Virus record (IMG/VR): IMGVR_UViG_3300046524_000215
Location: 1 to 27,523 of that record
DNA: 27,523 bases
Reading direction: 5' to 3' (one strand)
From: a virus
Part shown: in pieces, positions 1 to 27,523 of the stretch
How positions within the stretch are numbered: position 1 is the stretch's first letter
How the letters are laid out: the number at the start of each line of letters is the position of its first letter
Translations under genes and position numbers: made by a program
Notes under the pieces: model-generated
What the model saw: only the letters and a program-made list of their open reading frames with translations
What the model was told of the DNA's origin: nothing
The model's database searches: none

Positions 1-35
1 GAACCAACCCAATCGCTATAATCGTCGCCCAACAC

Positions 36-111
<76 letters not shown>

Positions 112-120
112 TATAAAACA

Positions 121-150
121 AAGGCTTGCAGCGATGCAGGCCTTTTTTTT
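121..150 (+). terminator. Rho-independent terminator of the tRNA-Thr transcript
   Basis: A 10-bp stem (121-130 with 135-144, one G-U pair) closes a 4-nt loop and runs directly into an eight-T tract (143-150). It lies 10 bases after the tRNA CCA end, the expected place for the tRNA terminator. Confidence 0.85.
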
Positions 151-156
151 GTCCGT

Positions 157-180
157 GCACGTAACAACGCACGTAACAAG
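157..180. repeat. 12-bp tandem direct repeat beside tRNA-Thr
   Basis: GCACGTAACAAC (157-168) is followed at once by GCACGTAACAAG (169-180), an 11/12 identical tandem pair. It lies just past the tRNA terminator. Short direct repeats beside a tRNA attachment site can be arm-type sites for a tyrosine integrase. That role is inferred from position only. Confidence 0.6.
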
Positions 181-221
181 CGCTTTACCTAATCGCTGTC
201 TAACATCGTAGGGATACGCCC

Positions 222-1058
222 ATGGCATGGTTTGAGAGCACTCTAAGCTTCCTATCACCTGGTTGGGTTGGTTCATTGATTGGGCTGGCTGGCTTGCTTA
301 GTGCTGTGATCGTCTATTTGCTCACACGAAAGCGCACGAGCTTGAGCTTTGCGTATCTCGGAGAGCACCTACTGGGCAGCGAGTCCGACACCCTCCCTGC
401 AGGGATAAGCGTGCAGTACCAGGGAGCGGATATTCCTCGACTGACTCGATCTGTCATCGTCCTCTGGAACAGTGGCGAGAACACGATCATGGGCTCCGAC
501 CTGGTGGATATCGACCCACTTCGTTTCCGTGTCGGGACAGATGGCGAACTGTTGTCTGTGTCAATCTTGAAGGCTAGCCGCTCGGTGAACGACTTCAAAA
601 TCAGACATCGCTCCGCACACGCGCCAAACGAAGCAATCGTGGAATTCAATTACTTCGACTCAGGGGACGGCGTAGTCGTCGAGATCCTTCACACCAGTGC
701 AAGCCGTCAGCCCGATATCAAAGGAACACTTCGAGGTCTACCGAAAGGCTTGAATTCTGTAGGCCGAATGAGCCGATCACCTAGCTTCTTCAAACGAACT
801 GGGTCAGGTCGTGTGTTCTCGATTTTCGCTCCCATCCTAGGTGCCGCCTGGATGCCAATCATCGTCGGCGGTGCGTTCATACTGACCGGTTTGTTCGGAA
901 GCCCTGAAACCCTCAACGCTGTAATGATGTTCAACCTCGAGAAACCGAGCTCTGTCGTGATGGCAATGGGAGCACTTTACGTAGGCGTGGGGTTGGTTTG
1001 TCTGTATGTGTTTCGACGCAAGCACCCCAAGAGCCTCCATGTCGAAGCACTCGAGTGA
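222..1058 (+). CDS. Three-TM membrane protein of unknown function
   Basis: The 278-aa protein starts at an ATG with an AGGGA-type ribosome site about 8 bases upstream. A hydrophobic segment at residues 12-34 is followed by basic TRKR. A soluble domain of about 160 residues (38-195) comes next, with β-rich character and motifs such as VLWNSGENTI and FNYFDSGDGVVVEILH. Two more membrane segments follow at about 197-225 and 245-264, then a basic tail. I recall similar single-domain membrane proteins as scattered accessory genes, but I cannot name a family or function. It stands alone between the tRNA and the repeat cluster, with no partner gene on its strand for 580 bp. Roles such as superinfection exclusion or defence are possible for cargo in this position but nothing in the sequence proves them. 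Confidence 0.8.
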   Translation: MAWFESTLSFLSPGWVGSLIGLAGLLSAVIVYLLTRKRTSLSFAYLGEHLLGSESDTLPAGISVQYQGADIPRLTRSVIVLWNSGENTIMGSDLVDIDPLRFRVGTDGELLSVSILKASRSVNDFKIRHRSAHAPNEAIVEFNYFDSGDGVVVEILHTSASRQPDIKGTLRGLPKGLNSVGRMSRSPSFFKRTGSGRVFSIFAPILGAAWMPIIVGGAFILTGLFGSPETLNAVMMFNLEKPSSVVMAMGALYVGVGLVCLYVFRRKHPKSLHVEALE

Positions 1059-1240
1059 TTTTTGTCCAGCAGTCGGCGTGGCTCCCTTTGCGACTGTTGC
1101 CATGACCGCCTGCCTGGCAATCCCATTCTCAGTAGCGACCGATGAGTAACAGTATCGGGTGTGATAGACCGATTTTTTCGTGCCCTTAGCTGTGCGTACA
1201 CATAATACGAAACGCCCTTACACGAAGCGCCGAAAAATTT
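1059..1240. other. Intergenic, nothing recognisable
   Basis: There is no convincing ORF, hairpin or RNA gene. The sequence becomes AT-richer toward the repeat cluster that begins at 1241. Confidence 0.5.
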
Positions 1241-1563
1241 AGGTTGACCCCTAAAAAGCATGTCAGTTTTGTCAGATTATTATTCTAACTACTGTCTAAT
1301 CCTTCTAATTCAAGCCTCTCCGCCGTTTTGGTTAATGTCAGAAAGGTGTCAGGGACCCGTCAAAACCTGACAAAACCTGACAAAACAGCAGTGTCAGATT
1401 CACTATTTCTAAGCTACTGATTTATAAGTATTTTTTATTTCAGATGGTAAAGCTGACACAAACATCCAACCTCGGTGTCAGATCATAAACCCAGTAAACA
1501 CGCTGCCTCCAGAGCATTTGCTGACAGACATCCATGATCTGACAGGGATTTAGGGGTCAGCCT
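1241..1563. repeat. TGTCAG repeat cluster bounded by inverted 15-mers (origin-like)
   Basis: The hexamer TGTCAG occurs on the plus strand at 1261, 1270, 1336, 1347, 1392 and 1476, and as its complement CTGACA at 1367, 1377, 1453, 1521 and 1539. That is 11 copies in 284 bp, where about 0.14 would be expected by chance. The array is bounded by AGGTTGACCCCTAAA (1241-1255) and its inverted partner TTTAGGGGTCAGCCT (1549-1563), 14 of 15 matching, each followed inward by a TGTCAG after 4-5 bases. An AT-rich stretch lies near 1420-1445. Clustered hexamers in both orientations with an AT-rich core are typical of replication origins bound by an initiator/primase, as in P4-type satellites, or of a multi-site operator. 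No initiator gene is adjacent, so the function is inferred. Confidence 0.8.
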
Positions 1564-1638
1564 GAAAAAACCTTAATGAGGCATCTCGAAGCTATCCTTC
1601 AAAATGCCCCCGACGCGCACTGATCGAGGAGTATAAGC

Positions 1639-1998
1639 ATGCGTAAGACAGCATCCCGAGCAGCAGTACCCATCATCGAAACCATCAAGAACGGCGCGGC
1701 TTGGGAGGTGCATTGGGATTACCAGGAAGCACCCGAAAGTTCGATTCTGTTCCAACGCCGTGAATACCTACGTGGTTACATCGACGGCACCATGGATGAC
1801 ATAGGAGTTCATCCCGACAATGTGTGCTGTGCCAGCGGTCTTACCGGGGCCGTAAAAAAGCTGACCGAAGATCAGGCTGTGAGGTTGCGTGATGCTCTGA
1901 ACCGCGTGCTGATCCCGATCGTGACCAAAGAATTCACGCGCCTTCAGAACATGAACAACCTGCCTCACCTACGAATGGTTGACGCTGAGGAGGCGTGA
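1639..1998 (+). CDS. Hypothetical protein, 119 aa, downstream of the TGTCAG array
   Basis: The ATG follows a strong ribosome site (GAGGAG, about 7 bases upstream). The protein is soluble, with no membrane segment or signal peptide. Its N-terminus is basic (MRKTASRAAVP), its middle is aromatic and acidic (WEVHWDYQEAPESS), there is a CC pair near residue 63, and the C-terminal half is predicted helical. I do not recognise the family. It begins 76 bp after the repeat array, so that array may be its control region. Phage or satellite cargo is the likely origin. Confidence 0.7.
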   Translation: MRKTASRAAVPIIETIKNGAAWEVHWDYQEAPESSILFQRREYLRGYIDGTMDDIGVHPDNVCCASGLTGAVKKLTEDQAVRLRDALNRVLIPIVTKEFTRLQNMNNLPHLRMVDAEEA

Positions 1999-2454
1999 AA
2001 CCCTCTGAAACGTCGTAACTCTCCTGTAACCCTTGCCGCGTATGGGCCTTAGGGGAATTCACACCTCCCCCGCATGCGGGCAATTGCCAGCCGAAAAAGA
2101 TCGTGTGCGTTTTGGAAAACACACCGAATCCCATGTTTTCGAAGTTTTAGTCCAATGAAACCGGGCACTCCTGCTATACCCCCTCCGTGACCGCTCGATG
2201 CATCGCTGTGCAACCGCGCTGCATTTCCTTTCAAAACTTTGCACTCTGTGAAATTGCCGATCGCCTGTAGAGCCCCACGACCCGCCTGGGCTGCAGACTC
2301 GTTTGCACTACATCCGAATTTGCACAAAAAAAGGACGCAAAGCCCGTCGGCGGGAGGGGGATAAGTGCTTTTTCAGACGTTTTTTTCTTCGCACGACGGA
2401 TTTCTCTAGCATCTGCTCTTGCATGGCTCTGATCTTCGTTTCATCGGACTTTCA
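1999..2454. other. Intergenic region without a supported gene
   Basis: Only short ORFs without ribosome sites occur. A 12-bp perfect palindrome, CCCGCATGCGGG, lies at 2069-2080. The rest shows no clear repeats, RNA gene or terminator. Confidence 0.5.
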
Positions 2455-2475
2455 TTGCCTGGCACGTCCAATCGA

Positions 2476-2497
2476 TATACTGTTTATTCATACAGTA
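2476..2497 (+). promoter_or_regulatory. LexA (SOS) box overlapping a -10-like element
   Basis: TACTGT-N8-ACAGTA at 2478-2497 (spacer TTATTCAT) contains the full CTGT-N8-ACAG core and matches the gammaproteobacterial LexA consensus almost exactly. TATACT at 2476-2481 could be a -10 hexamer inside the operator. A -35-like TTGCCT lies at 2455-2460, with a short 15-bp spacer. The box ends 25 bp before the ATG of the next gene, which has a good ribosome site. Confidence 0.88.
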
Positions 2498-2522
2498 TTT
2501 TTAAATTGATTAAGGGTGAGCG

Positions 2523-2783
2523 ATGCGCACGGGGCAATTGGAAACTTCGGGTGATAGGACCAGAGCGATCGCGCAGTGGGAATTACTCCTGCGGGATGAA
2601 GCCACGCTGCTCGAAAACCCTGGACGTCACCACAAAACACTTCTCATTGAGGCTCACACCCTGCACCGCCTTCAGGTGATAAACCGTGATGATCTTAACG
2701 ATCTCCTGGAGCAAGCCGACGGCGCTCTGGCCTATGCAGTGGAAGCACTGATTGATTGTCATAATGGTGATCAGGCGGGTTAG
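2523..2783 (+). CDS. SOS-controlled small protein, 86 aa (first gene of LexA operon)
   Basis: The ATG at 2523 is preceded by AAGGGTGAG, and the LexA box lies 25 bp upstream. The 86-residue product is soluble and mainly helical by composition, with a short charged N-terminus, a central stretch (HHKTLLIEAHTLHRLQ) and an acidic C-terminal helix (DLNDLLEQADGALAYAVEAL). No catalytic motif, zinc site or signal peptide is seen, and I do not recognise the family. It runs codirectionally into the next gene with a 3-bp gap and opposite to the phage tail operon. The position and regulation recall the LexA-controlled orf95-tum operon of coliphage 186, but no homology can be claimed from sequence alone. 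Confidence 0.75.
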   Translation: MRTGQLETSGDRTRAIAQWELLLRDEATLLENPGRHHKTLLIEAHTLHRLQVINRDDLNDLLEQADGALAYAVEALIDCHNGDQAG

Positions 2784-2786
2784 CAC

Positions 2787-3083
2787 ATGCATATGCTCAT
2801 TACCCCTATGAGACGCCAAGGCGTTGCGCTGACGCCCCAAGAGCGGCGGCGCTATCCGGCGATACGGGGCAATGTGATGGTGAATTCAGAAAACAACGCC
2901 GAACTCGGTCGGAGCGCCAATGTGGCTCGGGTGGACGTGGGGATGCCTCTTGATCCGGCCCCGTTACCACGGCTACTAGACGCAACACTGGCGGGGATGG
3001 CTGTGACAGGTTTTGTCTTGAGCGGAATTGAGTACATCGATGGTTGCGCATACGCGCAATCCTGGTGGTGCCGACTGGAGTAG
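2787..3083 (+). CDS. SOS-controlled small protein, 98 aa (second gene of LexA operon)
   Basis: It starts 3 bp after the stop of the 86-aa gene, so it is probably translationally coupled. ATG codons at 2793 and 2808 are alternative starts. The N-terminal half is polar and low in structure. The C-terminal 40 residues look like a compact domain, with LDATLAGMAVTGFVLSGIEY and an aromatic end containing YAQSWWC. There is no helix-turn-helix or protease motif. It has no close family that I can name. A hairpin with a short T run lies 27 bp beyond its stop and closes the operon. An antirepressor, a DNA-damage response effector or a lysis regulator are all possible. The evidence is regulatory context only. 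Confidence 0.7.
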   Translation: MHMLITPMRRQGVALTPQERRRYPAIRGNVMVNSENNAELGRSANVARVDVGMPLDPAPLPRLLDATLAGMAVTGFVLSGIEYIDGCAYAQSWWCRLE

Positions 3084-3109
3084 ATGAGCATCTGAAGTCG
3101 GAAACGAAA

Positions 3110-3135
3110 GCAGGGGCCGAAGCCCCTGCAGTTTT
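3110..3135 (+). terminator. Terminator-like hairpin after the LexA operon
   Basis: An 8-bp perfect GC-rich stem GCAGGGGC (3110-3117) / GCCCCTGC (3122-3129) with a 4-nt loop is followed by AG and TTTT (3132-3135). It lies 27 bp after the stop of the 98-aa gene. Confidence 0.75.
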
Positions 3136-3403
3136 AGCGGAAGATTTGCTGAAGAGTTCGCAGCAATTTAAGAGATAAATAAAGAGCCTCAAAAAACCGG
3201 ATCATTTCTTCTGGATAAAATTTGTAGAGAAAACCATTCATATTTCTTTACCTCGAAGTTTAGCGGAAAAAGCATGATTGAATTTATGCTGCAAAATTCC
3301 CGCTCAAACGAAGCATTTGAAAACTGCAAACTCCGCGACTTTTAACGTTGAAACTAGCGGATCAATTAGTGACGATTTTAGTATGCTCACTATAGCTGTG
3401 CAG

Positions 3404-3693
3404 TTGACGGCTCCGTCACTTAGCCCTACCCTTTGAGGTGTGAGATTCAAAAGAAGTAAAGCGTTGAGCGGTACGTGCAATCTACCATCAGGGTTTTCGA
3501 AACGAAACCATCTGATGGTGTCCGCCAGAAGCCTGCCACTGTGCAGGCTTCGCCGTTTTCGGGCCCGGCTCATCGGTACTGTGAAGAGGTCACTGGCGTT
3601 GACACCAATGTTTACGCGGGCTGCTTCGAAAAACTCTTTAGCAGGGTGCTAAACATTTTGTACGGGGATAGTTCTTATTGACGGAACCGTCAC
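3404..3693. repeat. Two copies of the palindrome TTGACGG-NN-CCGTCAC
   Basis: TTGACGGCTCCGTCAC lies at 3404-3419 and TTGACGGAACCGTCAC at 3678-3693. They are identical except for the two central bases and contain the perfect dyad TGACGG/CCGTCA. They are 274 bp apart and flank the hairpins of this non-coding region. Paired palindromes of this kind suggest a dimeric DNA-binding protein or recombinase. The binder is unknown. Confidence 0.65.
3484..3551. repeat. Two adjacent hairpins
   Basis: The first hairpin pairs ACCATCAG (3484-3491) with CTGATGGT (3512-3519) and has a second inner stem GGTTT/AAACC in its loop. The second pairs GAAGCCTGC (3528-3536) with GCAGGCTTC (3543-3551) over a 6-nt loop, with TTTT a few bases downstream. 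The second resembles a terminator. The pair could also be the core of a small RNA. Confidence 0.55.
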
Positions 3694-3750
3694 AATCAGT
3701 ATTTCCGACAGACGGTCAAAGCTAACTTTTGATAGCAAAAAAATAACAAC

Positions 3751-3788
3751 TGATAACGCCTGATAACGCCTGATAACGCCTGATAACG
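3751..3788. repeat. 10-bp tandem repeat TGATAACGCC, 3.8 copies
   Basis: TGATAACGCC is repeated perfectly at 3751, 3761 and 3771, with a partial copy at 3781-3788. The 10-bp period puts each copy on the same face of the helix, as for cooperative protein binding. It sits just beyond the 3' end of the tail operon. Integrase arm sites or a regulatory array are candidates. Confidence 0.75.
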
Positions 3789-3860
3789 ATCGGCTTGAAC
3801 TATAGGCCAGCAAAAAAAACCCTCTCTGCACTCTATATAGTGAGAAGACGTATTCAATGT

Positions 3861-4838
3861 TTATAGAGTAATTGGTTTCAACTTCGCTGCTAACGTCAAA
3901 GCTTGTGCAGCCTTCGCCGTGAATGCCGCCGCATCGGTCGGGCTCGGCATCGGTCCTGGTAAATGCGTGTGAGCGGCCAACTGCGCGTTCATCTGCTGCA
4001 GCAGGTCGAGCATGTCGCACACCACCTGGAACAGATTCACGCTACCGGAACCGATCCAGTTCTTCGGCGCCTGCAGTTGCTGGCTGATTACGGCCACACT
4101 TTTGCGCAAGCCCTGAATCTTCTCCTGCATGTCGCCACCCACCGTGGCGTTGTGCTTCTGCCCCACCACCAGGTTCAGATCACGGCCGGTCGCCTGGTGC
4201 AGGTCGTCCACGGCCGCCAGGCTTGCGGATCCGCCCGACAGCAATTTGAGCGCGCCCAGCGCCTCGATCTTCTTGATGCCACCCACTGACTCGGTCGAAT
4301 GATCGTCCACCGTCCTGGTGTGATTCTGGAAGCTCTCGGTGTTGTCCAGGGCTTCCACTTCACGCTCGATCGCCTTGTCCTGGATCTTGCCATCGGTCTG
4401 GCGCAGCCAGTTGCCGTCGGCATCGACGCGCTGCTGGCAGGCCTCGCTGTGCTGCCACACCTGGTCACCCTTCGGCACCCGGGGCAGACTCAGACCGTGC
4501 GGCAGGATCTGCGTGATGAAAGGCTTGTGCGGCAGTCCATAGGCGAAGCTGACCACCACGGTGGTGCCCTCCTCCGGAAAGCCGAACATGCCGGCTTCTT
4601 GCCCCCCCATGGGTGCCGGCAACGGCAGACTGGTGAGGATCGGCAGATCCGGGTCTGGCTCGCCATCGGGCAGCAGCACTTCGACGTCGACGCCAAAACG
4701 CGGCCGGAAATCGTCACACAGACCAGATGCGGCCGGCGCATCAGGGACGGCCACTACGCGGCCAAAGCGCGGCAGGTGGTAACCGCCACTCAGTTCAGGG
4801 AATTGCCGATCTACTGCACGGCGAATTGCGTCTTCCAT
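3861..4838 (-). CDS. V: Baseplate spike / central puncture protein (gpV-like)
   Basis: The 325-aa protein ends the late operon. The N-terminal part has a gpV/VgrG-type OB fold with motifs such as PRFGRVVAV, RPRFGVDVEVLLPDG and EEGTTVVVSFAYGLPHKPFI. The middle has repetitive β-helix-like sequence (residues about 140-250, with VGGIKKIEALGALKL and VGGDMQEKIQG), as in trimeric spike shafts. A late HTH triplet (AAHTHLPGP) resembles the HxH iron-binding tip of P2-type spikes, although about 40 residues follow it. The start overlaps the end of the preceding hub-like gene by 28 bp. It should sit at the centre of the baseplate and pierce the outer membrane on contraction. Confidence 0.85.
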   Translation of the reverse strand: MEDAIRRAVDRQFPELSGGYHLPRFGRVVAVPDAPAASGLCDDFRPRFGVDVEVLLPDGEPDPDLPILTSLPLPAPMGGQEAGMFGFPEEGTTVVVSFAYGLPHKPFITQILPHGLSLPRVPKGDQVWQHSEACQQRVDADGNWLRQTDGKIQDKAIEREVEALDNTESFQNHTRTVDDHSTESVGGIKKIEALGALKLLSGGSASLAAVDDLHQATGRDLNLVVGQKHNATVGGDMQEKIQGLRKSVAVISQQLQAPKNWIGSGSVNLFQVVCDMLDLLQQMNAQLAAHTHLPGPMPSPTDAAAFTAKAAQALTLAAKLKPITL

Positions 4839-5521
4839 CGGATGGCCATCTGGTTGCCGGCGAGCGTCACGGACGTGATCCGATCGCCTTGGTTAATTGA
4901 TGCACCTGGGCGCAACCCGGGAAGGGCTGCGACCATCGCGCTTTGATTGCTCTGGTAGCCGTCGAACAGTTCGACCGGCAATTGCAGCGGTTCGCGGGTA
5001 CCAAAGAAGCTGTCGGCCCAACTGCCCACAAACACCTCGCCGTCGCCCTGCTGCTGCCAGATAAAGTCCGGAATGCTGAACACGGTGGCCAGGCTGTCCA
5101 TCGCCAGGTAGCCGGCGGCCAAGCTGTAGAAGAACGGCGCCTTGACCTTCGCGTAGGGCTTGTCCGGCACCCGGAAACGCAGGCCGGTTTTGGTGCTGAC
5201 CTCGGCCAACACCGCCTGCAGGTCGACATGGCGCAGATTCAGCGACAAGGGGTTGGCCAGGATCGCGGCCAGCTCACGACAGAACAGCACCTGCTCCATG
5301 CTCGAGGACGTGGTCGAGCGCTCGACGTAGCCGATGAAGTGGCGCTGCAGCGGGCTGTCGTTGTAGCCGACATCCAGCATCACCAGGCCTTTCACAGCTG
5401 CGCCGGCCTGAATGGTGAACGTCGCCCGACCAGGGCTTTTCAGATCAAGCCGAACGTCGTCGTTAACCAGCGGGTAGGCGGTGCCATTAATGGTCAGCAC
5501 CTTGTGCAGTTTCATGCTCAT
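4811..5521 (-). CDS. Baseplate hub protein (gpD-like)
   Basis: The 236-aa protein lies directly upstream of the spike gene, where P2-superfamily phages encode the gpD-type hub. It has a β-rich N-terminus (ingtaYPLVNDDVRLDL style), a segment LDVGYNDSPLQRHFIGYVER typical of hub domains, and RELAAILANPLSLNLRHVDL with VLAEVSTKTGLRF, the usual hub pattern in which a short helix precedes a second β barrel. It is shorter than P2 gpD (387 aa), so this is a divergent or compact hub. It overlaps the upstream gene as ATGA and the spike by 28 bp. Assignment rests on position and motif style. Confidence 0.7.
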   Translation of the reverse strand: MSMKLHKVLTINGTAYPLVNDDVRLDLKSPGRATFTIQAGAAVKGLVMLDVGYNDSPLQRHFIGYVERSTTSSSMEQVLFCRELAAILANPLSLNLRHVDLQAVLAEVSTKTGLRFRVPDKPYAKVKAPFFYSLAAGYLAMDSLATVFSIPDFIWQQQGDGEVFVGSWADSFFGTREPLQLPVELFDGYQSNQSAMVAALPGLRPGASINQGDRITSVTLAGNQMAIRWKTQFAVQ

Positions 5522-6066
5522 TTGGTCGCCCCGCCCAGGTAATTGTCGAGTTTCTTCAACGTGGCTTCAAAGCCCGACAGCTCTTCACCCTTGCCCTTGC
5601 CATCCGCGCCGACGCCCTCACCGGCTACGGCTTGCCCCGGGGCGGATTGCTTGGCCACGCCATTGCCGGCGCGACGGCTTTCAACCCGCTCGGGGTTGGA
5701 GAGCTTTTCAGACAAGGTGAACTGGACCAGCCAGGCCGCCAGTGAATCGTCCTCTCGGGCGCTGACGCCGTCCGAGAACTCGACCTCGCGAATACCGAAC
5801 GCGGCGGCGGTGTCGTTGACGATGCGGTACTTCTTGAGCTGGCCACCGCTGACCGTGGATTCGGCCAGGCGCATCAGCGTGCGCAGCTGATCCTTGTCCA
5901 CGAAGGGAATCATCAGCGTCACCGCCAGGGTCTTGGGCTTAAAGCCCTTGTGCCCCTTGTCGGTGCTGCTGGTCTGCCCCGACATGTCGTCGGCTTCGAT
6001 GCGCAGGACTGCCGTGACCTTCATTTTCTTGCCGAGGATCTGTTCGCCATCGAGTAATAGGGTCAT
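5518..6066 (-). CDS. Baseplate-associated protein, function uncertain
   Basis: The 182-aa protein has a β-rich first 130 residues (MTLLLDGEQILGKKMKVTAV, LKKYRIVNDTAAAFGIREVEFSD, WLVQFTLSEKLSNPERVE). A Gly/Ala/Lys-rich linker follows (about 133-160), then a short helix ending in LDNYLGGATK. The order in the operon (just before the hub and spike) suggests a baseplate or tail-tube adaptor. HP1/K139-like phages have conserved but poorly named genes here. It overlaps both neighbours by 4 bp. Confidence 0.7.
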   Translation of the reverse strand: MTLLLDGEQILGKKMKVTAVLRIEADDMSGQTSSTDKGHKGFKPKTLAVTLMIPFVDKDQLRTLMRLAESTVSGGQLKKYRIVNDTAAAFGIREVEFSDGVSAREDDSLAAWLVQFTLSEKLSNPERVESRRAGNGVAKQSAPGQAVAGEGVGADGKGKGEELSGFEATLKKLDNYLGGATK

Positions 6067-6986
6067 AGGCCGATCAGCTCACGCACAAAACTCAGCCCTT
6101 CCAGCGAGCCGACCAGCAGCACGCCGGCCGACAGCACCCATTCATGGCCCGGGGCTTCGCCCTCGAGCAGCGATCGGCGCAGCTCGTTGTTGTCCCCGGG
6201 ACCGATCAGGCGAGCCCGCATGTTGATATCAGGGTTTCCCCCAGCCAGCAGACCTTTCAGGTCGGCCAACTGTTGATCGCGGCCTTGCTGCTGGGACGCC
6301 TTGCGCATAGCCAGCGCGGCCAAATCGCCCATCGGTGAGCTGTCGGCCGCGTAGCTCTCCAGCACCGCCAGTTGGCCGGCCATCGATTGCTTGGCCGCCT
6401 TGACCAGAGTGCAGCGCTCCAGCGGCAGCGACTGCCAGCGCGGCAATGGACCCGCGCTGGGGATCTCCCACTTTTCCGTTTCCAGCGTCGATAGGTGCCC
6501 GGCACGACGCTCTGTGCGCACCAGGTCAGGAATCGGCAGCAACGCATTGAAGCGCGACAAGGTGCTGGCCAACTGGTCGTAGTTCGTGCCCAGGAACAAC
6601 AGCGACAGCGCGTACTGCAGCCCGGTCGGGCGTCCGCTGTCGGTGCCGTCGATCAGTTTGCTCGCCAGCTGCTGCAGCAGGTTCGGTGCCGACAGGAAAC
6701 GTTGGTTGCCGCGCCCCTGGCCGACACCACTCTGAAACGGTGTCACCACCAGGCACGCCGGCGCCTCGCCCATTTGTTCAGCCATCGCCGCACGGCCGTT
6801 GGCGATCGCGTCCTTTGCCGCGCCACCGACCGGCCCCGGGTTGGTACTGGCCAGCCCATCGAGGCTGGCCAGACGTAGCGCAGTACTGGCCAGCTCACCG
6901 CCGGCCAGATCCTTGGCCGCGCCCAACCCATCCATCCATTGCGTGGCTTGTTCCGGCCAGCGCATCGTCACCGGTGGCCAGTTCAT
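6063..6986 (-). CDS. Conserved HP1-type phage structural protein, unknown function
   Basis: The 307-aa protein is Ala/Leu-rich and mostly helical, with no signal peptide or catalytic motif. Its C-terminus (VLSAGVLLVGSLEGLSFVRELIG) is hydrophobic and could be buried at an interface rather than span a membrane. It contains Gln/Arg-rich helices near residues 215-245. The gene lies between the fibre assembly gene and the baseplate hub group with ATGA overlaps on both sides, so it is translated with the tail genes. Genes of similar size occupy this position in HP1-like phages as uncharacterised proteins. A tail or baseplate role is inferred. Confidence 0.7.
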   Translation of the reverse strand: MNWPPVTMRWPEQATQWMDGLGAAKDLAGGELASTALRLASLDGLASTNPGPVGGAAKDAIANGRAAMAEQMGEAPACLVVTPFQSGVGQGRGNQRFLSAPNLLQQLASKLIDGTDSGRPTGLQYALSLLFLGTNYDQLASTLSRFNALLPIPDLVRTERRAGHLSTLETEKWEIPSAGPLPRWQSLPLERCTLVKAAKQSMAGQLAVLESYAADSSPMGDLAALAMRKASQQQGRDQQLADLKGLLAGGNPDINMRARLIGPGDNNELRRSLLEGEAPGHEWVLSAGVLLVGSLEGLSFVRELIGL

Positions 6987-7678
6987 AATTGGGCGGGCTC
7001 CCAGGTCACAGCCTCGAGCGCATCGACGTCGCCCCGCTCCAATGCCAGGTCGAGCACTTGTTTCAGCTGCAGCGCTTTCTGCAGCAGCTGCAGCTTGTAC
7101 AGGGTGAAGTCATCACCGACCTGGCGCACCTGGGCAAACGTGTGAGGCCGGTATTCTTTCAGCCCTTGCTCGTCGCGACAGGCATAGAGGGTGTCAAAGC
7201 CACGCAAAATCACCCCGGTCAGGTTCAACTGATCATCCATCTGGCTGCTGTAGGTGTGAGGTCCACCCAAGGCAGCCGACGAGAATCCACCGACGATGGC
7301 GGCCTCACAGGCGCGATTCACCTCGCTGGTTTTCACCTGGTGAACTTGCACGGCGTCTTTCACCCATGCCCCGGCACGCCAGTGATACAGCACAGAGGGG
7401 CGTGGCTCTTTGGTCAAGCCTTCGGGCAGTGGGCCCAGCTCCAGGTGTTCATCTTCAGCGCCTGTTTCAGTGCTGAACACAGCGCCGCGGTTGTCTGCCA
7501 CCTGCTGCGGTTTTTCCTCGACCAGCACCCATACGTGGCCAGCCTCTGGTTGGGCCAGAAGTTTTTCCATCTGGATGGCATTGCCCGGCAGCTGTAGCTG
7601 TTGCCCAACACCCGGGATCGCTGGCACCTCAAACGGCCCTGTCAGAATGCCGCACGGGTCAAAAAAATAGATAAACAT
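6983..7678 (-). CDS. Tail fibre assembly protein with DUF4376-like domain
   Basis: The 231-aa protein follows the fibre gene with a 9-bp gap, as fibre chaperones usually do. The N-terminal 110 residues include the fibre-assembly style VLYHWRAGAWVKD. From about residue 115 it matches the DUF4376 pattern: VNRACEAAIVGGFSSAALG, HTYSSQMDDQLNLTG, YACRDEQG, HTFAQVRQVGDDF. Proteins with this domain are found after tail fibres and are thought to help fold or attach them. It overlaps the next gene by 4 bp. Confidence 0.8.
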   Translation of the reverse strand: MFIYFFDPCGILTGPFEVPAIPGVGQQLQLPGNAIQMEKLLAQPEAGHVWVLVEEKPQQVADNRGAVFSTETGAEDEHLELGPLPEGLTKEPRPSVLYHWRAGAWVKDAVQVHQVKTSEVNRACEAAIVGGFSSAALGGPHTYSSQMDDQLNLTGVILRGFDTLYACRDEQGLKEYRPHTFAQVRQVGDDFTLYKLQLLQKALQLKQVLDLALERGDVDALEAVTWEPAQL

Positions 7679-7687
7679 AGAAGCCCC

Positions 7688-9508
7688 TTAAATGAGTTTG
7701 ATCCGGCCCGGATAGGCGATCGATCGAGGACGAGATTCCGATCCACCGCTATATGACGTGGTGCCGCCAACCCACAGCGAGTAGTTGTTGGAGCCGCCGC
7801 CCATCATCTGGGTGCCGAAGCCTCCTGCACCAGGTGTGTAGTGAAAGTGTTCCAGGTTCTGAGAGACCTTCCAGCTACCCGCCGCGCGACCCGGATCGAC
7901 TAAGCGAGCCTCATCAAGAACTCGCAAGAACTCGCCTCGACCCTCCGGCCCCCGGAACGTCAACACCCCATCGCCACTGGTCCACCCGCCTTCCATCCCA
8001 ACGCGAGCCGCTTCAGTGGTCAGCATTGAAGACTGCTGTGCGTGATCCCATAACCACGGCCAGTCGGCCCGGTTGAACACGGCACTGTTGAGGGCGCCGT
8101 ATCCGCCTGGCTGGAGAAGCGTGGTGGTTTCAAACACCGGCCGCCCCAGTGGCGTGGTGTCGAACCGTCCCACCGGCCACCAGTTGCCGGCGCCGTCACT
8201 GCGCAAATGCCACCAGTCGCCCGAGCCCACTAGGGGCAGGAAGCTGTAACCGGCGGCGCGCAAATGGGTGTGGAACTTGATCTTGTCCGCGCCGCTGGTT
8301 TTCACCAGCAGGAGGTTGATGCTGTTGTCCGCACGCCGAATGATGAAGTCGATCACCCCCAACGCCGCATTCGCCGGGGGCAAGAACACGTTGCGGTTGC
8401 CGGAGGCAGCATCGACCACGACCAATCCCCGATTGGCAGCCGTGAGCGATTGATCCGCTGCCACGCTGGAGATCTGCACGCAGATCGATTTCCACAGATC
8501 CGCCACCGCCTTGGACGTCGCCAAGCTCTCACTGTCGGCGAGCACCAGGCTGTCGCTTTTGGCGTTGGGGAGGTTGCCCAGCTTCACGTCTTCCTTGGTG
8601 GTGGCCCGAGCGCGCAGGTGTTCGTAATCGCCGGTGCGGGCCGCGAAGTGCGTGACCAGCGGGCCATCGATCAGCTCGACGCTGCGACGATCAGTAATAG
8701 TGGCGGCATTCGGTAGATCAGCGATGGCCACGCAGTAGTGGCGCACACCGGCGCTGTCGGTGTAGTCCGGGCGATCGGCGGCAAACACTACGTCCCAGCT
8801 GGCCACCACATCACTCAGCTCGCGCTGCAGGGCCACATCCAGCCACGCTGTGGCGGGGAATGCTGGCGGCACTACTGCGAGTGCAGCAGAGCGCACCAGA
8901 CGAATACCTTCGATGTAAGCGCTTCCGGGCTTGAGCTGATACGTACTGCCGACTTTCTCCAACTGCAGCGAAGGGCCAAAGAAACAGGCTCGGCCGAAGA
9001 TGTCGCGATTGCTCAGGCGCTCGCGCTCATCGATCCCGGCCAGGCGCACGGTAAAGTCATGCTGCCAGGTGCTGGCATCAATGCTGATTCCGGTCAGCGC
9101 TTGGGCCCCGTCGAAGGCCACCAGGAAGTTGCGGGTCACGTTGTTGCCGATCTGCAGCGGCGGAATGTTGCGGCGCTTCTGCTGCAGGGCGACATAGGCC
9201 ACCGCAAACAGCTCACCGTCAGCCGCCTCGAGGCCGATCCAGTTGAAATCCCAATCGCCGACGTCGGAGCCGATCTGCGCGCTGTACACCACCTGGTTGG
9301 GATTGACGTAGCCGGCATTGCCGTCAGGAATGTCGTAGACGTGGACGATCTGCCCTGCAGCTGGTTTCGGCGCGGCGCGATCCACTGGACCGCTGGGGTC
9401 AAGGCCGGGGACATTGGCAAAGATGAAGCGCGCCACGTTGAGCCCCTGGTGGGCGGCTTGTTTTTGCGCGATCAGGTTTTCACCCGCAAGGGTAATGCTG
9501 GCTCCCAT
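7688..9508 (-). CDS. H: Tail fibre protein (gpH-like)
   Basis: The start is taken at 9508 (MGASITLAGENLIAQKQAAH), which has AGGAG upstream and avoids a 55-bp overlap with gene I that the longer frame would need. The product is 606 aa. The N-terminal 150 residues are the conserved baseplate-binding fibre domain of P2/HP1-like phages (DUF3751-like, with YVALQQKRRNIPPLQIGNN). The middle is repetitive fibre sequence. The C-terminus has the collar/R-pyocin style pattern FRGPEGRGEFLRVLD and ends with SESRPRSIAYPGRIKLI. Gly/Ser/Asn/Tyr-rich sequence just before the end is the probable receptor-binding tip. Host range should depend on this region. Confidence 0.9.
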   Translation of the reverse strand: MGASITLAGENLIAQKQAAHQGLNVARFIFANVPGLDPSGPVDRAAPKPAAGQIVHVYDIPDGNAGYVNPNQVVYSAQIGSDVGDWDFNWIGLEAADGELFAVAYVALQQKRRNIPPLQIGNNVTRNFLVAFDGAQALTGISIDASTWQHDFTVRLAGIDERERLSNRDIFGRACFFGPSLQLEKVGSTYQLKPGSAYIEGIRLVRSAALAVVPPAFPATAWLDVALQRELSDVVASWDVVFAADRPDYTDSAGVRHYCVAIADLPNAATITDRRSVELIDGPLVTHFAARTGDYEHLRARATTKEDVKLGNLPNAKSDSLVLADSESLATSKAVADLWKSICVQISSVAADQSLTAANRGLVVVDAASGNRNVFLPPANAALGVIDFIIRRADNSINLLLVKTSGADKIKFHTHLRAAGYSFLPLVGSGDWWHLRSDGAGNWWPVGRFDTTPLGRPVFETTTLLQPGGYGALNSAVFNRADWPWLWDHAQQSSMLTTEAARVGMEGGWTSGDGVLTFRGPEGRGEFLRVLDEARLVDPGRAAGSWKVSQNLEHFHYTPGAGGFGTQMMGGGSNNYSLWVGGTTSYSGGSESRPRSIAYPGRIKLI

Positions 9509-9518
9509 TGGGGGGCTC

Positions 9519-10043
9519 CTACAGGCTGGCAACCAGCGTTTGCTGGTCGTCGTTGAAGTCGACCACGGCGACACGCAAGGTCACTGGGGTAAGGGTCACG
9601 AAGTCATAGCGGCGGCAGGTGCGGCCGTATTGTTGGATCAGTACACGCAGCAGCTCGGGGTTCTTCGACAGTTGGGAGTCAGAGAAACGCAGCAGCACTA
9701 CGTCCCAATCCCGATCGGGCATGCGTTCCTCGATCTCGACGTAACCGACCCCCAGTCGCTGCAGGATGCGTTTCATGCCGGCAGTGCTGCCGGCGTCCAC
9801 TGCGTTGATGAAGGCGAACTTCACGCGCAGGCGGTAAAGGGCCTCCGGCTCGCCCTTGAAGCGAGTGATGTCGCGCTGCCAGGCCAGCAGGTCGAGCATG
9901 ACTAGGTGGCAGGTATCGGCGTCGAGCTGCAGCAGCGGCCAGCGCAACCACCCCTCGACTTTTTCCCACCAGCTCTGGGCAGCGTCCTTGAGCTTGGTCA
10001 GCTCGGTACCGGCCAGCCAGAACTTCAGATCGAGCTTAATCAT
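9519..10043 (-). CDS. I: Phage tail protein I (baseplate, gpI family)
   Basis: The 174-aa protein sits between J and the fibre gene, the order seen in P2-like phages. Typical gpI features are the Trp-rich N-terminus (AAQSWWEKVEGWLRWPL), CHLVMLDLLAWQRDI and the loop RLRVKFAFINAVDAGSTAGM, followed by a C-terminal β region. It overlaps gene J by 8 bp. It should help complete the baseplate and connect the fibre. Confidence 0.85.
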   Translation of the reverse strand: MIKLDLKFWLAGTELTKLKDAAQSWWEKVEGWLRWPLLQLDADTCHLVMLDLLAWQRDITRFKGEPEALYRLRVKFAFINAVDAGSTAGMKRILQRLGVGYVEIEERMPDRDWDVVLLRFSDSQLSKNPELLRVLIQQYGRTCRRYDFVTLTPVTLRVAVVDFNDDQQTLVASL

Positions 10044-11211
10044 TGATCAGCATCTCCAGACTCTGGATCCGGGGGATGTTGAGCTCCGAGAGGATGTCGT
10101 CATTCTCGAAGTGCAACGACTCGATGCCCGGGAATTGCTGGTGCAGCTCTTCGCCCAGGCGACTGAAGGAAAACCGCGACTGTGGATAAGTCAGCGTCGG
10201 CTGATAGTCGCTGGTGGTGCTCTCACGAAAGGCGGCACGGATGAACAATGCGGTTTCGTCCAGCAAGGTTTGGCGCTGGACTTCGGTCAAGGTCGAGCGC
10301 AGCCAGAGCGTCACGCTCAGCGCGTGCAGGGTTTCGGGCATCACCATCACCAGCAGGTCGTCGCCGTGGCCATGGTTGCCCAGGTCGCGAATGTGCGCGT
10401 TGATCTGCTCCAGGTAAGTCGCCGCCGGCACGTCCGCATCGAACAGCACAAAGGCGTTGGCACTGCCTGGCCCGCGTGGGGCGCCGTGTTCGAAATACAC
10501 GCCGTCCGGACGCACACCCGGGAAGGCGGAAATCATCGCCCGATACACCGCGTCGGTGTGCCATTGGTTGACCGCCGAGAACTGATTGCGCACACGCAGA
10601 CGCAGCTCGTCGTTGGGTTCAGGATCGGCGCCGGGGCTCGACAACCAGCCCTCGGCATTCGCTACCTGGGCGATGCCGGCGATCGGCACCGGCAAAATCG
10701 CGTAATACCCTGGCGCCAGGTTGAAGCCGCTGCCGACGTCCACCGCTTCGACCGGAATCGGCAGCTGCATGAGGCCGTCGGTGAAGGCTCCGACCGCCGT
10801 CGTCACCAATTGATAAACATGGCCATTGATCGCGGCCGACTGCACCACCGTGCCCGCCGGGACCTCGAGGGCGCCGCCGGCGGCGACGCGGGTGAACAGC
10901 AAAAAGCCTTTGGCCTTGGTCGCGCCCTTGCGCTCGACGTTCACGCCCCAGGCCAGCATATCCAGCCAGGCGTCGACGGCGGTTTTGACGAAGAAGTTCG
11001 GCAGCACCGTTTTGATGAAAAAGTCGAGGATCCACATCACCGGCTTGGTCACCAACGCGGTAACCACGCGCCAGAACGGTGACCAGGTGCTGGTGTTGCT
11101 CAGTTTGCTGCCTTGGGCAACCACCTCCGCTTCCCAGGCTTGGCGCAGGCCTTCTTCCGTAGTCGGAATGCCGGCGTCGGTTAACGCCTGCTTGAAATCT
11201 ACGTCACTCAC
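10036..11211 (-). CDS. J: Baseplate assembly protein J
   Basis: The 391-aa protein is of the baseplate J / gp47-like family. Recognisable parts are the helical N-terminus with FWRVVTALVTKPVMWILDF, the segment GAVNVERKGATKAKG-type lead into LFTRVAAGGALEVPAGTVVQ, the loop PIPVEAVDVGSGFNLAPGYY and the long conserved NDELRLRVRNQFSAVNQWHT. The C-terminus has strand-helix repeats (LSVTLWLRSTLTEVQRQ). It forms wedges around the baseplate hub. Overlaps of 4 and 8 bp join it to its neighbours. Confidence 0.92.
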   Translation of the reverse strand: MSDVDFKQALTDAGIPTTEEGLRQAWEAEVVAQGSKLSNTSTWSPFWRVVTALVTKPVMWILDFFIKTVLPNFFVKTAVDAWLDMLAWGVNVERKGATKAKGFLLFTRVAAGGALEVPAGTVVQSAAINGHVYQLVTTAVGAFTDGLMQLPIPVEAVDVGSGFNLAPGYYAILPVPIAGIAQVANAEGWLSSPGADPEPNDELRLRVRNQFSAVNQWHTDAVYRAMISAFPGVRPDGVYFEHGAPRGPGSANAFVLFDADVPAATYLEQINAHIRDLGNHGHGDDLLVMVMPETLHALSVTLWLRSTLTEVQRQTLLDETALFIRAAFRESTTSDYQPTLTYPQSRFSFSRLGEELHQQFPGIESLHFENDDILSELNIPRIQSLEMLIND

Positions 11212-11525
11212 AAAGCCACCTCAATGCTGCCGAATTTCATGGTTTTCGCCGTCACCAGGTACTGCCCGGGTTCGAGCTGGGTGATCAGCGCCGTTCCCGG
11301 TACCAGACGTTCGTCCGCCTCCACCAGCAGCTCCAGTTGTTGAATGCAGTCGCGTTGTTTCAGACTGTTGCGCTCGGCAACCAGTGTCACCAGCAGGCCG
11401 CTGTCGCGGATCATGTGCGCGATGTCCTGGGCGATGCTGGAGCGGTCATCGATCAGAAACGGCTGACGGGACGGATCGAGCACCAGGTCGTTGTCGACGA
11501 TCAGCAGATCGATGTATTCGTTCAT
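11208..11525 (-). CDS. W-like baseplate protein (DUF2590-type)
   Basis: The 105-aa protein begins MNEYIDLLIVDNDLVLDPSR and has SIAQDIAHMIRDSGLL, matching the small HP1-type protein that replaces P2 gpW (the T4 gp25 analogue) directly before J. It should stabilise sheath and wedge in the baseplate. It overlaps the tape measure gene and J by 4 bp each. Confidence 0.8.
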   Translation of the reverse strand: MNEYIDLLIVDNDLVLDPSRQPFLIDDRSSIAQDIAHMIRDSGLLVTLVAERNSLKQRDCIQQLELLVEADERLVPGTALITQLEPGQYLVTAKTMKFGSIEVAL

Positions 11526-13504
11526 CCGCCCACCGCCATGCTCACCATGTTTTCCATTTCCAGCGGGGTCATTGGCTTGCTGGTGTGGATGTTCACGTTT
11601 TCCACGCGGTTGCCCTTGTTCTGGTTGCTGTTGTTTTGAATGCTGGTCAACAGCCCACCCGGCGGCACACCGGCGGCGCGCGTCGGTGAAAGGCTCGGGA
11701 TCGCCGAGTTGATGGTCTGCTGGGCTTTTTGCGCAGAGCTCGCGGTATCGGCCGCAGTCATGGCCGCGTCGACACCCGGCACTTCCGGCATGCCGCCGAA
11801 CCGCGCTTCGATGTTCACGCCGGGGATGGTGTTGATCATCTCGATCAGGCTGTTAATGGCCTTGTAGAAAACGCCGACGATGCTGGCCCACGCGCCTTTG
11901 GCCATGCCCGACCAGCCGCCCATGGAGTTGAACCAGTCGGACAATGTTTTGAACTGGTCACTGACCCACTTGAAGGCTTTGCTGTTGAGCAGTGCCGAGG
12001 TCCATTCGTCCCAGTAGTAGATGGCCACGGCGACCAGAGCGACCAGGGCGGCGATGCCCATCACCACGACGCCAATGGGGTTGGCAGTCAGGGCAAAGTT
12101 GACCAGCCAGATAGCGGCCTGCCAGGCCAACATGACGCCGCGAACGACCAACATGGCCGCACCGAACAACGTCAAGATGGACAGGTAAGCCAGGATGGCC
12201 AATTTCTGCAGCACGAACCCGGCAACGGTGCGCAGGTTCAACAGCTGCACCACCTTCCAGACCGACACCAAGCCCAGCCAGGTCATCCGACTGATGCCGA
12301 TCACCATCGTCAGGGCGGACATCGCGAAGATGATCCCGAAAATGGTCAGGGTGACGATGCCGATCACCCTGGCGATGTTCGGAAACAACTGGGTCCAGCG
12401 CGTCAGCTTGGCGCCGATCGCGGCGAGTTTGTCCATCAACGGCGCCAGGATCGGGATCAGCGCCTGGCCAAAGGCAATGCGCAGGGCTTCGACTGCAGCG
12501 GAAAATTTCTGCCACGGATCCACCATCGCCTTGGCCATGTTCTCGGCATTTTCCAGACCTCGGACTTTGCCCAGCTGGTCCATCCCGTTGCGCAGGCGGT
12601 CGGTGTCTTTGGTCAGTGCGGTGATGACGCGGGCGCCTTCGCCGCCGAAGGCTTCGATCAGCTTGGCGCCGGCACTGGCACTGTTCAGATCGCCAAACTT
12701 GCCTTCCAGCTTGCCGAGGATGTCCATCATCGGCAGCAATTTGCCGTTCTGGTCGACGAACTTCATCCCCAGCTTTTCCGACGCACCGCCGATGTTTTCG
12801 AAGAACGCCTTGTAGATCCCGCCGGCGTCTCCGCCTTCCATGGTGCTGCTGAGCGATCCGATCACCGCGAATTGCTCAGCCAGGTCGACGCCAAAGGTGG
12901 TCGCGATCGAGCCGACTTCCTTGAACGCATCCTTCAGTTGGGCGCCGTCGGTGCGGAACAGCTTCACCGCCAGCGCGGTTTGGCCGCCGAGTTTTTCGAC
13001 CCATTCGCCTTTGCCCATGGCATCGGCCTGGCCCTTGAACAGGTTGTACATGGTGCCCACGTAGGCGCCCATAGTTTCCGCATCGCCTTTGGTGGCCTTG
13101 GCCAGCAGGTTGCTGGTATTGGTGAACGTGGCCAGCTGGTCACCGGTGAGCCCCTTGATAGCGCCCTCGATGCTGTAGGCCGACGCAACAAAGTCCCGGG
13201 CGTTTTCCCCATAGGCCACGGAGAATTCCAGGGACTTGCGATTCAGCGCATTCAGCGCATCCTCGGCCACGCCCAGCGATTTGACCTCGCCCAGGGCGCG
13301 GTTCATCTCCAAGGCCGGCGCCAAAGACTGGGTGATCGCTACGCCAGCGCCGACCATGCCGCCCAGCCCCATGCCCATCGTCTTGATGTTCTTTTCACTC
13401 TTTTCGGCAAGGTCGGAAAAACCCATTTTCACTTTGCCCAGGGGCGCGGTGACCTTGTCGGTCAGACTCAAAATGAAGGCCAGGCGGGCAGCGCGATCAG
13501 CCAT
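11522..13504 (-). CDS. T: Tail tape measure protein
   Basis: The 660-aa protein opens with a TP901-type N-terminus (FILSLTDKVTAPLGKVKMGF) and continues as long Ala/Gly-rich helix. A cluster of hydrophobic segments runs from about residue 395 to 510 (such as VIGIVTLTIFGIIFAMSAL and IGVVVMGIAALVALVAVAIY), a feature of tape measure proteins that enter the host membrane during DNA delivery. The C-terminus is Gln/Asn-rich and ends with PMTPLEMENMVSMAVGG. It sits immediately after the tail chaperone gene pair, as expected. At 660 aa it implies a short tail, similar to HP1. Confidence 0.93.
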   Translation of the reverse strand: MADRAARLAFILSLTDKVTAPLGKVKMGFSDLAEKSEKNIKTMGMGLGGMVGAGVAITQSLAPALEMNRALGEVKSLGVAEDALNALNRKSLEFSVAYGENARDFVASAYSIEGAIKGLTGDQLATFTNTSNLLAKATKGDAETMGAYVGTMYNLFKGQADAMGKGEWVEKLGGQTALAVKLFRTDGAQLKDAFKEVGSIATTFGVDLAEQFAVIGSLSSTMEGGDAGGIYKAFFENIGGASEKLGMKFVDQNGKLLPMMDILGKLEGKFGDLNSASAGAKLIEAFGGEGARVITALTKDTDRLRNGMDQLGKVRGLENAENMAKAMVDPWQKFSAAVEALRIAFGQALIPILAPLMDKLAAIGAKLTRWTQLFPNIARVIGIVTLTIFGIIFAMSALTMVIGISRMTWLGLVSVWKVVQLLNLRTVAGFVLQKLAILAYLSILTLFGAAMLVVRGVMLAWQAAIWLVNFALTANPIGVVVMGIAALVALVAVAIYYWDEWTSALLNSKAFKWVSDQFKTLSDWFNSMGGWSGMAKGAWASIVGVFYKAINSLIEMINTIPGVNIEARFGGMPEVPGVDAAMTAADTASSAQKAQQTINSAIPSLSPTRAAGVPPGGLLTSIQNNSNQNKGNRVENVNIHTSKPMTPLEMENMVSMAVGG

Positions 13505-13510
13505 GGGTGT

Positions 13511-13962
13511 TTATCCGTTCAATGCATGGGCGATGCCGTTGGCAACGGCGATCTCCATGCGTTTCCAGTGGTTGTCCTCCAGCCACTTGGCAGTGCCCAT
13601 CACCTCGGATGAGGGCTCTTCACCAGGTAACCAGCGATGGGCCAAGGCCAGCAACTGGCCGAGGTTGTCTTCGCTTAGGCGCTCGGCGTGGTCGAGGGCT
13701 TTTTTACGATGATTTCAACGTCTGGCCCGTACTCTTCCATCAGGGCACCAGCCATTTGCATAACCGTCACGGGGTTGCCCAACAGTGACTTCAACGTGGC
13801 GCGTTCCTCTTGCTTCACGGTGTTGACCAACAGGTTGTTGGCTGGGGCGACCTTGTTGTTCTGGGTCATGCCATTGAAGTACTTGGTCACGTCCTGGGGC
13901 GTCAGGGTGAAAGTGAATTCTTTGTCGCCGACTTCCAGGGTGATTTCGCGTGTTTCGTTCAT
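13511..13962 (-). CDS. Tail chaperone long form (E+E'-like) made by -1 frameshift
   Basis: Slippage at 13705-13699 (A AAA AAG) after residue 88 of the 95-aa chaperone would move translation into an open frame that runs 62 more codons to the stop at 13511-13513. The result is a 150-aa protein. The added part is mainly helical (ALDHAERLSEDNLGQLLALA, then HRWLPGEEPSSEV and KWLEDNHWKRMEIAVANGIA) and has no start codon of its own with a ribosome site near its beginning. It lies between the chaperone and tape measure, where lambda G-GT and P2 E-E' frameshift fusions lie. The frame has no other explanation. Confidence 0.75.
13675..13962 (-). CDS. E: Phage tail assembly chaperone, short form (gpE-like)
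   Basis: The 95-aa protein starts MNETREITLEVGDKEFTFTL and contains DVTKYFNGMTQNNKVAPANN, followed by ERATLKSLLGNPVTVMQMAG. This is the pattern of tail assembly chaperones of HP1/Mu-type myophages. It is just upstream of the tape measure gene. The zero-frame stop at 13675-13677 follows the slippery heptamer by 7 codons, so short and long forms would share the first 88 residues. The start overlaps the preceding gene as ATGA. Confidence 0.85.
   Translation of the reverse strand: MNETREITLEVGDKEFTFTLTPQDVTKYFNGMTQNNKVAPANNLLVNTVKQEERATLKSLLGNPVTVMQMAGALMEEYGPDVEIIVKKPSTTPSA
13699..13705 (-). promoter_or_regulatory. Programmed -1 ribosomal frameshift site A AAA AAG
   Basis: On the minus strand the chaperone codons GTA AAA AAG form the heptamer A AAA AAG in the correct phase, the same slippery sequence as E. 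coli dnaX. A possible downstream stem GCCGAG/CTCGGC (13682-13687 with 13658-13663) starts 11 bases after the heptamer. The -1 frame stays open for 62 codons. Confidence 0.8.
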
Positions 13963-14216
13963 GTTCTTTTCCGTTGTGGTGGTTGGTTAAAAAGGTGTTG
14001 CAGGCGTTGTTCCAGCCGGTCTTCCAGCTTTTCCATGGCCTTGTCGATGTGCTCGGCCCGCACGTATCGCTCGGCGACCTCGATGCGAAACTCAAGGTGC
14101 TCGCGACGGGCCGCGCTGATCTGTTTGAAGAGGTACATCTGAAAACCCACCACGCCGGTCAGGACCAGCTCGGTCAGCATCAGCAGTACGCTCACGGCCA
14201 TGGCTGAAAGCTCCAT
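13959..14216 (-). CDS. Small membrane-anchored coiled-coil protein
   Basis: The start at 14216 (MELSAMAVSVLLMLTELVLT) is preferred over 14237 because GGAG lies 8 bases upstream and it falls after the stop of the DUF1353 gene. The 85-aa protein has one N-terminal membrane segment (about residues 5-28) and then a charged helix (SAARREHLEFRIEVAERYV, then KAMEKLEDRLEQRLQHL) likely to form a coiled coil. This is the architecture of inner-membrane spanins, and it neighbours the endolysin-type peptidase, but it is short for Rz. A holin-associated or other membrane role is also possible. Confidence 0.75.
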   Translation of the reverse strand: MELSAMAVSVLLMLTELVLTGVVGFQMYLFKQISAARREHLEFRIEVAERYVRAEHIDKAMEKLEDRLEQRLQHLFNQPPQRKRT

Positions 14217-14217
14217 T

Positions 14218-14580
14218 TCATGCGCTCCAGTTGCCACGGCCGCCGATCCGGACAGCGGTGTACATCAGCCAGGCCAGAGGCTTGGGCATGCCCTCCTCGA
14301 GCAGGGCGTCGTAAAAGACCTGGTCGGCCTCGGCCTTGGTGAAACGGTCGGTGGCGTTGGTGTAAATGAAGTCATGCACCACCGACGGCCGACGGGCACA
14401 TTCATCGTCACGCGGAATCAGCCACCAGACCGGCCGGGGTACGCTGGCCAAGTCGGTGCGGTAGCACTGCGGCACCGTCACCCACTGGTTGTTGGTCGTC
14501 AGATACATCAGCGGCCGAACCAACTGCCATTGCTTGGTGCCCATCACGGCCTTGACGACCAGGGAGCTTCTAAAGGGCAT
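14218..14580 (-). CDS. DUF1353 family phage protein
   Basis: The start at 14580 (MPFRSSLVVKAV) has GGAG about 10 bases upstream and overlaps the previous gene by 11 bp. The 120-aa protein has the DUF1353 pattern: a β start, TVPQCYRTDLASVPRPVWWL, RRPSVVHDFIYT, then FTKAEADQVFYDALLEEGM and a C-terminal helix. The conserved TDLASVP and HD residues look like an active or metal site, yet no activity is established for this family. It is frequent in phage lysis or tail regions and here lies among lysis-type genes. Confidence 0.85.
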   Translation of the reverse strand: MPFRSSLVVKAVMGTKQWQLVRPLMYLTTNNQWVTVPQCYRTDLASVPRPVWWLIPRDDECARRPSVVHDFIYTNATDRFTKAEADQVFYDALLEEGMPKPLAWLMYTAVRIGGRGNWSA

Positions 14581-14800
14581 CGACGGCGCACTCCACACGG
14601 ATCTTGTTCGGTGCTGCGCTGACGTCGATCACCTCGCGAAGTGCCAGACGCAGTGGTTCCGGGGCCAAACAGTAAGCCCCAGCGATGGCCGCGACTTCCT
14701 CGCCATACGACCGGTCAAAGGCGATGGCGATGTTTTCCAGCTGGCTACCAAGCAGTGCAGCCCCCAGGGCGACCAGCGCATGAGTTTGAAAGCGGCGCAT
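14570..14800 (-). CDS. Small exported protein, unknown
   Basis: The 76-aa protein begins with a signal-like N-terminus (MRRFQTHALVALGAALLGSQ). The mature part has two cysteines, in GAYCLAPEPLR and RVECAVDAL, which could form a disulfide in the periplasm. It starts right after the stop of the M15 peptidase gene and overlaps DUF1353 by 11 bp. An accessory lysis role, for example an outer-membrane spanin partner without a visible lipobox, is conceivable. No family is recognised. Confidence 0.7.
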   Translation of the reverse strand: MRRFQTHALVALGAALLGSQLENIAIAFDRSYGEEVAAIAGAYCLAPEPLRLALREVIDVSAAPNKIRVECAVDAL

Positions 14801-15193
14801 TCAGTAGCTCCAGATCGCTGGGCTGGGGAATCGGCCACCGGCCGGCGCCATGCCCAGGTGAAGGAAACGAGCGTTACCGCGTTGGCTGATCCCGAACCGG
14901 GTGAACTTCAGGTTCATGGCCAGGCGCAGGATCTCCACGGCGTCTTCGCCCCGGCAGCGCACGTCAACGGCCAGGCCGGTGCAGTGCTCACCGGATGCGG
15001 GCTTGTTCACTTCCACCGGGTGTTTCGGGCAGCGGTAGGCACTGCTCAGCGCCATCGGGCGGCCGAACTGTTGACGCAGGGTCACCAACTCGGCCATGAA
15101 CGCCGAATCCATCTCGGCGCCGGTGCTCTTGCACTTACCGCATTTGCAGCGCAATTCAGCCGCGGCGAAGTACGGCCAGGTGATGTTGCTCAT
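14801..15193 (-). CDS. M15-type peptidase, putative endolysin
   Basis: The 130-aa protein belongs to the Peptidase_M15_3 group. It has the zinc-site signature SSAYRCPKHPVEVN with GEHCTGLAVDV (His70 and Asp77) and a later LHLGM (His112), giving the usual H-x6-D...H triad. An N-terminal Cys cluster RCKCGKC (16-21) is commonly seen in the phage versions. Such enzymes cut the peptide part of peptidoglycan. There is no signal peptide, so a holin or another export route would be needed. No lysozyme or glycosidase gene was found in the window, so this is the best endolysin candidate. It overlaps the upstream zinc-finger gene by 4 bp. Confidence 0.88.
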   Translation of the reverse strand: MSNITWPYFAAAELRCKCGKCKSTGAEMDSAFMAELVTLRQQFGRPMALSSAYRCPKHPVEVNKPASGEHCTGLAVDVRCRGEDAVEILRLAMNLKFTRFGISQRGNARFLHLGMAPAGGRFPSPAIWSY

Positions 15194-15402
15194 CGGCGTT
15201 TTCCTTGCTCTGAAAGTGACTCGCAGGGCGTGCAGCGGATGATTCCGCCTTGCGCACGGCGCTTTTCGAGGATTGGTTCTTCGCAGTCCAGGCAGTGGGT
15301 CCGGCTCGGTCCCGTTGGGCGCGGCCGGGCGAGCTGGGCCGCGATTGAACGCTCACGCTCCAACTCCTCGATCGCTTTGGCGTCGTCGAGCCAGTCACCC
15401 AT
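15190..15402 (-). CDS. TraR/DksA-type zinc finger protein
   Basis: The start at 15402 forms a TGATG junction with the tube gene stop. The 70-aa protein has an N-terminal charged helix (MGDWLDDAKAIEELERERSI) and a four-cysteine zinc finger, HCLDCEEPI then IIRCTPC. This is the short TraR-like form of DksA, which binds in the RNA polymerase secondary channel and can act without ppGpp. Many P2-like phages carry one in the late region. Lacking a long coiled coil, it cannot be a full DksA. A role in shifting host transcription late in infection is inferred. Confidence 0.88.
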   Translation of the reverse strand: MGDWLDDAKAIEELERERSIAAQLARPRPTGPSRTHCLDCEEPILEKRRAQGGIIRCTPCESLSEQGKRR

Positions 15403-15854
15403 CAGCGCAGACCCTCGATCTCGGTAGCGTCCAGGTACGGCACGCCGTTGATGCGAATGAAGTCCGGACTGGTGACGTCGAACGGCACCTTGTGCTTGGA
15501 TTTCTCGCCGCCTTTGGGATCCACGCCCAGCAGGCTGGACACCTTCAACTTGCAACCGAAGGCCTCCACGCGAAACTCCTCATCGCCGGCAGCGGCGAAG
15601 AACACCACGTCGAAAGTTTCCATCTTGCGAAAGCTGCCAGCCGATCGGGCGGCCTCGATCAGCAAGTTGAAGTTGCTGGTGTCGAACTCCATCTCGCCGC
15701 TGGCCGAGACATCACCGTCGACGTGCCCATTGGGCACACCCTTGCTCTGTGCCACGGCAGTGTTGTCCGTGACGTCGAGCGTGCAGTTGTCGACGTGGAC
15801 CTGCAGGTCGCCCAGCGTCACGTCAAAGTTCTTACCGCCAATACGTGCTGTCAT
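15402..15854 (-). CDS. Tail tube protein (DUF2597-type, FII-like)
   Basis: The 150-aa protein follows the sheath gene with a 6-bp gap. It begins MTARIGGKNFDVTLGDLQVH and is almost all β, with KVSSLLGVDPKGGEKSKHKV near the C-terminus. This matches HP1-type tube proteins. It polymerises as the inner tail tube inside the sheath. Confidence 0.88.
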   Translation of the reverse strand: MTARIGGKNFDVTLGDLQVHVDNCTLDVTDNTAVAQSKGVPNGHVDGDVSASGEMEFDTSNFNLLIEAARSAGSFRKMETFDVVFFAAAGDEEFRVEAFGCKLKVSSLLGVDPKGGEKSKHKVPFDVTSPDFIRINGVPYLDATEIEGLR

Positions 15855-15860
15855 CAGGGC

Positions 15861-16976
15861 TTACTCCAGGTCGTCGGTGGAAAGATCGAGGGCGATGTTG
15901 GCCGTCAGGTCTTTCGGGCAGTTGAGCGGCCGGATCTTGATGTAGATCTCGACCTTGGTTTTGTTGAGCCACACCAGGACGATGTCGCCGTCCCGGGGCG
16001 ACTCGATCTCGCCCGGGAACACCTGACCGGCGAAGGTGGTGGACTTGGCCATCTGGCGCAGCGGCTTCATGAACGCGCTGATCGCAGTGGCGATGCTGTT
16101 GGGGGTGTTATTGAGTCGGCGGTCACCGACACGACGGATCAGCAGCGGGCGGACTTGGCGGGCCGCCTTGTCAGCCAGGCGCAGGTACTCGATCACCTGG
16201 AAGTCGCTCGCCGGCGCATCGAGCATGTTGCCGTCGCCCCAGAACACGCCCGGGTAATCGGGGTAGGTCTGCGACACGGAGAACCGCGCTTTATCCAACT
16301 CGGCGCGGATCGCCGATGGCAACGGCACGCCCTCCTTGTCGACGGGAATAGGACCGAGGCCCAGCAATGCGCCGGACGCGACACGCATCGGGCTGTCGGC
16401 AATGCTCACCGCCGCGTCGGCCAAACGGCCAGCCAACACGCCCAGGTCATTGCCATGCAGTTGCGGCACGACCAACACACGCGGCGCGGCCAGGTCAGCG
16501 GTGAGCGTCTTCTGCTCGAGCAGGTATTCCGCCCAGGTCTGCAGGGCAGTGATGCCGACACTCGCCGCCATCACGAAAGCGCGACGGCCGTAGGTGTTGT
16601 TCAACGCGATGGCCGCGTCATGCATGACCGACAGTTCAGCTTTGGCCGTCACTGGTGTGGTGATGACCACGGCCTCGACGGAAAAGCCTTGCTGCTGGGC
16701 CTTATCCAGAGCTTCGGACCAATCGCCATCGGCAGCGATTGGAGCTGCCAGGCACGCCCAGCGATCGCCGCCATTCAGGCGGGCAGCGGCGACTTGGGTT
16801 TTCAGGTCGCTGGCCGGAATGCCCAGGGCGCCGTCGAGGTCGCTGTCGGTATTCAGGGGGAGCAACTGACCGACGTTTTTGGCGCCGGTACCGATGAAAA
16901 GGAAATAGCGTTCGATCTCAGTCACGGCACCCTGGCCCAGATTGAGATTGTTAACGCTGACTTTGCCGAGTGCCAT
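15861..16976 (-). CDS. Contractile tail sheath protein (DUF2586-type, FI-like)
   Basis: The 371-aa protein starts MALGKVSVNNLNLGQGAVTE with GAGG six bases upstream. The HP1-type sheath pattern includes ERYFLFIGTGAKNVG, long α/β stretches such as RRAFVMAASVGITALQTW, and a C-terminal RDGDIVLVWLNKTKVEIYIK. It forms the contractile sheath with the tube encoded next. The HP1-type sheath and tube are one reason to place this phage near HP1/K139 rather than P2. Confidence 0.9.
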   Translation of the reverse strand: MALGKVSVNNLNLGQGAVTEIERYFLFIGTGAKNVGQLLPLNTDSDLDGALGIPASDLKTQVAAARLNGGDRWACLAAPIAADGDWSEALDKAQQQGFSVEAVVITTPVTAKAELSVMHDAAIALNNTYGRRAFVMAASVGITALQTWAEYLLEQKTLTADLAAPRVLVVPQLHGNDLGVLAGRLADAAVSIADSPMRVASGALLGLGPIPVDKEGVPLPSAIRAELDKARFSVSQTYPDYPGVFWGDGNMLDAPASDFQVIEYLRLADKAARQVRPLLIRRVGDRRLNNTPNSIATAISAFMKPLRQMAKSTTFAGQVFPGEIESPRDGDIVLVWLNKTKVEIYIKIRPLNCPKDLTANIALDLSTDDLE

Positions 16977-16987
16977 GCAGTGCCTCG

Positions 16988-17671
16988 CTAGCGGGGAGAA
17001 TTAAGGATTTGTTGGAGCACCTGGTTCAGCAGCAAGCCAGTCTCTCGTTCGGTGTTGACGCCGATGAACTGGCGCTTGGGCAAGGTGATGTCCCAGCTCT
17101 GCGCGCCGCTGCTCTCGGCTTTTTCATCGTCCAAAATGCGGATCAGCAGCCCCCCTTTGGCGTAGTTCACATGCTCTTGAATCCAGGCCACTGACGGTCT
17201 GGAAAGGGTTTTCTTGCCTTCCTGGCGAACCTTGAAGCCGAGACGACGCAGGCGCTTGGCCTGCTTTTCCGTGGCGGCCAGACCGGCCGGAACGTTGTTC
17301 CAACGCTTCATCTGGCCGGCGGTGCGTCGCTCGCTGACGCCGTTGTGTTGCTGCGCCGCGACCCAACTGGTCAGGGCATTTTTCCAGCCAAGTTCGGCTT
17401 CATCAGCGCTCACACGGGTGACCTGCATCAGCTTGGCCAGCCCCGCTTCCATCTTCTTCTTGCCCTTGCCCGTACCCTTGCGCGCCTCGAACGGCGAGCC
17501 GTCCAGGTTCTGCTGATCACGCACACGCTTGCGGCCCATCGTCCGCACACGCTTGGTCACGTTGTTCAGCAAACGTCGGCGCAACTGCGGCGGCAGGCTC
17601 ATCAACGCCAGTTGTTCGCGCACGCCCAGATAGCCCCGGGCGTCGAGTTCGAAGGTGCTACGACCGGCCAT
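16988..17671 (-). CDS. S: Tail completion protein S (virion morphogenesis)
   Basis: The start at 17671 (MAGRSTFELDARGYLGVREQ) is preferred to an upstream in-frame start that would overlap gene R by about 95 bp. The chosen start overlaps it by 14 bp. The 227-aa protein is basic, with LNNVTKRVRTMGRKRVRDQQ and PFEARKGTGKGKKKMEAGLA, typical of the Phage_tail_S family, and ends with LLNQVLQQILNSPR. It completes the tail end that joins the head. Confidence 0.85.
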   Translation of the reverse strand: MAGRSTFELDARGYLGVREQLALMSLPPQLRRRLLNNVTKRVRTMGRKRVRDQQNLDGSPFEARKGTGKGKKKMEAGLAKLMQVTRVSADEAELGWKNALTSWVAAQQHNGVSERRTAGQMKRWNNVPAGLAATEKQAKRLRRLGFKVRQEGKKTLSRPSVAWIQEHVNYAKGGLLIRILDDEKAESSGAQSWDITLPKRQFIGVNTERETGLLLNQVLQQILNSPR

Positions 17672-18104
17672 GGCTCGACACCTCGCCGTGTTCGGCGACC
17701 CACAGGTCAAACGGCACAAAGGACCAGGTCTTGTTGAAGGCCACGATCTCACCGGCCGGATCCTCAGCCAGGTACTGCGGCTCGATGAATTCGAGGGTGA
17801 TATCGACGTCGGCCAGGTCGTTGTCGAGCATGGTGATGTCGAACTTCGCCGCCGGCAGATCGTCGCGTTCCTGGTCGTTGCCCTCGAGCCAACTGCCCAC
17901 CAATGCCATCAAGCGCCCCGGGTGATCGGCGAAACGCTCCAGGGCGATCGTGGCGCTGTAACGCATGTCACCCATGCGCATACCGCCGACGTCGGGCTTC
18001 CAGATCAGTTCGAGATTCACCTGGTCAGTCCAGCTGTCGAGCTGTTCCGGCAGCACCAGGCGCCGCTCGATCAGGTAGGTGGTGAGGGCGCGCAGTTTGA
18101 TCAC
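17658..18104 (-). CDS. R: Tail completion protein R
   Basis: The 148-aa protein starts MIKLRALTTYLIERRLVLPE and contains YSATIALERFADHPGRLMAL, IVAFN and a WSFVPFDLWVAE end, consistent with the P2 gpR family. It lies between L and S, as in P2 (where K and lysis genes intervene). It overlaps L as ATGA. No gpX-type gene sits between L and R here. Confidence 0.88.
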   Translation of the reverse strand: MIKLRALTTYLIERRLVLPEQLDSWTDQVNLELIWKPDVGGMRMGDMRYSATIALERFADHPGRLMALVGSWLEGNDQERDDLPAAKFDITMLDNDLADVDITLEFIEPQYLAEDPAGEIVAFNKTWSFVPFDLWVAEHGEVSSHGRS

Positions 18105-18562
18105 AGCAGTGCCGCCGTGATGCGGCCACGACCCTGCAGCGAGCGGACGGCCTGTTGGCTGAATTCGAGGAAGGCTTCGCCACGCTCGGGCAGTTCTTTG
18201 CCGGTGTTTTCTGCACTTTCACGGCGGGTGACCGTAGCGAACTGGGTCAACAGGCTGGCCTTGGCGCGGCAGTACACGGCGCGCTTGTACGTCGCTACGT
18301 GAAATGTGCGCTCGGGCAGCACCGTGGTGTCCGCAGATTCCACGGTGGTGACGCCGACGTTCTGCCATTGGCCTTTGCGCTTGGCCAGATCGCGATTGAC
18401 CTCGGTCATTGCCGTGGTCAGTTCAGCGGCCAGCATGTCTACCAAGTACTCCGCCGGCAGGCGGTAACCCTTCTGGAACTCGGCCACGGAGAGGTCCGGC
18501 CAGAAGCCGTCGTTCTCGATCGCCTGTTCCACAAAGGTCGTGGGTTTCCCGGAAAAGCTCAT
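18101..18562 (-). CDS. L: Head completion/stabilisation protein L
   Basis: The 153-aa protein has the gpL pattern: WPDLSVAEFQKGYRLPAEYL, LTTAMTEVNRDLAKRKGQW and YCRAKASLLTQFATVTRRES. It follows small terminase gene M with a 99-bp gap, the largest gap inside the late operon; a secondary promoter or processing site there is possible but no clear motif was found. It caps the portal after packaging. Confidence 0.9.
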   Translation of the reverse strand: MSFSGKPTTFVEQAIENDGFWPDLSVAEFQKGYRLPAEYLVDMLAAELTTAMTEVNRDLAKRKGQWQNVGVTTVESADTTVLPERTFHVATYKRAVYCRAKASLLTQFATVTRRESAENTGKELPERGEAFLEFSQQAVRSLQGRGRITAALL

Positions 18563-18661
18563 TGCTGGGCACTCGAATAGGGGCGGGAAAACTGTTTCAG
18601 TGGGTCAGGGCCATAAATGGTTGGCTCACATCCACAGTTTCTCGCCGGGGGGGTAGTCGGA

Positions 18662-19378
18662 TTATTCGGCGGCTTGGGTAGCCAGTTCTTTTGCCAGGGC
18701 CTTGCGAGCGCCCTCCAGGCGTGTGCCTACACCAACAGCGGCGTGCAGTTCAGTGGCGCGCTCAAAGTGCGTGATGGCCTTCGTCCACTCCCTGGCGTCC
18801 AGGGCGCGAATCCCAAGCAACTTGTGGTACTTGGCCGGGATCTGCTCGGTGAGCTGCCATTCACCATCGACACGCGGCAGCAGGTCGGACACATACGGTT
18901 CCGGGCTGCGACCGGCCTTCTGCTCGGCCTCGGCCCACTCGATCACTGCATCAGCGACAAAGGTCGGCACGTCGCGCTTGAAGCGCTCAGGCATTGGCTG
19001 GTTTTGCTCCATGGCGAAGTTCGCCAGATCCAGGCCCGCTTCGAATTGCACCGTGTCGAACAGCCAAACCAAAACCTGCATCACCACCGAGTTCGGGAAA
19101 CTCAATCCGGAATCGCGGTAGCGCTGTACGTAGTCCTGGTACTTGGGCAGCAGCTCGTCACGCTTGAGCTGCTGACGCAGTTCGCGACTGTTGATCGCAC
19201 TGACGCGCTCCAGGTCCTGGGCCAGCGCGTCTTCCATCAACTTCAGGTGCTTCTTGGCGTTGGCTGGGCTGGACAGCGCGGTGGCGGATGAATACACCAC
19301 CGCTTCGGCACCGGCGCGTGCAGCAGCTGCCGGGCCTTCGGCTTGAACGCGGCGCTTGTGCGCCAGTGCCAGGCTCAT
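18662..19378 (-). CDS. M: Terminase small (endonuclease) subunit M
   Basis: The 238-aa protein starts MSLALAHKRRVQAEGPAAAA and includes HLKLMEDALAQDLERVSAIN, KRDELLPKYQDYVQRYRDSG and VLVWLFDTVQFEAGLDLANF, matching the gpM family. The C-terminal region has tetratricopeptide-like helices (ALDAREWTKAITHFERATEL). It shares a TGATG junction with capsid gene N. Together with P it cuts and packages DNA at cos. Confidence 0.92.
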   Translation of the reverse strand: MSLALAHKRRVQAEGPAAAARAGAEAVVYSSATALSSPANAKKHLKLMEDALAQDLERVSAINSRELRQQLKRDELLPKYQDYVQRYRDSGLSFPNSVVMQVLVWLFDTVQFEAGLDLANFAMEQNQPMPERFKRDVPTFVADAVIEWAEAEQKAGRSPEPYVSDLLPRVDGEWQLTEQIPAKYHKLLGIRALDAREWTKAITHFERATELHAAVGVGTRLEGARKALAKELATQAAE

Positions 19379-20394
19379 CAGATCAACTCCACGTTTTCAG
19401 CGGCCGCGAATTTTTCCAGCTGCTCGATCACGTAGCCTTCGTTTCGGCCGTTGTAATCCTCGACGCGGGAGCGCTTCGGGTTTTCGATCAGGTGACGACG
19501 CCAGCTGCTGTCCTGGAAGTAGATCGACAGATTGTCCCAGCTGGTGACGACCACGGCGTTGACCGGGAAATGCGGCACGGTGAAGGTCGGCAGACCGCCA
19601 TAGGTCGCGATGACCTGGGCGCTTTCGATGCGCTCCTTCTCGGTCGGTTTGCCGGCCTGGTTGGAATACAGCTTGGCCTTGTCGGCAGCCAGCAGATCAC
19701 TGCCGACGATCGCTACCAGGTCGCCGCCATCACGGAAGACGGAGCTGATCATCTGCTTGGTGTCGTGCACCAGGGCGTCGAGGTTCTCGTAATCGCCGCC
19801 GGCGCCGAGCTTAATTTTCCCAGCCGTGGCGCCTTCGTGCAGGACCTGCTCGGGAATCTGCTCGCGGGCCAGTTGCAGCCAACCCTTGTTCACGTCCTGT
19901 AGCATCGGGTAGGTGGCCAGATTGGTCTGTGCTGCAGCGTGAGTGCCGTGCCAGCCAATCATGATGCGATCCAGGGCGATCTGTTTCTGCACCGCTGCCG
20001 AGTAGCGATCGGCGAAGTCCGGGAATTTCGCCCAACTGTCGATTTTGGCGAATGGCAGACCGACGTCCGACTCAGTGGCGAACAGCTCGTAGCCCTCGCC
20101 AGTCAGGTCGGAAACGTCCTTGGCTTCGCGATCGGTGGTCTTGGTGTTGGTGCGGCTGGTGACTGGACCGTTCACACCGAACATGACCTTTTCGCCCTTG
20201 ATCTCAGTGACCGGTACGACGTTGATGCGCTCGAGGAAATCGGCGCGCTCGGTGATCTTGTCGTTCAGTTCCTGGGCGATGCTCGGCTCGACGTTGAACT
20301 GGCGAGTTACATCAACGCCGTAGGTCTCACCGATTGCCAAGCACAGGGCGGAGTATTGCAGTAAGGCGCGGTTGGACAGAGATTTCTGGCTCAT
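19378..20394 (-). CDS. N: Major capsid protein N
   Basis: The 338-aa protein fits the P2 gpN family in length and motifs: LSNRALLQYSALCLAIGETY, RTNTKTTDREAKDVSDLTG, IGWHGTHAA and a C-terminal EDYNGRNEGYVIEQLEKF. The N-terminal helical region is likely trimmed by the O protease during maturation. It starts one base after scaffold gene O ends. Confidence 0.95.
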   Translation of the reverse strand: MSQKSLSNRALLQYSALCLAIGETYGVDVTRQFNVEPSIAQELNDKITERADFLERINVVPVTEIKGEKVMFGVNGPVTSRTNTKTTDREAKDVSDLTGEGYELFATESDVGLPFAKIDSWAKFPDFADRYSAAVQKQIALDRIMIGWHGTHAAAQTNLATYPMLQDVNKGWLQLAREQIPEQVLHEGATAGKIKLGAGGDYENLDALVHDTKQMISSVFRDGGDLVAIVGSDLLAADKAKLYSNQAGKPTEKERIESAQVIATYGGLPTFTVPHFPVNAVVVTSWDNLSIYFQDSSWRRHLIENPKRSRVEDYNGRNEGYVIEQLEKFAAAENVELI

Positions 20395-20395
20395 A

Positions 20396-21304
20396 TCACA
20401 GCACCCGCTTTTTGGTTTTGTCGGCCGGGCCAGTGGTGCGCGGGACCTGGCGAGTGCTGACGGTGTTGAACGCCTTGCTCAGCAGCTTCTCGATGCTGGC
20501 CAGACGCTTGTCCGTGTCGCCGCCTTTACGGGCGAACTCGCGGTCGGTCTCGACCTGGTCAACGATGTCCTTCACAGCGGATTCAACATCGTCGACTTCG
20601 TCAACGATCGGATCCACGACCTCTTCGGTGACGGGTTCGATCACGGTCTGAATGCCTGCAGCAACAAGCAACAGCTGCTCCAGCAGTGCCTTCAGCGCCT
20701 TGGCTGTAGCTTCATCCATTGGGGGTTTGCTCTCGGTTGGGGTTTGCGGGGATGCGGGGGTTTCTTCGGCGCCGAAGCGCTTGAGCAGCCCCGCGAACAA
20801 CGCGACAAACTTGTTCAACTCGCCTTGCGGCGGGTCGTCGCGTAGCGGGCCAAGTTCGTGGGAGGCGGCGAAATACGCGGCCTTGCTAGTCTTGTTCGAA
20901 AAGTAGAGTTCCTGAGTGCCCAGGCTAGCGGGTTGATCAGTGACCCCGAGGCCGGTCAGGTAAGCTTTGCCGGTGTTCGCGAAGTTGGGGGTGATCTCGA
21001 TGCTGGTGAACAGCTTTTCGCCCTGGTCGTTGAGCCACAGCAATTTGTTGTTGGGCTTCAACTGAGCCTCGAGGGCAATCTGCCCCGGGGCCAGATCGTC
21101 GCCCTCTTCCACTAGGCGTACCGCGAAGACGGTGCCGTGCGAACCTGGCCAGCGTTCGTGGTCGCACCAGATCACAGCGGTATAAAGGGACGGCTTGTAG
21201 GTATCAGCGATATCACGCAGTTCCTGGGGAAGGATCTCGCGACCATCTACGGTCGGGCCGCTGGTGGCGACACGTTTCCAGAACGAAACAAGGGAACGGG
21301 GCAT
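20396..21304 (-). CDS. O: Capsid scaffolding protein / maturation protease O
   Basis: The 302-aa protein is of the P2 gpO family. The N-terminal protease part shows Asp20 (TVDGREI), His49 (WCDHERWPG) and Ser101 (LFTSIEITPN), in register with the catalytic Asp-His-Ser known for P2 gpO. A proline-rich linker near 180-195 precedes an acidic scaffold region (EPVTEEVVDPIVDEVDDVES) and a C-terminal helix. It should direct capsid assembly and then cleave itself and N. It opens the leftward late operon. Confidence 0.94.
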   Translation of the reverse strand: MPRSLVSFWKRVATSGPTVDGREILPQELRDIADTYKPSLYTAVIWCDHERWPGSHGTVFAVRLVEEGDDLAPGQIALEAQLKPNNKLLWLNDQGEKLFTSIEITPNFANTGKAYLTGLGVTDQPASLGTQELYFSNKTSKAAYFAASHELGPLRDDPPQGELNKFVALFAGLLKRFGAEETPASPQTPTESKPPMDEATAKALKALLEQLLLVAAGIQTVIEPVTEEVVDPIVDEVDDVESAVKDIVDQVETDREFARKGGDTDKRLASIEKLLSKAFNTVSTRQVPRTTGPADKTKKRVL

Positions 21305-21466
21305 GGGCGATAACTGCGCTCAATCGGTGATTTGAGCCGCCACAATAGGGAGCCAACGAGCCCCAAACAAACGGTTAGCTTCCGCGTAATTCCTATTTTC
21401 ACGAAATCGGATGAACACGGATTTTAACCCCGCGTTTCCAGCGTTTTCGCCGCATAGACTGCGGCC
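21305..21466. promoter_or_regulatory. Divergent late promoter region between O and P
   Basis: These 162 bp separate genes O (minus) and P (plus), so both late transcripts must start here or be fed from outside. A 20-bp dyad GCTCAA-N8-TTGAGC lies at 21318-21337, 14 bp before gene O. In P2-like phages late promoters are activated by Ogr at dyads near -55. I could not find the P2-type TGT-N12-ACA site, so this region's activator site may differ. Confidence 0.6.
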
Positions 21467-23530
21467 ATGCCATACGCCCCCGAACTAAAAGAAGCCGCCA
21501 AACGCCTCTATTTACGCCGCTGCAAGCCGCGTGAAATTCAGGCGCAATTGTCCCTGCCCAACATCCGGATCGTTTACTACTGGATCCGCCAGGGTGAGTG
21601 GGACGACATGCTGTCGGATGAAGAACCGCTGACAGCCGTTGGCCGGCGGATCACCCTCATCCTGGACAAAGCCACGTCGCTGACGAAGGGCGACCTGGAC
21701 GAACTCGACCGATTGACCACCGTTCGCGATCGGCTATTGAAGCAATCCGCAAAACCGGCACCGGCGCCGATCGGCGATCCACCGGCGGACGATGGTCAGC
21801 GCCGAGAAGGACAGCGCAGCGAGCGTCGGGACCGAGGCGATCGCGGCGACAAGGGTGGGAAGAAGCGCGAGAAGAAGGCCAAAAACGAAGTCGGCGACCT
21901 GACGGAAGTGGACTTTCTCGACAAGTTCATCAGCAAGATGTACGGCTACCAGAAAGAGCTGTTCGCCGCCAAACAGAACCCGCTGACCAGTCGAATCAGG
22001 AACATCCTCAAAAGTCGCCAGGTGGGCCTGACGTACTACTTCGCCGGCGAAGCGTTCATGGACGCCGTGCTGACTGGTGACAACCAAATTTTCCTGTCGG
22101 CCAGCCGCGCGCAGTCCGAGATCTTTCGCAGCTATATCGTGTCGTTCGCTCAAGAGTGGTTCGGCCTGGAACTGACCGGTAACCCGATAGTGCTGAGCAA
22201 GGACGGCAAGCCATGGGCCGAGCTGCGCTTTCTCAGCACCAACAGCAGCACCGCTCAGGGGCACCATGGTCACGTCTACGTCGACGAGTACTTCTGGATC
22301 CGCGACTTCGAGAAACTGAATACCGTCGCCAGTGCCATGGCCACCCACAAGAAGTGGCGTAAGACCTACTTTTCAACGCCCAGCGCGGTGTCGCACCAGG
22401 CGTACCCGTTCTGGACCGGCGAGAAATTCCGTAACAGCAAACGTAAAAACGCCAAGGATCCGTGGCCGAGCGAGGCCCAAGCGGCAGCTGGCTCGCTGTG
22501 CCCGGACGGCCAATGGCGCAAGGTCATCACGATCCTTGATGCCATCGCCGGCGGTTGCGATCTGTTCGACCTCGAGCAGCTGCAGCTGGAGTACGACGAG
22601 GACAAGTTTCAGCAGCTGTTCATGTGCAAGTTCATCGACAGCACGCAGAGCGCCTTTTCGCTGGTCGACCTCGAGCGTTGCTACTCCGACTTGTCGTTGT
22701 GGACCGACTACGACCCGGACGATCCGCGCCCATTCGGCAACAGCCCGGTGTGGATTGGCTACGACCCGAGCCGCACCCGCGACGATGCCAGCTGCGTGGT
22801 TATCGCCCCGCCGCTCGAGGACGGTGGCAAGTTCCGGATCCTGGAGAAACACAGCTGGCGTGGGCAGTCGTTCAAGTACCAGGCCGAGCAGGTAAAGAAA
22901 CTCACCGAGCGCTTCAACGTCCAGCACATCGGCATCGATACCACTGGCATCGGTTACGGCGTGTTCGACCTGGTGCGCGACTTCTACCCGCGTGCGACCT
23001 CGATCCACTACAGCCTCGAAACCAAAAACACCCTGGTGCTCAAGGCGCAGGACACGATTCAGGGCAGCCGGATCGAGTGGGACGCCGGCTGGAACGACAT
23101 CGCTCAGGCGTTCCTGACGATCAAGCGTGGCACCACTGGTGGTGGCCAGGTCACTTACAGCGCATCGCGCACCGACGCCTCCGGTCATGCCGATATCGCC
23201 TGGGCAATCATGCACGCCCTGGCCCACGAACCCCTTAACACCAACAAACAGCGGCGCAGCCGCTACACACTCAGCGGACCAAGCACCCATGGGCAAACCA
23301 GCAAAAAACCAGCCGCAAAAACCAGCACCAGGTCCGATGCGGGCATTTTCATTTGGTGCGCCGGAACAGGTACTGACCGAGAACATCGGGCATTACCTGG
23401 GCGTGTTCGCCACCCACGACGGCAAGACCTACACGCCGCCGGTGTCACGCCAAGGCCTGGCCAAGCTGCTGCGCGCCAACGCTCACCACGGCGCCATTCC
23501 CGGCTTCAAGCGCAACCTGCTGCTGCGTGA
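21467..23530 (+). CDS. P: Terminase large subunit (ATPase/nuclease) P
   Basis: The protein has an N-terminal helix-turn-helix (PREIQAQLSLPNIRIVYYWI), a basic linker rich in Arg, Lys and Asp (about 105-145), the P2-type Walker A KSRQVGLT at residues 182-189, Walker B VYVDEYFW with Asp273-Glu274, and the nuclease motif GYDPSRTRDDAS from Gly431. The P2 family is about 590 aa, whereas the frame here is open for 687 codons. Residues after about 607 overlap portal gene Q out of frame for 242 bp and look like low-complexity readthrough (many R, P, A). The normal stop may have been lost, or the tail may be translated. Core function is packaging DNA into the prohead. Confidence 0.92.
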   Translation: MPYAPELKEAAKRLYLRRCKPREIQAQLSLPNIRIVYYWIRQGEWDDMLSDEEPLTAVGRRITLILDKATSLTKGDLDELDRLTTVRDRLLKQSAKPAPAPIGDPPADDGQRREGQRSERRDRGDRGDKGGKKREKKAKNEVGDLTEVDFLDKFISKMYGYQKELFAAKQNPLTSRIRNILKSRQVGLTYYFAGEAFMDAVLTGDNQIFLSASRAQSEIFRSYIVSFAQEWFGLELTGNPIVLSKDGKPWAELRFLSTNSSTAQGHHGHVYVDEYFWIRDFEKLNTVASAMATHKKWRKTYFSTPSAVSHQAYPFWTGEKFRNSKRKNAKDPWPSEAQAAAGSLCPDGQWRKVITILDAIAGGCDLFDLEQLQLEYDEDKFQQLFMCKFIDSTQSAFSLVDLERCYSDLSLWTDYDPDDPRPFGNSPVWIGYDPSRTRDDASCVVIAPPLEDGGKFRILEKHSWRGQSFKYQAEQVKKLTERFNVQHIGIDTTGIGYGVFDLVRDFYPRATSIHYSLETKNTLVLKAQDTIQGSRIEWDAGWNDIAQAFLTIKRGTTGGGQVTYSASRTDASGHADIAWAIMHALAHEPLNTNKQRRSRYTLSGPSTHGQTSKKPAAKTSTRSDAGIFIWCAGTGTDREHRALPGRVRHPRRQDLHAAGVTPRPGQAAARQRSPRRHSRLQAQPAAA

Positions 23531-24320
23531 GTTCATTGCCTCAGAGGGCTGCTCGGTCCAGACCATGAGCCGAGCCGGGTTGGATTTCATGGTGTTCGGC
23601 GAGTCGTACTTTCTGCGCAACCGCAATGCGTTCGGCCAGGTGCTGGAAATGGAACACCTGCCGACGATCAACATGCGGGTCAGGGTGGGTGGCGGGTTTG
23701 TGATGCTGCTGCCGGACGGCAAAGAAGTGGCATTCGAAGAGGATGAAGTCGAGCACGTCATGAACTACGACGTGGAACAGAACATCTACGGCGTGCCCGA
23801 CTACCTGGGCGGCATGCAGGCGCTGTTGCTCAATGAGGCCGCTACCCTCTTCCGCCGCCGCTACTACAGCAACGGCGCACACGCGGGTTACATCTTCTAC
23901 ACCAACGACCCGAACCTGACCGAGGAGGACGAAGAGTCCCTGCGTGATCAGATCAGCGCGAGCAAGGGCGTGGGTAACTTCCGATCGATGTTCGTGAACA
24001 TCCCGGGCGGTGCCGAGAAGGCGATTCAGATCATTCCGGTCGGTGACTTTCAGGCCAAGGACGAGCTGGAGAAGGTCAAGAACATCACCCGCAACGACGT
24101 GATCGCCGCGTGGCGCATGAACCCCGCGCTAGCCGGCATCATCCCGGAAAACAGCGGCGGCTTTGGCGACATCGAAAAGATCGATCGGGTGTACACCAGT
24201 AACGAGATCCGGCCGATCTGTCAGCTGTTCAACCAGTTGAATGACACACTACGCGAAGACAGGCGATTTACCTGGAAGAAACAAGATGAAGCAGTTGATT
24301 CCACTACATCTAGTGCATAG
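23289..24320 (+). CDS. Q: Portal protein Q
   Basis: The start at 23289 (MGKPAKNQPQKPAPGPMRAF) gives 343 aa, the usual size of P2-type portals. An upstream in-frame start at 23127 would add about 54 residues of unlikely sequence inside gene P. Portal motifs are VFATHDGKTYTPPVS, GLDFMVFGESYFLRNRNAFG, NIYGVPDYLGGMQALLLNEA and the C-terminal RNDVIAAWRMNPALAGIIPE. The ribosome site is weak, so translation may be coupled to P. It forms the dodecameric DNA channel. Confidence 0.93.
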   Translation: MGKPAKNQPQKPAPGPMRAFSFGAPEQVLTENIGHYLGVFATHDGKTYTPPVSRQGLAKLLRANAHHGAIPGFKRNLLLREFIASEGCSVQTMSRAGLDFMVFGESYFLRNRNAFGQVLEMEHLPTINMRVRVGGGFVMLLPDGKEVAFEEDEVEHVMNYDVEQNIYGVPDYLGGMQALLLNEAATLFRRRYYSNGAHAGYIFYTNDPNLTEEDEESLRDQISASKGVGNFRSMFVNIPGGAEKAIQIIPVGDFQAKDELEKVKNITRNDVIAAWRMNPALAGIIPENSGGFGDIEKIDRVYTSNEIRPICQLFNQLNDTLREDRRFTWKKQDEAVDSTTSSA

Positions 24321-24328
24321 CTAAGAGA

Positions 24329-24357
24329 TTGACACTATTTATTGTGGCAAAATAGTG
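24329..24357 (+). promoter_or_regulatory. Putative promoter/operator hairpin before the Ogr-like gene
   Basis: A consensus -35 TTGACA (24329-24334) overlaps an 8-bp inverted repeat CACTATTT (24333-24340) / AAATAGTG (24350-24357). The dyad could be an operator. A good -10 hexamer is not obvious. It lies 9 bp after the portal stop and 29 bp before the Ogr start. Confidence 0.5.
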
Positions 24358-24385
24358 GCGATTGGCTGCCCTGGGGAGGGACACA

Positions 24386-24634
24386 ATGCGAGTTATCTGC
24401 AAGTGCGGACACAAAGGCCGGATCGGTAAACGGGATCAACTGTCGACAGATTTCGTGAAGCTCTACTGCCAATGCCTAGACACGACCTGTGGGCACACCT
24501 GGGTGGCACATCTGACGTACTCACACACGCTCAGCCCATCCGCGCAGACGTTCGACCGGATGTTGTTTGACCGTTTGAGAGACATGCCCAGGGCAGAACA
24601 GCGGGAGTTGTTCGAGCAGCTGGGGGCGGCATAG
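24386..24634 (+). CDS. ogr: Ogr/Delta-type late transcription activator
   Basis: The start at 24386 (MRVICKCGHKGRIGKRDQLS) has GGGAGGG upstream. The 82-aa protein has the Ogr/Delta zinc finger, here CxC (Cys5, Cys7) with YCQCLDTTCGHTW, followed by LTYSHTLSPSAQTFDRML as in HP1-like versions. The first pair is CxC rather than the CPLC type of P2 Ogr. It should bind upstream of late promoters and recruit RNA polymerase. It is placed between the portal and the repressor, not at the tail end as in P2. Confidence 0.9.
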   Translation: MRVICKCGHKGRIGKRDQLSTDFVKLYCQCLDTTCGHTWVAHLTYSHTLSPSAQTFDRMLFDRLRDMPRAEQRELFEQLGAA

Positions 24635-24647
24635 ATCGAGGCTGAAA

Positions 24648-24670
24648 CGCCGGCCATATCAGGGCCGGCG
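24648..24670 (+). terminator. GC-rich hairpin after the Ogr gene
   Basis: CGCCGGCC (24648-24655) pairs perfectly with GGCCGGCG (24663-24670) over a 7-nt loop. There is no T run, so it is a terminator or processing hairpin between convergent genes. Confidence 0.55.
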
Positions 24671-24716
24671 ATCGCGTTACACCGATAGAACTGCTCGATG
24701 CTTCACTGGAAGAAAA

Positions 24717-24902
24717 TCAACTGGCTACTGGTTCCTCTGGCTGGGTTGCCAGGACCTCGGAAAGCCGGCGGAGTTGAAGTTGCTCCTGTTCACTCAACTG
24801 CCGGTAAAGGCCAATCAGACGACGTTCAATTTTGGTCAGGCCAAGCCATTCGAATTCAGTGATTCCCGCGCAGATGCGCTCGTTGTTCATGCGATCCAAC
24901 AT
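24717..24902 (-). CDS. Small hypothetical protein, 61 aa
   Basis: The ATG has GGAG 8 bases upstream. The helical protein contains EWLGLTKIERRLIGLYRQLS and EQEQLQLRRLSEVL, with an N-terminal MLDRMNNERICAGI. No domain is recognised. It is transcribed in the same direction as the repressor, 102 bp downstream of it, so both may be expressed in the lysogen. Small conserved helical proteins in this place could modulate the repressor or be exclusion genes, but this is open. Confidence 0.65.
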   Translation of the reverse strand: MLDRMNNERICAGITEFEWLGLTKIERRLIGLYRQLSEQEQLQLRRLSEVLATQPEEPVAS

Positions 24903-25004
24903 GCTTACTACTCCATAAAGTGCATTGCTGAATCGACGTTATCGGAGGCGGGAGTTGGCTTTAGAACGAGGGGGCGACCAATGACGCACATGCTTTGTTA
25001 CAAG

Positions 25005-25352
25005 TTAATTCGATCCTTTGGCGGCGTCATCGGCCATGGCTTTCAGGAAACGACGGATCGCTTCCTGGTCGAATGGCGTGATGCTTCTGTATTGCTTGAT
25101 CAATTTCTCTTCTTCTGGAGAAAACAGTTGCCCAAGCGGCGTGGAACGCCGGCCAGTCAGCACAAACGCCGCATCTACACCGCACTCTTCAAGTGCCGCC
25201 ACATAGCGAAGGTCGAGCGAATTCGCCCCCAGTTCATAGTTTTTTTGGGTCCCCCGACTCACCCCAAGAAGCACTCCAAACTCTGTTTGATTTAATCCTA
25301 AGCGCTCGCGCTCTTCCCTCAGGCGTTCACCTACTTGATCCGCTATGAGCAT
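25005..25352 (-). CDS. XRE-family phage repressor (C-like), no autocleavage domain
   Basis: The start at 25352 (MLIADQVGERLREERERLGL) is chosen because GGTGA lies 8 bases upstream; starts at 25370 or a TTG at 25394 would add 6-14 residues and cover the likely operators. The 115-aa protein has an N-terminal helix-turn-helix (QTEFGVLLGVSRGTQKNYEL) and a short C-terminal helical part (TPFDQEAIRRFLKAMADDAA) for dimerisation. It lacks the LexA/S24 peptidase region, so RecA-driven self-cleavage is not expected. It is divergent from the Cro-like gene and should hold the lysogenic state. Confidence 0.88.
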   Translation of the reverse strand: MLIADQVGERLREERERLGLNQTEFGVLLGVSRGTQKNYELGANSLDLRYVAALEECGVDAAFVLTGRRSTPLGQLFSPEEEKLIKQYRSITPFDQEAIRRFLKAMADDAAKGSN

Positions 25353-25374
25353 TTTTTTATTCACCATCATTGAC

Positions 25375-25394
25375 TTGATCAATTTTTTGACCAA
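25375..25394. promoter_or_regulatory. Putative operators between repressor and Cro-like gene
   Basis: TTGATCAA (25375-25382, perfect palindrome) and TTGACCAA (25387-25394) lie 12 bp apart just upstream of the repressor start. ACAAACG follows twice at 25407-25413 and 25423-25429. These are candidates for repressor and Cro binding. No promoter hexamers stand out. Confidence 0.5.
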
Positions 25395-25444
25395 GAATCA
25401 CCACAGACAAACGTAAACAACCACAAACGAACAGAGCAAACACT

Positions 25445-25645
25445 ATGCCCGCCACTGTTACGCCCGAGCAAGCCCGCGCTGATCTGGATCGCAGAGGAAT
25501 AAGCATTGCGGAATTCAGCCGGAAATATGGACTGAACAAAAATTTAGTCAGCGACCTATTGAACGGTCGGATCAAAGGTCGCCGTGGGGAGGCACATCGC
25601 GCCGCCGTACTACTCGGTATCAAAGACGGCGTAATCGAACAGTAA
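25445..25645 (+). CDS. Cro-like small DNA-binding protein
   Basis: The 66-aa protein is a small helix-turn-helix protein of the BcepMu gp16-like kind: ISIAEFSRKYGLNKNLVSDL followed by LNGRIKGRRGEAHRAAVLLG. It is divergent from the XRE repressor with 92 bp between the two starts, the usual position of cro/cox genes. It should favour lytic growth and may also serve as an excision factor. The ribosome site is weak. Confidence 0.85.
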   Translation: MPATVTPEQARADLDRRGISIAEFSRKYGLNKNLVSDLLNGRIKGRRGEAHRAAVLLGIKDGVIEQ

Positions 25646-25674
25646 CGGCACTGGGCCACAGGAAAAAGCAGAAC

Positions 25675-26154
25675 ATGAAAAGCTCAGTTCTAAAGACTCG
25701 GCGTCAGGTAGTCAGCGCAATCATCTGCGCCTACCCAGGCGGACGCGAATGCGCAGCAGCTCGCATCGGTCTGTCACTCAAAAAGTTCGATAACCACGCC
25801 TACGAGAACAACAACAGCCGCCCGTTAACCGACGCGCAGATCTATCAGCTTGAGCTTGAGGCCGGAACGACCTTTTTACCGGAATACATCGCAGCCATGT
25901 ACAGCGGCATGTTCGTTCCTGTCGTTGAGCCTGAATCGTTGGATAACGTTGAAATGTACGCCCGGTGTGTAGAGGCAGCGGCCAAGAAGGGCACCGTCGA
26001 CCAGATCATTGCGAAGGCACTGGAGGACGGCACAATCAACGACGCGGAGGCGGAAGCAATCCTTCAAGCCGACACCCTGCATCTGGCTGCCAGGCACGCC
26101 GAAGTACTCGCACTCATTCAACTGCATGCTTCGAAAGCGGGGAAATTCAAATGA
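25675..26154 (+). CDS. YmfL/CII-like regulatory protein
   Basis: The 159-aa protein begins MKSSVLKTRRQVVSAIICAY and has PGGRECAAARIGLSLKKFDN and RPLTDAQIYQLELEAGTTFL, the pattern of YmfL-type phage regulators, with a DNA-binding N-terminal half. The C-terminal half is helical and acidic (IIAKALEDGTINDAEAEAIL). It lies second in the early operon with AGGA upstream. A CII-like role in the lysis-lysogeny decision is likely for the family. Confidence 0.82.
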   Translation: MKSSVLKTRRQVVSAIICAYPGGRECAAARIGLSLKKFDNHAYENNNSRPLTDAQIYQLELEAGTTFLPEYIAAMYSGMFVPVVEPESLDNVEMYARCVEAAAKKGTVDQIIAKALEDGTINDAEAEAILQADTLHLAARHAEVLALIQLHASKAGKFK

Positions 26155-26516
26155 CTCAGTTGCCTGCAGTACAGGAATATCAGGACGTGCTCAAAGCAGC
26201 CGCGCTCGTTTTTTTGGAGCGTCACCACTGCGAACACCTGGGCGACGATCAGCAGTTGTTCGACCGCGCCGTGCAGCACCTGGTCAGCGACTACGACGTG
26301 CAGACACAGACCGCTGAAAAACTGGTGCATTTGGCCTGCAGCGATATGACCGCAGTTCGCGATCGGCAGCGCCTGGACATCGTCAGCAGTACATCGACAC
26401 ACACCGTCATCATCGACCCGGCCACCGGCAACGCGTGGGCCGTCCCTGTCAGCTTGATCTACGAACGCATTCTCAACGCACCGGACAACGGCCGTTTCCG
26501 CGTAGCCGCACCGTAA
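26151..26516 (+). CDS. Early phage protein, unknown, 121 aa
   Basis: It starts on an ATGA overlap with the YmfL-like gene. The protein is helical in its first half (ALVFLERHHCEHLGDDQQLF, AVQHLVSDYDVQTQTAEKLV) and β in its second (SSTSTHTVIIDPATGNAWAV). No family is recognised. It is translated with the regulators and precedes replication genes, so a regulatory or replication accessory role is possible. Confidence 0.75.
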   Translation: MTQLPAVQEYQDVLKAAALVFLERHHCEHLGDDQQLFDRAVQHLVSDYDVQTQTAEKLVHLACSDMTAVRDRQRLDIVSSTSTHTVIIDPATGNAWAVPVSLIYERILNAPDNGRFRVAAP

Positions 26517-26589
26517 CTCCCAACCAATAAATCCGCCTGCCCCACCCCCGTGGGTTTGGGTGAGCTGCGCCCGAAATTGAGGTTTGACG

Positions 26590-26841
26590 ATGGAAAACGC
26601 CATGAACATCAACGCAAAACTGACGCCCGATCAGGCTCAAGCGCTCTTGGCCAACCTGCGCGAGCAATACCGTCTCAGCCTCAATGACCTCTGGTACGCA
26701 GACCAGTACCGCCTGATTCCCGATGGCCTGCGCCACGGATCGATTCTTGCCAACAGCCCTGTAATGGCCGCTCAGAAACACCTGATCGGCGCCCTTACCC
26801 AAAGCCTCGGCCTCAGCCTTAAAGCAGCGAAAAAATCATGA
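26590..26841 (+). CDS. Early phage protein, unknown, 83 aa
   Basis: The ATG at 26590 has GAGG 7 bases upstream; a TTG two codons earlier is less likely. The protein (MENAMNINAKLTPDQAQALL, QYRLSLNDLWYADQYRLIPD) is helical, with no known motif. It overlaps the primase gene as ATGA. It may be a primase partner, judged only from position. Confidence 0.7.
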   Translation: MENAMNINAKLTPDQAQALLANLREQYRLSLNDLWYADQYRLIPDGLRHGSILANSPVMAAQKHLIGALTQSLGLSLKAAKKS

Positions 26842-27523
26842 TGAATGAAGATATCCGAACTCAAGTACTTCAGCGGCTGGAAGACGACTTCGGCCTGAAG
26901 TTACGTGTAGGCACGAACTACATGCGAGGCGGCGTTTGCCCTGCCTGCAACAAGAAAGAGCTATATGCCCGTCACGACAAGCCATGGCAGATCCGCTGTG
27001 GTCGCCCGGAGCGCTGCGGTCATATCGAACACGTCAAAGCAATCTATGAGGACCTGTTCGAGGATTGGAGCAAGCGAGCGCCGGCAACGGACAACGACCC
27101 GACCGTAACGGCCCGTGCGTACTTGGAATTCGCCCGGGGCTTGAACGTCGGAAATATGACCGGTTGGTTTACCCAAGAGAACTACGTCAACCACGAAACG
27201 AATGAGTCCAGTGCGACGATTCGATTCACCCTGCCGAACGGCGGCTATTGGGAACGCCTGATCGATCGCCCTGCCCGCTTCGGCAAGATGAAGGCTCGTT
27301 TCAAACCCAAATACAGCGCACAGGGTGAATGGTGGTGCCCGCCGACTGTGGACCTGGCCAGCGTCAAAGAGCTGTGGATAGTCGAGGGCATCTTTGACGC
27401 CATTGCCCTAGTGCAAAACGTCGTCGATGCGGTGTCAGCCATGTCGAGTGTGAACTTCCCGATCGAAGCTTTGAAGCAGTTGCTCGAGCAGCGTCCGGGC
27501 AATCTGCCCACTCTGGTCTGGGG
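26838..27523 (+). CDS. Zinc-finger/Toprim phage primase, cut by window end
   Basis: The open frame starts at the ATGA overlap (26838) and runs off the window after 228 residues. The N-terminus has a zinc-binding site with CPAC (Cys34, Cys37) and IRCGRPERCGH (Cys54, Cys60). A linker follows, then a Toprim core WIVEGIFDAIALV with Glu183 and Asp187. This is the layout of phage primases that make RNA primers; in HP1/P2-related phages of pseudomonads a primase-helicase of this type can replace gene A replication. Whether a helicase domain follows cannot be seen. Confidence 0.88.
   Translation, partial: MMNEDIRTQVLQRLEDDFGLKLRVGTNYMRGGVCPACNKKELYARHDKPWQIRCGRPERCGHIEHVKAIYEDLFEDWSKRAPATDNDPTVTARAYLEFARGLNVGNMTGWFTQENYVNHETNESSATIRFTLPNGGYWERLIDRPARFGKMKARFKPKYSAQGEWWCPPTVDLASVKELWIVEGIFDAIALVQNVVDAVSAMSSVNFPIEALKQLLEQRPGNLPTLVW

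Follow-up and report, generated by a model that had tools for sequence, protein, structure and literature searches.

The closest described counterparts of the locus analyzed here are found in satellite P4, in SaPI and SCCmec elements, and in P2-type phages. In P4 (NC_001609), the ori1 and crr regions contain short repeats in both orientations, the type 1 repeats of about 8 bp, and the annotated repeats form pairs spaced by 9 and 18 bp in crr and by 10 and 11 bp in ori; the corresponding protein is α (Ziegelin et al. 1993, as cited in PMC8628076). The SaPI Rep protein reads an iteron origin through its C-terminal domain, SaPI iterons lie directly downstream of the helicase gene, and a DUF927 domain is present in the Cch protein of SCCmec, a relative of SaPIBov1 Rep (PMC7581432). 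The P2/186 group uses a gpA rolling-circle origin, which in P2 is a single nick site inside gene A with no iteron cluster. In a search of the open-licence literature we found no description of the array reported below; an earlier description is possible.

The TGTCAG array and its host element

The window, by which we mean the whole stretch of DNA analyzed, is a 27.5-kb virus contig encoding P2-type capsid scaffold, terminase, and portal proteins. At its left end is a tRNA-Thr(TGT) gene (36..111, + strand), the prophage attachment site, and toward its right end are an HTH repressor-like ORF (25005-25394, − strand), a CII-like regulator (25675-26154), and the N-terminal 228 codons of a gene for a Toprim primase/DUF927-type helicase (26838..27521, + strand), which is truncated by the window end. 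The encoded fragment shares 94% identity with its counterpart in Pseudomonas phage UFJF_PfPro (PfPro). From the virion genes, the tRNA-Thr, the CII-like and repressor-like ORFs, and the Toprim primase, the window is assigned to a P2-like (Peduoviridae) Pseudomonas prophage inserted in tRNA-Thr, of which it represents a part ending inside the primase gene. Several relatives are flanked by the same tRNA-Thr, and the attachment site of phage Smp131 is the same tRNA (PMC3931495). Direct repeats of ACGTAACAA at 159-167 and 171-179 adjoin the tRNA-Thr, with similar repeats near att in PfPro (1771-2070) and Dobby (37023-37075); these are likely integrase arm-type sites, separate from the TGTCAG array. 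Elsewhere in the window, four tandem copies of CTGATAACG(CC) are found at 3748-3787, between small ORFs and a D-like tail gene.

An initial sequence-only reading had noted eleven TGTCAG motifs within 284 bp, six forward and five reverse, inside inverted 15-mers, and a recount gave the same numbers. The whole window contains 17 copies of TGTCAG against 14.7 expected, whereas the expectation for the array stretch is ~0.15, and a blind scan over all 6-mers of the window returned the cluster with E = 4.6e-12. The enclosing 15-mers, AGGTTGACCCCTAAA (1241-1255) and TTTAGGGGTCAGCCT (1549-1563), are complementary at 14/15 positions, and once mismatches are allowed the outer inverted repeat reaches 1238/1566, with a left arm TTTAGGTTGACCCCTAAA (1238..1255, + strand) and a right arm TTTAGGGGTCAGCCTGAA (1549..1566, − strand). 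Iterons 1 (1261..1266, offset 0) and 2 (1270..1275, offset 9) are on the + strand and are followed by a left AT-rich spacer (1276..1320; GC 27% in its left part), a candidate unwinding region, which separates them from iterons 3 (1336..1341, offset 75) and 4 (1347..1352, offset 86), also on the + strand. Iterons 5 (1367..1372) and 6 (1377..1382, offset 116) are on the − strand, and iteron 7 (1392..1397, offset 131) is on the + strand. One of the two − strand sites (1367 or 1377) was created by a 10-bp tandem duplication, to which iteron 5 belongs and which is unseen in 12 aligned relatives, where the counterparts of iterons 6 and 7 are at offsets 106 and 121. Beyond the center are iterons 8 (1453..1458, − strand), 9 (1476..1481, + strand, offset 215; 205 in relatives), 10 (1521..1526, − strand), and 11 (1539..1544, − strand), the last separated from iteron 10 by 18 bp, a distance that also occurs between paired sites of P4 crr. 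The paired spacings of 9, 10, 11, and 18 bp in the initial reading are real, as is the AT-rich center, a trough at ~1401-1446 with 17-30% GC.

The central stretch contains an IHF consensus, WATCARNNNNTTR (AATCAGTAGCTTA), at 1410..1422 on the − strand, and most arrays of the window's own group (group A, below) have this consensus in the AT-rich middle at a conserved offset. All arrays together contained 33 IHF sites against 1.65 expected in shuffles, a ratio that is indicative, because the shuffles preserve base composition only and the sequences are kin. Arrays of this class contained no DnaA boxes. The cumulative GC skew has no turning point at the array, which counts against an origin but is uninformative here, since the known P4 ori is also unmarked by GC skew. 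No plasmid matches to window positions 1141-2100 were detected, and the matches listed in a genome-wide scan for AGGTTGACCCCTAAA were spread over unrelated taxa, with no Pseudomonas among them.

The array had been placed between a tRNA and a gene for a 119-aa protein. The 119-aa gene (phrog_9349/16042; 1639..1998, + strand) does adjoin it, but on the tRNA side a 278-aa ORF (222..1058) without a Pfam or PHROG match intervenes, probably a variable cargo gene. The accompanying remark that nothing adjacent explains the array needs correcting in that the likely explanation is present in the window, at its far end, in the primase gene (26838-27521). The two are 25 kb apart in the linear prophage and, judged from PfPro, ~3.3 kb apart on the circular genome, a separation that counts against the origin reading.

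Conservation of the array across phages

Using the 119-aa protein as query and marker, we identified 33 related loci in IMG/VR. Among the loci whose upstream sequence was long enough, 20 have the TGTCAG array (group A), with sites at about −367, −358, −292, −281, −261, −246, −162, −117, and −99 relative to the start codon of the 119-aa gene. A sister group B of seven loci (L119-L123, L125, and L126) has the word TGTAAGTGA in an unchanged architecture, and every phage of groups A and B has the array immediately 5′ of the 119-aa gene. When 13 arrays were aligned as DNA (nine group A rows and four group B rows), the following pattern emerged: TGTCAG at columns 46, 112, 168, and 252 in 9/9 group A rows is TGTAAG or CGTAAG in 4/4 group B rows; the same replacement is found at column 134 in three of the four group B rows, and the opposite-strand site at column 229 is CTTACA in group B. 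Most words have thus changed in a coordinated manner, and a parallel one-base change at five or six separated sites is the signature of a specificity change in a single reading protein. Each group A genome contains one cluster of 9-11 sites, and three of these genomes have only small additional groups of three sites elsewhere. Loss of spacing conservation in homologous loci, or membership in a common repeat family dispersed over many loci, had been set beforehand as grounds for rejecting the initial proposal; spacing proved to be conserved, and every related phage genome that was read has one main array.

Of 30 records searched, 22 encode the primase or a divergent relative of it. Where a relative combines the 119-aa gene and this primase with sufficient upstream sequence, the array is present and its offsets are nearly constant. 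Genome G006 (locus L101) encodes a 119-aa protein 84% identical to that of the window, yet it has neither the array nor such a primase, encoding instead a serine recombinase and an S24 repressor. Because G006 keeps the 119-aa gene without both array and primase, the array tracks the primase and not the 119-aa gene. An apparent exception is G027 (L158, about 8.0-9.7 kb), where a group B array occurs with a primase only 30% identical. The array, a 119-aa remnant, and an integrase match there adjoin another P2-like prophage in what looks like a tandem or remnant arrangement. The 119-aa and D genes of G027 have the same orientation, unlike in intact phages, and the 89%-identical integrase match overlaps the 119-aa gene, from which we conclude that this array probably belongs to a second, remnant prophage.

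Relatives of the primase are encoded in 25 phage records. Each primase-bearing genome that was read complete has one dominant noncoding two-orientation cluster with its own word: GGTAAT in Dobby and Sirocco, GGTAAC in Smp131, AAGGTAA (GGTAA) in Halomonas 4908, TGTGATGG/CGTCACA (GTCACA) in ESSI2, GTTACA in 2F_1, TGTTCC in phi3 and contig G026, and TGGAAG in PaBSM. No iteron cluster was found in the genome of P2, which has the gpA replicase. Most clusters are enclosed by an inverted repeat whose sequence is class-specific and differs between motif classes. In phi3, G026, and PaBSM the array is directly downstream of the primase gene, whereas in PfPro the two are some 3.3 kb apart. A weaker cluster in Microcystis phage Mae-JY29 (L237, 11926-12214), within a 42-bp inverted repeat downstream of a recombinase gene, is a candidate origin of the same kind. 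Bacillus phage ZY1 has no array, and its record starts partway through the gene that in Halomonas 4908 comes after the array; none was found in MT836451, a 10-kb fragment. The ESSI2 record (L183) has its origin-like array at 28388-28650 and a second cluster, six copies of GTCCACA at 26742-26959 downstream of the integrase gene, which counts against the origin reading. Two further repeat clusters were noted near the ends of related contigs: dense ACAAAAGG/GACAAAA around 16500-17166 in L201, a prophage contig, reaching as many as 20 copies within 350 bp, and six copies of GGAACAC around 16712 in L197, which resembles the phi3 origin word.

The distances between sites are shared more widely than the words. 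Group A (L108) sites are at +0, +9, +75, +86, +97, −106, +121, +174, +205, −250, and −268, and a common ruler of 0, 9, 75, 86, 97, and 106 bp also underlies four phages with other words: Dobby (+0, +9, +74, +85, +96, −105 ... +205, −259, −268), Halomonas 4908 (+0, +9, +75, +86, +97, −109 ... +207), ESSI2 when mirrored (0, 9, 75, 86, 97, 106, 121), and Smp131 (0, 9, 75, 86, 121, 206). Sites shared with group A were counted against random placement, with mirroring, motif flip, and shifts allowed. Dobby and ESSI2 each had eight sites in common with group A and Smp131 had seven (0/400 random placements each), Halomonas 4908 had six (1/400), and five of the six sites of the annotated P4 ori (NC_001609) fell on the group A ruler (0/400 random sets). 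For phi3, PaBSM, and P4 crr the fit was no better than chance (65/400 for P4 crr alone), which counts against the origin reading. The layout of P4 crr (+, 43 bp, −, 18 bp, −) is similar to that at the right-hand end of the array in the window (+, 45 bp, −, 18 bp, −), suggesting that the window's array could be a fusion of ori-like and crr-like halves. Replacement of the word in related phages with almost unchanged spacing points to one protein reading the array.

The proposed initiator and competing explanations

PfPro and its relatives encode, in the place of P2 gpA in the early region, a 903-aa protein annotated as "DNA primase" (phrog_1139) with Toprim_2 and DUF927 domains, and this is the proposed initiator. 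It was modeled with AlphaFold2, with 20 locus proteins as input, at a pLDDT of 69.6 with weak stretches at 379-519 and 586-679. In the predicted structure, residues 81-305 match DnaG/T7-type primases (Z about 14), and residues 431-901, a region modeled in part at low confidence, match the SCCmec Cch helicase 5dgk (Z 16.3) and SaPIBov1 Rep 8tch (Z 12.7). When solved structures were searched with the primase sequence, no relative was found beyond a weak DnaG match. The C-terminal 208 residues (pLDDT 88) are predicted to form a helical bundle with a winged-helix-like end, for which the best fold matches, both weak, are Cch and an accessory protein of the pCW3 relaxosome. The weakness of these matches counts against the origin reading, as does the lack of detectable sequence similarity between this domain and the P4 α C terminus; only the Toprim part of the primase aligns with P4 α. 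The P4 α origin-binding domain was not among the fold-search matches, an absence that is no evidence of difference. Along the primase, local identity between groups A and B changes sharply only at the extreme N and C termini, and the difference is strongest at the N terminus and in the C-terminal domain.

The array is very probably the replication origin of a P2-like temperate Pseudomonas phage in which a self-contained primase-helicase has taken over from the gpA module, and it is probably also a cis-required region. The initial suggestion of a replication origin or initiator-binding region is supported by co-occurrence with the Toprim primase-helicase and by the P4 ori geometry. We infer an iteron origin that would be recognized by the C-terminal domain of a primase joined to a Cch/SaPI-Rep-like helicase, with binding and replication deduced from these comparisons. 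Excision and circularization of the prophage would come first. The ~903-aa protein, with its N-terminal Toprim primase and C-terminal DUF927/Cch/SaPI-Rep-like AAA+ helicase, would then bind the TGTCAG iterons, which face each other from two halves, so that probably one hexamer is loaded per side. IHF would bend the AT-rich middle, which would then melt, and bidirectional replication, presumably in theta mode, would start with primers made by the same protein.

The region could be origin-like and yet be read by another early phage protein, such as the CII-like or cox-like protein, the repressor, or a small protein encoded beside the primase. Several small early genes co-occur with the primase, and the primase shows no dramatic local change to match the word switch between groups A and B. 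Phages that share a word are, however, mosaic for CII, repressor, and cox, G026 has an array while lacking close copies of most of these genes, and the A/B primase differences are strong in the extreme C-terminal domain, and we regard a different reader as unlikely. The initial reading had also raised a large operator of the 119-aa gene; such a regulatory region, bound by the 119-aa protein or a phage regulator, would account for the position of the array immediately upstream of that gene throughout groups A and B. This explanation is disfavored, and in our judgment very unlikely, given that G006 keeps the gene without the array, that the same ruler is present in phages lacking the gene (only PfPro has it in the phage collection), and that the phi3-type arrays of phi3, G026, and PaBSM are beside the primase gene.

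It is extremely unlikely that the array represents integrase or excisionase arm-type sites: although it is near the attachment-site end of the prophage, its repeats do not flank the att core, about 1.1 kb, including the 278-aa gene, lies between it and the tRNA, and the repeats that adjoin the tRNA are a different pair, ACGTAACAA, seen again near att in PfPro and Dobby. The attP of Smp131 is at 30738 (PMC3931495), and the Smp131 array is at 33053. A centromere-like partition or incompatibility site, or a transposon-end or MITE remnant, could similarly present iterons in both orientations enclosed by inverted repeats, but no partition genes or transposase were seen nearby, and the presence of one main copy per phage at an orthologous position, the conservation of its internal ruler, and a geometry matching P4 ori make either scarcely credible. 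No conjugation genes were seen, and the conjugal origin proposed initially is not supported.

Relationship to P4, SaPI, and P2 replication systems

If the array is an origin, it provides a concrete, testable one for a large set of P2-like phages that are annotated with nothing more than "DNA primase," and suggests that in P2-type phages rolling-circle replication has given way to a primase-helicase system resembling those of P4 and the SaPIs. A ruler that stays fixed while the words are swapped forms a natural series for studying hexameric initiator positioning and the evolution of origin specificity. We further advance, as possible rather than probable, a family of origins in which the ruler is fixed across the Peduoviridae and P4 while the word and the initiator C-terminal domain have been repeatedly and coordinately replaced. 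Much as plasmids fall into incompatibility groups, such a family would comprise many mutually incompatible (or noninterfering) origin specificities; competition with satellites, or with prophages that reside in the same cell and share the replication strategy, could be the driving force.

The window phage shares its virion gene family and genome plan with P2 and 186 but has the primase where they have gpA. With P4 it shares a cluster of short two-orientation repeats in a noncoding AT-rich region, the pair spacings of 9, 10, 11, and 18 bp found in ori and crr, and a Toprim primase and helicase in one protein. The repeat word differs, being TGTTCACC in P4, TGTCAG in the window, and TGTTCC in phi3/G026; P4 has ori and crr ~4.5 kb apart, whereas the window has a single array; and the P4 α family has Zn_Ribbon_Prim, Toprim_3, D5_N, and Pox_D5 domains, in contrast to Toprim_2 and the DUF927/Cch type here. 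Because of these differences in word, two-region layout, and helicase domain type, the system was not filed in the P4 α family. The original idea of a remnant of a P4-type satellite accordingly stands for the mechanism but not for the element, which is a full P2-like phage. The helicase half is predicted to have the fold of SaPI Rep and SCCmec Cch (DUF927/MCM-like, self-loading); it differs from those systems in the fusion of primase and helicase, and the SaPI arrangement of iterons directly downstream of the helicase gene is found in phi3, G026, and PaBSM but not in the group of the window. The best reading is that the array system would work like those of P4 and the SaPIs, with its sites spaced as in P4 ori.

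Follow-up and report, generated by a model that had tools for sequence, protein, structure and literature searches.

What does the two-gene operon between a tRNA gene and the tail genes of this Pseudomonas phage do, and does it serve to induce the prophage? The window, i.e. the whole stretch of DNA analysed here, is the 27,523-base virus record IMGVR_UViG_3300046524_000215, a Pseudomonas P2-like phage whose closest annotated relative is UFJF_PfPro (Peduoviridae). The original prediction read the operon as a LexA-controlled induction module in the manner of Tum of coliphage 186, with one of the two proteins acting as an SOS-induced antirepressor, and named host-derived damage-response cargo as the alternative. 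The window contains minus-strand tail genes, a terminase, an ogr-like gene, an HTH repressor and a CII/YmfL-type gene. The operon is on the plus strand and thus opposite to the tail genes, as had been predicted. It lies between the tRNA-Thr gene, which is likely the attachment site of the phage, and a tail gene that we take to be gpD from its position and the gene order of P2. The features are:

36-111, tRNA-Thr gene
2478-2497, LexA box TACTGTTTATTCATACAGTA, a perfect outer palindrome TACTGT-N8-ACAGTA that is conserved in relatives
about 2512-2519, plus strand, putative ribosome binding site of ORF1, AAGGGTGA, as read from the sequence
2523-2783, plus strand, ORF1, predicted helical protein of 86 aa (PHROG 6137), stop codon TAG followed by 3 bases
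2787-3083, plus strand, ORF2, predicted all-beta protein of 98 aa (PHROG 5560)
3110-3129, hairpin with an 8-pair stem where the SOS operon and the late operon converge, a possible terminator
3861-4838, minus strand, gpD-like tail gene that closes the late operon; it marks the slot and served as query of the gpD scan
25005-25352, minus strand, HTH immunity repressor without S24 domain, outside the operon and given for context

The LexA box had been described as near-consensus; it matches TACTGT-N8-ACAGTA exactly and is the single exact occurrence in the window. With up to three mismatches allowed we found 3 LexA-type matches compared to 3.47 expected by chance; such matches are no commoner than chance and thus the exact match alone stands out. 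Late-gene DNA of sibling phages, 459,000 bases in all, contained one box-like site at 13/20 and none of at least 14/20. A chance origin of the box was rejected on the grounds of the exact palindrome, this rarity and the conservation of the box before the gene pair. The ribosome site and the two genes of 86 and 98 aa with their 3-bp gap were found as predicted, and a simple scan detected no sigma-70-like promoter in 2400-3300. Part of the terminator claim stood: the hairpin is present and the stretch 3085-3140 folds with −19.9 kcal/mol (z −1.98; 8 of 200 shuffles were equally good), but with just four Ts on the plus strand it is weaker there than had been stated. The terminator scan places its call on the minus strand, so that the hairpin may serve the converging late operon.

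A scan of virus contigs with ORF2 matched 141 stretches and gave 135 relatives, of which the best 80 were kept. ORF1 lay directly upstream of ORF2 in all 80, and 78 showed a LexA-like box (at least 13/20) just before ORF1; the other two end at the contig edge. Because this arrangement is conserved across relatives, a two-gene unit under LexA control is strongly supported at the level of sequence. The median dN/dS against the window was 0.25 for ORF1 (16 pairs) and 0.06 for ORF2 (63 pairs), computed over pairs of equal length with a synonymous difference of 0.02-0.7 and including some near-duplicates from overlapping scans, and indicates that both genes are under purifying selection.

When bacterial genomes were scanned with an ORF2 alignment, 114 relatives were obtained; the best 80 were kept and represent 79 distinct loci, all in Pseudomonas apart from one Stutzerimonas, one Paraburkholderia and two Caballeronia. 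We found an ORF2 match, in some cases a fragment or one with stops, in 59 of 249 sampled Pseudomonas genomes when scoring at most 20 candidates per genome. Both gene orders occur: pooled over the scans, which overlap and retain duplicates, ORF1-ORF2 was observed at 152 places and ORF2-ORF1 at 22 (113 and 22 distinct ORF1 sequences). A profile built from ORF1 of the first order recovers 21 of the 22 ORF1 proteins of the reversed order and none of 22 shuffled ones. We surveyed three named loci and 77 genome loci with a usable ORF2 for boxes of at least 13/20 within 160 bases upstream. A box was present at 32 of 33 ORF1-ORF2 loci, at all 22 ORF2-ORF1 loci and at 15 of 25 loci with ORF2 and no intact ORF1. 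As boxes are found upstream in both arrangements, the pair is an SOS-type unit in either order. The 25 loci (of 80) that have no intact recognised ORF1 neighbour include at least two with a broken ORF1 (L129 and L142). Phage Medea1 shows the order LexA box-ORF2-ORF1, adjoining an integrase.

Mobile elements, and not a fixed host locus, carry most of the relatives that we examined. For close relatives such a fixed locus was considered and rejected: among the 34 genome loci whose best segment has at least 60% identity, gpD was located within 9 kb in 30, the remaining four being L097, L101, L129 and L152. In five loci (L042, L047, L054, L055 and L061) the ORF1-ORF2 operon is carried by another phage type with a different overall gene order, and a related HTH repressor is encoded within about 5 kb of it.

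The slot beyond gpD varies between sibling phages. The gpD scan matched 445 stretches and gave 444 relatives; of the best 80 that were kept, 63 had at least 2 kb of sequence beyond gpD. In these 63 loci the slot contained the operon in 34 cases, ORF2 alone in two, umuDC under a LexA box in four (L215, L216, L221 and L222, with SRAP in addition in L221), an ORF1-domain gene beside SRAP in one and none of these cassettes in 22. Family searches identified UmuC (IMS domains) and UmuD in L215 and SRAP in L221 and L176; the remaining umuDC assignments were made from tblastn and near-identical frames. The ORF1-domain gene (L176:10836-11546) lies just before SRAP, has a LexA-like box of 14/20 and encodes a 236-aa protein (PHROG 19595) whose N-terminus corresponds to the ORF1 domain (E 1.5e-12 with the reversed-order profile) and which carries CxxC motifs near its C-terminal end.

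SRAP and UmuD also occur next to the pair outside the P2-like slot. We identified the neighbours by direct tblastn in the 77 usable genome loci, where gpD was nearby in 32 and absent in 45. In the 45 loci without gpD, SRAP was detected within 1 kb in 14, at 2-3 kb in three more and at 4-10 kb in none, and UmuD within 1 kb in five. Counted together, SRAP/YedK or UmuD was found within 2 kb in 17 of the 45 and neither in 28. Phage pAN has the arrangement SRAP-ORF2. A P. cerasi plasmid carries a divergent SRAP gene and, after it, ORF2, a gene for a 116-aa UmuD-like protein and ORF1; this UmuD form is short, as is UmuD'. A short UmuD' form on a mobile element is also known from HumD of phage P1, which is thus similar to the plasmid and prophage cassettes with ORF1/ORF2, although ORF1 and ORF2 themselves are not relatives of UmuD. 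By eye we recognised no UmuC beside the pair in six loci with listed open frames. In P2-like phages the pair is usually without UmuD or SRAP. Shared SOS gene neighbourhoods of SRAP (DUF159), UmuD and UmuC, also in prophages in the case of SRAP, are described in PMC3765255. The same three proteins are the partners of our pair, whereas the excerpt of that paper makes no mention of ORF1/ORF2, and P2-like phages usually carry the pair without companions. The association may reflect only shared regulation, as adjacent SOS cargo need not act together.

The XRE repressor of the window had been predicted to have no LexA/S24 autocleavage part, and this is correct: HTH families alone pass the cut-off, and no S24 match was obtained with PF00717 in this record, possibly a fragment. 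Divergent from the repressor is a 66-aa gene (25445-25645) that we named Cro-like by its position, and the minus-strand frame 25357-25659 is its antisense. Across operon-bearing virus records, 32 of 36 had no S24 match and four had S24 domains; three of these four frames have the size of a CI-like repressor and the fourth, of 150 aa, looks like UmuD. The S24 frames of Medea1 and pAN, of 251 and 283 aa, are likewise repressor-sized. In L029 (record G018:33679-34023) a 150-aa S24/UmuD-like frame is located in the same slot as an ORF1-ORF2 operon, roughly 1.4 kb away from where the operon begins. Of the 33 gpD contigs of at least 28 kb, 27 have slot room, and we grouped the repressors of these 27 by best query (numbers are phages with operon/umuDC/neither):

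window-like HTH repressor, 5/1/2
PfPro-like HTH repressor, 4/0/3
third HTH repressor type, 3/0/1
other HTH repressor, below 50% to every query (L218, L194), 1/0/1
S24 repressor, 2/2/0
unassigned repressor, 0/1/1

The original prediction had suggested co-occurrence with the repressor type as a check, and we found no association. A tie of the operon to repressors without S24 was rejected with Fisher p = 1.0 (2/2 versus 13/8 in 25 phages, counts compiled by hand and two phages without assigned repressor left out). In this small sample the presence of the operon could not be predicted from the repressor type. It accompanies at least four immunity types, S24 repressors included (L187 and L226, also L052 and L063), and repressors 92-93% identical to that of the window occur in phages without the operon, namely L198 and L216, the latter having umuDC instead. 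The same picture was obtained from the sequences. For 26 operon phages with HTH repressors the Mantel correlation between ORF1 and ORF2 distances was 0.63 (p 0.0002), which is partly expected as the genes are physically linked. Against the repressor neither ORF1 (r 0.09, p 0.06) nor ORF2 (r 0.07, p 0.13) was clearly correlated; ORF1 and gpD distances were weakly correlated (r 0.23, p 0.004) and ORF2 and gpD distances were uncorrelated. In L203 and L204 the ORF1 proteins are 99% alike and the repressors 51% alike, whereas in L032 and L218 the repressors are 99% and the ORF1 proteins 54% alike. The two phages of the first pair (L203/L255 and L204/L256) have gpD 98% alike as well, so that here an unchanged operon accompanies an immunity region that was exchanged. 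As the operon tracks neither the type nor the sequence of the repressor, a repressor-matched antirepressor was rejected.

The proteins themselves gave few clues. Neither had a match in Pfam or PADLOC, the NCBIfam and PDB-sequence searches were unproductive, a tblastn comparison of ORF1 with phages gave no match, Pfam found no S24 peptidase domain in ORF1 or ORF2, and the family and fold searches assigned no biochemical activity to either. The confident AlphaFold2 model of ORF2 (pLDDT 94.2, pTM 0.83) has six strands and one short helix. Its best Foldseek match among solved structures was a Ran-binding domain (E 0.12, TMq 0.51), a structural aligner ranked a PH domain first (Z 6.0 over 75 residues, 2.9 Å) and the best viral structure match had E 0.24. 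The all-beta fold thus has no clear match among solved structures, and the model would be compatible with a possible PH-like partial barrel of the Ran-binding, EVH1 or PH type. ORF1 is helical in a model of the two proteins fused, in which their mutual arrangement is unreliable (pTM 0.44); VIA-align gave generic helical matches for this model with YlaN as the best (Z 8.5). A literature search found no account of the ORF1-ORF2 pair among the titles and abstract openings listed, though unnamed genes are easily missed by a word search.

How do these results bear on a Tum-like module, in which release from LexA would let ORF1 or ORF2 bind the non-cleavable HTH repressor and free the lytic promoter, with a DinI-like partner? 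The 186 p95-tum operon, which encodes an antirepressor with a DinI-like half, is likewise a LexA-controlled small-protein operon of a P2-like phage, and its annotated LexA site is also TACTGT-N8-ACAGTA. The operon of the window differs in having no convincing sequence relation, another position and no bond to a repressor type. The claim that the tum operon lies at the late-gene end is at odds with NC_001317, where tum (29,082-29,522) follows replication gene A and not the late genes, so that the positions differ; late gene D (19,373-20,542) has gene B, the ogr homolog, and att next to its end. ORF1 gave no match to Tum. The reversed-order ORF2 profile scored 7.6 bits on the DinI-like half of Tum, which was reached by one of 1919 reported shuffles (2000 made), but the P2-type ORF2 profile scored 0.7 bits. 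This similarity is a hint at most, as 24 profile-protein pairs were tried and ORF2 is predicted to have strands where the DinI fold, which contains helices, has a helix. A C-terminal segment YRS..P.DQ...RRF..A.ADD, common to the HTH query repressors, could be the target of one antirepressor, and phages without the operon could simply be non-inducible like P2 (PMC7708051). The best remaining argument comes from the Gifsy (GfoA/GftA) and PSP3 operons, where a LexA-controlled antirepressor is combined with a DinI-like protein in both gene orders (PMC3121763). Like our pair these are two small LexA-controlled genes whose order varies between phages; unlike it, their antirepressor acts on the phage's own repressor, and the GfoA/GftA sequences were outside our comparison. 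Together with the 32 S24-free records and the missing S24 part in the window these points speak for the module. Against it stand the missing association with repressor type, the coexistence with S24 repressors, the separate divergence of operon and repressor, and relatives that are found on a plasmid and in Medea1 and pAN with their repressor-sized S24 proteins. The Tum-like reading is thus unsupported and we consider it unlikely.

DinI and PsiB are the models for a different role, in which the two proteins would bind RecA, LexA or UmuD and either damp or extend the SOS response, which would keep the prophage from being induced too readily. Small paired genes behind a LexA box, partly beside UmuD and SRAP, would suit such a governor, and GIL01 gp7, a small phage protein that modulates LexA, offers a precedent (PMC4551915). 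There was no convincing sequence match to a protein of this kind, however, and among the fold matches listed for ORF2 neither DinI, UmuD nor LexA was present; we regard this role as rather doubtful. Two small adjacent genes behind one LexA box might also recall a damage-switched toxin-antitoxin-like or cell-cycle-arrest pair. Such a pair is hard to reconcile with ORF2 loci that have no intact recognised ORF1 (25/80), with the fusion of the ORF1 domain elsewhere and with the empty PADLOC and Pfam searches, and is highly improbable.

Damage-response cargo is better supported than a Tum-like antirepressor, and of the original alternatives it fits best, though for an element called host-derived the relatives are mostly on mobile elements. 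Our main reading, to which we give a probability of roughly 55%, is a mobile, SOS-regulated accessory cassette of two proteins for damage tolerance or SOS modulation that is independent of the phage repressor. Its place would be the exchangeable slot that separates tail gene gpD from the attachment site. LexA would bind and repress the operon until DNA damage lifts the repression, and helical ORF1 and all-beta ORF2 would then act jointly, probably as a complex, on the damage-tolerance or RecA/UmuD machinery of the host. The pair might work alongside phage-borne UmuDC/UmuD and SRAP or replace them, and the benefit would be that cell or phage DNA is protected, or the SOS response tuned, without involvement of the phage repressor. 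More tentatively, ORF1 and ORF2 could be two new DNA-damage-tolerance components of a LexA module that is spread by phages and plasmids and combines with UmuD', UmuC and SRAP. ORF2 would then represent a novel SOS effector of all-beta fold, and helical ORF1 would serve as an adaptor that also occurs joined to a C-terminal part resembling a zinc ribbon.

If the cassette reading is true, about a quarter of the sampled Pseudomonas species genomes (59/249) carry an uncharacterised damage-induced gene, mostly on mobile elements in the cases examined, while in some P2-like phages a mutagenic polymerase takes its place. Prophage carriage would then be linked to how well environmental pseudomonads survive DNA damage and how fast they mutate. 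The results weaken the attractive Tum-like induction story and leave the pair as a well-bounded candidate for a new SOS effector.

Some loci show further peculiarities. L117 and L060 each have two copies of ORF2. The interval between tRNA-Thr and the operon of the window (222-1998) holds a 278-aa open reading frame with hydrophobic segments, as judged by eye, and encodes a 119-aa protein (PHROG 9349); seven other loci likewise have this protein upstream of ORF2, at a distance of about 1.15 kb.

Follow-up and report, generated by a model that had tools for sequence, protein, structure and literature searches.

Organization of the tail chaperone locus

The window, that is, the whole 27,523-nt stretch of viral DNA that was analyzed, carries a chaperone/extension gene pair between the genes for the tail tube and the tail tape-measure protein, with lysis-type genes between the tube and the chaperone; sheath-like genes also lie nearby. 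The features considered here are the following.

15402-15854: tail tube, HP1 Orf24 family (profile search)
13675..13962, minus strand: zero-frame tail assembly chaperone, 95 aa, PF10963 (Phage_TAC_10), PHROG 1214, in the position of P2 E and lambda G
13705-13699, minus strand: slippery A AAA AAG, in phase with the zero frame and read GTA AAA AAG (X XXY YYZ)
13658..13687, minus strand: 6-bp stem GCCGAG/CTCGGC (13687-13682 with 13663-13658), 18-nt loop, 11-nt spacer
13677-13675, minus strand: TAA stop of the zero frame, at which the short product ends, 7 codons (21 nt) past the heptamer
13514..13699, minus strand: 62-codon extension, C-terminal domain of the putative fusion, PF21830 (DUF6890), PHROG 7050, with its stop TAA at 13513-13511
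11522..13504, minus strand: tail tape-measure protein, PF10145, its ATG 6 nt past the stop of the extension

Based on the HP1 Orf24-family tube and the sheath-like and tape-measure neighbours, the phage was assigned to the HP1-like Peduoviridae, and Pseudomonas phage phi3 was found to be a relative with similar gene order. The ATG of the chaperone overlaps the stop of a small upstream gene (ATGA, 13962-13959, minus strand), suggesting translational coupling to the lysis-type genes located between tail tube and chaperone. At the other end of the pair, the tape-measure ATG at 13504 has only a weak Shine-Dalgarno match of its own (-3.3 kcal/mol), and in many enterobacterial relatives the stop of the extension and the tape-measure start overlap.

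An earlier note on this DNA had proposed a programmed -1 frameshift at a slippery site of the dnaX type, and its description was confirmed as regards the heptamer and its phase, the zero-frame stop after seven codons and a -1 frame open for 62 codons. The -1 frame is open from 13714 to 13514 (67 codons, 62 of them past the slip), so that a chaperone-extension fusion would comprise 150 aa in all. The in-phase AAAAAAG occurs a single time among the 16 structural genes checked. Within these genes GTA accounts for 5.8% of Val codons and AAA for 34% of Lys codons, and from their codon usage a V-K-K spelled GTA AAA AAG would be expected in approximately 1.3% of cases. The heptamer is followed by CC, reported as the most shift-prone 3'-adjacent spacer (PMC5009743), and X_XXA_AAG heptamers are the most proficient class in E. 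coli, where A_AAA_AAC is weak, yet its use by bacterial IS elements is very likely (PMC4066793, PMC5009743).

The zero-frame protein matched PF10963 well over the cut-off in profile searches (E 2.9e-19); PHROG 1214, to which it was also assigned, carries no assigned function. A sequence search of the PDB yielded nothing significant, and NCBIfam no meaningful match. In the fold search, the AlphaFold model of residues 1-88 (pLDDT 91.5) matched 3FGX (Z 9.7), and the second-ranked hit was 2OB9, the tail assembly chaperone of HK97 (Z 5.1, rmsd 3.4, 75 aligned residues). The latter score lies in a range where a common arrangement is possible, and the function of 2OB9 is the expected one. Family profile and predicted fold together place the zero-frame product, as far as sequence and model can indicate, among the tail chaperones.

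Conservation of the slip site in related phages

Relatives were collected from phage records, six single-protein IMG/VR scans and one bacterial-genome scan, resulting in 284 distinct sequences in 47 clusters. Two further loci were left out of these counts: L255, in which chaperone and extension are read in a single frame as an in-frame fusion of 147 codons (1501-1941), and L141, which has one A fewer and reads out of frame (1501-1930). In each of them a change in homopolymer length, whether real or a sequencing error, seems to be responsible.

Among the close IMG/VR relatives reaching the site, AAAAAAG was present in phase in 79 of 79. At the level of the whole dataset an in-phase A AAA AAN was kept in 282 of the 284 distinct sequences, counts that are not independent as the sequences are related. 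Five arrangements were distinguished: A AAA AAC with an abutting stop (n = 145), A AAA AAG with the stop 21 nt downstream (n = 88), A AAA AAA with the stop 21 or 36 nt downstream (n = 31), A AAA AAA with an abutting stop (n = 18, whose named members include Vibrio and Salinivibrio phages), and A AAG AAA (n = 2). The codon preceding the heptamer ends in A in all 284 sequences (GTA 276, ATA 7, CTA 1), although, across the main classes of these phages, GTA accounts for no more than 4-22% of Val codons. The last arrangement speaks against a frameshift, as the -1 frame is still open there next to A AAG AAA, where slippage would be limited to a single tRNA (at A_AAG); it is found in two distinct sequences, corresponding to three Pseudoalteromonas-type loci (L285, L288 and L291, slip site at about 1758-1764). 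These were the only cases of the outcome named beforehand as evidence against the proposal, namely loss of the heptamer in relatives that keep the open frame.

The position of the zero-frame stop was likewise maintained. In the Pseudomonas group it lies at the same place in 88 of 88 sequences, encoded by TGA in 81 and TAA in 7. All 145 sequences of the A AAA AAC class have CTG or CTA as the Leu codon of the -1 frame, and the seven in which a G follows all use CTA, which preserves a stop (TAG) even though CTA represents 4% of Leu codons in this class. Ending the short form here thus seems to be under selection as well.

An open -1 frame on its own is not unusual in this GC-rich window, where the -1 frame of many other genes likewise stays open well beyond the stop, mostly into the next gene, and it is therefore conservation that carries the case. 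The frame could accordingly be viewed as a chance by-product of base composition or as the remnant of a decayed single gene. This is the least probable of the explanations considered, close to negligible, since heptamer and frame were retained together in independent relatives, the zero-frame stop is kept by interchangeable stop codons, the extension contains a clean Pfam domain, and its codons are under the purifying selection described below.

Coding selection and identity of the -1-frame extension

The -1 frame of the Pseudomonas group had pN/pS values of 0.13 for codons 1-8, 0.26 for codons 9-18 and 0.21 for codons 9-62, past the zero-frame stop, versus 5.2 for the zero-frame tail overlapping the -1 codons, indicating that the last seven residues of the chaperone are unconstrained and the -1 frame is constrained. 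The homology of the extension begins at the residue right after the slip and spans genera. In the profile search the extension scored well over the cut-off for PF21830/DUF6890, and it was also assigned to PHROG 7050, both labelled as of "unknown function"; among the literature searched, no paper naming DUF6890 was found. The AlphaFold model of the extension was of high confidence (pLDDT 96.1), and a fold search with the extension alone listed no significant match, a result which indicates neither a new fold nor its absence.

In some records the extension is annotated as a separate hypothetical protein of approximately 46-60 aa, while others omit it, so that the prediction that it would be missed by automatic gene calling holds for part of the records only. 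The 46-60 aa calls, exemplified by phi3, BIBS67 and phiO18P, raise the alternative that the extension is a separate small gene with its own internal start instead of part of a fusion. Start-like codons are indeed present within it (TTG 13654, TTG 13645, GTG 13603 and ATG 13600), and the earlier statement that the frame has no start needs softening to the extent that none of them is conserved early enough to substitute for a frameshift. In the A AAA AAC group no start codon exceeded 16% of the sequences over the first 24 extension codons, and no start codon conserved across groups was found. In addition, codons 1-18, none of which lies downstream of the start that is usually called, show protein-level conservation and purifying selection in the -1 frame; in the predicted structure they account for the first helix and a portion of the second. 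In the records of HP1, ESSI-2, ESSI2_ev040 and PV94 no ORF is called there. The length of the annotated ORFs fits the DUF6890 and PHROG 7050 models, which cover only the later part of the extension. Selection in the -1 frame, homology from the slip point and the lack of a conserved start argue against an independent gene, which we regard as very unlikely; on sequence grounds, the downstream frame is coding and has no conserved start of its own.

Downstream structures and slip-site classes

The earlier note had also pointed to a 6-bp stem 11 bases downstream of the heptamer. The stem exists in the window, yet a stimulatory role found no backing: all six pairs are formed in only 11 of 88 relatives, and structure downstream of the heptamer was no stronger than in synonymous shuffles (z -0.25). 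The stem is thus probably incidental and was discarded as a candidate stimulator. With respect to the features of a dnaX-type signal, the heptamer A AAA AAG is present; no stable downstream stem-loop exceeding synonymous shuffles (z about 0) or conserved in the group was detected, nor any Shine-Dalgarno-like stimulator approximately 10 nt upstream in the window's own group; the best such site in the 25 nt upstream of the heptamer was ACGGGC (-2.5 kcal/mol), at 19 nt. The lack of a conserved stem and of a Shine-Dalgarno-like element in this group counts against the frameshift reading.

Some of the other classes differed in this regard. In the Escherichia/Cronobacter ESSI-2-like group (A AAA AAC), an 8-bp stem located 8 nt downstream was paired in 72 of 72 sequences, with compensatory changes at two pairs. 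Strong hairpins were found in five of six clusters of the 18 A AAA AAA sequences with an abutting stop, and little structure at short range in the 31 with a distant stop; in the 88 sequences with the strong site A AAA AAG, the stop follows after 7 codons and no hairpin is under selection. Slip-site strength and stimulators might trade off within one homologous gene, a suggestion we advance tentatively and hold at somewhat under even odds, as each class is largely one lineage. If true, these phages would amount to a natural experiment on the ways in which bacterial ribosomes attain a given frameshift ratio, among them termination-coupled slippage at A AAA AAC; in any case, the slip sites, abutting stops and hairpins of this one gene provide a ready series for measuring how that ratio is set.

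These features also bear on whether RNA polymerase, and not the ribosome, slips on the A-run, adding an A. The run comprises six As (seven in some relatives), and the resulting protein would look nearly identical. Nevertheless, the length selected against in a large proportion of bacterial genomes is nine (PMC1088944), which makes transcriptional slippage less likely on a run of six or seven; the A-run is interrupted in L285, L288 and L291; and relatives show features that act on ribosomes, namely stops directly at the end of the heptamer and, some 7-9 nt past it, hairpins, of which one has compensatory changes. Slippage by RNA polymerase was consequently considered highly improbable, to the same degree as a separate gene.

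Taken together, sequence comparison points to a programmed -1 frameshift in the tail chaperone pair of an HP1-like Peduoviridae prophage of Pseudomonas, with an estimated probability of about 0.93. The frameshift is favoured by a heptamer shared by nearly all relatives and by selection that constrains the -1 frame and not the zero frame.

Comparison with known tail chaperones

The arrangement resembles that of E and E+E' in phage P2, in which a short chaperone and an extended fusion are likewise produced by a -1 shift between tail tube and tape measure, and the end of the extension adjoins the tape-measure start in both. P2, however, slips at T TTT TTG in place of A AAA AAG, and P2-like T-run slip sites have already been described (PMC3931495). 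The proteins differ as well: those of P2 belong to PF10109 (Phage_TAC_7) and PF06528 (Phage_P2_GpE), whereas those of the window belong to PF10963 and PF21830, and comparison of the window and P2 E/E' profiles by hhalign revealed no similarity (probability 0.4%). Homology with P2 E/E' was hence abandoned, although the genomic place is common to both.

Closer counterparts were found in the HP1-like Pseudoalteromonas phage ACA1, where gp36/gp36a (OR438928) are a homologous gene and extension; the site there is A AAA AAA, and the programmed frameshift in the record is solely an annotation projected by analogy with P2. HP1 (orf26) and other HP1-like Peduoviridae also have a homologous pair whose slippery run lies at the corresponding position; the run there is A AAA AAC, followed at once by a stop, and in HP1 the extension is unannotated.

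With lambda G/GT and the HK97 tail assembly chaperones the pair has a common genetic logic, and the chaperone model resembles that of HK97, although no sequence similarity was apparent. The slip sites of lambda G/GT and HK97 differ from that of the window.

Frameshifting in tail chaperones is itself well known, and the pair is a new and well-supported member of that group. The present analysis contributes strong comparative support, assigns DUF6890/PHROG 7050 and maps the slip-site classes. PF21830/DUF6890 and PHROG 7050 thereby gain a role, as the C-terminal half that frameshifting would add to tail chaperones of the HP1 type, and DUF6890 can be renamed; gene callers split or lose this half.

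Proposed mechanism

Most ribosomes would terminate at 13675 and yield the 95-aa chaperone. In a minority reaching A AAA AAG, the tRNA-Lys in the P and A sites would slip back one base in tandem, both re-pairing with AAA, and the shifted ribosomes would read through to 13513 to produce the 150-aa chaperone-DUF6890 fusion. The sequences show the site with its phase and conservation, coding of the -1 frame from the slip point onwards and a chaperone-like predicted fold; that the ribosome is the slipping machinery, the efficiency of the slip and the roles in assembly are inferred. By analogy with lambda G/GT, whose functional roles are summarised in PMC5009743, the short form would serve to coat the tape-measure protein, with the less abundant fusion bringing in tail-tube subunits, and the ratio of the two would depend on slip efficiency.

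The distance from the stop of the extension to the tape-measure start is short in most clusters, and shifted ribosomes may therefore also feed tape-measure translation, which may in this way be coupled to frameshifting.

Elsewhere in the window, the last Pfam domain in the large terminase frame (21467-23530, plus strand) is followed by approximately 100 further codons, and this frame shares approximately 400 nt with the portal ORF (23127-24320, plus strand), which is read in another frame. Either the two genes naturally overlap over a long stretch, with the portal starting later, or a frameshift is involved.
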